From a virus, in the IMG/VR virus record IMGVR_UViG_3300033153_003888, positions 1 through 41,346 of that record: DNA of 41,346 nt; one strand, given 5' to 3'. Under the pieces are notes generated by a model. The model made no database searches. It had not been told where the DNA came from and saw only the letters and a program-made list of their open reading frames with translations. This document shows, piece by piece, positions 1 through 41,346 of the stretch. The position numbers were made by a program, and so were the translations under genes. Positions within the stretch are counted from its first letter, which is position 1. Each line of letters begins with the position of its first letter.

Positions 1-131
1 ATGCGCGGCAATAACCCCGGATGGCTAGAGAACCCCCACAGTACCTTTTTTCTTACAAAGAGTTTAAACTGTTAACTATTCATGTGAGTCTTCGCCCACC
101 TTGTGCATACTTTAAAAGATATTAGGTCTGA

Positions 132-161
132 GCTGAGTGGTGGGCTAGGCTGAGTGGTGGG
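132..161. repeat. Tandem 13-bp direct repeat near the left edge
   Basis: The sequence GCTGAGTGGTGGG occurs at 132-144 and again at 149-161, a 17-bp period. It lies just beyond the terminator of the leftward operon, in a stretch (1-182) where I see no gene. The same stretch contains the 10-bp palindrome AGTTTAAACT near 61-70. No function can be assigned; a protein-binding or packaging-related site is possible but unsupported. Confidence 0.6.
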
Positions 162-182
162 TTTTAAACTTAAACACAAAAG

Positions 183-208
183 AGGCGGACCCGTTAAAAG
201 GCCCGCCT
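183..208 (-). terminator. Intrinsic terminator of the leftward early operon
   Basis: Read on the minus strand, a 9-bp GC-rich stem (AGGCGGGCC pairing with GGTCCGCCT, one G-T wobble) encloses an 8-nt loop. It is followed by a T-rich tract (CTTTTGTGTTT, positions 182 down to 172). It sits 26 bp past the stop of the last leftward gene, exactly where a rho-independent terminator is expected. Confidence 0.85.
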
Positions 209-233
209 TGTCTAAACTATGTTTTCTGTTTAT

Positions 234-728
234 CTACCAAAAAGGTTTTGAGCCCGTGCAGCCGAAAACATATTTCCCCACTTTCCGCCCTGGCCCGCGA
301 ACGTGGCCCGCCATCCAAGCATTTTTACTCTTTGGCAAATACCAAAAGGAGGCAACGCTCCCCCGGGACCATTGGCCCCGGACCATTTTCTCAGCCACTA
401 TATAACAAGTATCTATCCATGTATTAATTCCGCCGCTTTTCTTGTCTCCCTGCTTTGTGAACCATGCCGGGACCGGCCCTATCCCACCAAACAAATGAGC
501 GCATTCATTAATGACGGCCGTATATGTTAACCCTTCCCACCTATAACGGGTCTCTATAACGTCGGCCACAGCACAAAGGCCCGCATATGTCGACGCGGGC
601 GGGGCCGTGTATAGCGCCCAGGCGAGGGCGTCTATTTCGTCGCGTGAATTTTCCGGGATAGGTTGCAGATCCAACCGGCCCGCGAACGTGGCGAACGGTA
701 AAAGCATTAGAAGGAATAAAAGTTTCAT
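234..728 (-). CDS. Secreted SleB-like / cell-wall-hydrolase-family protein
   Basis: This 164-residue protein starts with a clear signal peptide (about residues 1-16, MKLLFLLMLLPFATFA). The body resembles the Hydrolase_2/SleB fold in layout: an ALAWALY helix, then AVADVIETRYRW (family pattern VAAVVLNRV), a GG-rich loop, and a C-terminal IAEKMVRGQW-SRGSVASFWY segment matching the family's A..vl.G....GA..F ending. The family normally has a catalytic Glu in a YAEARGE motif; here that segment reads ALYTAPPAS with no Glu, so it may be inactive or use another residue. The ATG overlaps the upstream stop as ATGA and follows GGAGG. It is the last gene before the terminator. It could be a lysis or periplasmic accessory protein. 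The family call is by eye and tentative. Confidence 0.6.
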   Translation of the reverse strand: MKLLFLLMLLPFATFAGRLDLQPIPENSRDEIDALAWALYTAPPASTYAGLCAVADVIETRYRWEGLTYTAVINECAHLFGGIGPVPAWFTKQGDKKSGGINTWIDTCYIVAEKMVRGQWSRGSVASFWYLPKSKNAWMAGHVRGPGRKVGKYVFGCTGSKPFW

Positions 729-937
729 CGTTTAACCTCCTCTTTTTCTGGCTTCCATATGTAGCCTAAAAAAGTTTCCCGCGTATGGGTTAACCCCCAG
801 GTAGTGTAAATTCGCCACCCGACACACTTCCCTTCCCAATGTACCGGCGCCAATTTTTTTAATCCCATACCATCGCGGGCCCACCATTTTAAAAACCCGT
901 GCTCTTTTAGCTGCGCTTTTACGCTCCGTGTTTTCAT
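725..937 (-). CDS. Small hypothetical protein
   Basis: The product has 70 residues from the ATG at 937, chosen because GGGAGGG lies at ribosome-binding distance and the ATG overlaps the upstream TAA (TAATG). A longer reading from 955 would use a poorer start. It is rich in Trp and Lys (segments HGFLKWWARDGMG and GKCVGWRIYTTWGL), with no signal peptide or membrane segment. I do not recognise the family. Overlap with both neighbours shows it belongs to the leftward operon and is translationally coupled. Confidence 0.65.
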   Translation of the reverse strand: MKTRSVKAQLKEHGFLKWWARDGMGLKKLAPVHWEGKCVGWRIYTTWGLTHTRETFLGYIWKPEKEEVKR

Positions 938-1929
938 TAGTTCCACCCTCCCCACGTTAGCAACGCGGCTTTTGTGCCCGGCTTAAGTAATTTAATCAGG
1001 CAGTTAAAAGGCAGACAGTATTCAGGGGATTCTATTTGCGGATCTTTATCCTGAAAATCATCTTCGGAAAGTGAATCTGTAAACAGGTTAAAAGAAAACG
1101 TGTCGACGTCGCTCGAGTTGAGCCAATTAAAACAAAGCTCGTTCGTATGCGTGTAATGAATCGCGTGTTTTGAAAGATCCACAAAATCGGGCTCTTTTTC
1201 TCCAATCTCAAAACAGCGCTGGACTAAAAAACCTCTTAAACGGCTCTCAGCTTCCGCCTTGTAAACCTTGTCCGCATACGTGCCACTAATGGCAAGCAAG
1301 CGCTTATTTTTCGCAGCGGTCCGGCTTTCCAGCGCTCTCTTTTCTACTTGTTCAGGCTCATAAAAACCCGCCGCCGCTTGAGCTTCAATAGTGGCCCGCT
1401 CTTCTTTATCCAGTGGCGTGTAGTTTGAACGCTCCCAGGGTTCTGGCGTGTATGGGGTGCCGGTTAACTCTTCCAACTTTGCGATAGCCAGGGCCGCCTC
1501 TTTTTTCCAGCGTTCCGGGAGTCCGAGGTTTTCAAGTGAATATTGAAAATAATCTTTATTTTCCACGGCCCGCAGCACTTCTAATTCCGCCGGCGTGCAT
1601 CGTAGATACTCCTCCGCGATTCTTCCCCGTTCACTTTGCGTTTTGGCTTTATCAAACAAGTGATAAAAACCATTCGCGGTGGCATACATAGGCGCTCCGT
1701 TTTGGTCTGATAGATGAAGATCCACAAAAATCTTCAAATCAGGCCGCAGCTTTAAAATATGTTCGTGACAGCAACCGCCCATTGTTTCACGCCAGTGCCC
1801 GCTTCCAGTCTTCTCCCAGACGTCGCACGTTATCGCAAAGTCTGCATGTCCGTTCCCGCATTGGTCGTCAAAACGGATATTTATCGCGGTTTTTTCCATG
1901 CCTTTAATAATTGTGATTTGCTTTTTCAT
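937..1929 (-). CDS. Hypothetical protein of the leftward early operon, 330 aa
   Basis: The start is placed at the ATG at 1929, which follows AAAGGAAAAGGAC; the in-frame start 60 bp upstream has no comparable site and would overlap the preceding gene. The N-terminal 130 residues contain a compact Cys/His-bearing segment (CGNGHADFAITCDVW, then GGCCHEHIL) that might bind a metal. The middle is Glu/Lys-rich and probably helical, with a run of Ala and Glu residues. I do not recognise the family. It is followed without a gap by the 70-residue gene. It is less acidic than its two upstream neighbours but shares their operon, so a role in early host takeover is an inference only. Confidence 0.7.
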   Translation of the reverse strand: MKKQITIIKGMEKTAINIRFDDQCGNGHADFAITCDVWEKTGSGHWRETMGGCCHEHILKLRPDLKIFVDLHLSDQNGAPMYATANGFYHLFDKAKTQSERGRIAEEYLRCTPAELEVLRAVENKDYFQYSLENLGLPERWKKEAALAIAKLEELTGTPYTPEPWERSNYTPLDKEERATIEAQAAAGFYEPEQVEKRALESRTAAKNKRLLAISGTYADKVYKAEAESRLRGFLVQRCFEIGEKEPDFVDLSKHAIHYTHTNELCFNWLNSSDVDTFSFNLFTDSLSEDDFQDKDPQIESPEYCLPFNCLIKLLKPGTKAALLTWGGWN

Positions 1930-1954
1930 TTTGTCCTTTTCCTTTTTGGTTATT

Positions 1955-2656
1955 CTATTCGCATTCAATGTTTTCGGGCATGTTCTCACTTAGCCACTCA
2001 AAAACCTTTTCCGGTAGATCCTCTTTTTTAAGACCCTCCAGCACTTGTTCTCTATCCCATATGTAAAAGTCGGAAAGGTATTCTCCTAAGTAATATTCTC
2101 CAACGCCTTCAATCTCGACGCGGGCGCATATGGGAGCGTCGAAAATCAGGCTATTCATGCAGCCATCAAACCCGGCGAACCGGTCCGAGATTAGATACAG
2201 AATTTCGGCGTAGTCTCCCTGGGAATAGCCTTGAGCGCTCGTTACAGCGTAAAGGTGCTCAGCATTGTTAATATCGGGCAGCCCGTCCCGCATGGCCCCC
2301 GCTAGGCCGTCGTCGTCTAATATCTCAAAAGCGAAATCTTTCCAGGTGCCGAAACTATCGCGCTTTTCTTGTATCATGTTTTTGATTGTTTTCACTGGCC
2401 CGCCTTGTTCCAAAACAAAGGCCCGAAAATCTTTCTCGGTAGCCTCTGAAAAGTCGAAAAGGTCCGAAACGTACGAAGGCGCTTCATTTTGGCCGCAGTT
2501 GGTATAGAACAGAAACGAGCTTCTCCAGAATTGCCCGGAATCAATCCGAGAAAAGTTTTCTTGAAAGTCATCCTGGGCCCTATCGCTATCGTAAAAGATG
2601 CGGGTTTCAATGTTTGGCATGTTATCGCATGTGTTGAAGTTGTTCATTTTATTCAC
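1955..2656 (-). CDS. Acidic hypothetical protein, 233 aa; candidate anti-defence factor
   Basis: The start ATG follows AAAAGGGAG. The product is strongly acidic: by hand count about 46 Asp/Glu against about 19 Lys/Arg, spread along the whole length rather than in a tail. It has many aromatic residues (YDSDRAQDDF, FYIWDRE) and ends in ENMPENIECE. There is no signal peptide or transmembrane segment. Acidity with dispersed charge is typical of DNA-mimic antirestriction proteins such as ArdA and Ocr, but I see no clear ArdA signature, so the function is unproven. It lies between another acidic gene and the 330-residue gene in the leftward operon. Confidence 0.7.
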   Translation of the reverse strand: MNKMNNFNTCDNMPNIETRIFYDSDRAQDDFQENFSRIDSGQFWRSSFLFYTNCGQNEAPSYVSDLFDFSEATEKDFRAFVLEQGGPVKTIKNMIQEKRDSFGTWKDFAFEILDDDGLAGAMRDGLPDINNAEHLYAVTSAQGYSQGDYAEILYLISDRFAGFDGCMNSLIFDAPICARVEIEGVGEYYLGEYLSDFYIWDREQVLEGLKKEDLPEKVFEWLSENMPENIECE

Positions 2657-2662
2657 TCCCTT

Positions 2663-3478
2663 TTATGCTACGCGCTTAGTTAGTAGTTCAACCGCTTCTT
2701 TGTTTAGTTTCCCTATACGGGACAAGTGGCCCGCCCGTTGACGTTCTACGCTTTCCGTCGGCATTGTGTCGGCATATTGCGCAAATTGTTTTTCGCCGGT
2801 TTCAATTGCTTTTTGAATGCGTCCGATTTTTTCCTGCAGTTCCTCAAATCCGTCATCATCTGGGAAGGGGAGCTTAGTTTCTACGTATTCCGACTCGTTT
2901 AAGTCGTCGGCGATATCTTGATAAATACATATTGCTTCAATGCCTTCAAGCTCACAATAAAATTGCAACATAGCGCCCAGGTAATGGTTATCTATTTCTG
3001 TATAGTTTCCCGTCTCGCGGGCCCATTCTTCGGGGTCGTTGGAGTAGCTACTATAAAATCCGTCGCGGTGAGTATAGCGCCCTTTTAAGTAGTCGGACCA
3101 CGTTGCCTCGTGTTCGTCGATGTAGGCAAGCCACCAAACCCGGAACGCTTCAAAGTCTGAAAAGTCAATTTCAATATTTATTGCGTCATTTGTGAAATTG
3201 TACTCTTTCGGGCTCCGCATTTCTTGCATCTTCAAAGCTGAAAAGCCGGGGATATCCTTAAAACTATATTCCAGGGATTCGCAAACGGCCCCGCATACGT
3301 CCAAACAATAACGGGGATAATCTACTCTGTAAAAGTCGTCCGGGTTGTTGCAGGCGCTCAGCCACTCGGACCACTCTTCAGGCAGCGCATACTCCAGCGC
3401 TTGTTCGTCGTTAAATTCAAAGACCGTATTATAAAAGCCGGGGAAAACCGGCGCCCATGTTTCAATTAATTTTTTCAT
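2663..3478 (-). CDS. Acidic hypothetical protein, 271 aa; first gene of leftward early operon
   Basis: The ATG at 3478 follows CAGGAG at good spacing. By hand count there are about 55 Asp/Glu and about 25 Lys/Arg, a net charge near -30. The N-terminus (TWAPVFPGFYNTVFEF) looks like a conserved motif of a family found on phages and mobile elements, whose function I cannot name. There are five cysteines in the N-terminal half or near it and a Glu/Lys coiled stretch near the C-terminus. It is the promoter-proximal gene of the operon facing the repeat-bearing control region, so it is probably expressed early. A DNA-mimic or other anti-defence role is an inference from charge and position. Confidence 0.7.
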   Translation of the reverse strand: MKKLIETWAPVFPGFYNTVFEFNDEQALEYALPEEWSEWLSACNNPDDFYRVDYPRYCLDVCGAVCESLEYSFKDIPGFSALKMQEMRSPKEYNFTNDAINIEIDFSDFEAFRVWWLAYIDEHEATWSDYLKGRYTHRDGFYSSYSNDPEEWARETGNYTEIDNHYLGAMLQFYCELEGIEAICIYQDIADDLNESEYVETKLPFPDDDGFEELQEKIGRIQKAIETGEKQFAQYADTMPTESVERQRAGHLSRIGKLNKEAVELLTKRVA

Positions 3479-3650
3479 CCTATCCGCTCCTGTTGGTTGT
3501 TTAAGTTGGCCCCATAGTAGCGCCGTTTAATGAATAGACAAGCGCAAACTTCAATATGTTCATATTTATTTTTATAATATGCTTTTATATGTAAAGAGGG
3601 GGACCTGGGCACGCAGCAACCCGGCGGACCGACCCCAACACTTTAGAAGG

Positions 3651-3675
3651 GCATAGGCTCTTTGTAAGAGTATGT
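3651..3675 (+). other. Hairpin in the control region
   Basis: GCATA-GG-CTCTT-TGT-AAGAG-TATGT folds as a 10-bp stem (one G-T pair) with a 2-nt bulge and a 3-nt loop. It is followed by a T-rich stretch (CTTCTTTATTATCTTT). It could be a weak terminator for a short plus-strand transcript or part of a small regulatory RNA; the sequence alone does not decide. Confidence 0.35.
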
Positions 3676-3789
3676 CTTCTTTATTATCTTTATAAGACTT
3701 TTACGCTCTTGCTCAGATTTTCTAAGTTTTTCAAAGAAATTATGATCTTGTAAATTTACCCCCTACCTCGCGGGCTCTAGATAAATAAA

Positions 3790-3851
3790 GCTCGCAATTG
3801 GAAAGTGTCTTTTTTCCTACTCTTAAAACATGGCTCGCAATTGGAAAGTGT
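3790..3851. repeat. Pair of 19-bp direct repeats, candidate operators
   Basis: GCTCGCAATTGGAAAGTGT is present exactly at 3790-3808 and 3833-3851, each followed by a T-tract (CTTTTTT, ATTTTTT). The 43-bp period is about four helical turns, so both copies face the same side of DNA. Each contains the palindrome CAATTG. They lie 65-126 bp upstream of the rightward -35 element and beside the gene for a small helix-turn-helix protein, its plausible ligand. No further copies were noticed in the window. Confidence 0.65.
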
Positions 3852-3915
3852 ATTTTTTCTCACCTCCTAAACTAGCCAATCCCAAGCAGTTGCGTACTGG
3901 CCTACTTTTTAACCC

Positions 3916-3945
3916 TTGACGGTGTTCCCATACCGCGGGTATAAC
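3916..3945 (+). promoter_or_regulatory. Rightward early promoter, sigma70-like
   Basis: TTGACG (3916-3921), an 18-bp spacer, then TATAAC (3940-3945): five of six matches in each hexamer. Transcription would begin near 3952, about 22 bp before the ATG of the helix-turn-helix gene, whose ribosome-binding site is AAAGGAGCAGAC. It is the best promoter in the window and is expected to use the host RNA polymerase. Confidence 0.75.
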
Positions 3946-3973
3946 TTCACCCCTTTACAGGAAAGGAGCAGAC

Positions 3974-4216
3974 ATGAATATTGAAGCATTACGGGCGGAA
4001 TGGGCCCACGGGGAGAAGGCGGAGCTTGCCCGCCGCTGTAAGATAGGGCAGAACAATCTCAACGACCTAATTTCAGGGCGAAGAGGCATCTCGGCTGAAT
4101 TGGCGGCCAACATTGAAACCGAAGCGCAGGGAATGGGACTGGCTCTCAGCCGACTCGACCTACTCTACCCCCATGAGTCCACTAACCCCTTGCTAGGCAA
4201 AGGGGTGAGCCGATGA
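3974..4216 (+). CDS. Cro/YdaS-like helix-turn-helix regulator
   Basis: An 80-residue protein. Residues 15-40 form a predicted helix-turn-helix: AELARRCKIGQNNLNDLISG followed by RRGISAELAANIE. The arrangement and the terminal LSRLDLLYP match small Cro/YdaS-type phage repressors. The ATG follows AAAGGAG, and the TGA overlaps the ATG of the primase-helicase gene (ATGA), so the two are translationally coupled. As the first gene behind the rightward promoter and next to paired repeats it probably binds those repeats and autoregulates one or both early operons; that link is inferred. No matching CI-type repressor is visible in the window. Confidence 0.75.
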   Translation: MNIEALRAEWAHGEKAELARRCKIGQNNLNDLISGRRGISAELAANIETEAQGMGLALSRLDLLYPHESTNPLLGKGVSR

Positions 4217-6168
4217 ACCTCGATACACTATTGGCTGAAGCGCACGTATTTCCCTGCAATGAAAAGCACCTACCTACAGTGAAGTGGGGGAGAGGCTCGA
4301 AGGTGGGCACCGACTCATTCCCGAAGAACAAAAACGGGAAGTGGGGGGTGAACTGTGAGATGTCCGGCATGTTTTGCGTAGACATCGACGTTGATCCTAC
4401 TCGGGGCAAGGACGGTCGCAAGGGATTCAAGGCGCTCCTTAAAAAGCACACCGGCTCCGAGGAGATGCCGAACACCTTCATCACCCGCTCTAAGGGAGGT
4501 CGGGGCTTCCACGTATGGTTTGAAGGGAAAGGCCCCACTACAGCGGGAACCCTTTGCGAACACGTAGATACTCGGGGCTCGGGCGGAGCAATCTTCCTCG
4601 GCTTCAAGGTGGTGAAGGACGCACCCATCGCCACCATCCCAAACTGGCTCCAAGAGTGGGCCGGACAGCACGCCGAGGCTCTGCCGGATAGAAAGACGGT
4701 GGTTTGTGCCATCGAGCCCGACAAGCCCGAGTACGTCGAGCAGGCTACCGATTGGCTCATCAATTTCGCCCCGCCAGCTATTGAAGGGGAGTCGGGCGAC
4801 CACACCACCTTCACCGTGGCGGCGCGGATTAAAGACTTCGGCGTAAGTGAGGAGTCTGCGTTGGAGTTGCTGGTCGAATACTGGAACGAGAACAACGACC
4901 CGCCGTGGGAGATCGACGACCTCGCTAAAAAGATTGCGAACGCCTATGCCTACGGACAAAACGATCTCGGCTCTGCCACGGAAGAGGCACGGGATGCGGA
5001 GTGGACCGAACGATATTCTGCGTTCGACGAGTTCGATGGGGAGACTACCCCTAAAGTGGAGAAAACTGACGACGAGGATTGGGGGTTGTTCTCCTCTGCC
5101 ACGGAAGAGGAGTCGGGAAAAAGCGAGGGCGACAGTAGCACCCTGTTTAGGTTTACGGACCTGAAACCAGGGGAAGCCCCACCCCGCAAATGGCTCATCG
5201 AGGGATGGATACCAGAAAAAGCGGTGTCGTCTGTATATGGGGCGCCAGGTGTCGGTAAGTCCCTCATCACTTTGGACCTCGCTTTGAGCGTGGCGTTCGG
5301 AGTGCCGTGGTTCGGCTTGCCTGCTTCAGACCCCACACCCACACTATTCGTAAGTTGTGAGGACGATCAGGATGAGATGCACTATCGCGCCTCCGCCCTG
5401 TGGAAGAAGCCGGTGCATGTCCCCAACCTTGGAAAATCGGCAGAGTTCTATTGCTGGGATCGAGTAGGAGCGGATTCTATTCTGGCCGCCATGACCGTAG
5501 TGGGGGCCAAGAGGCAAAAGTTCCTATCCCAGCTAAAGCGGGAAATAAAGAACCTCGCCCCGGAAGGGAAGCCGCGCCTGTTGATCTTGGACACCTTCTC
5601 GGACATCTCTTCATTGAATGAGAATGACCGTGGGCATGTGAACTACTTCATTAAGTTTATCCTCGGCAGTATTGCGGTCGAGAACAACTGCACGGTGGTT
5701 TTTCTGGCCCACCCCTCCAAGAGCTCGGACTATTCCGGCAGTACCGCTTTTGGGGGGTCAGTCCGGGGGCAAATCTTCTTGGACATGGTGGAGGGCCAGC
5801 AGGATATGCGCCTGATCCGGCGGGGAAAATCCAACCGCGCCCGATGCGACGGAGACGGAGAGGGTATCAGCATCAAGTGGCATGACGACTATGGCACGTT
5901 CGACGTGATAGATGCGGCAGAGTTCGAGGTCGAGCTTAAAGCCCAGCAGAAGCGGGCGGTGTTCAACGAGCTCCGACTGGCCTCTGAGAATGGCAACGGC
6001 TTGAAGTTTTCAGGGAATAATCCGATTAAGTCTCACCCCTTCACGGATGAGCAGGGTTGTGCAATCCCGTACGATACCGTTAAAGCCATCTGTAACGTCC
6101 TCATCGACGAGGGCTCGATCGACAACGTATCCGGCAAGGGGTTAGTAGCAGTACCCGACCCATTCTAA
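4213..6168 (+). CDS. Bifunctional PrimPol primase / RepA-type replicative helicase
   Basis: 651 residues with two enzymatic halves. The N-terminal half (about 1-160) has the archaeo-eukaryotic primase/PrimPol signature: the metal-binding D-x-D pair D57 and D59 (FCVDIDVDP), the GFHVWFEG strand with H100, and VDTRGSGG. The C-terminal half (about 315-560) is a RecA-fold ATPase like RepA/AAA_25: Walker A GAPGVGKS at 343-350 and Walker B LLILD ending at D460. A charged linker (about 250-310) contains a duplicated SATEE segment. It should synthesise primers and unwind DNA at the fork for the phage's own polymerase, replacing the D5-type primase often found with DUF2800/DUF2815 genes. It is translationally coupled to the upstream regulator. 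The 4182-4895 minus-strand frame over it is a shadow. Confidence 0.9.
   Translation: MNLDTLLAEAHVFPCNEKHLPTVKWGRGSKVGTDSFPKNKNGKWGVNCEMSGMFCVDIDVDPTRGKDGRKGFKALLKKHTGSEEMPNTFITRSKGGRGFHVWFEGKGPTTAGTLCEHVDTRGSGGAIFLGFKVVKDAPIATIPNWLQEWAGQHAEALPDRKTVVCAIEPDKPEYVEQATDWLINFAPPAIEGESGDHTTFTVAARIKDFGVSEESALELLVEYWNENNDPPWEIDDLAKKIANAYAYGQNDLGSATEEARDAEWTERYSAFDEFDGETTPKVEKTDDEDWGLFSSATEEESGKSEGDSSTLFRFTDLKPGEAPPRKWLIEGWIPEKAVSSVYGAPGVGKSLITLDLALSVAFGVPWFGLPASDPTPTLFVSCEDDQDEMHYRASALWKKPVHVPNLGKSAEFYCWDRVGADSILAAMTVVGAKRQKFLSQLKREIKNLAPEGKPRLLILDTFSDISSLNENDRGHVNYFIKFILGSIAVENNCTVVFLAHPSKSSDYSGSTAFGGSVRGQIFLDMVEGQQDMRLIRRGKSNRARCDGDGEGISIKWHDDYGTFDVIDAAEFEVELKAQQKRAVFNELRLASENGNGLKFSGNNPIKSHPFTDEQGCAIPYDTVKAICNVLIDEGSIDNVSGKGLVAVPDPF
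4971..5110 (+). repeat. Duplicated 17-bp segment in the primase-helicase linker
   Basis: CTCTGCCACGGAAGAGG occurs at 4971-4987 and 5094-5110, 123 bp (41 codons) apart and in the same reading frame. Both encode SATEE in the acidic linker between the PrimPol and ATPase domains. This looks like an internal duplication or a repeated short binding peptide. Confidence 0.6.
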
Positions 6169-6198
6169 CACAAAGTTTAAAAATAATGTTTTTATGTG

Positions 6199-6227
6199 TT
6201 GACGGTTGGGTAGGGGTGCGATAAAAC
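6199..6227 (+). promoter_or_regulatory. Secondary rightward promoter
   Basis: TTGACG (6199-6204), a 17-bp spacer, then TAAAAC (6222-6227), in the 85-bp gap between the primase-helicase and the next gene. It shares the TTGAC and AAAC features of the promoters at 3916 and 11058. The -10 element is weak, so activity is uncertain. Confidence 0.5.
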
Positions 6228-6253
6228 CTTACCCAACAACAAAGGAGCGAGCA

Positions 6254-6574
6254 ATGCAACTAACAGAAGCACAGCAACACGACGTTCTTATTGCGCTTGA
6301 GCACCTCACAGGAGCTTGCGAGCGCTCATCAAAGAAAAATCCAGAGGCAATAACAGTGAGAGTGAAGAGGCAGAATGCGCGGAAGCTATTGAATAGATTA
6401 GCCAACAAGCAAACCAAGACGATGGCTAGGGGGTGCGTCCCGTGTCCATCTTGCGGAAATGCGCTTTCAGAACCACATGACCCACCCAGAGCCGTTCTTT
6501 GCGTAGCGTGCGAGAGAATTATCGTTTTCCACGCAATGGGCGAACAACCAACTATAAGGGAGGTGTCGCCGTGA
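6254..6574 (+). CDS. Small protein with C-terminal zinc ribbon
   Basis: 106 residues from the ATG at 6254, chosen over an upstream in-frame start because AAAGGAGCGAGCA precedes it directly. The N-terminal half is helical and basic (RVKRQNARKLLNRLANK). The C-terminal half has CPSCG and CVAC about 18 residues apart, a four-cysteine zinc ribbon. Nucleic-acid binding is plausible, but no family is recognised. Its stop overlaps the next start (GTGATG). Confidence 0.7.
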   Translation: MQLTEAQQHDVLIALEHLTGACERSSKKNPEAITVRVKRQNARKLLNRLANKQTKTMARGCVPCPSCGNALSEPHDPPRAVLCVACERIIVFHAMGEQPTIREVSP

Positions 6575-6828
6575 TGGGTAAGATTCCACCGGAAATCCAG
6601 ACGCAGGCTCTCTACCTATTTAACTGGCTCGCATCCTTCGACGTTGAGGAGGATTGGCTGATGACGGATGACCTTATTGTAGATCGAAAAGCCGTCGAAT
6701 TAGCGGTGGCGTGCAGCTTTGTAAAGATCCATCGCCTTAAAAAAGGGTGTTCGGGTTGGGACATATTCCAGCTATTGCCGAAAGGACGCCTTTGGGTGAA
6801 GCAAGTAAGAAAGGAGCGAGCAAAATGA
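6574..6828 (+). CDS. Small hypothetical protein
   Basis: 84 residues from the ATG at 6574, which follows AGGGAGGT; the longer reading from 6499 overlaps the preceding gene. The sequence is mixed helical with a basic C-terminus (KGRLWVKQVRKERAK) and may be a small winged-helix-like protein, though no diagnostic motif is present. It is flanked by overlapping genes and so is part of the early operon. Confidence 0.65.
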   Translation: MGKIPPEIQTQALYLFNWLASFDVEEDWLMTDDLIVDRKAVELAVACSFVKIHRLKKGCSGWDIFQLLPKGRLWVKQVRKERAK

Positions 6829-7334
6829 ACATTAAAGTAGAGCTAGGGGTGCAATCCGCACTAAGCGATGAACTGAAAAGGTATGTGGAAGCTAGAGTCA
6901 AAGGTATGCGGTTGCGCAACAGTATGTCTTCGAGGGTCGAAAGGCACATAGTGGCCACACACCTAGAACCTCGCGACAAATTTACAACGCCGGAAATGAT
7001 CCACGGGATCGTAGTGACGTGGCTACGCTTAAAAGGGTTAGAAGGACATCGGACCCATTTTTTAATCGAAAGAGATATAGAAGATACCCAAGGGGTGCTC
7101 ATAAAATGGCGAGCAATGGCCAAGGCCCCACTAAAAGAGGATGGGGAAATACCGCTAGTGGAGTCCGCCCGTCAGGCGATCCTCCGATGCTACGAACAAC
7201 GGGAGGAAATCCTCGAAGCCTTCATCGCCAAGTACGGGTGCGGACCGGAAGGGGTGATGCAGATCGAACGAAAACAACCAAACGGGACTACCACGTGGCA
7301 AGTGGTGCGGAACAACAAAGGGGAGAGCGAATAA
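6825..7334 (+). CDS. Hypothetical protein, 169 aa
   Basis: The start at 6825 follows AAAGGAGCGAGCAAA, the same leader seen at 6241, and overlaps the upstream stop as ATGA. The protein is mostly helical, with a basic N-terminal half (YVEARVKGMRLRNSMSSRVER) and a C-terminal YGCGPEGVMQIERK segment. No catalytic motif or membrane segment was seen and I do not recognise the family. The stop TAA overlaps the next ATG, so it is coupled to the exonuclease gene. Confidence 0.7.
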   Translation: MNIKVELGVQSALSDELKRYVEARVKGMRLRNSMSSRVERHIVATHLEPRDKFTTPEMIHGIVVTWLRLKGLEGHRTHFLIERDIEDTQGVLIKWRAMAKAPLKEDGEIPLVESARQAILRCYEQREEILEAFIAKYGCGPEGVMQIERKQPNGTTTWQVVRNNKGESE

Positions 7335-7861
7335 TGAATCACGTAATGATTGACTTAGAAACGATTGGGAACGACTACGACGGAATCTTCACCACTATCG
7401 GAGCTTGCGTGTTTGACCCCCAGACAGGAGAGCTCGGCAGGACTTTCTACGAGAGTGTGAATTGGGAATCTGCTGTTGCCGCAGGGAGAACTATCACGCC
7501 GGACACCCTTAAAGGGTGGATGACCCAGAGTGAGGCCGCCCAGAAGGAGATCACTAAAGATGGTAGGAAACTAGAGACAGTGTTGCGGGAGTTCGCTAGT
7601 TGGTTGCCAGGTGAGGCGGTCGTCTGGGGCAATGGCCCGACCTTCGACATCGGGAAACTCGAAACAGCTTACGGCTACTACAACATCCCGTGGAAGTTTT
7701 ATAATATCAGGTGCGTGCGGACCATCCGCGACCTAGCATGGGACTGGGTAGATCGGGACGACATCCCGTTCGTCGGAGAAAAGCACAATGCCTTGGCTGA
7801 TGCGATCCACCAAGCCACGTACGTATCTAAGATGTGGCAGGCACTCCGGGGGAAGGGATAA
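7334..7861 (+). CDS. DEDDh 3'-5' exonuclease, Rv2179c/DUF5051-like
   Basis: 175 residues from the ATG at 7334. ExoI is MIDLETIGN (D7, E9), ExoII lies in WGNGPTFDIGKL, and ExoIII is HNALADA with H151 and D156, so the four acidic residues and the His of the DEDDh group are all present. Layout and length match small phage 3'-5' exonucleases of the Rv2179c-like family, which trim RNA or DNA ends. Its place in the replication operon fits RNA turnover or proofreading and recombination. The protein lacks other domains. Frames extending upstream are read-through of the neighbouring gene. Confidence 0.85.
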   Translation: MNHVMIDLETIGNDYDGIFTTIGACVFDPQTGELGRTFYESVNWESAVAAGRTITPDTLKGWMTQSEAAQKEITKDGRKLETVLREFASWLPGEAVVWGNGPTFDIGKLETAYGYYNIPWKFYNIRCVRTIRDLAWDWVDRDDIPFVGEKHNALADAIHQATYVSKMWQALRGKG

Positions 7862-8040
7862 TGAACGATCAGCCTTTCTACCACGACCTCAGTATTCTCT
7901 TCACCGCGACAAGGCCCATCGCCCAACAGGAACTTGATAAACTCTTGAAGGAAATACACAAGTTGGGCGCTGTAGTCGATGGCTCGGCGGAGATCCAATA
8001 CCTTGAAAACGAAGCTGGCGATCCAGCAGACCTAGCATAA
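7861..8040 (+). CDS. Small hypothetical protein, 59 aa
   Basis: The ATG at 7861 overlaps the exonuclease TAA and follows GGGGAAGGG. The sequence is an alpha-beta mix (DLSILFTATRPIAQQELDKL, then LGAVVDGSAEIQYLENEA) of the kind seen in small ferredoxin-like folds. No family is recognised. The tight overlap supports expression. Confidence 0.6.
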   Translation: MNDQPFYHDLSILFTATRPIAQQELDKLLKEIHKLGAVVDGSAEIQYLENEAGDPADLA

Positions 8041-8053
8041 CGAAGGAAATAAA

Positions 8054-8455
8054 ATGCCAGAACCAATATACAAATATTCAGATACAGGCATTGAGAAAGA
8101 CGGGCATGCGATGTTTCCCCAAGACGTTTGCAAAGACCTTCAGTGCCTTCAGCGAAAGGTCAGGAAGCTCGACGACGCCCTTTCCTGTAAGAGCGAGTCG
8201 GTTGACTTGATGGAGCTTCGACTAAAGGCGTTATGCGAGGGGCTAGAGCTTCTGAATATCGACGACCTAATATTAAACTGCTCTCCAGAATACTATATGA
8301 ATCTGGGTAAAGCCGTTACACTTGTCGCGAAGATAGGCAGACAGCGGGTGGTTGAGGAAAAGAAAGGCCAGTGGGTTAAGTGCGACATGGCCAAGATGAT
8401 TAAAGTCCTCGGTACTGAAACCACGCCGGTCGCCTACTGGCAGGAGGGGGAGTAG
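8054..8455 (+). CDS. Hypothetical protein, 133 aa
   Basis: The start ATG follows GAAGGAAATAAA. The middle (about residues 25-70) is a Leu/Lys/Glu-rich probable coiled coil (LQCLQRKVRKLDDALSCK). No catalytic motif or membrane segment was found. The stop TAG overlaps the GTG start of the next gene. I do not recognise the family. Confidence 0.65.
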   Translation: MPEPIYKYSDTGIEKDGHAMFPQDVCKDLQCLQRKVRKLDDALSCKSESVDLMELRLKALCEGLELLNIDDLILNCSPEYYMNLGKAVTLVAKIGRQRVVEEKKGQWVKCDMAKMIKVLGTETTPVAYWQEGE

Positions 8456-8634
8456 TGCCAATCGTAATAATGTGTTCAACGGACAACTGCCCAAGAGCGC
8501 ACTGCTGTTGCCGGAAATTTGAAACCTCGGACAAATACGCAGAGTTTAACTACCACCATCAGAAGATCAACGGCGAGTCTGTCAGTTTTGATTGCGACGG
8601 CTATCTCTACTCCCCGAGGAGGGATAAGCAATGA
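8455..8634 (+). CDS. Small Cys-rich protein with GTG start, 59 aa
   Basis: Translation from the GTG at 8455, which overlaps the upstream TAG and follows CAGGAGGGGGAG, gives an open frame of 59 codons ending at 8634, where the TGA overlaps the next ATG. Near the start it carries a cysteine cluster (MCSTDNCPRAHCCCRKF), a YAEFNY segment and a later FDCDGYLY. Small phage proteins with a C...CPRA...C pattern recur next to HNH or replication genes and probably bind zinc. The double overlap with neighbours and the strong ribosome-binding site support it as a real gene. Confidence 0.7.
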   Translation: MPIVIMCSTDNCPRAHCCCRKFETSDKYAEFNYHHQKINGESVSFDCDGYLYSPRRDKQ

Positions 8635-8978
8635 ACAACGGGCGGTTTAAGAAGGGGCACGTCACTTGGAACAAAGGGATGAAAGGGCTTCGTATGTCTC
8701 CCGATACCGAGTTCAAAGAAGGTGTGGGCGGCAAGGATCATCCCGGCTGGAGAGGCGGAGTACAGGTTGTGAAGGCAGACTGCACCTACCTCCATAGTGG
8801 AATCAATAGCCGGATTCGACGGCCCCGTGCGGTCTACGAGGAGCACATCGGGAAGATTCCGAAGGGGTTTATCGTAATCCACCGGGACGGGGATCGCTAC
8901 AATGATTCGCCCGAAAACCTGACGGCAATTTCTCGCTCGGATAACATGAGAAGGAACGCTCAAAACCACGATTTATAA
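8631..8978 (+). CDS. HNH endonuclease with NUMOD-like N-terminus
   Basis: 115 residues. The N-terminus has FKKGHVTWNKGMKGL, resembling the NUMOD3-type DNA-binding motif of homing endonucleases. The C-terminal half is an HNH_3-type nuclease core: the first histidine near H72 (YEEHIG), then IHRDGDRYNDSPENL with H84, N91 and N96. It may be a free-standing homing endonuclease or a phage nuclease used in replication or packaging. The ATG follows CGAGGAGGG and overlaps the stop of the Cys-rich gene. No intron or disrupted neighbour is visible, which leaves the homing target unknown. Confidence 0.85.
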   Translation: MNNGRFKKGHVTWNKGMKGLRMSPDTEFKEGVGGKDHPGWRGGVQVVKADCTYLHSGINSRIRRPRAVYEEHIGKIPKGFIVIHRDGDRYNDSPENLTAISRSDNMRRNAQNHDL

Positions 8979-8991
8979 CAGGAGAAGTAGG

Positions 8992-9189
8992 ATGAGAAAC
9001 GGAAAAGAAACACGACCTAACGGAAGCACGATTACCACCAAAAAGATAGGAAATTATAAGGGGTATGATGTCCTCTACAAGGGAGAGGATGGGCTGATGT
9101 GGCCATCCGTAAGCAACCCTTGGGACTATCTGAGCAACGCCAGATTCGATGCGGACGACCGTACTAATATGAAAATGAAGGAAAGTTAA
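8992..9189 (+). CDS. Small hypothetical protein, 65 aa
   Basis: The ATG at 8992 follows CAGGAGAAGTAGG. The sequence is polar with a beta-rich centre (KIGNYKGYDVLYKGEDGLMW) and no cysteines, membrane segment or recognised motif. It lies directly between the HNH gene and the peptide deformylase gene with almost no spacing, consistent with operon membership. Confidence 0.6.
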   Translation: MRNGKETRPNGSTITTKKIGNYKGYDVLYKGEDGLMWPSVSNPWDYLSNARFDADDRTNMKMKES

Positions 9190-9191
9190 AA

Positions 9192-9668
9192 ATGAAAAAA
9201 GAGATTGTAACTTGTATGACTCCAGAGGGGCGGGAGCTTCTCGCCACACCCAGTAAACGGATTGACCATGATATGGACGCTGAGCATATGCACCGGATCA
9301 TCCGTGACCTAGTGGATACGGCTGACGCGGAGAAGAACCCCCGAGCACTGGGCTTGGCAGCAAACCAGATCGCCACCTGTAAAGAGGATTGCGTTCGGAT
9401 CTTTGTAATGCGCTGGGGAGCCCACTGGATTCCGATCGTCAACCCGCTTATCGGGGAGGAGAGTAAGAAACGGGCGACGCTGTATGAGCGGTGTCTCTCT
9501 CGCCCAGGTCGCCCACCGATCAAGACTTCCCGAGCTAAGAGCCTCAGACTGCGGTACCTGGCGCCAACGGAAGAAGGCCGGTGTGAGTTGATCGAGCGCA
9601 AGTTCAAGAGCCGCGACGCGATAGTGATTCAGCATGAGATGGACCACCTCGCCGGGATACTCGTTTAA
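9192..9668 (+). CDS. def: Peptide deformylase, phage type
   Basis: 158 residues with all three deformylase motifs: GLAANQI at 54-60, ERCLS containing the metal ligand C101 (usually EGCLS, so Gly is Arg here), and QHEMDHL with ligands H148 and H152 and catalytic E149. It removes the formyl group from nascent N-terminal Met. It ends a few residues after the HEMDH helix and so lacks the longer C-terminal helix of bacterial enzymes, as do other phage deformylases. The start is the ATG after GGAAAGTTAAAA. It is followed at once by the SNF2 helicase. Together with the tmRNA downstream it suggests the phage supplies its own translation quality-control functions. Confidence 0.92.
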   Translation: MKKEIVTCMTPEGRELLATPSKRIDHDMDAEHMHRIIRDLVDTADAEKNPRALGLAANQIATCKEDCVRIFVMRWGAHWIPIVNPLIGEESKKRATLYERCLSRPGRPPIKTSRAKSLRLRYLAPTEEGRCELIERKFKSRDAIVIQHEMDHLAGILV

Positions 9669-9669
9669 G

Positions 9670-11049
9670 GTGGCCGAGCCGTATCCGTTCCAAGAGGAGG
9701 GCGTTACGTCCCTCCTGAAAACCCTCAATCGGCAGAAGGGCGTGCTCCTTGCAGATGAACCCGGTGTGGGCAAGTCTGCGCAGGCGTGCCTAATCTCGAA
9801 TGCACTGGCCCCCGCTTCGGTGTGCGTGGTTTGCCCCGCTTCGTTGCGGGTGAACTGGCAACGGGAGTTTGCGATGTGGGACATCTGGGGTGTAAAGCCT
9901 GCACTGGTTACGACTAAGACGAGTCCCGTCCCGCAAGACATCGTAATCAACTATGATATTATCCACCGCTCGGAAGAGGTGTTGAACCGTCGCTTCGATC
10001 TGCTGATCTGCGATGAGAGCCACTTTGCGAAGAACCGCACCTCGAAGCGCTCGAAAGCCTTGAAGGTCTTGGCCGATAAAGCCGACACCGTGCTTTTGAT
10101 GACCGGCACGCCGGTAGAGAACCGCCCGGTTGAACTCTTCTGGCAGATGGTACTTATGGGCTGGAAAAGCCCCTCAGATTATATGGAGTTCGCCAAGCGC
10201 CATTGCGGATATCACCGGCGACAGATATTTCTCAAGGGCGGGCGCAGGCGCGAGATCGTTGACGTCAGTGGAGCCACGCGCCTCCCGGAACTCCGGCAGT
10301 ATCTACTTGACAAAGGGATGGTGCGACGCACGAAAGCGGAAGTGATGCCGGAACTTCCCCCTAAGAGTTTCCAGATCGTAGAGTTGCCCCGCCGTAAACA
10401 ATGGCGATCCTCCCTGTTGAACGACGCCCTACCGGGTGAAAAAGTAGAGAAGAGCCAGGTGGCCTACTTTTCATCACTGGCAAAAATAGCGGCGCAGACC
10501 GGGGACAAGCGCAGACTGGTGGACTCACTGGCGGAAGCCCGACGGCTCGATGGAGAGGCCAAAGTAGAGCAGGCACTTGAGTTTATAAAGGAGCAGCTAG
10601 AGGGGGGTGTAGAAAAGATCATCGTATTCGCGCACCACAAAGCCGTGTTCGAGGCGCTCCATGTAGGGTTGAAGCAATACGGCGTAGTGGAGATTTGCGG
10701 ATCGACCGGCGTACTGAAACGCCAAAACTCTGTCGATCAGTTCCAGACCAACCCGAAGATGCGGGTGTTCCTCGGGCAAATCAAGGCAGCGGGGGTCGGC
10801 ATCACTTTGACGGCGGCGCATCATGTCGTCTTTGTAGAGCTGGATTGGGTACCGGGGCTAATGGGGCAGGCGGCGGACCGCGCTCACCGCAATGGCCAGA
10901 GAAACAACGTAACGGTGCAGTATTTAGTGTTTGAAGACTCAACCGACGGCATAGTGGCACGGTCTTTAATACAAAAGCAAAAGACCCTAAACGCTTTACT
11001 GGACGGGGATTACACCGACGCACCCATAGATCCGTTTGAACTTTTCTAA
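9670..11049 (+). CDS. SNF2-family DEAD/H helicase
   Basis: 459 residues if the GTG at 9670, two bases after the deformylase stop, is the start; an ATG at 9634 would add 12 residues. The RecA-like domain 1 has ADEPGVGKS (Walker A), VCPASLRVNW (motif Ia), CDESH (motif II) and LLMTGTP (motif III). Domain 2 has KIIVFAHH, a GVGITLTAAHHVVFVELDW segment and QAADRAHRNGQ (motifs V and VI). This is the compact SNF2 type common in phage replication modules next to DUF2800 and DUF2815 genes, thought to act in DNA remodelling or recombination. It ends IDPFELF. Confidence 0.9.
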   Translation: MAEPYPFQEEGVTSLLKTLNRQKGVLLADEPGVGKSAQACLISNALAPASVCVVCPASLRVNWQREFAMWDIWGVKPALVTTKTSPVPQDIVINYDIIHRSEEVLNRRFDLLICDESHFAKNRTSKRSKALKVLADKADTVLLMTGTPVENRPVELFWQMVLMGWKSPSDYMEFAKRHCGYHRRQIFLKGGRRREIVDVSGATRLPELRQYLLDKGMVRRTKAEVMPELPPKSFQIVELPRRKQWRSSLLNDALPGEKVEKSQVAYFSSLAKIAAQTGDKRRLVDSLAEARRLDGEAKVEQALEFIKEQLEGGVEKIIVFAHHKAVFEALHVGLKQYGVVEICGSTGVLKRQNSVDQFQTNPKMRVFLGQIKAAGVGITLTAAHHVVFVELDWVPGLMGQAADRAHRNGQRNNVTVQYLVFEDSTDGIVARSLIQKQKTLNALLDGDYTDAPIDPFELF

Positions 11050-11057
11050 AAAGTTTG

Positions 11058-11086
11058 TTGACACAACGCAACACATAATTTAAAAA
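11058..11086 (+). promoter_or_regulatory. Promoter candidate upstream of the tmRNA
   Basis: A perfect TTGACA (11058-11063) is followed after 17 bp by TAAAAA (11081-11086). It lies 59 bp before the mature tmRNA 5' end. The -35 element sits in an imperfect inverted repeat (GTTGACACAAC). It can drive the tmRNA and the downstream recombination genes independently of the upstream operon. Confidence 0.55.
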
Positions 11087-11091
11087 CAAAC

Positions 11092-11522
11092 ACAGTTAAT
11101 TAAACGAAGCGAGCAATGAGAAGAAACAAAACAAATGATTTAATGGGCGCGACTGGTTTCGACAGTTGGATTGAAGCTCAAGATGCAAGCCGAGGTTGGT
11201 CTGTTGGCCTCGTTAAAAGCAGACTAAATGGTAACTGGAAAAGTTATTGCATTCCCCGCGCCAATGGCGCAAGCGGCTTAGTTCGTGGGATAGGAAAGCG
11301 GCGATGCCTAATAGCCGTTAGTACGACTCTTTATCAGGCACAGTGCTCATTGTATCGGCCTAGAGCCTATAACATGACCGATTGGTGGAAGGCGCGGCTC
11401 CGGTCGCACCCCAAAGTTGCCGGTTCACAACCGGATATGCTTGTAGAGTCTTGAAGGGAAGTTCAGTTGGACGGGGGTTCGATTCCCCCCGCGTCCACCA
11501 TTTTTAATACAGTTAATTAAAC
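11092..11522. repeat. 14-bp direct repeats flanking the tmRNA
   Basis: ACAGTTAATTAAAC occurs exactly at 11092-11105 and 11509-11522, bracketing the tmRNA (the coordinates span both copies and the insert). Each copy is followed by a leader: CGAAGCGAGCAATG at the left (like the operon's usual AAAGGAGCGAGCA leader but missing GG) and a normal AAAAGGAGCAGAC leader at the right. This suggests that a gene leader was duplicated when the tmRNA was acquired. Confidence 0.65.
11145..11500 (+). ncRNA. ssrA: tmRNA (transfer-messenger RNA), phage-encoded
   Basis: The 5' end reads GGGCGCGACTGGTTTCGACAG, the tmRNA acceptor and D-loop signature. GGGCGCG (11145-11151) pairs with CGCGTCC (11490-11496) as a 7-bp acceptor stem. 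The T-arm is GGGGG-TTCGATT-CCCCC (11473-11489), and CCA is encoded at 11498-11500. The length, 356 nt, is normal for one-piece tmRNA. The open tag frame begins around GTA at 11231 and ends at TAG 11279-11281, predicting VTGKVIAFPAPMAQAA; the terminal AA matches the degradation signal of known tags. The exact resume codon is inferred. A stable GCGCC-AAT-GGCGC hairpin lies inside the tag. It frees stalled ribosomes and tags their products for proteolysis. The 112-codon frame across it is not a gene. Confidence 0.93.
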
Positions 11523-11546
11523 CAAACAAACAAAAGGAGCAGACAG

Positions 11547-12314
11547 ATGGAAATAAAAAGCATCACAACTACGATCCTCGACGAAGGATACGTCATTCAG
11601 ACAAACGGCGCGGAAGGGCCAGTGGCTACTATTGCTTGTACCGAAGCAGGAGATGTGCTGAATCGCTTGGCGGCAATCCTGAACGTGGACAATGCAGTAT
11701 CTACGCCGGAAACTGAAACACGGGTTGAAGTGGAAGGCGGCGAAAACGAAGACCCGCTGGTTCCTGTAACTTCGGAAAACCGTGAAGAAGCATTGGCTTT
11801 CCTCGCTGAAAACGGCGTAGAAGTTAAACCTCGCACCAAGAACAACACCTTGACGAAGATGATCGCAGCGGTACGGGCTAAGCCAGAAGGTGGTGAAAGC
11901 TCCGAACCTACCGGAGAAGAAAAGACTGCTGGAGAAGAGGGTACAGTTAAAGTTGAGCTGAAAGAACCTGCGGGAACGGTTTGCCCCATGTGCCAAGGCA
12001 CTAAGGTACTTTGCCCGTCTTCGGAAACTCCGATTGACTGTTCTTTCTGCGATGGCACTGGCGTGTCGGAGGATGAGCTGTCCAGCCAAGCCCTCCGCAA
12101 CATGGGCAACCGTGTACTGAACACCGCTGAGAAAGGGAGCGTCCAGCACAAGGCGTTGCTGTCCGCCCTTCAGTCTGGCATCAAAGACGCAGGCTATGCT
12201 TCCCTCGGGGACGTAACCGACGACGGTGTTGCCAAGGTCTGTGAATCCGTACTCTCTTCGCTCGACAAGGCCTTCAGCCCTGCGAAAGAAGAAAAGGACG
12301 ACGAAGAGTGGTAG
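11547..12314 (+). CDS. Zinc-finger protein with acidic C-terminal tail
   Basis: 255 residues; the ATG follows AAAAGGAGCAGACAG. The N-terminal 100 residues are acidic and unrecognised. Then comes a Glu-rich linker, and a DnaJ-like cysteine-rich module: CPMCQGTKVLCP followed by DCSFCDGTG. A helical region follows, and the tail ends KDDEEW. The tail resembles the acidic, aromatic-ended peptide of ssDNA-binding proteins, and the neighbouring DUF2815-like protein ends in the same EEW. A role in recombination or replication complex assembly, perhaps as a loader or adaptor, is inferred from context. Its stop overlaps the next gene's GTG start. Confidence 0.7.
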   Translation: MEIKSITTTILDEGYVIQTNGAEGPVATIACTEAGDVLNRLAAILNVDNAVSTPETETRVEVEGGENEDPLVPVTSENREEALAFLAENGVEVKPRTKNNTLTKMIAAVRAKPEGGESSEPTGEEKTAGEEGTVKVELKEPAGTVCPMCQGTKVLCPSSETPIDCSFCDGTGVSEDELSSQALRNMGNRVLNTAEKGSVQHKALLSALQSGIKDAGYASLGDVTDDGVAKVCESVLSSLDKAFSPAKEEKDDEEW

Positions 12315-13540
12315 CTCACGTCATAGAAAAAGAGGGGAGCCATTCGCTCCTCTCTCCTTCTTCCGCTTCCCGGTGGATGTATTGCCCAGGCGCTCCTCAC
12401 CTTGAGGCGATGCTGGAAGATACCTCCTCTGTTGAGGCGGATGAAGGGACTGCTGCGCATTATGTGGCCGAGTGTACTCTGAAGAAGTTCGCGTCCGCTC
12501 CGGTTCTGGGAGACACCGTAACGGTGCCGACTGGCCGGACGTTCGAGGTCACGGAAGAGATGCTCGATGCAGTCCAGATTTTCATCGACAGTGTTAATAG
12601 TGCTGAAGTTGAGCTGGGCGCCACCGCGAAGATAGAATCGCGGGTCCACATCGTCAAAGGGGTCTGCGAAGGGACGCTCGATGCGATGGTCATCTCTGAG
12701 GATGGCTTGAAGGTGAACGACTTTAAGTACGGTAAAGGGGTCGAGGTCGACGCGGACTGGAACGAACAGTTAATGATTTATGCGCACGGTGCCTTGAAAG
12801 ACGCTGTAGAAAAGGGGTTTGAAGTCCCGGATGCCGATTTCGAGATCGAGATCCTCATCACCCAACCCCGCCACTTTAAGGATGCGAACATTAAAAGCTG
12901 GTTCACGACCTACGGCGAGTTAAGCGTGTGGGCTGATTTCGAGCTCATACCTGCCATCGACCGGGCGAGGGTTAAGAATACAACCTACGTCCCCGGCGAT
13001 AAGCAGTGCCAATGGTGTAAAGCCGTGAAAGCCGGAACATGCCTTGCGGCTCGTGAAGCGGGTCAGATTGTGGCCCGTGCGCAGGGCGCCGAGTTTGATG
13101 ACGCAGGTATGTCATTCCCTACTAACGTGGCAGAATTTTCCGTCGAGCAGTTGGCGGCATCACTGGAAATGATGGCAGGCTACAAAGTCTGGACTAAAAT
13201 GATGAAGGCTCGCTTTGAGCAAGTGAACGCGCGGTCGCTAGAGTATTTAACGGACGGCATCACGGTTCCAGGTTTCAAGCGTGTGCTGGATCGGAAATCG
13301 GCAAGCAAGTGGACCGACGAAGAGAAAGCGGCGGCGCTCGCCTACTCCCATAAGATTGATCCGATGGCCAAAGGCATGATGTCCGTGGCTAAACTTCGGG
13401 ACAAGTTCATTGACGCGGGGGTTGACACTGCACAGCTATTGAAGCTCTCGGAATACACCCAGAAGAAAATCGTCGTACCTGACGCGGACAAGAGACAGGC
13501 GGTGCTTGTAGAAGTAACCCCAGAAGAATTATTCAAATAA
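12308..13540 (+). CDS. DUF2800-like PD-(D/E)XK exonuclease with Fe-S cluster cysteines
   Basis: 410 residues from the GTG at 12308, which overlaps the upstream stop by 7 bases. The N-terminus LLSPSSASRWMYCPGAP and DEGTAAH (H51) are hallmarks of the DUF2800/Cas4/RecB-like nuclease group. Catalytic residues are D125 (EGTLDAM) and D138/K140 (VNDFKYGKG). Four cysteines fit the Cas4/AddB iron-sulphur pattern: C27 near the N-terminus, then C234, C237 and C245 (CQWCKAVKAGTC). It should degrade or trim DNA ends, working with the following ssDNA-binding protein in recombination-dependent replication. The family assignment is by eye. Confidence 0.88.
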   Translation: MVAHVIEKEGSHSLLSPSSASRWMYCPGAPHLEAMLEDTSSVEADEGTAAHYVAECTLKKFASAPVLGDTVTVPTGRTFEVTEEMLDAVQIFIDSVNSAEVELGATAKIESRVHIVKGVCEGTLDAMVISEDGLKVNDFKYGKGVEVDADWNEQLMIYAHGALKDAVEKGFEVPDADFEIEILITQPRHFKDANIKSWFTTYGELSVWADFELIPAIDRARVKNTTYVPGDKQCQWCKAVKAGTCLAAREAGQIVARAQGAEFDDAGMSFPTNVAEFSVEQLAASLEMMAGYKVWTKMMKARFEQVNARSLEYLTDGITVPGFKRVLDRKSASKWTDEEKAAALAYSHKIDPMAKGMMSVAKLRDKFIDAGVDTAQLLKLSEYTQKKIVVPDADKRQAVLVEVTPEELFK

Positions 13541-13580
13541 TAAAACCAAAGCAGCTAAAACCTAAAAAGGAGATAGACCT

Positions 13581-14243
13581 ATGACAGAGCAGAAAAAAGT
13601 AGGGCACATTATGTTGCCAATCGGGCGATTCAGTTTCCCGAAAATCGCGGAGAAACAGTACGGGCCGGACGACAAAGCGAAGAAGCATGGGAAGTATAAT
13701 TTCAACGTGATTATCGCCGCCGCGGGCGACCTCTCGCAGTTGACGGCGCTTATCCGGGAAACCGCTAAAGCCAAGTGGGGTGAGAAAGCGAAACCTATGG
13801 CACAGGCAGGGAAGCTGAAAATGCCGACCAAGCTGGGGTCGGACATGGTGGACGACGACGGCGTGCTCTACAACGGGTACGAACTAGATTCGCAGGTAGT
13901 TGCGGTCAACTTCTTCAACCCTATGCCGTTCCTCAACATGGACAAGACTCGGGTTGATTCCGATTCAGACCTGGCAGAGAATATCTTCTATGCGGGTTGC
14001 GACGTCAGTGTTGCGGTCACGGCGCATGCCTACGACATAGACCTCGAAGGTGGCGGAAAATCGCGGGGCGTCAACCTCCGTTGCTACGGTCTGATGAAAC
14101 GCGCCGACAACGAGAAGTTCGGTGGCGGTGGAATCGGTGATCCTGATGAGCTGTTCGATAGCGTTGAAGCTACCGAACCTACCTTCGCTGAAGGGGAAAC
14201 GGCTAAAGCTACGCCAGACGCGGGTGATGGAGAGGAGTGGTAG
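13581..14243 (+). CDS. DUF2815-like single-stranded DNA-binding protein
   Basis: 220 residues; the ATG follows AAAAGGAGATAGACC. The opening (GHIMLPIGRFSFPKIAEKQY), the KYNFNVII strand and the VVAVNFFNPMPFLNMDKTRV segment match DUF2815 proteins, which resemble T7 gp2.5 and bind ssDNA. The C-terminus is an acidic, disordered tail ending DAGDGEEW, as in ssDNA-binding proteins that recruit partners through an acidic peptide with a terminal aromatic residue. It sits between the DUF2800-like nuclease and the DNA polymerase and so should coat the ssDNA at the fork and during annealing. Confidence 0.87.
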   Translation: MTEQKKVGHIMLPIGRFSFPKIAEKQYGPDDKAKKHGKYNFNVIIAAAGDLSQLTALIRETAKAKWGEKAKPMAQAGKLKMPTKLGSDMVDDDGVLYNGYELDSQVVAVNFFNPMPFLNMDKTRVDSDSDLAENIFYAGCDVSVAVTAHAYDIDLEGGGKSRGVNLRCYGLMKRADNEKFGGGGIGDPDELFDSVEATEPTFAEGETAKATPDAGDGEEW

Positions 14244-14244
14244 T

Positions 14245-14415
14245 ATGCCGGACTCTAAAACAAAAGTGATCGGAGTCTCCCTGCCTGTAGACAAGGCGGC
14301 GGAGCTTGAACGGAGGTCGGCGCAGTTGAACCTGTCCGTGAGCCGGTTCTGTTGCATCGTTCTTTGCGAATGGATGGAGCGAGGAGAAACGCTCACCCTC
14401 ACCGAAGAAGGATAA
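14245..14415 (+). CDS. Small ribbon-helix-helix (Arc/CopG-like) protein
   Basis: 56 residues from the ATG at 14245, immediately after the ssDNA-binding gene and following GAGAGGAG. The strand KVIGVSLPVDKAAELERRSA, the turn LNLSVSR and the helix FCCIVLCEWMERG follow the beta-alpha-alpha outline of ribbon-helix-helix repressors. It would bind DNA as a dimer, with an unknown operator. The terminator seven bases downstream of its stop ends this transcript section. Confidence 0.65.
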   Translation: MPDSKTKVIGVSLPVDKAAELERRSAQLNLSVSRFCCIVLCEWMERGETLTLTEEG

Positions 14416-14422
14416 CCTCACA

Positions 14423-14455
14423 CTGGCGGTCGACTATTGGCCGCCAGCTTTTTTT
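14423..14455 (+). terminator. Intrinsic terminator inside the replication operon
   Basis: CTGGCGG (14423-14429) pairs with CCGCCAG (14441-14447) around an 11-nt loop, followed by a run of seven T (14449-14455). It is a textbook terminator between the ribbon-helix-helix gene and the short ORF before DNA polymerase, so polymerase expression probably depends on read-through or antitermination. Confidence 0.85.
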
Positions 14456-14470
14456 AAGAAAGGTTCCCAC

Positions 14471-14614
14471 ATGAATTTAAACGAAAAAGAGTTGCTGGAC
14501 CAAGTGAAGCGCTTCCCTGCGTCGTGGACGGAAGAAGTGCTTGTCCGCCACATTGAGAACCTAGAACGCATCATCCGCCAAAATAAAGCTGAGCTTGAGG
14601 TGCTGTCCCGATGA
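14471..14614 (+). CDS. Small helical protein preceding the polymerase, 47 aa
   Basis: An ATG at 14471 follows GAAAGG and opens a 47-codon frame (MNLNEKELLDQVKRFPASW at the start, IENLERIIRQNKAELEVLSR at the end). Its TGA overlaps the polymerase ATG (ATGA), which argues for real translation and coupling. The C-terminal half is an amphipathic helix with coiled-coil character. No family is recognised. It is the first gene after the terminator. Confidence 0.65.
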   Translation: MNLNEKELLDQVKRFPASWTEEVLVRHIENLERIIRQNKAELEVLSR

Positions 14615-16902
14615 AGGAAAGAATAACTATCGACTTTGAGACACGAAGTTTAGTGGATCTGCTAAAGACCACCGTTGACCGCTACGCCGCCGACCCTTCT
14701 ACAGAGATACTTTGCATGTCCGTCAAGATGCCGAAGCAAGCCACCGTCTGGTGGGTACCGGAAGCCGTCCTTGAAATACTAGGCGATTTAAAAATCGAGA
14801 TAAAGGGTGCACTCGTATCCGATGAATGGATCACCGAAACCCTTTTAGCTTCTAAGTATGTGATTGAAGCGCACAACTCCGGCTTTGAGGATGCCCTATG
14901 GCACCACATCATGCACAAGCGTTTAGGCTTTCCAGACGTACCTCTGCGACGGTGGCGCTGTTCCGCAGCCAAGGCGGCGACGCACGCTCTTCCCCGCGCC
15001 CTCGGCAACGCGGCGCAGGCGCTCCATTTGCCCGTTCAAAAAGATACGGCGGGTAGCGCCTTGATGAAGAAGATGTGTAAGCCCTTGCCCCCGCTGAAGA
15101 AGCACTACGAAGACGCCGCGAACGAACTCGGCATTCCTTTTGCAGATTTTAAAGCCGCGCACAGCTCCGCCGATATGCGGAAAAGAGACTATATGGGGGA
15201 GCACGATCGCCTCCTCCTCCGTTGGCTCGAAACCCCTGAAGCCTTCGTACAGTTGATAAACTACTGCATCACTGACGCAGACGCCGAGCATGGCCTGAGT
15301 TCCCGGCTCACCGATTTACCAGAGTATGAACAAGAGTTTTGGTTTCTCGATCAGATCATTAATCAGCGCGGCATCCCCGTAGACCTAGAAGCCTGCAAAG
15401 CTGTGATCGAATTTACCGATCAGGAAAAAGCCCGACTCACTGCCGAGTTCCAGAATGTAACGGGCGGCGCAGTGGCGTCCCCGAGTTACTACAAAGCCTT
15501 CGCGGAGTGGGTGTCCAAGCAGGGCGTAGCCTGCACCTCTGTCTCGGCGGACCACATTGCCGAGATTCTGGAGCGTACGGATGTTCCCGAGATTGTAGAA
15601 GCGGCGCTCCGCATCGCGCAGAAAGCCAATAAATCCAGCGTGGCCAAATATCAGGCGTTGATCCGAGGCGCGTCCAAAGATGGGCGTATGCGAGGGACCA
15701 TGCTGTACCACGGAGCCAATACGGGTCGACATAGTGGAAAAATTTTTCAGCCTCACAACTTACCAAGAGGAACTTTTTCCGACACGGAAGATTGCATTGA
15801 TCTGCTCACCCAAAGAGAATTTGAAGCGGTACGGATGTTGTGGGGCGACCCGATGCCCACCGCCTCAACGTGTATCCGGGGGATGATTTGCGCCACGGAA
15901 GGTAAGCGCCTCGTTGCCGCCGACTACAGCGCCATCGAAGGGAGGGTATTCGCTTGGCTGGCAGACGATCAAGCCGAGCTGGACATTTACCGGGAGGGCA
16001 AGTGCTCCTACTGCGCGGTTGCTGCGGATTGTTTTAATGTACCCTACGAGGAAATCTACGCGGGCCACAAGGCTGGTAACTACGAGATGACTAAACTGCG
16101 AGCCGACGGGAAAACGGGGGCGCTCGCCTGTCAATTTGGAGGAGGGCAAGGTGCCGTGGCGAAGTTTGCTCCTGACATGCTTCGCGCAGATCGAGTGGAT
16201 CTGGTGAAGCGCTGGAGAACGGTGCATCCGAAGGCTAGAAAGTTCTGGTACGATTTGACAGATGCCGCCGCCGACGCAGTGACGCACCCAGGGGAAGTTT
16301 TCACCGTCGGTAAACTGGCATACCTATACCGCAAAGAGTACGGCTTTTTAATGTGCAGGCTCCCCTCGGGGCGTAAGATTTACTACCCAGAGCCCACTTG
16401 TCATACGGAGTGGATCGGCCCCGGAGAGGCGGCGAAGAAGGCTTTAATTACTCCAGGGGTGAAGTTTACGTTCTCGGACATGATGATCTGGGCGGACAAC
16501 TCCGGCGGAATCCATGTGAAGCAACCCGACGTGAAGGAGAAGGTGTTCCCGAAAGAGGGTATCGGCTTTACCCCCCTTTGGCGGAAAGAGGCTCGGCGTG
16601 TGCAGGCGTGGTGTGTGGACTCCAAGACCAATAAATGGGTGAAGCGGGATCTCTCCCACCTCATTCTTTCCGAGAATGCCACTCAAGCCGTGGCGCGGGA
16701 CCTACTGGTAGCGGGACTCTTAAACGTGGACGAGGCCGGGTACTCGATCATATTCCACGTCCATGATGAGATTGTCGCGGAAGACGACGAGGACTTCGGT
16801 TCCGTCGATGAATTTGAAAAGTTAATGTGCCAAGCCCCGGAGTGGGCCAAGGGACTCCCGCTCGCCGCTGAAGGCTGGTCGGGAAAACGGTTTAAAAAAT
16901 AA
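14611..16902 (+). CDS. DNA polymerase, family A, with 3'-5' exonuclease
   Basis: 763 residues. The exonuclease domain (about 1-260) has ExoI IDFETRS (D8, E10), ExoII in AHNSGFEDALW and an ExoIII-like YCITDADAE. The polymerase domain has motif A DYSAIEGR (D438), motif B (the O helix) and motif C HDE (H718, D719). In motif B the usual RxxxKxxxF is RADGK-TGAL: K501 is conserved, and the position equivalent to E. coli 762 is Leu505, with F509 in the Tyr/Phe slot. There is no 5'-nuclease domain, as is usual for phage enzymes. It replicates the phage genome with the PrimPol-helicase. The ATG overlaps the preceding stop. Confidence 0.95.
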   Translation: MKERITIDFETRSLVDLLKTTVDRYAADPSTEILCMSVKMPKQATVWWVPEAVLEILGDLKIEIKGALVSDEWITETLLASKYVIEAHNSGFEDALWHHIMHKRLGFPDVPLRRWRCSAAKAATHALPRALGNAAQALHLPVQKDTAGSALMKKMCKPLPPLKKHYEDAANELGIPFADFKAAHSSADMRKRDYMGEHDRLLLRWLETPEAFVQLINYCITDADAEHGLSSRLTDLPEYEQEFWFLDQIINQRGIPVDLEACKAVIEFTDQEKARLTAEFQNVTGGAVASPSYYKAFAEWVSKQGVACTSVSADHIAEILERTDVPEIVEAALRIAQKANKSSVAKYQALIRGASKDGRMRGTMLYHGANTGRHSGKIFQPHNLPRGTFSDTEDCIDLLTQREFEAVRMLWGDPMPTASTCIRGMICATEGKRLVAADYSAIEGRVFAWLADDQAELDIYREGKCSYCAVAADCFNVPYEEIYAGHKAGNYEMTKLRADGKTGALACQFGGGQGAVAKFAPDMLRADRVDLVKRWRTVHPKARKFWYDLTDAAADAVTHPGEVFTVGKLAYLYRKEYGFLMCRLPSGRKIYYPEPTCHTEWIGPGEAAKKALITPGVKFTFSDMMIWADNSGGIHVKQPDVKEKVFPKEGIGFTPLWRKEARRVQAWCVDSKTNKWVKRDLSHLILSENATQAVARDLLVAGLLNVDEAGYSIIFHVHDEIVAEDDEDFGSVDEFEKLMCQAPEWAKGLPLAAEGWSGKRFKK

Positions 16903-16917
16903 ACAGAAAGGGAGTAG

Positions 16918-17214
16918 ATGGAAGAAATAGAGCATCACCATTGCACGAAATGCGATACAACGAAAGACATCACGGAGTTTTACGACTACCGCCAGCATCA
17001 GGGAATCATCGTCATGCCTTGCAAGGGATGCAAAGCGGAAACCCAGCGGGAGAAGATTAGGCTTGAGAAATCGCTTGAATTTAGCGACTCGATTAAGCTC
17101 CTACGTAAGACTACGAAGAGTAAGCGCGCAGGAACTTTGTTGCGGTTGGTACGAAAGAACCCTAAGATCACCGGTCTTGAATTACGAACAATTATACGGG
17201 AGGTAGAGATTTGA
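16918..17214 (+). CDS. Small zinc-ribbon protein, 98 aa
   Basis: The ATG follows GAAAGGGAGTAG. The N-terminal 45 residues carry CTKC and CKGC with FYDYRQ between them, the zinc-binding CxxC...F...CxxC module that precedes many phage HNH endonucleases; here no HNH core follows. The C-terminal half is basic and helical. It could be a nuclease remnant or a free-standing DNA- or RNA-binding protein. Its TGA overlaps the TTG start of the next gene. Confidence 0.7.
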   Translation: MEEIEHHHCTKCDTTKDITEFYDYRQHQGIIVMPCKGCKAETQREKIRLEKSLEFSDSIKLLRKTTKSKRAGTLLRLVRKNPKITGLELRTIIREVEI

Positions 17215-17450
17215 AAGAAAAACTGTCACAACCGGAAAGAACCGCTCGGCATAAAGCTAAGCACCCGCAAGGGGAAGCAGGTCGGAAAGAGAAGCAACGC
17301 CAGCAGGAGGGGATACTTCTGTTCCACATCAAACGGAACCACATATCCAATCACGAAATCCCTGCGGACATTGACCAGGGATCTGCAGCGTTTAAGCGTA
17401 TCCGTGATAATTATCTTGAAACAGCCGTTGAAGCGGTGGAGGTAAGTTAA
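17211..17450 (+). CDS. Small basic hypothetical protein (TTG start)
   Basis: 79 residues starting at TTG 17211, preceded by GGGAGGTAGAGA and overlapping the upstream TGA. The N-terminal half is very basic (ARHKAKHPQGEAGRKEKQRQ), the C-terminal half mixed. No motif is recognised. The stop overlaps the ATG of the next small gene (TAATG). Confidence 0.6.
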   Translation: MKEKLSQPERTARHKAKHPQGEAGRKEKQRQQEGILLFHIKRNHISNHEIPADIDQGSAAFKRIRDNYLETAVEAVEVS

Positions 17451-17626
17451 TGGCTGATTGGGCAGATAAAGCAAGTGACCAAGCGAATCGCCAGGGCCAC
17501 AGGAAAGTCGACGCATTGTTGGGCATGAACATCGAGCGGGAATATGCGCTGATTAAGGCGGGAACGAGCAAGCGCCACCCCCGTATTCAAGACCTAATCG
17601 TTCAACGCCGGGAGCTGGGGCAATGA
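17450..17626 (+). CDS. Small hypothetical protein, 58 aa
   Basis: An ATG at 17450 overlaps the preceding TAA and follows GGAGGTAAGTTA. The 58-codon frame begins MADWADKASDQANRQGHRK and ends with TGA overlapping the next ATG. Overlap on both sides and a strong ribosome-binding site support it. The composition is helical and basic; no family is recognised. Confidence 0.65.
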   Translation: MADWADKASDQANRQGHRKVDALLGMNIEREYALIKAGTSKRHPRIQDLIVQRRELGQ

Positions 17627-18090
17627 GCACCGATCCAAAGAAAGCCAACGGGGACTTGAAGTGTCCGATGCACCTACTACCGACCGTGGCCCTGCGGGCT
17701 ATGGCGAGAGCCTTGTATCATGGGGCGGTAACAAAGGGGTACGGTATTTACAACTGGCGGGCAGGCGATGGGATCAAGACGTCCACCTACACGGCGGCTC
17801 TTCAGAGGCACACGCTCCAGTTAATGGATGGCGAGGACGTCGATGCGGAGAGCGGTGAGTCCCACTTAGCTCACATTATGGCGACTTGCGCTATCCTGAT
17901 GGATGCTGAATCAGCCGGGAAATTGATAGACGATCGGGTTAAGGCTCCGAAGATTGCGGGGCGGCCAGCTATCTGGGAACCTCAATGCGGATTTGTGGTT
18001 TACAGCGCGTGTAAGAATGCAGAACACCCGGTTGTCTGCGGGTCATGCGTTGAACGTCTTGAAGACTGGACAAACTTTTCGAGGAGGTGA
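17623..18090 (+). CDS. DUF5664-like nucleotide pyrophosphohydrolase
   Basis: 155 residues. The pattern GYGIYNWRAGDGIKTSTY, LQRHTLQLMDGEDVDAESG and SHLAHIMATCAIL matches the DUF5664 family (several members annotated as dATP/dGTP diphosphohydrolase), related in fold to MazG. The acidic and His residues of GED-D-ESG-xxH-xxH would bind metal and the triphosphate. The extra C-terminal region with CGSC is not typical of the core domain. Probable role: altering the deoxynucleotide pool during phage replication. No PurZ or other base-modification enzyme appears in the window. The ATG overlaps the preceding stop. Confidence 0.82.
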   Translation: MSTDPKKANGDLKCPMHLLPTVALRAMARALYHGAVTKGYGIYNWRAGDGIKTSTYTAALQRHTLQLMDGEDVDAESGESHLAHIMATCAILMDAESAGKLIDDRVKAPKIAGRPAIWEPQCGFVVYSACKNAEHPVVCGSCVERLEDWTNFSRR

Positions 18091-18093
18091 ACA

Positions 18094-18282
18094 GTGGGCA
18101 AATCAAAATGCAGGTGCTTGATTGAATATTGCAAATGTGGCGATGATGGTCCTATTACACGACGCAATGCGACGAGTGGAGTGCTTCTTAAGTACATTAA
18201 GCAGGACATTGAGACTATGAGCGTCGAACAATTACGCGAAACCTATAGACGGGTTCGCAAAATCGTTGCCGGACTTGATTAG
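18094..18282 (+). CDS. Small Cys-rich protein, last gene of rightward operon
   Basis: 62 residues from the GTG at 18094, which follows GAGGAGGTGAACA. The N-terminus has four cysteines (KCRCLIEYCKCGDDG), probably a zinc-binding knuckle, and the rest is basic and helical (LRETYRRVRKIVAG). No family is recognised. Its stop at 18282 meets the end of the leftward late genes head-on. Confidence 0.6.
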   Translation: MGKSKCRCLIEYCKCGDDGPITRRNATSGVLLKYIKQDIETMSVEQLRETYRRVRKIVAGLD

Positions 18283-18371
18283 TCCAACGTCTGCCACCAA
18301 ACGTAGATCCAGGTCTTTAGGTCGAGCCATGTGCAACGCATGGCAGATTTGAGGGCTTGGATTCTTTTCAT
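18279..18371 (-). CDS. Possible tiny ORF, 30 aa, end of leftward late genes
   Basis: The frame from the ATG at 18371 (MKRIQALKSAMRCTWLDLK, then TWIYVWWQTLD) is preceded by AAAAAGG, which overlaps the stop of the lipoprotein gene. It overlaps the last rightward gene tail to tail by 4 bp. The Trp-rich C-terminus could be membrane-associated. Only length and position support it; a chance frame is possible. Inside it a perfect 6-bp stem with a 7-nt loop (18326-18344) might act as a weak bidirectional terminator. Confidence 0.35.
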   Translation of the reverse strand: MKRIQALKSAMRCTWLDLKTWIYVWWQTLD

Positions 18372-18375
18372 CAGC

Positions 18376-18780
18376 CTATGCCTTTTTGAACTCGTCTGGA
18401 TCTTGTAGCCCTGCTGTCTGGATTCTAGCACTAGTCCCCGGCTTTGGAATCATTATGCCAGCGGAGGCGAGAGCCATCGTGATCGCAGCCCAAGCTACGT
18501 TGCTGACCATGTTCAGCGGAGCGATGGTGACATCAAGCTCGCCCTTGACGACATAATATGCAGCTTCGAGTTCCTTCTTCCGTACAGGCAACAGAGCCTT
18601 ATTAGCTTTAAGGTCGGTCAGGCTGTAGTACATAAAGTTTGCAGGCTTATCGAGGAACAGATGCCCCATGTAGTCTTGAGCAAGCACAGGTCGTCGCGCT
18701 GGAACAAGAAGATCAATCGGACTTGCGGTAACGCATCCGGCGATCACTAAAACGGGTAGAATTAGAATCAGTTTTTTCAT
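18376..18780 (-). CDS. Putative lipoprotein
   Basis: 134 residues; the ATG follows AAGGAGAAGCT. The first 16 residues form a lipoprotein signal peptide with a lipobox ending IAGC (C16). A second hydrophobic segment (VAWAAITMALASAGIMI, about residues 94-110) may cross or line the membrane. A lipoprotein beside a holin-like gene could be an outer-membrane spanin-type or superinfection-immunity protein; there is no Pro-rich Rz1 signature, so the role is undecided. Confidence 0.6.
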   Translation of the reverse strand: MKKLILILPVLVIAGCVTASPIDLLVPARRPVLAQDYMGHLFLDKPANFMYYSLTDLKANKALLPVRKKELEAAYYVVKGELDVTIAPLNMVSNVAWAAITMALASAGIMIPKPGTSARIQTAGLQDPDEFKKA

Positions 18781-18790
18781 AGCTTCTCCT

Positions 18791-19333
18791 TTATTTTCCG
18801 AAGTTGAACCAATCAGAGGACTGGATCTCCTTGTTCGTTAAATTGATTGGCTCGCCGTAGCCGGGATACACCTCGAAGAATACATGCCGACCCTTTGAAT
18901 TGATACACTCGACAACAACGTGACCCTTACCATTCTCTTTGCGGTATCCAAACGTGGCGATTGCCAAGCCTGCGCCGATTGGAGCCTTGACGTTCTCGTA
19001 AAACCATTCCTTCATCAAAGTGGATTGACGCTCTGCAAACTCTTCGCAGTCCTTCCAATATTTTCGATAGTCACTTGTATCCCATCCCGTTACGGCCATG
19101 ACTTCGTGGGCATAACGCAATGCAGACTGAAGCTCAACCATAGGTGGCTTATACAGAACTAGGTCGCCTATGCGCCGTTGCTTGGCTTCTAATGCACCAA
19201 GAGCCTTGAGAAGAATAACGGACGCTGGTGCCAATATGACAAAGCATCCAAGCTCATGGACAAATGATAGAACCAATCCTGCACCCACCATCAAATACAC
19301 GATTAGGAATCGATGCTTTGTGAAGCAGCTCAT
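18791..19333 (-). CDS. Membrane protein with Cys-His peptidase-like domain
   Basis: 180 residues with two hydrophobic segments near the N-terminus (about 9-25 and 27-46). A soluble domain follows with KDCEEFAE and then GHVVVECINSKGRHVFFEV. This C...H spacing resembles papain/transglutaminase-like cysteine peptidase folds seen in small phage proteins of DCxxFA...H type. It may be a membrane-anchored cell-wall or protein hydrolase in the lysis cassette; the catalytic assignment is a guess from pattern. It overlaps the upstream small membrane-protein gene by ATGA. Confidence 0.5.
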   Translation of the reverse strand: MSCFTKHRFLIVYLMVGAGLVLSFVHELGCFVILAPASVILLKALGALEAKQRRIGDLVLYKPPMVELQSALRYAHEVMAVTGWDTSDYRKYWKDCEEFAERQSTLMKEWFYENVKAPIGAGLAIATFGYRKENGKGHVVVECINSKGRHVFFEVYPGYGEPINLTNKEIQSSDWFNFGK

Positions 19334-19530
19334 TTCTTAGCAGGTTTGTTTAATACACATCCTTCGATATGTCGATTGAACTCTGTCTTCGTAACGAAAT
19401 CTTGTGACACCGTGAGGTGGAGATCGGTCAACGCGCTTTTTATCACTAACTTCATTAGCCCCGCATTTGCGATTAAAATCGCGGTGGCAACCGTGACTCC
19501 GACTCCAACACTGTTAATATCCATTGTCAT
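19330..19530 (-). CDS. Small membrane protein, possible holin
   Basis: 66 residues with one transmembrane segment near the N-terminus (about residues 8-32, VGVGVTVATAILIANAGLM). A polar tail contains a short SQDFVTKTEFNRHIEGC stretch, followed by a basic C-terminus. Small size, a single N-terminal membrane segment and a charged tail fit class III holins or an i-spanin-like protein. Two starts (19530 or 19524) are possible; GGGAG favours 19524 by spacing. Its neighbours are the Cys-His membrane protein and a hypothetical gene. Confidence 0.5.
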   Translation of the reverse strand: MTMDINSVGVGVTVATAILIANAGLMKLVIKSALTDLHLTVSQDFVTKTEFNRHIEGCVLNKPAKK

Positions 19531-19853
19531 TAAGCTCCCTCTGCTTTATATTCTGGTGATTCAAGTTTAGTCCAATATTCTTCGATTCCAAAAGATTCTG
19601 TAATGCCGTGGCCTTCGTAGAAGCTATCCCACTCATCAAGATCAGCCTCGGTAACAGCTTCGCTCCGGTTGTGCTCATTTTCCTTGGCTAGGTCCCGAGC
19701 CATATACTTCGTGCCGTCAGCGGATATGACGAAGTTCATGTAGAAGTCGCGCATCTCACCTTTCGCCGTAGACCAGAGGCAATCCTCCGGTGCATCTACG
19801 TCGAGGAATGAGATCGGTAGCTCTCTAAATCTATAGTTTTTATAATCGGTCAT
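19530..19853 (-). CDS. Hypothetical protein, 107 aa
   Basis: The start ATG at 19853 is chosen because it lies five bases after the upstream stop; the longer reading to 19922 would overlap that gene. The product is acidic (EADLDEWDSFYEG, IEEYWTKLESPEY) without a signal peptide. It follows a putative virion protein gene, so a fibre chaperone or accessory role is conceivable but unproven. Confidence 0.6.
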   Translation of the reverse strand: MTDYKNYRFRELPISFLDVDAPEDCLWSTAKGEMRDFYMNFVISADGTKYMARDLAKENEHNRSEAVTEADLDEWDSFYEGHGITESFGIEEYWTKLESPEYKAEGA

Positions 19854-19857
19854 AGTT

Positions 19858-20508
19858 TTATCCGTAGAATGGTGCGCCGCTGTTCTTAGTCCCAATACCT
19901 GTTGATTGATAATGAATGTCAATCGTCGAGATAAACAGGTCGCCCCCCGTGATCGTAGGCAGGGATGATAGAGTCCAAGTCGATTCCACTAGCCCGTCAA
20001 CCGTAATGATGCCGGAGTCCAGTTGTGTAGCTGACGGCGTTGCAGATGAAAGCTGAATCTCTGTAACGATCTTCGCGTACTGCGGAGTCGTCGCAATATC
20101 GACGGTCGGATAGGTAATCACCGGAGCGATAGGAGCGACACCAATTCCATCACGATCCCCGTAATCCAAAGCGCCTGTTAGTCCAAAGTCGCCAGAGATG
20201 GCCGTGCCGTTATGTTTCCAATGGACGTGGACGTAGCAATCCTGCGCCAGCACATAGTCGTGAGGGATGTGATGGACGCAATCTACCTTGTCTCCAGAAC
20301 CGTAAGCCCACCCACGCAGGTCCCCTCTGAAGGATTTTACGGTCGGAGCATTCACGCCGGAGTAGTCCGGCATAATCAATCCTATAATGTCCTGCCAAGG
20401 GAATGTCGGTGTCGTTTCATCGACTTTATATCCGACGCCAGAGGCTTTAGGAATGATGAGATCGAGCCGGTTCTGGATCTCCTGTGTGCTTTTATCTAGC
20501 TGTTCCAT
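19858..20508 (-). CDS. Putative tail or virion structural protein
   Basis: 216 residues. It opens with a helix (MEQLDKSTQEIQNRLDLIIP), then beta-rich sequence with a YVHVHWKHNG strand and a C-terminus IDIHYQSTGIGTKNSGAPFYG that recurs at the end of phage virion or fibre proteins annotated only as hypothetical. Its start overlaps the stop of the upstream gene. It belongs to the late leftward set; the exact location in the particle is unknown. Confidence 0.65.
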   Translation of the reverse strand: MEQLDKSTQEIQNRLDLIIPKASGVGYKVDETTPTFPWQDIIGLIMPDYSGVNAPTVKSFRGDLRGWAYGSGDKVDCVHHIPHDYVLAQDCYVHVHWKHNGTAISGDFGLTGALDYGDRDGIGVAPIAPVITYPTVDIATTPQYAKIVTEIQLSSATPSATQLDSGIITVDGLVESTWTLSSLPTITGGDLFISTIDIHYQSTGIGTKNSGAPFYG

Positions 20509-21029
20509 TAATTTACCTCAATAATTACAATAGACATGCCAGAGAATGTTAATTTGCATCCGGCCTTATCCACTTTCACCCAGATGGCAATGGTGTCGAG
20601 AGGGTCTGCTGTGAAAACGCCTCCTGCGATAAGCGGAAGCGATTCGCCTGCAAACTTTTGATCAGACTTGCCATAGATGCCAGTCTCAAGATCATCTTGA
20701 TCCACTCCGATAGTCCCGTTTGACATAGCAAATTCAACATTAGTGGCTGCCACATCGGCGCTAACCGAAGTAATCATAGAAACCTTGAATGAGCGAGTTG
20801 CGTCACCTTGGTACTGATACCTCAAATCACCAGCGCCCGTATCTACAATGGCATATTCCTTCAGCTCTTTCGCAGTTGTTGGAACGAGAAGTTTTGTCCA
20901 TGTATCAATTGTCAGCACATCCGTTTCATGCGGCGATCCGACGGGTAGATAGGAGACAAGCCGAGAAGGATCAATGCTCTTTCTTGTGCCATTCGCCATC
21001 TGCTCGGTGCTATATGGGACTTGTTCCAT
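20508..21029 (-). CDS. Putative tail or virion structural protein
   Basis: 173 residues, beta-rich and low in cysteine (segments VSMITSVSADVAATNVEFAM and CKLTFSGMSIVIIEV). It has no signal peptide. The start overlaps the stop of the large upstream fibre gene, so it is coupled with it and with the downstream gene. A trimeric fibre accessory or adhesin module fits the context. No family is recognised. Confidence 0.6.
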   Translation of the reverse strand: MEQVPYSTEQMANGTRKSIDPSRLVSYLPVGSPHETDVLTIDTWTKLLVPTTAKELKEYAIVDTGAGDLRYQYQGDATRSFKVSMITSVSADVAATNVEFAMSNGTIGVDQDDLETGIYGKSDQKFAGESLPLIAGGVFTADPLDTIAIWVKVDKAGCKLTFSGMSIVIIEVN

Positions 21030-22753
21030 TACGCTTCCTCGTTAGTAAATACTACGTAGCCATCTTCTTGCAGGACGTAATCGCCATCCTCGTTTCTCAA
21101 CGTGCCGGACGTTCCACCGAAATATTCCTCGTTCCGCCTAATTTCGGCAGGGACAAAGCTCTTCGCAAAATCATACTGGACATATTCGTAGTGATTGTCG
21201 TCGGTCTTCTTAAGCCAGAAGTTGTAGGAGCCGTTCATGTTGTTGTAGTGGAACTCCAGCGTCGCCCACGTTACATCGTCAATCGTCGTGCCGTCTGCCG
21301 AGAAGCGGTTGATCGTGCCCGCCTTGAATACGTTGTCGTCTTGGCGGACATCAACAATGGCTCCGTTGTGCGTGTCGCCTCCGAGGTTAGTCAGGTCGCC
21401 ACCAAGTACGTCCTTCGTTGGTGCGGAGGTGTCGGCTGGGACTTGTAGCGTTTCAAGTGTTCCGGCTCCGGCGCTATAGACCACATCATTCACTCGGTCA
21501 TACATCTGCCCATCACCATAAGGAACCATGTCGCGAATCAATGTGCCGCTGTCTGTTACTCTCAGCCTAAAGTAATTCCCACTAGCTGGGAGGAAAGCAG
21601 ACCCGCCACTATTCGCGGCGAGCAAGTACATATTGGTGGAGAAAGCCCCGAAAACGTAGGCTTCATGTGCCGTGTTAACTCCGTTAATAGAGAGGCCATC
21701 TTTATTTAGAATCACCACATCTCTTGAGGTTCTAGCGATCTCAGGCGCGGTAAACGTGTCGCCAAATTGAGCGGCATAACCAGTTGCAACTCCTTGGATA
21801 AAGAAGTCATATGCCCCTTGCCGAACGCCAACGTGGATATGGGAACTGAGATCTCCACAGGTTAGTTCAATGCTCGTATTCTCATCGGGAACAAAGCCCG
21901 TATCAATATACTGATCTACGCCCGTAGATACTGTCCCCCCAGTAAACCCATTCAACAGCGCGTCACTGGCTACGTCGGCACGGCCTGCACGGATGTTGGC
22001 GATGGTTCCCACCCATGTACCATGGTTGCCATTGCCTGACTTGTCATAGGCTATATCGCCGGAATTTTCTTCCATTGGGAATAGCGCGTGATCGTTGATG
22101 TTGACGTTTGCTAGTTCTATAGCAATACAGGAAGACCCCCCAACATAATGTGCCCCAATAGACGCGTGGGTTGGCGTTACTGTGTGGAACCAAGAGGTTT
22201 TATCTGTGGTGACATTGTACCCAATCGTTTTAGATACTCCGTTCTTCTTTATGTCAAGAGCTACGCCGTTCTGTATAATCTCGATATATGCCCATTCCCC
22301 CGCAACAAACCCCACGGTAGCATTCCCCTGTTGTTGAGTAACACCCCCCGCTCTGATCTCAAACCAGATTCGATCCGTTGTTCGATAGAAATAGAATCGC
22401 TCAGTTTGATCCGCAGTTCTTGCAGAGTAAATCATCTTGTTTGATGTAGTAATCTCGGCAGGCTTAATCCAGAAAGAAAGCATACCTGTGGATGCCGTAG
22501 GGACAGATGCGATGTCTAGTACGCAGTAATCACTCACCCCATTCGTCACACAAACCGGACGGTTCACATACAGCGCGTCGTCTATCGTGCCGATCCGGTC
22601 GTTGACGACGTTCTCGGTTCCGTCCTCAATCCCGTCACGCGCCCACCAAATGATGTCGCCAGGGGAGGCCGGGTGTGAGTAGAAAACGCCCCCACTGTTG
22701 AGTACGTTAAAGGTGTCGTCGGTGTCAGCGCAGCTAAACTTTAGCAGGGACAT
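21029..22753 (-). CDS. Tail fibre with lectin/LamG-like domain
   Basis: 574 residues. An N-terminal adapter (about 1-65) is followed by a jelly-roll segment of about 160 residues resembling concanavalin A/LamG domains: GMLSFWIKPAEITTSNKMIY, IEIIQNGVALDIKKNG, then an ALFPMEENSGDIAYDKSGNG motif. A beta-rich C-terminal half ends VLQEDGYVVFTNEEA. Likely a receptor-binding tail fibre. It starts four bases after the preceding small gene and leads a translationally overlapping series of virion genes. Confidence 0.75.
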   Translation of the reverse strand: MSLLKFSCADTDDTFNVLNSGGVFYSHPASPGDIIWWARDGIEDGTENVVNDRIGTIDDALYVNRPVCVTNGVSDYCVLDIASVPTASTGMLSFWIKPAEITTSNKMIYSARTADQTERFYFYRTTDRIWFEIRAGGVTQQQGNATVGFVAGEWAYIEIIQNGVALDIKKNGVSKTIGYNVTTDKTSWFHTVTPTHASIGAHYVGGSSCIAIELANVNINDHALFPMEENSGDIAYDKSGNGNHGTWVGTIANIRAGRADVASDALLNGFTGGTVSTGVDQYIDTGFVPDENTSIELTCGDLSSHIHVGVRQGAYDFFIQGVATGYAAQFGDTFTAPEIARTSRDVVILNKDGLSINGVNTAHEAYVFGAFSTNMYLLAANSGGSAFLPASGNYFRLRVTDSGTLIRDMVPYGDGQMYDRVNDVVYSAGAGTLETLQVPADTSAPTKDVLGGDLTNLGGDTHNGAIVDVRQDDNVFKAGTINRFSADGTTIDDVTWATLEFHYNNMNGSYNFWLKKTDDNHYEYVQYDFAKSFVPAEIRRNEEYFGGTSGTLRNEDGDYVLQEDGYVVFTNEEA

Positions 22754-22756
22754 GGG

Positions 22757-23026
22757 CTACGCTCCGTCGTCGGTAACAACCCGCGTGCCTTCCTGGCCTA
22801 GAATGTAGAGGGCTCGAATGTCTGTTTCGATGGCGGCCTCGCCGGGTGCTTCCAGTGAAACAGAGGAGTCGATATCCTCGGACGTGTTGACGAGGAGAAC
22901 ATCCGTAACCTTGGCTTTCAGCATAACGGACTGTACGGTTCCTACGTTGTAAAAAGTATTAGGGTCGATGCGGATATGCCCTGATCGAGGGGTTCCGGCT
23001 GTAATGTGATATTTTAATCTAGGCAT
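22757..23026 (-). CDS. Small virion-associated hypothetical protein
   Basis: 89 residues of beta-rich sequence (HIRIDPNTFYNVGTVQSVML, DVLLVNTSEDIDSSVSLE). The ATG follows AGAGGATT. It is the first gene leftward of the divergent 79-bp region and precedes the large fibre gene by four bases. The function is unknown; it may be a short fibre or connector. Confidence 0.6.
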   Translation of the reverse strand: MPRLKYHITAGTPRSGHIRIDPNTFYNVGTVQSVMLKAKVTDVLLVNTSEDIDSSVSLEAPGEAAIETDIRALYILGQEGTRVVTDDGA

Positions 23027-23105
23027 TTAATCGAATCCTCTTTTGGGTTGCTTATCAACAGGCATTTATATTTATATCTAAACCGCAGAGGATGCAAGGA
23101 AATTA
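23027..23105. promoter_or_regulatory. Divergent promoter region between fibre genes
   Basis: This 79-bp AT-rich gap separates a leftward and a rightward gene. On the plus strand TTGCTT (23048-23053) is followed after 17 bp by TTTATA (23071-23076). On the minus strand TTGCAT and TATAAA are 15 bp apart. AGGAAATT precedes the rightward ATG. The promoters would overlap and compete, which would couple the two directions. Both -35 elements are weak. Confidence 0.45.
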
Positions 23106-23906
23106 ATGGTAGAGAAAAGTCCAGATTTAGTGTTCAAGAAATTCGCCCACACGCTTGCCATCTTAAACAAGTCGGCGCTCCCCCTCGCAGCACGGGGCAC
23201 CTTGAACCAATTGGCCTTCGAGACGCGCATGCGCGTCGTCAACAAGGAGATGCCGAAGCAGTTTACGATCCGCAACACCCATGAGCAGAAAGCGGTGCGA
23301 TTCAAGCGATGCGACAACACCTTCGATCTAAATAAGATGGAATCCTCCGCAGGGCAGTTGTCCGTCGTTAAGTTCGGGCGTGGCCCTAAAGCCTTCAAGG
23401 ATCTACGCCAACAGGAGCTTGGTGAAACGCTCGGCCCTCGTCCGGGGCATAAGCTGGTGCGTACTCCAACGACGCGAGCCCGTGTCAGCCGAAGCGCGAA
23501 CCGTCCGGTATCCCGAGTCAACCGTCCCTCGAAAGGGCAGAAGTGGCTCGGGATGAAGGATCTGGAGAAAGTGGGCCGTAAGGGGAAGAAAGCATTTACC
23601 GGCGGCGGGCGCATGTCTGTCGGAGCTAGGATTAGTCGAGCCCACGCCATCGCTGTACGGATTACGAAAGGTCGGATGTACTTGCTCCCCCTAATGAAGA
23701 AGCGCCACGTTCTCGGGGCGTTCCGGGTTATCAGCAAGAAGATCACCCTCATGCACACCTTGTCTCCGAAAAAGAAGAAACTGAAGAAGCGCCCGACGAT
23801 CAAGCCGGGATACATGGGGGTTATGAAAACCCGTGCAGACGCTATTTGGGAACAAAACGTCCACCACCGGGTTCTGAAAGAAATCGAGAAGGCTTTTAAG
23901 TTCTAG
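23106..23906 (+). CDS. Minor tail protein-like basic protein on the opposite strand
   Basis: 266 residues, strongly basic (Lys/Arg throughout, with GKKAF, KKRHVLG and PKKKKLKKR stretches). The N-terminal region (FAHTLAILNKSALPLAARGT, then MPKQFTIRNTHEQKAVRF) resembles minor tail/structural proteins that carry an FTLRN motif, and the rest keeps the family outline up to the HHRVLKEIEKAFKF end. It has its own ribosome-binding site, AAGGAAATTA. All surrounding virion genes run leftward, so it must be transcribed separately. The 245-codon minus-strand frame under it lacks a ribosome-binding site and has an unnatural composition, so it is taken as a shadow. Confidence 0.72.
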   Translation: MVEKSPDLVFKKFAHTLAILNKSALPLAARGTLNQLAFETRMRVVNKEMPKQFTIRNTHEQKAVRFKRCDNTFDLNKMESSAGQLSVVKFGRGPKAFKDLRQQELGETLGPRPGHKLVRTPTTRARVSRSANRPVSRVNRPSKGQKWLGMKDLEKVGRKGKKAFTGGGRMSVGARISRAHAIAVRITKGRMYLLPLMKKRHVLGAFRVISKKITLMHTLSPKKKKLKKRPTIKPGYMGVMKTRADAIWEQNVHHRVLKEIEKAFKF

Positions 23907-23918
23907 CCTTCGTGGGGG

Positions 23919-24197
23919 CTATTGACTTCTTATTTCTTCCGCAATATCCCGCCACTCCTGCCGGGTAGGCTCCGTGTCGCCATACTGGGCCTCAAGCTCG
24001 TTGCTCTTAACCTGAATAGCCTTGATTCGCGCCCAGATTGCTCGGAGAGCTTCGACCTCGGCATCCTCTTCCGGCGTAGAAACGCCCGTCCGTTGTAGGT
24101 TCTCCAGCTCGATAGCTCTAGCAATCATGTTGCGTTGCTTAAACTCAGGAGCGATGGCGAGAATAGTTTGTTCTGCAAGTTTTTTAATTTGATCCAT
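23919..24197 (-). CDS. Tail-fibre assembly-type small protein
   Basis: 92 residues, helical and charged (AEQTILAIAPEFKQRNMIAR, then EVEALRAIWARIKAIQVKSN), ending DIAEEIRSQ. Small helical proteins located just after fibre genes commonly act as tail-fibre assembly chaperones (XkdW/DUF4376-like outline). The assignment is by position and composition only. Its stop lies in a 5-bp hairpin (TAGCC...GGCTA) shared with the end of the rightward gene, possibly a weak terminator. Confidence 0.55.
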   Translation of the reverse strand: MDQIKKLAEQTILAIAPEFKQRNMIARAIELENLQRTGVSTPEEDAEVEALRAIWARIKAIQVKSNELEAQYGDTEPTRQEWRDIAEEIRSQ

Positions 24198-24206
24198 AAT
24201 TTAATC

Positions 24207-25130
24207 CTAAGTGTATTGAACAATTCCACCGTTAGCCATGAGGGTGTCGGCTGTTGCTCCGGTCGGGATAGATACTGTCCAACCAACTACCCCCCCTAAG
24301 TTTGCGTATACCCCATAGTCGGGCTTCGTTCCGGTATCGTCGCAGGCGGTTAGAGAGCAACATCCGATGCTTTGTTTTACTCCGTACTTCATTTTACTAA
24401 AGTAGGTATAGCCGACAAAGGTTTGCACCTGATTAGCATCGACTCCGATTGTACTGTTCGTTGTTCCTGCGTTTAAAAAATAACACCCTTGTACTCTTAT
24501 CGTTGTAAATCGGGCATATAAACACGCCTTGGTGTCGGTGTCCGTTATCTGGATTTTTAGATTGTGGATATAGGTTTGAGCGTTATTGGTGAGTCGAAGT
24601 CCCGATGTCACTCCTGTGAAATTTAGATAGACCGCTTGATTTGTATGGAGCGTGTTTTCATCTTCTCCGGTATTTCCAAGGATCGAAAGCGTTCCATTAC
24701 CAAAATCCTTAAAAGTGAGAATGCTATCTAGGGTATATGTCCCATCTGCAAAAGCGAATGTGAGATTGAGCCCGTTCAGGTTCTTCGGCTGTGCATCGAT
24801 CAACGCCTGAATCTCTGCGGCGGTCATGGAAGCGTCAAGGTTCACTGTCGTGTTGGACGCTAAGAAACCGCCAGTGTTGGCCGCCACAAGACTGTACAGC
24901 GCATCAAGGAAATCGTGGCTACTCGCCGTATCTTCTGTGGTGCCGCTTGGAGTAACCCCCTGGTCGGCCAATACGGCATAAAGGGCGTAGGCTAGATCGA
25001 CGAAAACGCTTGCATCGACCGGCGTACCGTCTAGCGCACCGGGAGAGGATTCATTCTTAACCTGTCCGAAGGCAAAGCCGGTCGGCACCCCGTCGGCAGA
25101 AGCGTTAGTGTAGGTGGACATCTTTTTCAT
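24207..25130 (-). CDS. Tail fibre, paralogue A, beta-helix type
   Basis: 307 residues. The first 80 share a clear motif set with the next gene (KNESSPGALDGTPVDAS, YALYAVLADQGVTPSG, SHDFLDALYSL). The remainder has a repetitive beta-strand pattern (TLSILGNTGEDENTLHTNQ, IHNLKIQITDTDTKACLYAR) like pectate-lyase-type right-handed beta helices. Probably a receptor-binding or depolymerase-type fibre. Three cysteine-containing strands near the end are unusual for fibres. Confidence 0.75.
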   Translation of the reverse strand: MKKMSTYTNASADGVPTGFAFGQVKNESSPGALDGTPVDASVFVDLAYALYAVLADQGVTPSGTTEDTASSHDFLDALYSLVAANTGGFLASNTTVNLDASMTAAEIQALIDAQPKNLNGLNLTFAFADGTYTLDSILTFKDFGNGTLSILGNTGEDENTLHTNQAVYLNFTGVTSGLRLTNNAQTYIHNLKIQITDTDTKACLYARFTTIRVQGCYFLNAGTTNSTIGVDANQVQTFVGYTYFSKMKYGVKQSIGCCSLTACDDTGTKPDYGVYANLGGVVGWTVSIPTGATADTLMANGGIVQYT

Positions 25131-25143
25131 AATAAAACCTCTT

Positions 25144-25878
25144 TTAGTCTAGCTTCCAGATTTCGATTTCAGAATATACCTCGTTCAGGCTGTCTATGTT
25201 CATTGCGTTGCCGAACTGAATCGAGGCGGTTGTCCAATGCTGTAGCTCAAGTACGCTTTGTATAGAAAGAGTAAACTCGCCAGTTATCAAATCTGATAAC
25301 GTCCTGTCTCTAGCAGTAGTGCCGTCGTGCGCACCTCCTTGGCCGATAGCTAACACAGCCGAGCCAGTGGTGTCGTAGAGCCTTGCCCTGTGGTGCGTAC
25401 CCACGTCCACAGCGCCGTCAAATGTCGGAGCCGAACCTTTAACCCGATATGTCCCGGCAGGCAATGTCACCTGATTCGACGCTATGCTCGCTCCGGCTAT
25501 TCGATTTACTGCGACGGTGTTTATGTCCCTAGTACGCCATGCCCCGGACGTAAATGCTCCGGCGGCTGTTCCGGCGGTCTGCTCGTCACGAAGATAAGCA
25601 TAGTTCATAAATGGATTATCGTTCAACTTCATCAAGAGTTTCAGCGCGTCGAGGAAATCGTGCGTGCCTGCTACCAGATCCGTATCCTCGATTACGCTCG
25701 ATGGCGTGACTCCGGTATGCTTCATCACCGCGTACATGGCGTAGAGCACATCGGTAACAATGTCTGCGTCAATCGGGGTGCCGTCCGCCGCACCCGGAGA
25801 GGCTTCGTTCTTTAGTTTCCCGTGGTCGTAGGCTCCGCCCGCAGCAACAACCGGCGTGTAGTCTGTTATCTTCTTCAT
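25144..25878 (-). CDS. Tail fibre, paralogue B
   Basis: 244 residues. The N-terminal 80 residues (GKLKNEASPGAADGTPIDAD, YAMYAVMKHTGVTPSS, THDFLDALKLL) are homologous to those of paralogue A; the C-terminal 160 are different, with TNF/C1q-like beta strands (AGTYRVKGSAPTFDGAVDVG, FTLSIQSVLELQHWT). The shared adapter should attach both fibres to the same baseplate site. Placed between the gp48-type baseplate gene and paralogue A, 13 bp apart. Confidence 0.75.
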   Translation of the reverse strand: MKKITDYTPVVAAGGAYDHGKLKNEASPGAADGTPIDADIVTDVLYAMYAVMKHTGVTPSSVIEDTDLVAGTHDFLDALKLLMKLNDNPFMNYAYLRDEQTAGTAAGAFTSGAWRTRDINTVAVNRIAGASIASNQVTLPAGTYRVKGSAPTFDGAVDVGTHHRARLYDTTGSAVLAIGQGGAHDGTTARDRTLSDLITGEFTLSIQSVLELQHWTTASIQFGNAMNIDSLNEVYSEIEIWKLD

Positions 25879-25891
25879 AAGCTATCTCCGT

Positions 25892-26665
25892 TTATGTAAA
25901 TTCTACTCTAAGGAGCACGGCGAGGTGCGCGGGCTTCCATTGCAGTATTATCCGTTCAAAGGCCTCTCTGCGCTGGGAGGCTATGCTTGCCAGTGCCCCG
26001 CCAGTGCCCTCAACGGAGAACACATACGCCCAGCGGTTAATCTCGTTGCCGAAGGTTTTCCCCGCGACGGCGCCAAAGGTGATGAGGGCGGCGGGGGGTA
26101 CGTCCGCGCCGAAAGTCGGAGCTTGGCCTGCACCCGCAGCAACAGGCGTAACCACGGGATCAGACCGACTACCATCTTCCTGCAGTAGTCGGCCATTCCC
26201 TAGCAGGTACCCCGCTTCGTTCTCTCCGAACATAAGCGTGCTGACGCTCGTTGTCATGGTGAAGTTTGTGGTGGCGGTCGTCATCTGGAGCGCGTCGCCC
26301 AGTGTTAAATCGGCGTAAGGAATATTTTCCACGACGATGACATCGAATCCCGCCGCCTGTAATTTTTCCTGTAGGACGCCGGGGCCTTGCCCGCCCGCAC
26401 GCCACACCAGTTCGATGACGCTCCGGCGATCCTCTAAAGTGTCGGTTTCCGCAGGGCGTAGGCCGAACTGCTTCTCTAGCTGAATAATGGCGTCCTCCCG
26501 CATAGTGGGAGAGAACAGGTCCCCGTAGACCTCACTCAGGAATTGACGCGAACCCTCAACAAGGAACAACGCGGAGTCCCGCAGCATGCGTACCGCCGGA
26601 GCCTGCATGGCGGACGCCCTCCCGGTCGGGAGCAAAGTGTTGAATGCTCGGGTGACTAGACTCAC
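25892..26665 (-). CDS. Mu gp48/YmfQ-like baseplate protein (DUF2313-like)
   Basis: 257 residues with a GTG start at 26665 overlapping the upstream stop. The N-terminal half matches the DUF2313/gp48 outline: LLPTGRASAMQ, RDSALFLVEGSRQFLSEVYGD, LFSPTMREDAIIQLEKQFGL, and RRSVIELVWRAGGQGPG. In Mu-type baseplates it follows gp47 and lies before the fibre. Longer than average because of a glycine/threonine-rich middle region. Confidence 0.8.
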   Translation of the reverse strand: MSLVTRAFNTLLPTGRASAMQAPAVRMLRDSALFLVEGSRQFLSEVYGDLFSPTMREDAIIQLEKQFGLRPAETDTLEDRRSVIELVWRAGGQGPGVLQEKLQAAGFDVIVVENIPYADLTLGDALQMTTATTNFTMTTSVSTLMFGENEAGYLLGNGRLLQEDGSRSDPVVTPVAAGAGQAPTFGADVPPAALITFGAVAGKTFGNEINRWAYVFSVEGTGGALASIASQRREAFERIILQWKPAHLAVLLRVEFT

Positions 26666-27819
26666 GTTACCACCGTACCATTGATGGTCAGCGTACCGAG
26701 GTTAGCCAATCCGCCTACGTCGAGGAGGCTTTTGCCTGAAATAGGCGAACCCCCGATGGAGACGACTAAATCTAGGAAAGTGCCGGGGTTCTGCGATGCT
26801 CTCAATACGTCCGAAGTTCGTGCGGACAGCTCGGCGGGGCCGATCGACGCCTCCGAAGCAGGATAATCCAGCGCAGGTATCTCCGGTCTGCGGGAGTCCA
26901 GATGATTCACAATCGCCGCTTTAATGTCGTTACGGTTTTGCGTCGTATTGGCTGAAGCATCTAAGCTAGTAATGGCCACGTCGTAATCGGTAAAAATAGG
27001 GGCGAGGACGGTCAAAATAGCCTGTACCGGGTGCCGGTCATACACTGCCGAGTCTGGGGATTGGCGAAGATACGCCTCGACTTCCGCCAGTTTAGTAGGG
27101 CTGGGTTCTCTTTCGTCTCCACTCCCGGCTTCTACGACGTAGATGGAGGTTAGGCCTGGTGCGATAACGTAGGGAAAAATATCCAACACCCCGTCTACCT
27201 CCGTTCCCCAGATAAAATAGTCTGCGGCGGCACCCCCTTGCGGTTGCACCCGATACCGCAACTGTACGCGGGCACGGAAGGTTTCTGTCGGTTCAGGGTC
27301 AGCACCCTCTGTCGTAACCGTAGTGATTAGCCCTTCGTCCGGTACACCGTTCAGGGGCGCGGCCAGAGTCATGGTGTCGTCGATATTAACGGCAGTAATC
27401 TCTCCGGTCTGGAAAGAAGTAATCACGCATACTGCAAGGCCGTCGACTACGGGAGTCAACGCGGTAGTCTTGAAGGTTCTGCTGGTGGGGGAGACAAATA
27501 CGGTGCCGGTAGGTATGTCGGTCGCCGTGACGCCAGAGAGCGTAACCTCTGCGATAGTGTTTGAGCCATCTTTGATCGTGAGCCCTACCCGTGCGCCGTG
27601 GATTTTCAGGGCGTCTAACGAACAGGTCGCTAGGAACTGCTGAAAATAGATCCACTGACCGTAACGGTAGCACAGAACCGTCAAACCTGAGAAAGGCCAC
27701 GCAAGCATGCGGATAAAGGCAATTTGCAATAGCGGAGTCTTCTGGCCGGTGCGGGATTCGTAATCTGCGATAAATGCTTCGTATAGGTCCCTTACGGACG
27801 GTACTTCTAATTTCGCCAT
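26662..27819 (-). CDS. Baseplate J-like protein (Mu gp47 type)
   Basis: 385 residues from the ATG at 27819, favoured over a TTG at 27834 because GGAG precedes it by nine bases. Segments PSVRDLYEAFIADYESRTG, GLTVLCYRYGQWIYFQQFL, GTVFVSPTSRTFKT and TETFRARVQLRYRVQPQGGA-ADYFIWG follow the baseplate J pattern of Mu gp47 and P2 gpJ. It forms the wedge of the contractile baseplate. Flanked by gp46-type and gp48-type genes in Mu order. Confidence 0.88.
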   Translation of the reverse strand: MAKLEVPSVRDLYEAFIADYESRTGQKTPLLQIAFIRMLAWPFSGLTVLCYRYGQWIYFQQFLATCSLDALKIHGARVGLTIKDGSNTIAEVTLSGVTATDIPTGTVFVSPTSRTFKTTALTPVVDGLAVCVITSFQTGEITAVNIDDTMTLAAPLNGVPDEGLITTVTTEGADPEPTETFRARVQLRYRVQPQGGAAADYFIWGTEVDGVLDIFPYVIAPGLTSIYVVEAGSGDEREPSPTKLAEVEAYLRQSPDSAVYDRHPVQAILTVLAPIFTDYDVAITSLDASANTTQNRNDIKAAIVNHLDSRRPEIPALDYPASEASIGPAELSARTSDVLRASQNPGTFLDLVVSIGGSPISGKSLLDVGGLANLGTLTINGTVVT

Positions 27820-27837
27820 CTTACGGATCTCCAAAAA

Positions 27838-28305
27838 TTAGGGGTTGCGCACCATCTCAATGAGTTTTTGAGCAGATGCGTCCCATAGGATTTTATATCT
27901 GTTCTCGGCACTATTTGGCTCTGTCGCGGAAATGTCAATCTCAATCCTACCTACCTGTGGATTACGAACGGAGACTTCCACTGTCTCAACGACCTTTTGA
28001 TCGGTGAGCCATACCAATTGTGCTTCGGCTTTGCGCTTAATATCTGCGATAGATCCCGCCGAGATGGGGGCGTTCAAAGACGCTTCAAACTCCCCTGCGG
28101 AGGGGACGAGCTCGTTCTTCGCTTTCAAACCGTCGCACCAGGAGGTGCCGCCGAACAGGGAGAGGTACACTGCGGACCCTATGCCGGTGTCTTGGTGGAG
28201 GTCCGCGTTGTCGCTCGTCGGTACGAGGCTGTCATCCCAAGTCGTTTCCGCGCGAGGAACTACATCCCCTCCATCTCCATGATCCCTAATAAGCATATCA
28301 GCCAT
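27838..28305 (-). CDS. Mu gp46-like baseplate protein
   Basis: 155 residues from the ATG at 28305, which overlaps the stop of the spike gene (ATGGCTGA). The sequence DMLIRDHGDGGDVV, VYLSLFGGTSWCDG and VETVEVSVRNPQVGRIEIDI matches the gp46 (P2 gpW-like) baseplate family. Position between gp45-type and gp47-type genes supports it. Starts further upstream would overlap the spike gene. Confidence 0.82.
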   Translation of the reverse strand: MADMLIRDHGDGGDVVPRAETTWDDSLVPTSDNADLHQDTGIGSAVYLSLFGGTSWCDGLKAKNELVPSAGEFEASLNAPISAGSIADIKRKAEAQLVWLTDQKVVETVEVSVRNPQVGRIEIDISATEPNSAENRYKILWDASAQKLIEMVRNP

Positions 28306-28783
28306 GTTCAATCTCCGTGTTCTCGAAATCCGTGCGGGCAAAGGCGGTGAAAGGCCCGCTGTCGACCGGGAAGGTCGCGTGGGTGTGTGCGTTTAATTCG
28401 GCAATAAGAGCGTTCAGTTTGGCTTCCAGTTCGGCTATCTTGATTAAGCCCCCGTAGTCCGTGCCGTTCATCTGGATTTTCCCGTCTTTCTTCAGGAATA
28501 CGAAAGCGGCGACGGTTTCCCCGTCCTCGGTAGAGTAGATGCGCGTCTCGCCCTGCTCTGCCAGCTTCTCAATCTTGTCTAAAAACGCATACGTCGCAAG
28601 GTAGCTGGTGTCTCCGCCGACGGCATCGACTAGCGGGCTGGAGTTTGCGGGAGGGCTGGAATCCAAACCGGGCGGTGCGTACTGGCGGGAAGTAAACCGT
28701 TCCCCGAAAAACCGGACGATGCGGAAGCCCCGTAGTGTGGCAGAGAGCGACACCACTTTTTCTAGGTTGGCTTTATGATTCAC
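28298..28783 (-). CDS. Mu gp45-like baseplate spike protein
   Basis: 161 residues. An N-terminal OB-like region (LRGFRIVRFFGERFTSRQY) is followed by a Glu/Thr region, a DGKIQMNGTDYGGLIKI segment typical of gp45/gpV-type spikes, and a C-terminal helix with NAHTHATFPVDSGPF. It would form the trimeric piercing tip beneath the hub. It is shorter than Mu gp45. It overlaps the hub gene by 11 bp. Confidence 0.78.
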   Translation of the reverse strand: MNHKANLEKVVSLSATLRGFRIVRFFGERFTSRQYAPPGLDSSPPANSSPLVDAVGGDTSYLATYAFLDKIEKLAEQGETRIYSTEDGETVAAFVFLKKDGKIQMNGTDYGGLIKIAELEAKLNALIAELNAHTHATFPVDSGPFTAFARTDFENTEIEHG

Positions 28784-30428
28784 TGTCGCCTCCTGATTCG
28801 GTCAAACTGACGGAGCGGAAGCCTACGTCCTGCTCCGGCCCAAGCAGGAAGGGGAGGACTTGCGGCAACCGGACATCGAACACTCCTGGGAGGGATAGCG
28901 ACAAAGCGGCTTTCTTCTGCACCTTTGTGTGCGTGAGGGTGATCCCGGATACGACCGCCTGTAGCGGGCCTTCAGCCCCCACCAATCCGTAGATGGGTGC
29001 GTCGAGTTCCACCCGATCCCCCACTTCCCAAAGGCGGTTAGTCTCCGGCACTTCCCATTCGGGGACGATCACTTGAATGTTCACGGCCTCCGCTAAAGAC
29101 TTGGACAGCTCATACACGGCCACGCCTGCACCCCATGAGTTTGCAACATCTAGCGCTCCTCCGAGGCCGGTAGTCCGTACCCGGTTACGAAAAATAGGTA
29201 GGGGGAACTCAGGCATTTCCGCCATCTGAATATCCTCTGCGTCCCGTTTTTGCGACAAGACTGAATAGGTGCGTGCGAGATCGCCATAGTTATATTTTAC
29301 GTTAAACTCGACGTTATCCCCTTGTCTCAGCGTCGCAACGGCGTCTCCCCTCGGATTCACCTTTCTCACGCTCAATACGCTATCGGCACGGCAATGTACG
29401 TACATCCCTGCTGCGGAGATTAGCTTTTCAGCGAACTTAAAGGGGGTCGTTCCCGCGATGTCGCTATTAATGTGCTCGAGTCCATCTGAATCAGCATAAG
29501 GCACTGCTAAAAGTTCTTTGGCTGTCTCATCTAGCGAAAAAGGCTGGACAAAAAGGTGGGAAAGCTGGGACACCACCGCCAGGGGAGTCATCTGGTCCCA
29601 CCCGAGCTTGAAGGAGGTTGGGTTAAAGTGGGTCTTGATGAACGTATAGGTGTGGCTCTGTGCCACCCAGGTAATCGTCTGCCCTTTTTTACTTTCGATC
29701 TTAGGCTGCACCAATATCCCTGAAAAAATGAGATTGCCCTCGTTAAGAACCACGACACTGTTGCCATAGAGATTTTGGTGAGGAGCATCGTTCAGGTCGA
29801 GAGGCCACTTCATTTCGACTGCGCGGGCGCCCTCGAAGAGAGACTGCCTTACCGTCAAAGAAATCAGGTTTTCTATCTTCCATCTGCGGCTCTGCTTGAG
29901 AGACGCCCCTGGAAATTCTGGGTCTTCCGGTTCGCGGCGGAAAACGACAACGGTTGTCCCTTTCGGGTGCTCTTTCTGCGCAACGTCGATCTGCGCACGA
30001 AGGGCCACAGATATGTTGCTCCTGTGCGGGAGGACTTCCTCTACATCCTCTAATGTGGTGGCGCTACTTAAATCCCCGAAGTTGTAGCTCTCTGGGGGGC
30101 CTTCGAGCCCAGCAATTTGCTGTCTAAGGTATTCTTCGCGCTCGGGGGCGGCAGTGTAGTATTTCCCAGGGCCGCGGATTATCGAGTTCCTCTCAACAGG
30201 GGTGCCTTCGTCTATGACGGGTAGGTAGATTTTCTGATCCGCCAAGGGTATGAGCTCCGCGCCGAACACAAGGTCGAACTGGAAACTGTGCATGGCTATG
30301 GTGTCGGCATACGAAGGATGGCCGTATGCAGCTTCGGAGATGGCTTGCGTAACCTCCCGCCAATTGGTTTTCCCCTCTAAGGCGCCCGCGTCTACGAGAT
30401 CCCCGATCCTGACGGTTCTACCTAGCAC
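28773..30428 (-). CDS. Mu gp44-like baseplate hub protein
   Basis: 551 residues. A LysM-like N-terminal segment (TQAISEAAYGHPSYADTIA and FGAELIPLADQKIYLPV, about residues 28-75) is followed by hub-type repeats (TVRQSLFEGARAVEMKWPL, FAEKLISAAGMYVHCRADSV, NRLWEVGDRVELDAPIYG). The order DNA-circularisation-type, gp44, gp45, gp46 and gp47 is the Mu order. The N-terminal extension is longer than in Mu gp44 and may attach to peptidoglycan. Confidence 0.82.
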   Translation of the reverse strand: MLGRTVRIGDLVDAGALEGKTNWREVTQAISEAAYGHPSYADTIAMHSFQFDLVFGAELIPLADQKIYLPVIDEGTPVERNSIIRGPGKYYTAAPEREEYLRQQIAGLEGPPESYNFGDLSSATTLEDVEEVLPHRSNISVALRAQIDVAQKEHPKGTTVVVFRREPEDPEFPGASLKQSRRWKIENLISLTVRQSLFEGARAVEMKWPLDLNDAPHQNLYGNSVVVLNEGNLIFSGILVQPKIESKKGQTITWVAQSHTYTFIKTHFNPTSFKLGWDQMTPLAVVSQLSHLFVQPFSLDETAKELLAVPYADSDGLEHINSDIAGTTPFKFAEKLISAAGMYVHCRADSVLSVRKVNPRGDAVATLRQGDNVEFNVKYNYGDLARTYSVLSQKRDAEDIQMAEMPEFPLPIFRNRVRTTGLGGALDVANSWGAGVAVYELSKSLAEAVNIQVIVPEWEVPETNRLWEVGDRVELDAPIYGLVGAEGPLQAVVSGITLTHTKVQKKAALSLSLPGVFDVRLPQVLPFLLGPEQDVGFRSVSLTESGGDSES

Positions 30429-31723
30429 TAGATCATCACCTTGTACTCTTCACCTTTAGCGATGAGGAATATCCGGTCCGCACTGAGGTCGTTGGTGTTC
30501 TCAAAAAGACTGAGAGCGATGTTTACGTCCTCCGCAAAGAGTACGGGGTAGTGCTCCGCTACGATGACCAAGGGGGAAATATCCTGATCCGCGACGAAGG
30601 TCACTTCCTTTTGTAGTCCGAGCAGTATGCCGTCTACATTACCTGTGATGCGTTGAAGGAGGAAGTACATACTCTCGTACACTGCCGGATCAACGACGAA
30701 CCGCTCTTCAAGAGGCAATTCCGCTGTCGCTTTTTCCTGCGCGATAAGGTTTTCAATATAGTCTTCAAAGATAGTTTGCACGGCGGAAAAGGCTTCGACC
30801 GCTTCATCCCTGCTGGCGTACTGCGCCTGAGTGACCTTCACTCCCAGCGTCGACACCAGCGCCGTGCCAAAAACCATATCAACAAGCAAACTGTTTTTAA
30901 GGCCAGAGACGAAGATAGCGGGCACGTTCTTAAAATTCTCTATCGCATCGCCGTAGGCTGATAGCAGTTCCGAAGCTCTCGGGAAAATAGGGATAGACGC
31001 GAGGCTCTGGATCTGGGAAGCGATAATCAGGGGCTTCTCAAGGAGGAGGCTGGCGTTCAAATCAATAGAAGTCGCTATGGACTCGAACTTGTTCTTTACG
31101 ACGTTGACCGCCTGCACGCCTGCCTGGAGCTTACTCGTTACCGCACCAACGCCTCCACGGACTTTCCCTACGGCATTTGCGATAGATCCCTTGAGGCTGA
31201 GTCCCTCCGACAACGCCTGCTGCGCAGAGAGATTGGCTACGACCGCAGAAAGATCAGGAGTCTCGGCGTTGGGGGCCAGTGCTTCGGAGGTTTCCCGGAA
31301 GGCCACCTCAAACACGGTACGGTTGATAGCGTCGACAAAGTGGTTGGTCTTCTTGTAGCTCAAGACGATGACTTTTCTTTCCCGCCCACTATCGAAGGGG
31401 AGTTCAAGCGTGCCCGGTCCTCTCTCGGAGATGGCCTTTTGAAAGTCAAGCGACTCTACGTGGTGGTGGGGGCCAACAAAATACAGGGAGAGGGTGATCT
31501 TCTCCGAGGTCATTCCTAGATCCTGAACGTAGGTATCCTCGTTGTCGATAAACTCAAACGCCTTCGCTTTCCGGCGTCGCTCGACTGGAACTTCGGAGAA
31601 TCTAGGATGAAATTCTTTACGGGAGGGGGACACATAGATTATGCCCTTCTCCATGTCCGCGCCATAGGGCTCGTCTGTCAATTTTATCCCTGAAGGGCCT
31701 TTGAGTGCGTCTAGTATGGCCAT
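30428..31723 (-). CDS. DNA circularisation-type tail protein (Mu gp43, DNA_circ_N)
   Basis: 431 residues. The N-terminal 150 residues fit the DNA_circ_N domain: YGADMEKGIIYVSPSRKEFH, RRRKAKAFEFIDNEDTYVQD, ITLSLYFVGPHHHVESLDF and GTLELPFDSGRERKVIVLSY. A long helical middle and an acidic C-terminal portion follow. In Mu it is a tail/baseplate component rather than an enzyme. Preceded by the tape measure and followed by the hub, as in Mu. Confidence 0.82.
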   Translation of the reverse strand: MAILDALKGPSGIKLTDEPYGADMEKGIIYVSPSRKEFHPRFSEVPVERRRKAKAFEFIDNEDTYVQDLGMTSEKITLSLYFVGPHHHVESLDFQKAISERGPGTLELPFDSGRERKVIVLSYKKTNHFVDAINRTVFEVAFRETSEALAPNAETPDLSAVVANLSAQQALSEGLSLKGSIANAVGKVRGGVGAVTSKLQAGVQAVNVVKNKFESIATSIDLNASLLLEKPLIIASQIQSLASIPIFPRASELLSAYGDAIENFKNVPAIFVSGLKNSLLVDMVFGTALVSTLGVKVTQAQYASRDEAVEAFSAVQTIFEDYIENLIAQEKATAELPLEERFVVDPAVYESMYFLLQRITGNVDGILLGLQKEVTFVADQDISPLVIVAEHYPVLFAEDVNIALSLFENTNDLSADRIFLIAKGEEYKVMI

Positions 31724-33177
31724 TATGCGGGCCTCACTTGAGTGCCAAGGTTGAGGCTCTGGATAGAGAACCCTGGTATCTCGCCGTCAGTTTCAGCCTC
31801 CATGCCTGCGGGGAGGCGGAGGTTGACGTTCGCAGTCTGAGTGCTCGTACTGTATTGCTCGGACCGGGACACGGCGGCCTGCCCTTCTGCGGATTGGGGG
31901 AGCTTCATGCCGAAGGTTTCCTCGAATACGCTGGAATAGTCTATCGTAGGGCCTGCAAAGCCTTTACCTCCTAATAGCCCAATCTTCTTTAAACCAAAAT
32001 AAACCGCAGCAATGCCTGCCGCGATAGTGAGGATGGTCAAGGTTACGGGCCAGAAGGCCGCCGCCATGACGGACGCTCCCCCAATTACGAGGGCGGTGAA
32101 TACTTGAAAAGCCGTTGCTACTATCGCGAGTATCGGCGCGATAACCCCTACCGCGAGAGCAAAACCTGCGAAGGTGATCGCGCCTACCTTGATCCATTTG
32201 ATGGCGGTCTTGGCCTTTTCCATGAACAGCCCGAAGTTATCCTTGGCCCAAAGGAGTTTCATCCCTAAGACCCCCAAAGCGTTGTTGAAGCCCCGCGTAA
32301 TTCCTTCCGCCCCGCCTGCGCCGAGCCATTCGTGAAACCTTCCCGCCAAGGCCGTTACCAAGGTGAGTACGGTTTTCAGAGGAATCTCCATCGCATCGCC
32401 TATGGCTGTTTTGACTTTGAAGAAGGAGTCACTCATGTTCGACACTAAGCCCGGAACGGTGTTCATCATCTGCATCATCATCCCCTGGAACATGCCTCCC
32501 TCGCCAGAGAGATTCTTCAGCGCTTGCTCAAGAAGAGGGAACTTAGCTCGGCCCTGTCGAACAAAGGCTTCGAGTCCGGCCTGCGTTTTTCCAGTGATCT
32601 TGCGGATTTCATCAAAAATAGGGACACCGGCGGTCGCGAACATGCGCAATTCGCGCCATGTGGCTTTTCCGGTCATGCGGACTTTAGAATAGGCTAGGGA
32701 CAGTTGCCCCATCTTTTCGGGGTCGCCCATGCCCAAGTCGCCCAGCATGCGCATGGTGGGGATCAGGCCCTTCGCGGCTACCCCTGCGGCGAGGAGTCCT
32801 TTAGATATTTCTAGGGATTGAATAAATTCAAAAGGGGTACGTTCCGCGAAAGTGACCATCTCTTTAAGGGTGTCTTTTGCGGTTTCGGCGTTGCCGATCA
32901 GTTTAGCAAATTGGATATTTGCCACATCAAATCTACCGGAGGCTTGAACGATGCTCCCCATTGCGCGGGCAGTTCCGTAGAGCGCGGCAGTACCACCTAT
33001 CATCCCTATTGCCCCTCCAGGCATACGCAAGCCTCCGAGGGCTCTCTTGGTTGACGTAGCAAGAGCGTACATCCGCATGGACGTACGCTTCGCATCGACC
33101 TCGATCGTTTTGAGGGCAGGGGAGACGCGATTGACGCCTTTGAACCGAACCCCTACGTTGTACATGAATCCTGCCAC
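31723..33177 (-). CDS. Tail tape measure protein
   Basis: 484 residues, GTG start preceded by AGAAGGGG. It has Mu-type tape measure features: an N-terminal helix bundle (MYALATSTKRALGGLR), FAERTPFEFIQSLEISKGLL, TWRELRMFATAGVPIFDEI, and two or three hydrophobic stretches at about 335-425 (IKVGAITFAGFALAVGVIA, LAIVATAFQVFTALVIGGA). At roughly 0.15 nm per residue it implies a tail near 70 nm, short for a myovirus. It follows the frameshifted chaperone, as is usual. Confidence 0.88.
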   Translation of the reverse strand: MAGFMYNVGVRFKGVNRVSPALKTIEVDAKRTSMRMYALATSTKRALGGLRMPGGAIGMIGGTAALYGTARAMGSIVQASGRFDVANIQFAKLIGNAETAKDTLKEMVTFAERTPFEFIQSLEISKGLLAAGVAAKGLIPTMRMLGDLGMGDPEKMGQLSLAYSKVRMTGKATWRELRMFATAGVPIFDEIRKITGKTQAGLEAFVRQGRAKFPLLEQALKNLSGEGGMFQGMMMQMMNTVPGLVSNMSDSFFKVKTAIGDAMEIPLKTVLTLVTALAGRFHEWLGAGGAEGITRGFNNALGVLGMKLLWAKDNFGLFMEKAKTAIKWIKVGAITFAGFALAVGVIAPILAIVATAFQVFTALVIGGASVMAAAFWPVTLTILTIAAGIAAVYFGLKKIGLLGGKGFAGPTIDYSSVFEETFGMKLPQSAEGQAAVSRSEQYSTSTQTANVNLRLPAGMEAETDGEIPGFSIQSLNLGTQVRPA

Positions 33178-33182
33178 AGTAT

Positions 33183-33763
33183 TTACCCCTTCTTTTTCCC
33201 CTTATCAAACTCGCGCTTTTGGTTTTTCATTTCCAGTTCCCACATCCTGCCGTAGAAAACTAAACAGGGCAAGTCCATATTCTCTAGTTCAGAGATCGGA
33301 CTTGCCCGGTTCAAGACCAATAGGGACAGATATTTAACTACTACCGGGGTTACGAAAAAGAAATATATACTGTAACCGCCGTCAGCACTGCAGAGTCTCT
33401 ACTGGTCAAGGAAGAGAGCTTGCCTGCGCCAACGCCGGTGCATGCACAGGCGATGTGGAGGGGTTGATCCTCTTCAGGAAGTTCCCGCACCTCGCGTATG
33501 TGGTGAGCTCTCAGCTTGTTTTTGAACTCAAGTTTATCGAGATCGTCCAACGGGGTACTGAGGTTGAGAACCACCTTCTTGCCATCTTCAAGGAACTCGA
33601 CATTCCCGGTCATTACGTTGGCTAAGAAAAGCTCGCGAACGTCGTCCGGGATGGAAGATTCTTTCCCCCCTGAGATGATCGCCTTCGCATCGTACAATCC
33701 CCACGCCTTACCAAACTGCGCAATCTGTTCTTCTGCCGTCTCTTTACAAATTTTAATTTCCAC
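33183..33763 (-). CDS. Tail assembly chaperone, long form by -1 frameshift
   Basis: The zero-frame gene ends TCT-TTT-TCG-TAA at 33361-33350. In the -1 frame the sequence stays open for 57 codons to the stop at 33185-33183, coding for FVTPVVVKYLSLLVLN and ending KNQKREFDKGKKKG. Slippage on the T-run (a TTT codon re-pairing on TTT) just before the zero-frame stop would fuse the two. Mu, P2 and lambda all make their tail chaperones this way between the tube and the tape measure. The heptamer is not canonical (TTTTTCG), so efficiency may be low. The basic, Glu/Lys-rich extension fits the partner function of binding the tape measure. Confidence 0.72.
33350..33763 (-). CDS. Tail assembly chaperone, short form
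   Basis: 137 residues from the GTG at 33763 preceded by AAGGAGCGAGCA. The sequence is alpha-rich (ELFLANVMTGNVEFLEDGK, DLDKLEFKNKLRAHHIREV). Position between tube and tape measure is that of the Mu gp41/P2 E chaperone. The C-terminal ACACTGVGAGKLSSL is low-complexity. It is the non-shifted product; a fraction of ribosomes should continue in the -1 frame. Confidence 0.75.
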   Translation of the reverse strand: MEIKICKETAEEQIAQFGKAWGLYDAKAIISGGKESSIPDDVRELFLANVMTGNVEFLEDGKKVVLNLSTPLDDLDKLEFKNKLRAHHIREVRELPEEDQPLHIACACTGVGAGKLSSLTSRDSAVLTAVTVYISFS

Positions 33764-33788
33764 TGCTCGCTCCTTGTTATTTTAAAAT

Positions 33789-33805
33789 GCCCCCTATGCG
33801 GGGGC
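33789..33805 (-). terminator. Hairpin between tube and chaperone genes
   Basis: On the minus strand GCCCCC-GCATA-GGGGGC folds into a perfect 6-bp GC stem with a 5-nt loop, followed by ATTTTAAAAT. It lies in the 47-bp gap after the tube stop and before the GTG start of the chaperone. It may attenuate transcription so that the abundant tube and sheath are made in excess over downstream tail proteins, or protect the 3' end of the mRNA. Confidence 0.55.
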
Positions 33806-33810
33806 TTAGA

Positions 33811-34200
33811 CTATCCGCGTTTGAGCGGGTTTCCGCTTTCACACCAAAAATCAATGGACTCGATTACGCCCGTACCTTGATTCATTTTAACACCTTCTTC
33901 ACCGGAAACGATGAAGCCAGAGCCTTCAAAAACGCCGTCAGGTCCACTATACACCATGCTTACACCGGCTTTACCGACCAAGCCCTGCATAGCTTCCAAG
34001 TCGCCATTGGAGAGACGCATGCGAGGGGTAAAGCCCCGTACCGCGCCTTGATTAAAGGTTTTCTGGGGGACAGCAGTGCCGTCACCATTGCGAAGGGCTT
34101 CTTTATTGCCCACGCCTCCAATCGTTACTTCTGGCTCATTATCCTCGGGGAGGGCGAACCTCCGGCCATTGAATGATACATAAAAACTGCTTCCTGGCAT
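33811..34200 (-). CDS. Tail tube protein (Mu gp40 type)
   Basis: 129 residues with a very strong ribosome-binding site (AAGGAGGTAGTCTA). Segments SFYVSFNGRRFALPEDNEPE, RGFTPRMRLSNGDLEAMQGL and FIVSGEEGVKMNQGTGVIES fit the Mu tube family (small beta-barrel subunits). It follows the sheath gene. High expression is expected from the ribosome-binding site. Confidence 0.82.
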   Translation of the reverse strand: MPGSSFYVSFNGRRFALPEDNEPEVTIGGVGNKEALRNGDGTAVPQKTFNQGAVRGFTPRMRLSNGDLEAMQGLVGKAGVSMVYSGPDGVFEGSGFIVSGEEGVKMNQGTGVIESIDFWCESGNPLKRG

Positions 34201-34221
34201 TAGACTACCTCCTTATGGGGT

Positions 34222-35739
34222 TTAAGCGGACTCTCCAAAGAGGAATCCCATCAGTAAAGTGTTATCAAAGATGCGACCGGTGCTGGTCAACTGCCCTTTG
34301 ATATTCGCATTGAATCGGGTTGGATTCAGGTCGTCGATCTCGTAGATGGAGTTCTCCTTCACAAAGATCGCACTGGCAATCAGCGCCGCCTTCTCCCACA
34401 ACTCCGCACGACCGTTTACTGCGGCGGCAAAGCCGTTGATGTCGATCGCGTTGGGGTTGGTGGTCTTGGAGTCGACCGAGACAATAATCTTGCTCATCCA
34501 ATCCTCTTGACTGAAGAAGTATCGCAGATCGAAGGCGAGGTTGCCTTCTTTGGTGATACTATCATCATAGCGGAAGATGGGGTTGAGTACGCCTTCTGGG
34601 TGGAAGAACGTCACGACGTCCATCAGGGTAGGTACGCCGCCGATGATCTCGATGTTCGTGATGCCTGCCTTGACTAAAGTATCCCGCTGATCCCAAAGCA
34701 TCTCGCGGAGGTCCCCGAAGGTTCCGTAGATCCCGGAGTTCACTGCATCCATGCGTCGACCGTCCCCGAAGGTTTTGATCGCGGCCACATCGACCGTGCC
34801 TGCGACTACTCCGCTCTCATCATATTCCCGACCGAAGTAGGAGATTACGAATTGGCTTACCAGTGAGGTACGAAGACCTTCACCCCACGCCTGAATCGCG
34901 TCGAGGTTGGTGTCATCGTCAAACTGATTGATGACGCGGGTAACGCCGAAAGATTCGGTCAGGCTCGCCAGTGCATCCGAAACGCTTACTGCGTCCGCTC
35001 CGCCTGACATATCGGTGACGGTCAAAGTCAAACCTGTGTCGCCGGAAGTGATCGCGTCGCCGTTGTCCAGAACCATGTTGATTCCGAAGTTCCCGGTAGC
35101 GCCTTTCCATTTAGCGGTCAGGTCGAGGGACTCGTCACCTACGTTCTCGGCTCCCGTAAGCGGGAAGTCGGGGTTCTCAGCCATTTCGGCCAAGATCGCG
35201 GTAGTAATTTCCGCTACGGTGTCTCCCTTTGTTACCACCAGGCGGATGCCGAAGGTGTTGAAGTAATCCAGCTTTTTGCCCCGAGGAGCTACAGCCGGAT
35301 CAATCTGAGCGTTGGTAGCGATCTTGCCTACGGCGTCTGCAGCGGAAGCGAAGGGGAGTTCCCGGAACGTAACCCGTGCAGTGAAAGTTTTGGTGGCGGC
35401 GCCGGAGAAAAGAATGTTTCCGGTCGCGGCGGTGGTCCCGTCCTCTACAGGGACGAAATACACAGGAACCTTGGCGCCGTTTCCACTAAGAGGAAAGAGC
35501 TTTGTTGCCGCGTAGTAGAGAGGGGATGCCCCGAACAGCGCAAAAGCCTGATCCGTTGTGCCATCGGACAACAGAGGAGTGTCTTCGGTGATGCCGGTCT
35601 TTCCTGTCGCGTATTGACCGATCACGGCAATAACTTCAGGACGGATAGCTGCCGCCGTTTCGAGATTCAATTGCTTGAAAGTGATACCTGTCGCGCTTGC
35701 TCGCGCCAAGGGACTTAAACTTCTTAGTACGCCTGCCAT
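34222..35739 (-). CDS. Contractile tail sheath protein
   Basis: 505 residues, close to Mu gpL (about 495). The ribosome-binding site is GGAGG. The N-terminus (MAGVLRSLSPLARASATGIT), AVIGQYATGKTG and GASPLYYAATKLFPLSGNGA are sheath-like; the C-terminal region has AVNGRAELWEKAALIASAIF and TRFNANIKGQLTSTGRIFD, the conserved sheath end. It forms the contractile outer tube driving infection and establishes the myovirus type. Followed by the tube gene. Confidence 0.92.
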   Translation of the reverse strand: MAGVLRSLSPLARASATGITFKQLNLETAAAIRPEVIAVIGQYATGKTGITEDTPLLSDGTTDQAFALFGASPLYYAATKLFPLSGNGAKVPVYFVPVEDGTTAATGNILFSGAATKTFTARVTFRELPFASAADAVGKIATNAQIDPAVAPRGKKLDYFNTFGIRLVVTKGDTVAEITTAILAEMAENPDFPLTGAENVGDESLDLTAKWKGATGNFGINMVLDNGDAITSGDTGLTLTVTDMSGGADAVSVSDALASLTESFGVTRVINQFDDDTNLDAIQAWGEGLRTSLVSQFVISYFGREYDESGVVAGTVDVAAIKTFGDGRRMDAVNSGIYGTFGDLREMLWDQRDTLVKAGITNIEIIGGVPTLMDVVTFFHPEGVLNPIFRYDDSITKEGNLAFDLRYFFSQEDWMSKIIVSVDSKTTNPNAIDINGFAAAVNGRAELWEKAALIASAIFVKENSIYEIDDLNPTRFNANIKGQLTSTGRIFDNTLLMGFLFGESA

Positions 35740-35753
35740 CTTAATTCCTCCAT

Positions 35754-36398
35754 TTATGTGAGTATCTTCGTTACAAAAGGACTAATAAACTGCTCATCAA
35801 TCTCAAGACTTGCAACCAACTCTTCAAGGGGTTCGCCGGACACCCTTTCAGTTGGCTCTTCAAATTGCAACTCTAAAGTAGATTGTATCGTTAAAATCTG
35901 TTCCGCCGCTTCATCGGAGCCGATGACGACGATCTTCTGTTGCCAGTCGGTGAACCGTGCGACACGGATGATGTCCTTCAACCCTTTGTGCCAGTTCTCT
36001 TCCGAGCTGAGTATCCCGAACGCTTGCCCCCAGAGGTAGTCGAGTCGGGCGGAGGCGAGCTTACTTGCATCTGCTTCCGGCTCGGCGCAGGAGATGGAGT
36101 AGCAATCCACCGCGAGATTGTAGGTGTGCCACTTGCTGTCGGTGTAGCCTTTGCCTGCGTCGAAAGCGCCGTCCTTATTGTAGACGTTTATGCACGGGAG
36201 TTCGGAGGCATCCGGCACTGCGAAAGCATCCTTGAACACGTTGAAGTCGTAATCGTTGTCGATCACTGTAGAAGAAAGCTCGTAAGGGGGTGCGGCCAGT
36301 AGGGCCAGTTGGTTATTTCTCTCTGCGACGAGGAGAGATGCGATCGAGGCTTTTACAAGCTCGAACTTCATTACGGGGATTTTATCGGCAAAACTCAT
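35754..36398 (-). CDS. Tail terminator-like protein (DUF1834/gp37 type)
   Basis: 214 residues. An N-terminal helix (VKASIASLLVAERNNQLALL) followed by alternating strands (LPCINVYNKDG, NLAVDCYSISCAE, KIVVIGSDEAAEQILTIQST) fits the tail-terminator fold positioned between the head-closure gene and the sheath. The C-terminal part is Glu-rich. The stop lies just upstream of the sheath ribosome-binding site. Family call by position and outline only. Confidence 0.65.
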   Translation of the reverse strand: MSFADKIPVMKFELVKASIASLLVAERNNQLALLAAPPYELSSTVIDNDYDFNVFKDAFAVPDASELPCINVYNKDGAFDAGKGYTDSKWHTYNLAVDCYSISCAEPEADASKLASARLDYLWGQAFGILSSEENWHKGLKDIIRVARFTDWQQKIVVIGSDEAAEQILTIQSTLELQFEEPTERVSGEPLEELVASLEIDEQFISPFVTKILT

Positions 36399-36847
36399 AC
36401 TCCGCCTTCCCCTGCGCGGTTAATGCGTCGTCCCTGCCCGGCGTCCTTCATAACAGACAAGCGGATACGGAATACGCCCACTGTGCGATCCTGCATAACG
36501 TCGAGCACTTTGAAGGTCAGGTCCGTGCCGTCGAGATTACGCATCTTGCCAGTCCATCCTTTTACCGGGCGTCCGATAGTGAACTTAGCTTGATCTACGC
36601 CGATCTCGGCTTGGTCTATCGAAACGACTAGACCGGTTTCGGCATCATATGAGATGCCTGTAAAGCTGGGGATTCCTCGGAGGGAATCACTTGCATCGTA
36701 GGCGGGGTCTTCTGAGTCCAATAGGGCGCCTACTCCCTGCGATTGGGCTTCTTTGTTCGTAAAAGAACATAAAACACTCCCGGCTCCTGAATAAATCAGG
36801 TCTTTGTGGCTCTTGAGGAGCTCATAAATTCCGCCGGGAGTGTTCAT
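36395..36847 (-). CDS. Head-tail connector/head closure-like protein
   Basis: 150 residues of beta-rich sequence (TGLVVSIDQAEIGVDQAKFT, FKVLDVMQDRTVGVFRIRLS) in the position of a head-completion protein between the capsid and tail-terminator genes. Its stop overlaps the start of the next gene (ATGA). The short ATG-proximal helix and a mid-protein glycine loop fit lambda FII/gp6-type connectors, but no diagnostic motif is visible. Confidence 0.6.
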   Translation of the reverse strand: MNTPGGIYELLKSHKDLIYSGAGSVLCSFTNKEAQSQGVGALLDSEDPAYDASDSLRGIPSFTGISYDAETGLVVSIDQAEIGVDQAKFTIGRPVKGWTGKMRNLDGTDLTFKVLDVMQDRTVGVFRIRLSVMKDAGQGRRINRAGEGGV

Positions 36848-36863
36848 TGTTTAGCTATCCTGC

Positions 36864-37955
36864 TTACGCAACCAAGGTGTTGAAGGTAACGAAACCGTCA
36901 ATCTGGTGCGGTACAAACAGAGGACGGGTCTTAACGCCACACTCAATGCACTCTTTGCGATCATCTAGGTAAGCATATGGGACGAAGTCAGCTTCGACCA
37001 CATTCAACGTGCCTGTCAATCCGAGAGCGGAAAGCTCACCGTCAACCTGAGTAGCCACCTGTGGAACACCCCCAAACCAGAGATCAAGGCGAAGACCTGA
37101 TGCAGGCATCAGCAACGCAGAACCGGATGGGATGTAAGGCTGTTTAGTGCCTCCGTTAGCAAGACCGAAACCAACTGGGATCTCGTAGAACTGCGGATAC
37201 GACCAAAGCTCGATGGTGTATGACCCTGCAGAGAAAATACCTTGGAAGCCAGCTCCCTCGGAATTGAAATCTGTAGGCATCCCCATGTCGACGTTCTGGA
37301 CGTGGCGCAAGTCTGCTTTAGCCTTGAACTGCACATTGGCTTTCAACACTTCGATCACGTCGTCAGCAACAATCAGCTTGAAACGTGAAGCGTTAATCAG
37401 ACCATCGGTGCGACAAAGCTGACAAGCAGCTTCAACATCGTCAAGCGGCACACCAGCGGCGTCGCTCCATTCTTTGGTCGGCGCAACGTCGTGAGTGGCT
37501 TTCTTCTTAAAGTCAATCTCGTCGCTGTTGTTCAGCACGATCTTACCAGAGAAGAACGCATCACGGGCCTGAAGCTCGATAGCCCGAAGCTCCTTTTCCT
37601 GCATGAGCGCCTGCTTATCAGAGATCATTGCGAACAAAGTCGTCTGATATGCGTCGCTTGCAGCGTCATATGCGGTTTGACCCGGAAGACGCTTCTGCAG
37701 TTCTTGAGCAGTCAACGAGTAAAACTCGTTATACATTGGAGGAACGTATTCCTTCGTAGTGTACTTGCTCTTCTTGTTACCACGACCACCGGCACCTGGA
37801 GTAACGTCGACGGCGAAAGTTTCCTTTCCGCGAACGATGTCAACTTCGATGCTTTCCGCAAGGGTGGTCATTACCGTTGCGTGAGAGGCCAAGAACATTG
37901 TCGGACGAGCTTTCTGCTCGAACAGACGGGCCATTACTTTTCTTTTTTCAGCCAT
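36864..37955 (-). CDS. Major capsid protein, lambda E-like
   Basis: 363 residues, comparable to lambda gpE (341). Features: FLASHATVMTTLAESIEVDIV, GNKKSKYTTKEYVPPMYNEF, a long helix with QETALMQEK-like spacing (TLFAMISDKQALMQEKELRA), and AAGVPLDDVEAACQLCRTDG. The C-terminal GVKTRPLFVPHQIDG ends as E-type capsid proteins do. The HK97-fold shell subunit, placed right after the decoration gene as in lambda-like head modules. The ribosome-binding site is AAGGAA. Confidence 0.92.
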   Translation of the reverse strand: MAEKRKVMARLFEQKARPTMFLASHATVMTTLAESIEVDIVRGKETFAVDVTPGAGGRGNKKSKYTTKEYVPPMYNEFYSLTAQELQKRLPGQTAYDAASDAYQTTLFAMISDKQALMQEKELRAIELQARDAFFSGKIVLNNSDEIDFKKKATHDVAPTKEWSDAAGVPLDDVEAACQLCRTDGLINASRFKLIVADDVIEVLKANVQFKAKADLRHVQNVDMGMPTDFNSEGAGFQGIFSAGSYTIELWSYPQFYEIPVGFGLANGGTKQPYIPSGSALLMPASGLRLDLWFGGVPQVATQVDGELSALGLTGTLNVVEADFVPYAYLDDRKECIECGVKTRPLFVPHQIDGFVTFNTLVA

Positions 37956-37967
37956 TGGATAAATTCC

Positions 37968-38390
37968 TTATTGGTTGTCTAGTTCAGATTCTTCGGTGAA
38001 CGAAGTAACGATCAGGCCTTCTGTAGCCATAGCGTTCTCCACGGTGCGTCCCGAAACGATCGTAGAGGCGATAGTGTCAGATCCGTTCTGGAATACGAGC
38101 AGATCCTTGTCGATCTCTCCTTCCACCATTACCTGTACGGTCACGTCGATAGCGGCTTCTCCAGCGGAGTTGTCGATCTCTTCCATGATGATGAACCGAG
38201 GATTGTCTTCCCCATCCGTACCGGCAGCCAACATAGGAATGACATCCCCGTTGGTGGTGTCTTCCCCGAGTACCGTGTACTTCACGATCTTCTGGGCGAT
38301 AGCGGCGGTAACGAGACGGTCGCGGAAAACTCCGTTGAACGTCAACAGCTCTGCAGTGTCGCTGTTAGTGATTGTAGGTTGATCGGCCAT
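37968..38390 (-). CDS. Head decoration protein, lambda gpD-like
   Basis: 140 residues. The order protease, decoration, capsid matches lambda C-D-E. The sequence AQKIVKYTVLGEDTTNGDVI, PRFIIMEEIDNSAGEAAIDV and TVQVMVEGEIDKDLLVF follows the gpD-type fold: a beta tulip with an unordered N-terminus. Stabilises the expanded head. Its ATG overlaps the protease stop. Confidence 0.82.
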   Translation of the reverse strand: MADQPTITNSDTAELLTFNGVFRDRLVTAAIAQKIVKYTVLGEDTTNGDVIPMLAAGTDGEDNPRFIIMEEIDNSAGEAAIDVTVQVMVEGEIDKDLLVFQNGSDTIASTIVSGRTVENAMATEGLIVTSFTEESELDNQ

Positions 38391-38782
38391 TACTTAGCTC
38401 CTTTTACGGGTTTTACTTTTGACTGTGCGAGAGCGGCAGTGACCATATCATCTTCCGATGCTTCTTCGTCTTCCTGCGTAACGACGGCTTCCACAACTGG
38501 AGCCTCGTCTTCCTCACGTTCGGATGCTGCTGCTGTTTCCTGCGCGGCTGTTTCCTGCGCGGCAGTCACGGTAGCGGCTTCCTGTGCTTGTTCTGCAGCC
38601 TTGCGACTGAGATCAGCTACCATTTCAGGAGAAAGTGAATCTCCGTTTTCGATAGCGGCGATGACTAGCTCACTGTCTGCACCCATCCAAGGAAGCAGAG
38701 CAACGACACGCGCCCGTTCATGCTGAGCACCCTGTTCGATACCTTCATCGAACGCCTGCGTCAGTGTTCTTTCTTCGGCCAT
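38390..38782 (-). CDS. Nested in-frame scaffold protein (Nu3-like)
   Basis: An internal ATG at 38782, residue 287 of the protease, is preceded by AAGGAGGTAGAA, one of the best ribosome-binding sites in the window. It would give a 130-residue C-terminal product: helical, Ala/Glu-rich with a duplicated AAQETAAQETAA and a lysine end (KVKPVKGAK). This is the lambda C/Nu3 arrangement, where a scaffold shares its reading frame with the protease. Confidence 0.78.
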   Translation of the reverse strand: MAEERTLTQAFDEGIEQGAQHERARVVALLPWMGADSELVIAAIENGDSLSPEMVADLSRKAAEQAQEAATVTAAQETAAQETAAASEREEDEAPVVEAVVTQEDEEASEDDMVTAALAQSKVKPVKGAK

Positions 38783-39640
38783 TTCTACCTCCTTGGTGTT
38801 ATCTGGCTCACTTGCGACATCAATGGAGACAACCCCATCAATCATACCTGCTTTTAAGGCTTCAGAGGCGATTAACATGCCCCCTTTACCGAAATCTTCA
38901 CTTACTTTGTCTATCGAAACCGCCTCACCTGTAGCGCGACTGCGCCCAGCGGCTACCCGCCCTGCGAATACTTCGTGCAAAGCGTCGAGACGTTTAACGA
39001 TCTTCTGTTTAAATTCTTCGGAGTGAGGCTCCTGCCTTTTGTCCGGCGCCTTGGTGGACGTCAGGGAATAGAACTTAACGCCGTACTTTTCGTAGATTCC
39101 AGTCATATCCACCAGATCCACTACCACGCCGATGCTTCCGAAACTGGCGGAAGGGGTGGTGGCCACGATGTTGTTCGCTTGTGAGGCAAGATAATACGCG
39201 GCGCTCGCTGCGCACCACCCTACTCGGGCTTCCGTCGGCTTGCTGGACGAGAATATGGCCTGCGCCGCTTCATCTACTCCAGCCATCATACCGCCAGGGG
39301 AATCAACGTGGAAAATGATCTTCTCGACCTGCGCGTTGTCTTCCGCAGAGGCAATCTGAGTGATGATCCCACTATAGGTAGAATAAATCTCCCCAAAATA
39401 TTTCGCGTACATCTCGTCGATGTAGCTTGCGGCCTGCAAAAGCACCCCTGAAATAGAAATGTGTGCCTCGTTGCCCCGCACTACTAAATGTTCAGAGGTG
39501 TAGGCTTTACTCGCCCACCGGTCTGCGTTGCCGCGGATCGCCTCGATCTTTTCAGGGTTGGGGGAAAGGGTTTCGCCTTTCGCCACAGCCGCGTTGTACC
39601 GTAGGAAAGAGCTCTCTTCAATAAACCAGAAGTGTTCCAT
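38390..39640 (-). CDS. S49-family capsid maturation protease with scaffold tail
   Basis: 416 residues. The N-terminal two-thirds is an SppA/lambda C-type serine protease: oxyanion-type HVDSPGG at 111-117, nucleophile S146 in GWCAASAAYY, ASFGSIGVVVDL at 165-176 and a Lys candidate in STKAPDKR (K197). The C-terminal 130 residues are scaffold-like and also made separately from an internal start. Cleaves the scaffold and itself during head maturation. It sits between the portal-side small genes and the decoration gene. Confidence 0.92.
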   Translation of the reverse strand: MEHFWFIEESSFLRYNAAVAKGETLSPNPEKIEAIRGNADRWASKAYTSEHLVVRGNEAHISISGVLLQAASYIDEMYAKYFGEIYSTYSGIITQIASAEDNAQVEKIIFHVDSPGGMMAGVDEAAQAIFSSSKPTEARVGWCAASAAYYLASQANNIVATTPSASFGSIGVVVDLVDMTGIYEKYGVKFYSLTSTKAPDKRQEPHSEEFKQKIVKRLDALHEVFAGRVAAGRSRATGEAVSIDKVSEDFGKGGMLIASEALKAGMIDGVVSIDVASEPDNTKEVEMAEERTLTQAFDEGIEQGAQHERARVVALLPWMGADSELVIAAIENGDSLSPEMVADLSRKAAEQAQEAATVTAAQETAAQETAAASEREEDEAPVVEAVVTQEDEEASEDDMVTAALAQSKVKPVKGAK

Positions 39641-39888
39641 TATCGCTTACTCAACTTGTAGTGCGGAATGGACTGCTCTCCAATCGTAATGTTTACGGAA
39701 GTCTTCAAGATTCGCTTGCTGCCGGAATTAAGGGCATAGAGCACATCGTTCGGGGCTAGATCGCCAGGGATGATAATCGGACGGATAAACTCGCGCTGGC
39801 GAGCAACATTGCGGTCGTAGGCGTCATCGCCTTCAAAAGCGATACCCGCGAAGGATTTACCGTCGTAGAACAGTACCGCCCTCATCAT
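39640..39888 (-). CDS. Small head-associated hypothetical protein
   Basis: 82 residues from the ATG at 39888, which overlaps the upstream stop as ATGA; GGGAG precedes it. The strands MMRAVLFYDGKSFAGIAFEG and IIIPGDLAPNDVLYALNSGS are beta-rich. Location between portal and protease genes suggests a head-completion or neck component. Not recognised. Confidence 0.6.
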   Translation of the reverse strand: MMRAVLFYDGKSFAGIAFEGDDAYDRNVARQREFIRPIIIPGDLAPNDVLYALNSGSKRILKTSVNITIGEQSIPHYKLSKR

Positions 39889-40142
39889 ACCCACTCTCCC
39901 CACCAGTCGAGGCCGAAGCTACGAACGGATACGGTAGGTGTGTCGTCGGTAAGAGTCTGAGTGTCGCCACTGTCGGATACCACCAAGGATGCGGGGAACA
40001 CGGCACCGTCAGGGAATACTCCACCGCCATCGGCGCTAGTGAAATCGTAGGCCCCATCTGCGCGGAGGTTGTCGATATTAACGAGCGCAGCCTCCGCAGC
40101 GCGGGAAATGTGTAATACGTTAGCTTTCGTCTTTAGAAGCAT
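39885..40142 (-). CDS. Small head-module hypothetical protein
   Basis: 85 residues from the ATG at 40142, favoured because AAGGAGAAGAGGAAG precedes it; longer readings would lie mainly inside the portal gene. It is rich in Asp/Ser/Thr and ends FGLDWWGEWV. It overlaps the portal stop by 23 bp. Unrecognised; it might be a small connector or decoration-like protein. Confidence 0.55.
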   Translation of the reverse strand: MLLKTKANVLHISRAAEAALVNIDNLRADGAYDFTSADGGGVFPDGAVFPASLVVSDSGDTQTLTDDTPTVSVRSFGLDWWGEWV

Positions 40143-41346
40143 CTTCCTCTTCTCCTTGTTCGTTTTCTCCCCCCACCATAGGCGAAAGGTTGTATCTGTC
40201 AAGTAGTTCCTGTTCATTTTTAAGGCGTTCGGCATTGGCGGCGAAATCACCCGTTCCCAGGTTCTCCGTCTCACGGGCGTGGGTGGATAGATTGCCCTCA
40301 ATCCGCTCACGGGCAGCTTTAACTTCTTTCAAAGGATCGACGTCCGGCATTACTGCCCCAGAGTATCGGTAAGTCTCAAAAGCAGAGAGAAGGAAGTCAT
40401 CGCGAGAGATGATGGCCTTTTTGTACCGCGCATGTGCCGGTATCTTGCCCTGAAGTGAGCGTAATCGTTGCCTTTCTCTCGCGATGACACTGTAGTATTG
40501 GTCTACGAGCTGTTTCCGCTCAAAGTTGACGATGAGCTCAAACATCCCCAGCGCGGCACGGCTGGCGGAGTAACTGCTAGTAAACAGCATCCGGGCGATC
40601 TCGTAAGGGATGCCTGCGGCTGCGGCGGTATCCACGTTCATAGATGCTAAAAACTCTGCGCCTTTTACGTTGGGGCGCTTGGTATCTGTCATTTTGAGCT
40701 TCTGGCCTCTGCCTAAATTGACGAAAGTACCTGCGGTGGCTTGGGCTACGCGACCGGCTATCTGGTCGCCCGTGGAAGAACTCCAGGTCCCTAGCTCTTG
40801 TGCAGTGCCATCGGTGTGGCGTCCGCCGCCACTAGGGAGCTTCGCCAGTGGGTTGTTGCCATAGGAGGTATCGTCGTGCTCGATAGAGCCCACCATCATG
40901 GCGTTGACTTCCGCCGCCAGTAGCTCCGCAAGTTTATATCTGCGGGTGACTTCGAGGTTTTGCAGGATTGCGGACAATACGGGTTTCCCGCGTCCACCAC
41001 CTATCCGCTGGTTGTTGCGGTGCGGGCGAAAGGCGATCAGGCGCCCGGACGGACCCACAGCGGGGATGCGCTCGGTACGGCTTTTCCGCTCGGTACGGCC
41101 TTCGGTAGCTGAAGATATAAAGAAATTGTCCTGCCGGACGTAATAGGCGACTTCCCGATCCCGCTTATCATACTCAACGCCGTTGGCGATGCGATGCCCT
41201 TTGCGTGCGGCGGTCAAAAGTACCGATCTGTCGGAAGGGTTGATGAGAAGGCGGCCATCTATGTGTTGGATCTTAATATCACCGTTCACTATGCGCAGGA
41301 TAACGAGGATGTCCCCGCCAACGAGCATATTCAGGTAGGCTTCGTC
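40120..41346 (-). CDS. Portal protein, lambda B-like (5' end outside the window)
   Basis: The open frame continues to the right edge (408 residues visible). DGRLLINPSDRSV, AFRPHRNNQRIGGGRGKPVL, LQNLEVTRRYKLAELLAAEV, the AAGIPYEIARMLFTSSYSAS segment (compare lambda B YAxS motifs) and the Glu-rich C-terminus match lambda-like portals, which are usually about 500 residues or more. The portal forms the dodecameric ring through which DNA enters. Terminase and head-completion genes are expected immediately to the right. Confidence 0.88.
   Translation of the reverse strand, partial: DEAYLNMLVGGDILVILRIVNGDIKIQHIDGRLLINPSDRSVLLTAARKGHRIANGVEYDKRDREVAYYVRQDNFFISSATEGRTERKSRTERIPAVGPSGRLIAFRPHRNNQRIGGGRGKPVLSAILQNLEVTRRYKLAELLAAEVNAMMVGSIEHDDTSYGNNPLAKLPSGGGRHTDGTAQELGTWSSSTGDQIAGRVAQATAGTFVNLGRGQKLKMTDTKRPNVKGAEFLASMNVDTAAAAGIPYEIARMLFTSSYSASRAALGMFELIVNFERKQLVDQYYSVIARERQRLRSLQGKIPAHARYKKAIISRDDFLLSAFETYRYSGAVMPDVDPLKEVKAARERIEGNLSTHARETENLGTGDFAANAERLKNEQELLDRYNLSPMVGGENEQGEEEDASKDES

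Follow-up and report, generated by a model that had tools for sequence, protein, structure and literature searches.

A phage-borne one-piece tmRNA gene, probably functional, with an aberrant tag in the replication cluster of a small contractile-tailed phage

tmRNA, an RNA of bacteria, releases ribosomes that have become stuck and tags the incomplete proteins they were making. That phages may carry such a gene is already known: a 2021 survey found tmRNA in 402 of 18,146 phage genomes, 133 unique (PMC9004378), the mycobacteriophage Bxz1 is among the phages listed with one (PMC4131195), and huge phages carry tmRNA together with SmpB (PMC7162821). The gene described here is a further member of this kind, and the statement in the earlier note on this DNA that tmRNA genes are rare in phages is thus true only in relative terms. 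One-piece tmRNAs like the present one occur in Mycobacterium phages Tonenili (Bxz1 group) and Rey, Bacillus phage G, Streptomyces phage Amabiko and Myxococcus phage Mx1, most of their tags differing from those of bacteria (ATDTDATVTDAEIEAFFAEEAAALV, AAFVAADYAVGA, AKLNITNNELQVA, ANSNVASAYALAA and VNTNVFGSQMMAAA); Mx1 in addition has most of the first pseudoknot found here (87% over 46 nt). These phages have genomes of 84-498 kb, in several of which the tmRNA lies among tRNA genes, whereas the window (the whole stretch of DNA that was analysed, 41,346 nt) is 41 kb long and yielded no tRNA gene to either ARAGORN or Rfam. Closer in size is a 48.6-kb IMG/VR contig, L170, whose one-piece tmRNA (143.8 bits) has an aberrant tag (ANNVTNVDFDQRLAHAA) and a similar pseudoknot 1; its proteins share only a weak nucleotide-hydrolase match with those of the window and it represents a different phage. 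The tmRNA of the OM43 phage Melnitz, like that of the window, directly precedes another phage gene, with which it shares an operon (PMC9004378), but is two-piece and permuted and is accompanied by a glutamine riboswitch, whereas the gene of the window is in one piece. On the bacterial side, Pseudomonadota-type one-piece tmRNAs resemble it in their full-length architecture, G3.U70 acceptor and CCA end, and some of them in the UAACU resume context; it departs from them in its tag (GKVIAFPAPMAQAA rather than the ANDENYALAA types), in its fourth acceptor pair (C-G rather than G-C) and in being phage-borne.

The gene, a one-piece ssrA of 356 nt, occupies positions 11145-11500 on the plus strand of phage record IMGVR_UViG_3300033153_003888, which is classed as linear in IMG/VR and is incomplete, since its right end interrupts the portal gene. 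The covariance model RF00023, whose gathering score is 47, covers exactly these positions from end to end (model positions 1-374 of 374; 134.1 bits, E 1.9e-52), and no other Rfam family reaches its gathering score in the window. Bacterial tmRNAs scored identically span 100-211 bits, and 134.1 bits is therefore ordinary for a genuine gene. The model of the permuted two-piece form, RF04321, was unmatched, the order being 5' tRNA-like domain, tag, 3' tRNA-like domain. The extent proposed in the earlier note for a complete phage tmRNA is hence reproduced to the nucleotide, and the acceptor stem, D-loop signature, T-arm and encoded CCA that it had read were all recovered in the sequence and the RF00023 alignment (Table 1). 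All seven acceptor positions are paired, the alanine identity pair G3.U70 is present at 11147/11494, and the D-loop motif, T-arm and CCA complete the tRNA-like domain. We take the D-arm analogue CUGGUUUCGAC to be the region contacting SmpB. ARAGORN, which the earlier note had proposed as a check alongside the covariance model, left the gene uncalled in the window. Its calls reflect a program heuristic and no biological defining feature of tmRNA, and it also fails on L111 and L114, two further tmRNAs of viruses that RF00023 recognises. Surveys based on ARAGORN thus undercount phage tmRNAs.

Table 1. Features of the tmRNA gene and its immediate surroundings (positions in the window)
Feature	Position	Strand	Basis
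Peptide deformylase; all three metal-site motifs (GLAANQ, ERCLS, HEMDH)	9192-9668	+	PF01327, 70.3 bits; translation
DNA helicase, immediately 5' of the tmRNA	9634-11049	+	phrog_62, E 1.3e-90
Direct repeat, 28 nt, left copy	11089-11116	+	82% identical to right copy
Acceptor stem, 5' strand GGGCGCG	11145-11151	+	sequence and RF00023 structure line
D-arm analogue CUGGUUUCGAC, conserved tmRNA motif	11153-11163	+	sequence and RF00023 match
Pseudoknot 1: CGAGG 11191-11195 / CCUCG 11208-11212 and GUCUGUU 11199-11205 / AGCAGAC 11218-11224	11191-11224	+	shuffles
UAACU directly 5' of the resume codon	11232-11236	+	alignment to bacterial tmRNAs
Tag frame GKVIAFPAPMAQAA-stop (UAG), resume codon GGA	11237-11281	+	alignment
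Candidate pseudoknot 2: AGCGGC/GCCGUU and UGCCU/AGGCA	11297-11340	+	prediction
Candidate pseudoknot 3: GCUC/GAGC and AUCGG/CCGAU	11345-11382	+	prediction
Candidate pseudoknot 4: GGUG/CACC and UCCGGU/ACCGGA	11384-11435	+	prediction, ambiguous
T-arm GGGGG-UUCGAUU-CCCCC	11473-11489	+	sequence and RF00023 match
Acceptor stem, 3' strand CGCGUCC	11490-11496	+	sequence and RF00023 match
Encoded ACCA, CCA end included	11497-11500	+	sequence and RF00023 match
Direct repeat, 28 nt, right copy, in leader of next gene	11506-11533	+	82% identical to left copy
Gene of unknown function, immediately 3' of the tmRNA	11547-12314	+	no PHROG, Pfam or NCBIfam match

The resume codon was placed at GGA 11237-11239 by alignment with bacterial tmRNAs, for instance L151, in which GUAACU-GCA-AAC-GAC corresponds to GUAACU-GGA-AAA-GUU in the window. 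The equivalents of E. coli U85 and A86 are kept in this alignment (UAACU-GGA, 11232-11239), the A at 11233 corresponding to A86, a residue essential to tmRNA function in E. coli (PMC2481249). Of the internal frame previously reported at 11231-11281, the stop codon and the Ala-Ala ending stand; its start had been set two codons too far upstream, and the leading VT of the tag given there (VTGKV...) is to be removed, leaving GKVIAFPAPMAQAA, two residues shorter. With the alanine carried by the tmRNA itself, the full tag is (A)GKVIAFPAPMAQAA. It ends in Q-A-A, a hydrophobic C-terminus followed by a stop codon, and the Ala-Ala ending is unlikely to have arisen by chance, as 1.3% of the shuffled frames with 8 or more codons share it. 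Its dissimilarity to ANDENYALAA, remarked upon at the outset, is borne out: the tags of the bacterial tmRNAs compared are mostly of the ANDxxYALAA, GENNYALAA and similar types, whereas those of phages are far more varied (ATDTDATVTDAEIEAFFAEEAAALV, AAFVAADYAVGA, AKLNITNNELQVA, VNTNVFGSQMMAAA, DDNVEMLPGFMLGASYNPQALAA, ANNVTNVDFDQRLAHAA). Judged by its sequence, the predicted tag is aberrant for a bacterium, not for a phage. Taken together, the tags of phages differ from those of bacteria, which makes the purpose of tagging during infection a testable question.

Pseudoknot 1 precedes the tag, as is required of a tmRNA, and its stability was equalled by none of 500 dinucleotide shuffles, so that the pseudoknots whose absence was to have spoken against the gene are represented by at least this one. 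Over four related tmRNAs one of its pairs has changed on both sides, a number of sequences too small for significance (87 of 500 shuffles did as well). Three further H-type pseudoknots can be drawn 3' of the tag, the last with an alternative second stem (CCGGU/GCCGG). Their best set was reached by 1 of 150 shuffles, and by 8 of 200 over a slightly shorter region, in a test that has little power, since two genuine bacterial tmRNAs do not pass it (55 of 200 and 175 of 200); pseudoknots 2-4, which come from prediction, are weakly supported, plausible candidates. The folding energy of the whole RNA is unremarkable (z -1.5) and uninformative, the fold model excluding pseudoknots. The sequence of pseudoknot 1 also occurs in two IMG/VR tmRNAs, namely that of L170 mentioned above (1501-1891, one-piece) and a permuted one on a 33-kb contig (L168, 6171-6392).

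On the plus strand of the window, the tmRNA follows genes for an exoribonuclease-like protein, an HNH endonuclease, a peptide deformylase and a helicase, and precedes the 11547-12314 gene, a DUF2800 exonuclease, an ssDNA-binding protein and a family A polymerase. The minus strand carries the structural genes (sheath, baseplate J, hub, capsid, portal), which identify a contractile-tailed phage. A small, 41-kb phage of this type in which tRNA genes were not detected thereby joins those bringing their own ribosome-rescue RNA; the small genome, the lack of detected tRNA genes and the deformylase neighbour make the case somewhat unusual. The deformylase, 1.5 kb upstream of the tmRNA, is at most ~33% identical to those of Vibrio phages and cyanophages. 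The exoribonuclease-like gene of the same cluster (7019-7861, plus strand) matches the Rv2179c-like 3'-5' exoribonuclease domain (PF16473, 169.5 bits), and its product is a possible source of degraded mRNA. Further downstream, the protein encoded at 17623-18090 (plus strand) matches PF18909, the N-terminal domain of dATP/dGTP diphosphohydrolase; in phages, this family may have a connection with altered DNA bases.

We read the locus at 11145-11500 as a functional phage-borne one-piece tmRNA acting by the mechanism outlined below, with a probability of roughly 0.83. The sequence itself, the model match, the acceptor, D and T elements, pseudoknot 1, the tag frame and the gene context form its basis, and the nearby deformylase, as another translation-related phage gene, counts in support. 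From this basis we infer how the RNA would be expressed, charged and used with SmpB, as well as its timing, its benefit and the fate of the tagged proteins. The tmRNA would be co-transcribed with the replication genes and then processed to its encoded CCA end (promoter and terminator consensus sequences were not found near the gene). Host alanyl-tRNA synthetase would charge it with alanine through G3.U70, and it would be bound by host SmpB, which would be needed because no SmpB was found in the record. Entering ribosomes that have stalled on host or phage mRNA which is broken or lacks a stop codon, it would let translation resume at GGA 11237, add (A)GKVIAFPAPMAQAA and terminate at UAG; with the tag starting at this codon, rescued products would end in AGKVIAFPAPMAQAA. 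The main benefit to the phage would probably be the recycling of ribosomes during mRNA degradation. The earlier note had placed this action late in infection, which the position of the gene makes less likely: lying in the replication module, it would be expected to be expressed early or in the middle of infection.

Other readings of the locus have to account for the same elements. A charged RNA that binds SmpB or ribosomes yet tags poorly would act as a decoy or inhibitor and lower host trans-translation. Such a role has been proposed for a minimal tmRNA-like RNA in mycobacteriophage DS6A, which consists of the tRNA-like domain only and resembles a molecule that inhibits tmRNA (PMC4131195). 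Whilst the aberrant tag of the window would fit such a role, the mRNA-like part, resume context, stop codon and pseudoknot 1 have all been kept, none of which a pure decoy needs, and we regard this reading as improbable. An open reading frame of 112 amino acids (11116-11454, plus strand) remains open through most of the tmRNA and could be taken for a protein-coding gene; given that the RF00023 match at E 1.9e-52 accounts for the stretch and that the window holds 112 open reading frames of at least 80 amino acids, which in most cases overlap real genes by chance, we rejected it, and a coding locus here is barely conceivable.

The gene could also be a host ssrA captured recently through imprecise excision or recombination, not under selection or already in decay, and functionless in the phage. 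ssrA is a common integration site (PMC9004378, PMC3029335), direct repeats flank the gene and a syntenic relative is devoid of it. Against this, no tyrosine integrase (PF00589) was found in the record, the gene lies inside the replication cluster rather than at an end, and its seven acceptor pairs and tag frame are intact despite an identity to bacterial tmRNAs of at most ~78% even in the tRNA-like ends. That these elements have stayed intact at such a distance from every bacterial tmRNA found suggests that selection has kept the gene for a long time, and we hold a decaying copy to be no less improbable than a decoy. An att remnant, with the tmRNA as integration site, is likewise disfavoured, given that the search for tyrosine integrases (PF00589) was negative and given the location between replication genes, away from any element end.

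The simplest reading of the surroundings of the tmRNA is its lateral gain in this phage lineage. The match between the flanking repeats was equalled in 6 of 5000 shuffles of the flanks, and their 14-base core, ACAGTTAATTAAAC, has no further copy in the window even when up to 3 mismatches are allowed. In the only syntenic relative found (L002; helicase 34% and exonuclease 31% identical), the helicase gene shares four bases with the one that follows it, and no tmRNA is present. Together with the location in the replication cluster, these features are consistent with a lateral insertion expressed along with early genes. Where a viral record has a related helicase or exonuclease, a tmRNA above cut-off is seldom present: only 2 of 50 (194 and 120 kb) contained one, and none of 8 named phages of 42-60 kb with a related protease or polymerase did. 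The tRNA-like ends are nearest those of Pseudomonadota tmRNAs, the best being only about 72-78% identical: searched by blastn, they matched 67 of 398 Pseudomonadota genomes and 8 of 247 genomes in the phylum of a Kapaibacterium genome, some of the latter matches being tRNA-Ala genes. A Bacteroidota origin, considered on account of the Gly resume codon and of tags beginning GE or GD (L135, L136, L153), is disfavoured because the ends fit Pseudomonadota better. Megablast of positions 1-25000 against the phage collection gave no match, a single-query search of IMG/VR yielded no helicase relative, and the best helicase identity found was 39%. The DNA pattern of the resume region matched only viral contigs devoid of tmRNA, and a two-part pattern, searched in bacterial genomes, produced nothing beyond chance matches.

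As to the fate of tagged proteins, the AANDENY residues of bacterial tags are the part read by SspB, and the N-terminal half of GKVIAFPAPMAQAA is without them. ClpX contacts the final two alanines and the carboxylate (Ala-Ala-COO-), and a change of the antepenultimate Leu brings only a modest rise in KM (PMC7652416). Since the tag ends in Q-A-A and keeps the terminal Ala-Ala, recognition by ClpXP, as judged from the tag sequence, remains the default, perhaps weakened, and a tagged product would probably still be a substrate of the Clp family, if a weaker one. The suggestion made previously that tagged products go to a different protease or are more stable is accordingly best treated as speculation, rerouting to another protease being possible. 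That the phage has replaced the tag with one that changes the fate of its products, through loss of an SspB-type N-terminal motif and a weakened ClpX contact, seems to us unlikely; were it true, ribosomes would be rescued while the truncated products are spared or their degradation slowed or redirected.

The comparison also brought out tmRNAs, one-piece or permuted, that are unannotated in GenBank: in Myxococcus phage Mx1 (L110, 1462-1839), Phage Phass-1 (L111, 1094-1532), Caulobacter phage CcrRogue (L112, 1469-1787) and a Bohxovirus (L129, 669-858). In Tunturiibacter phage Tunturi_4 (L123, 325-1086), a release-factor-like gene with an RF-1 domain lies directly 5' of a permuted tmRNA, placing two candidates for ribosome rescue side by side.
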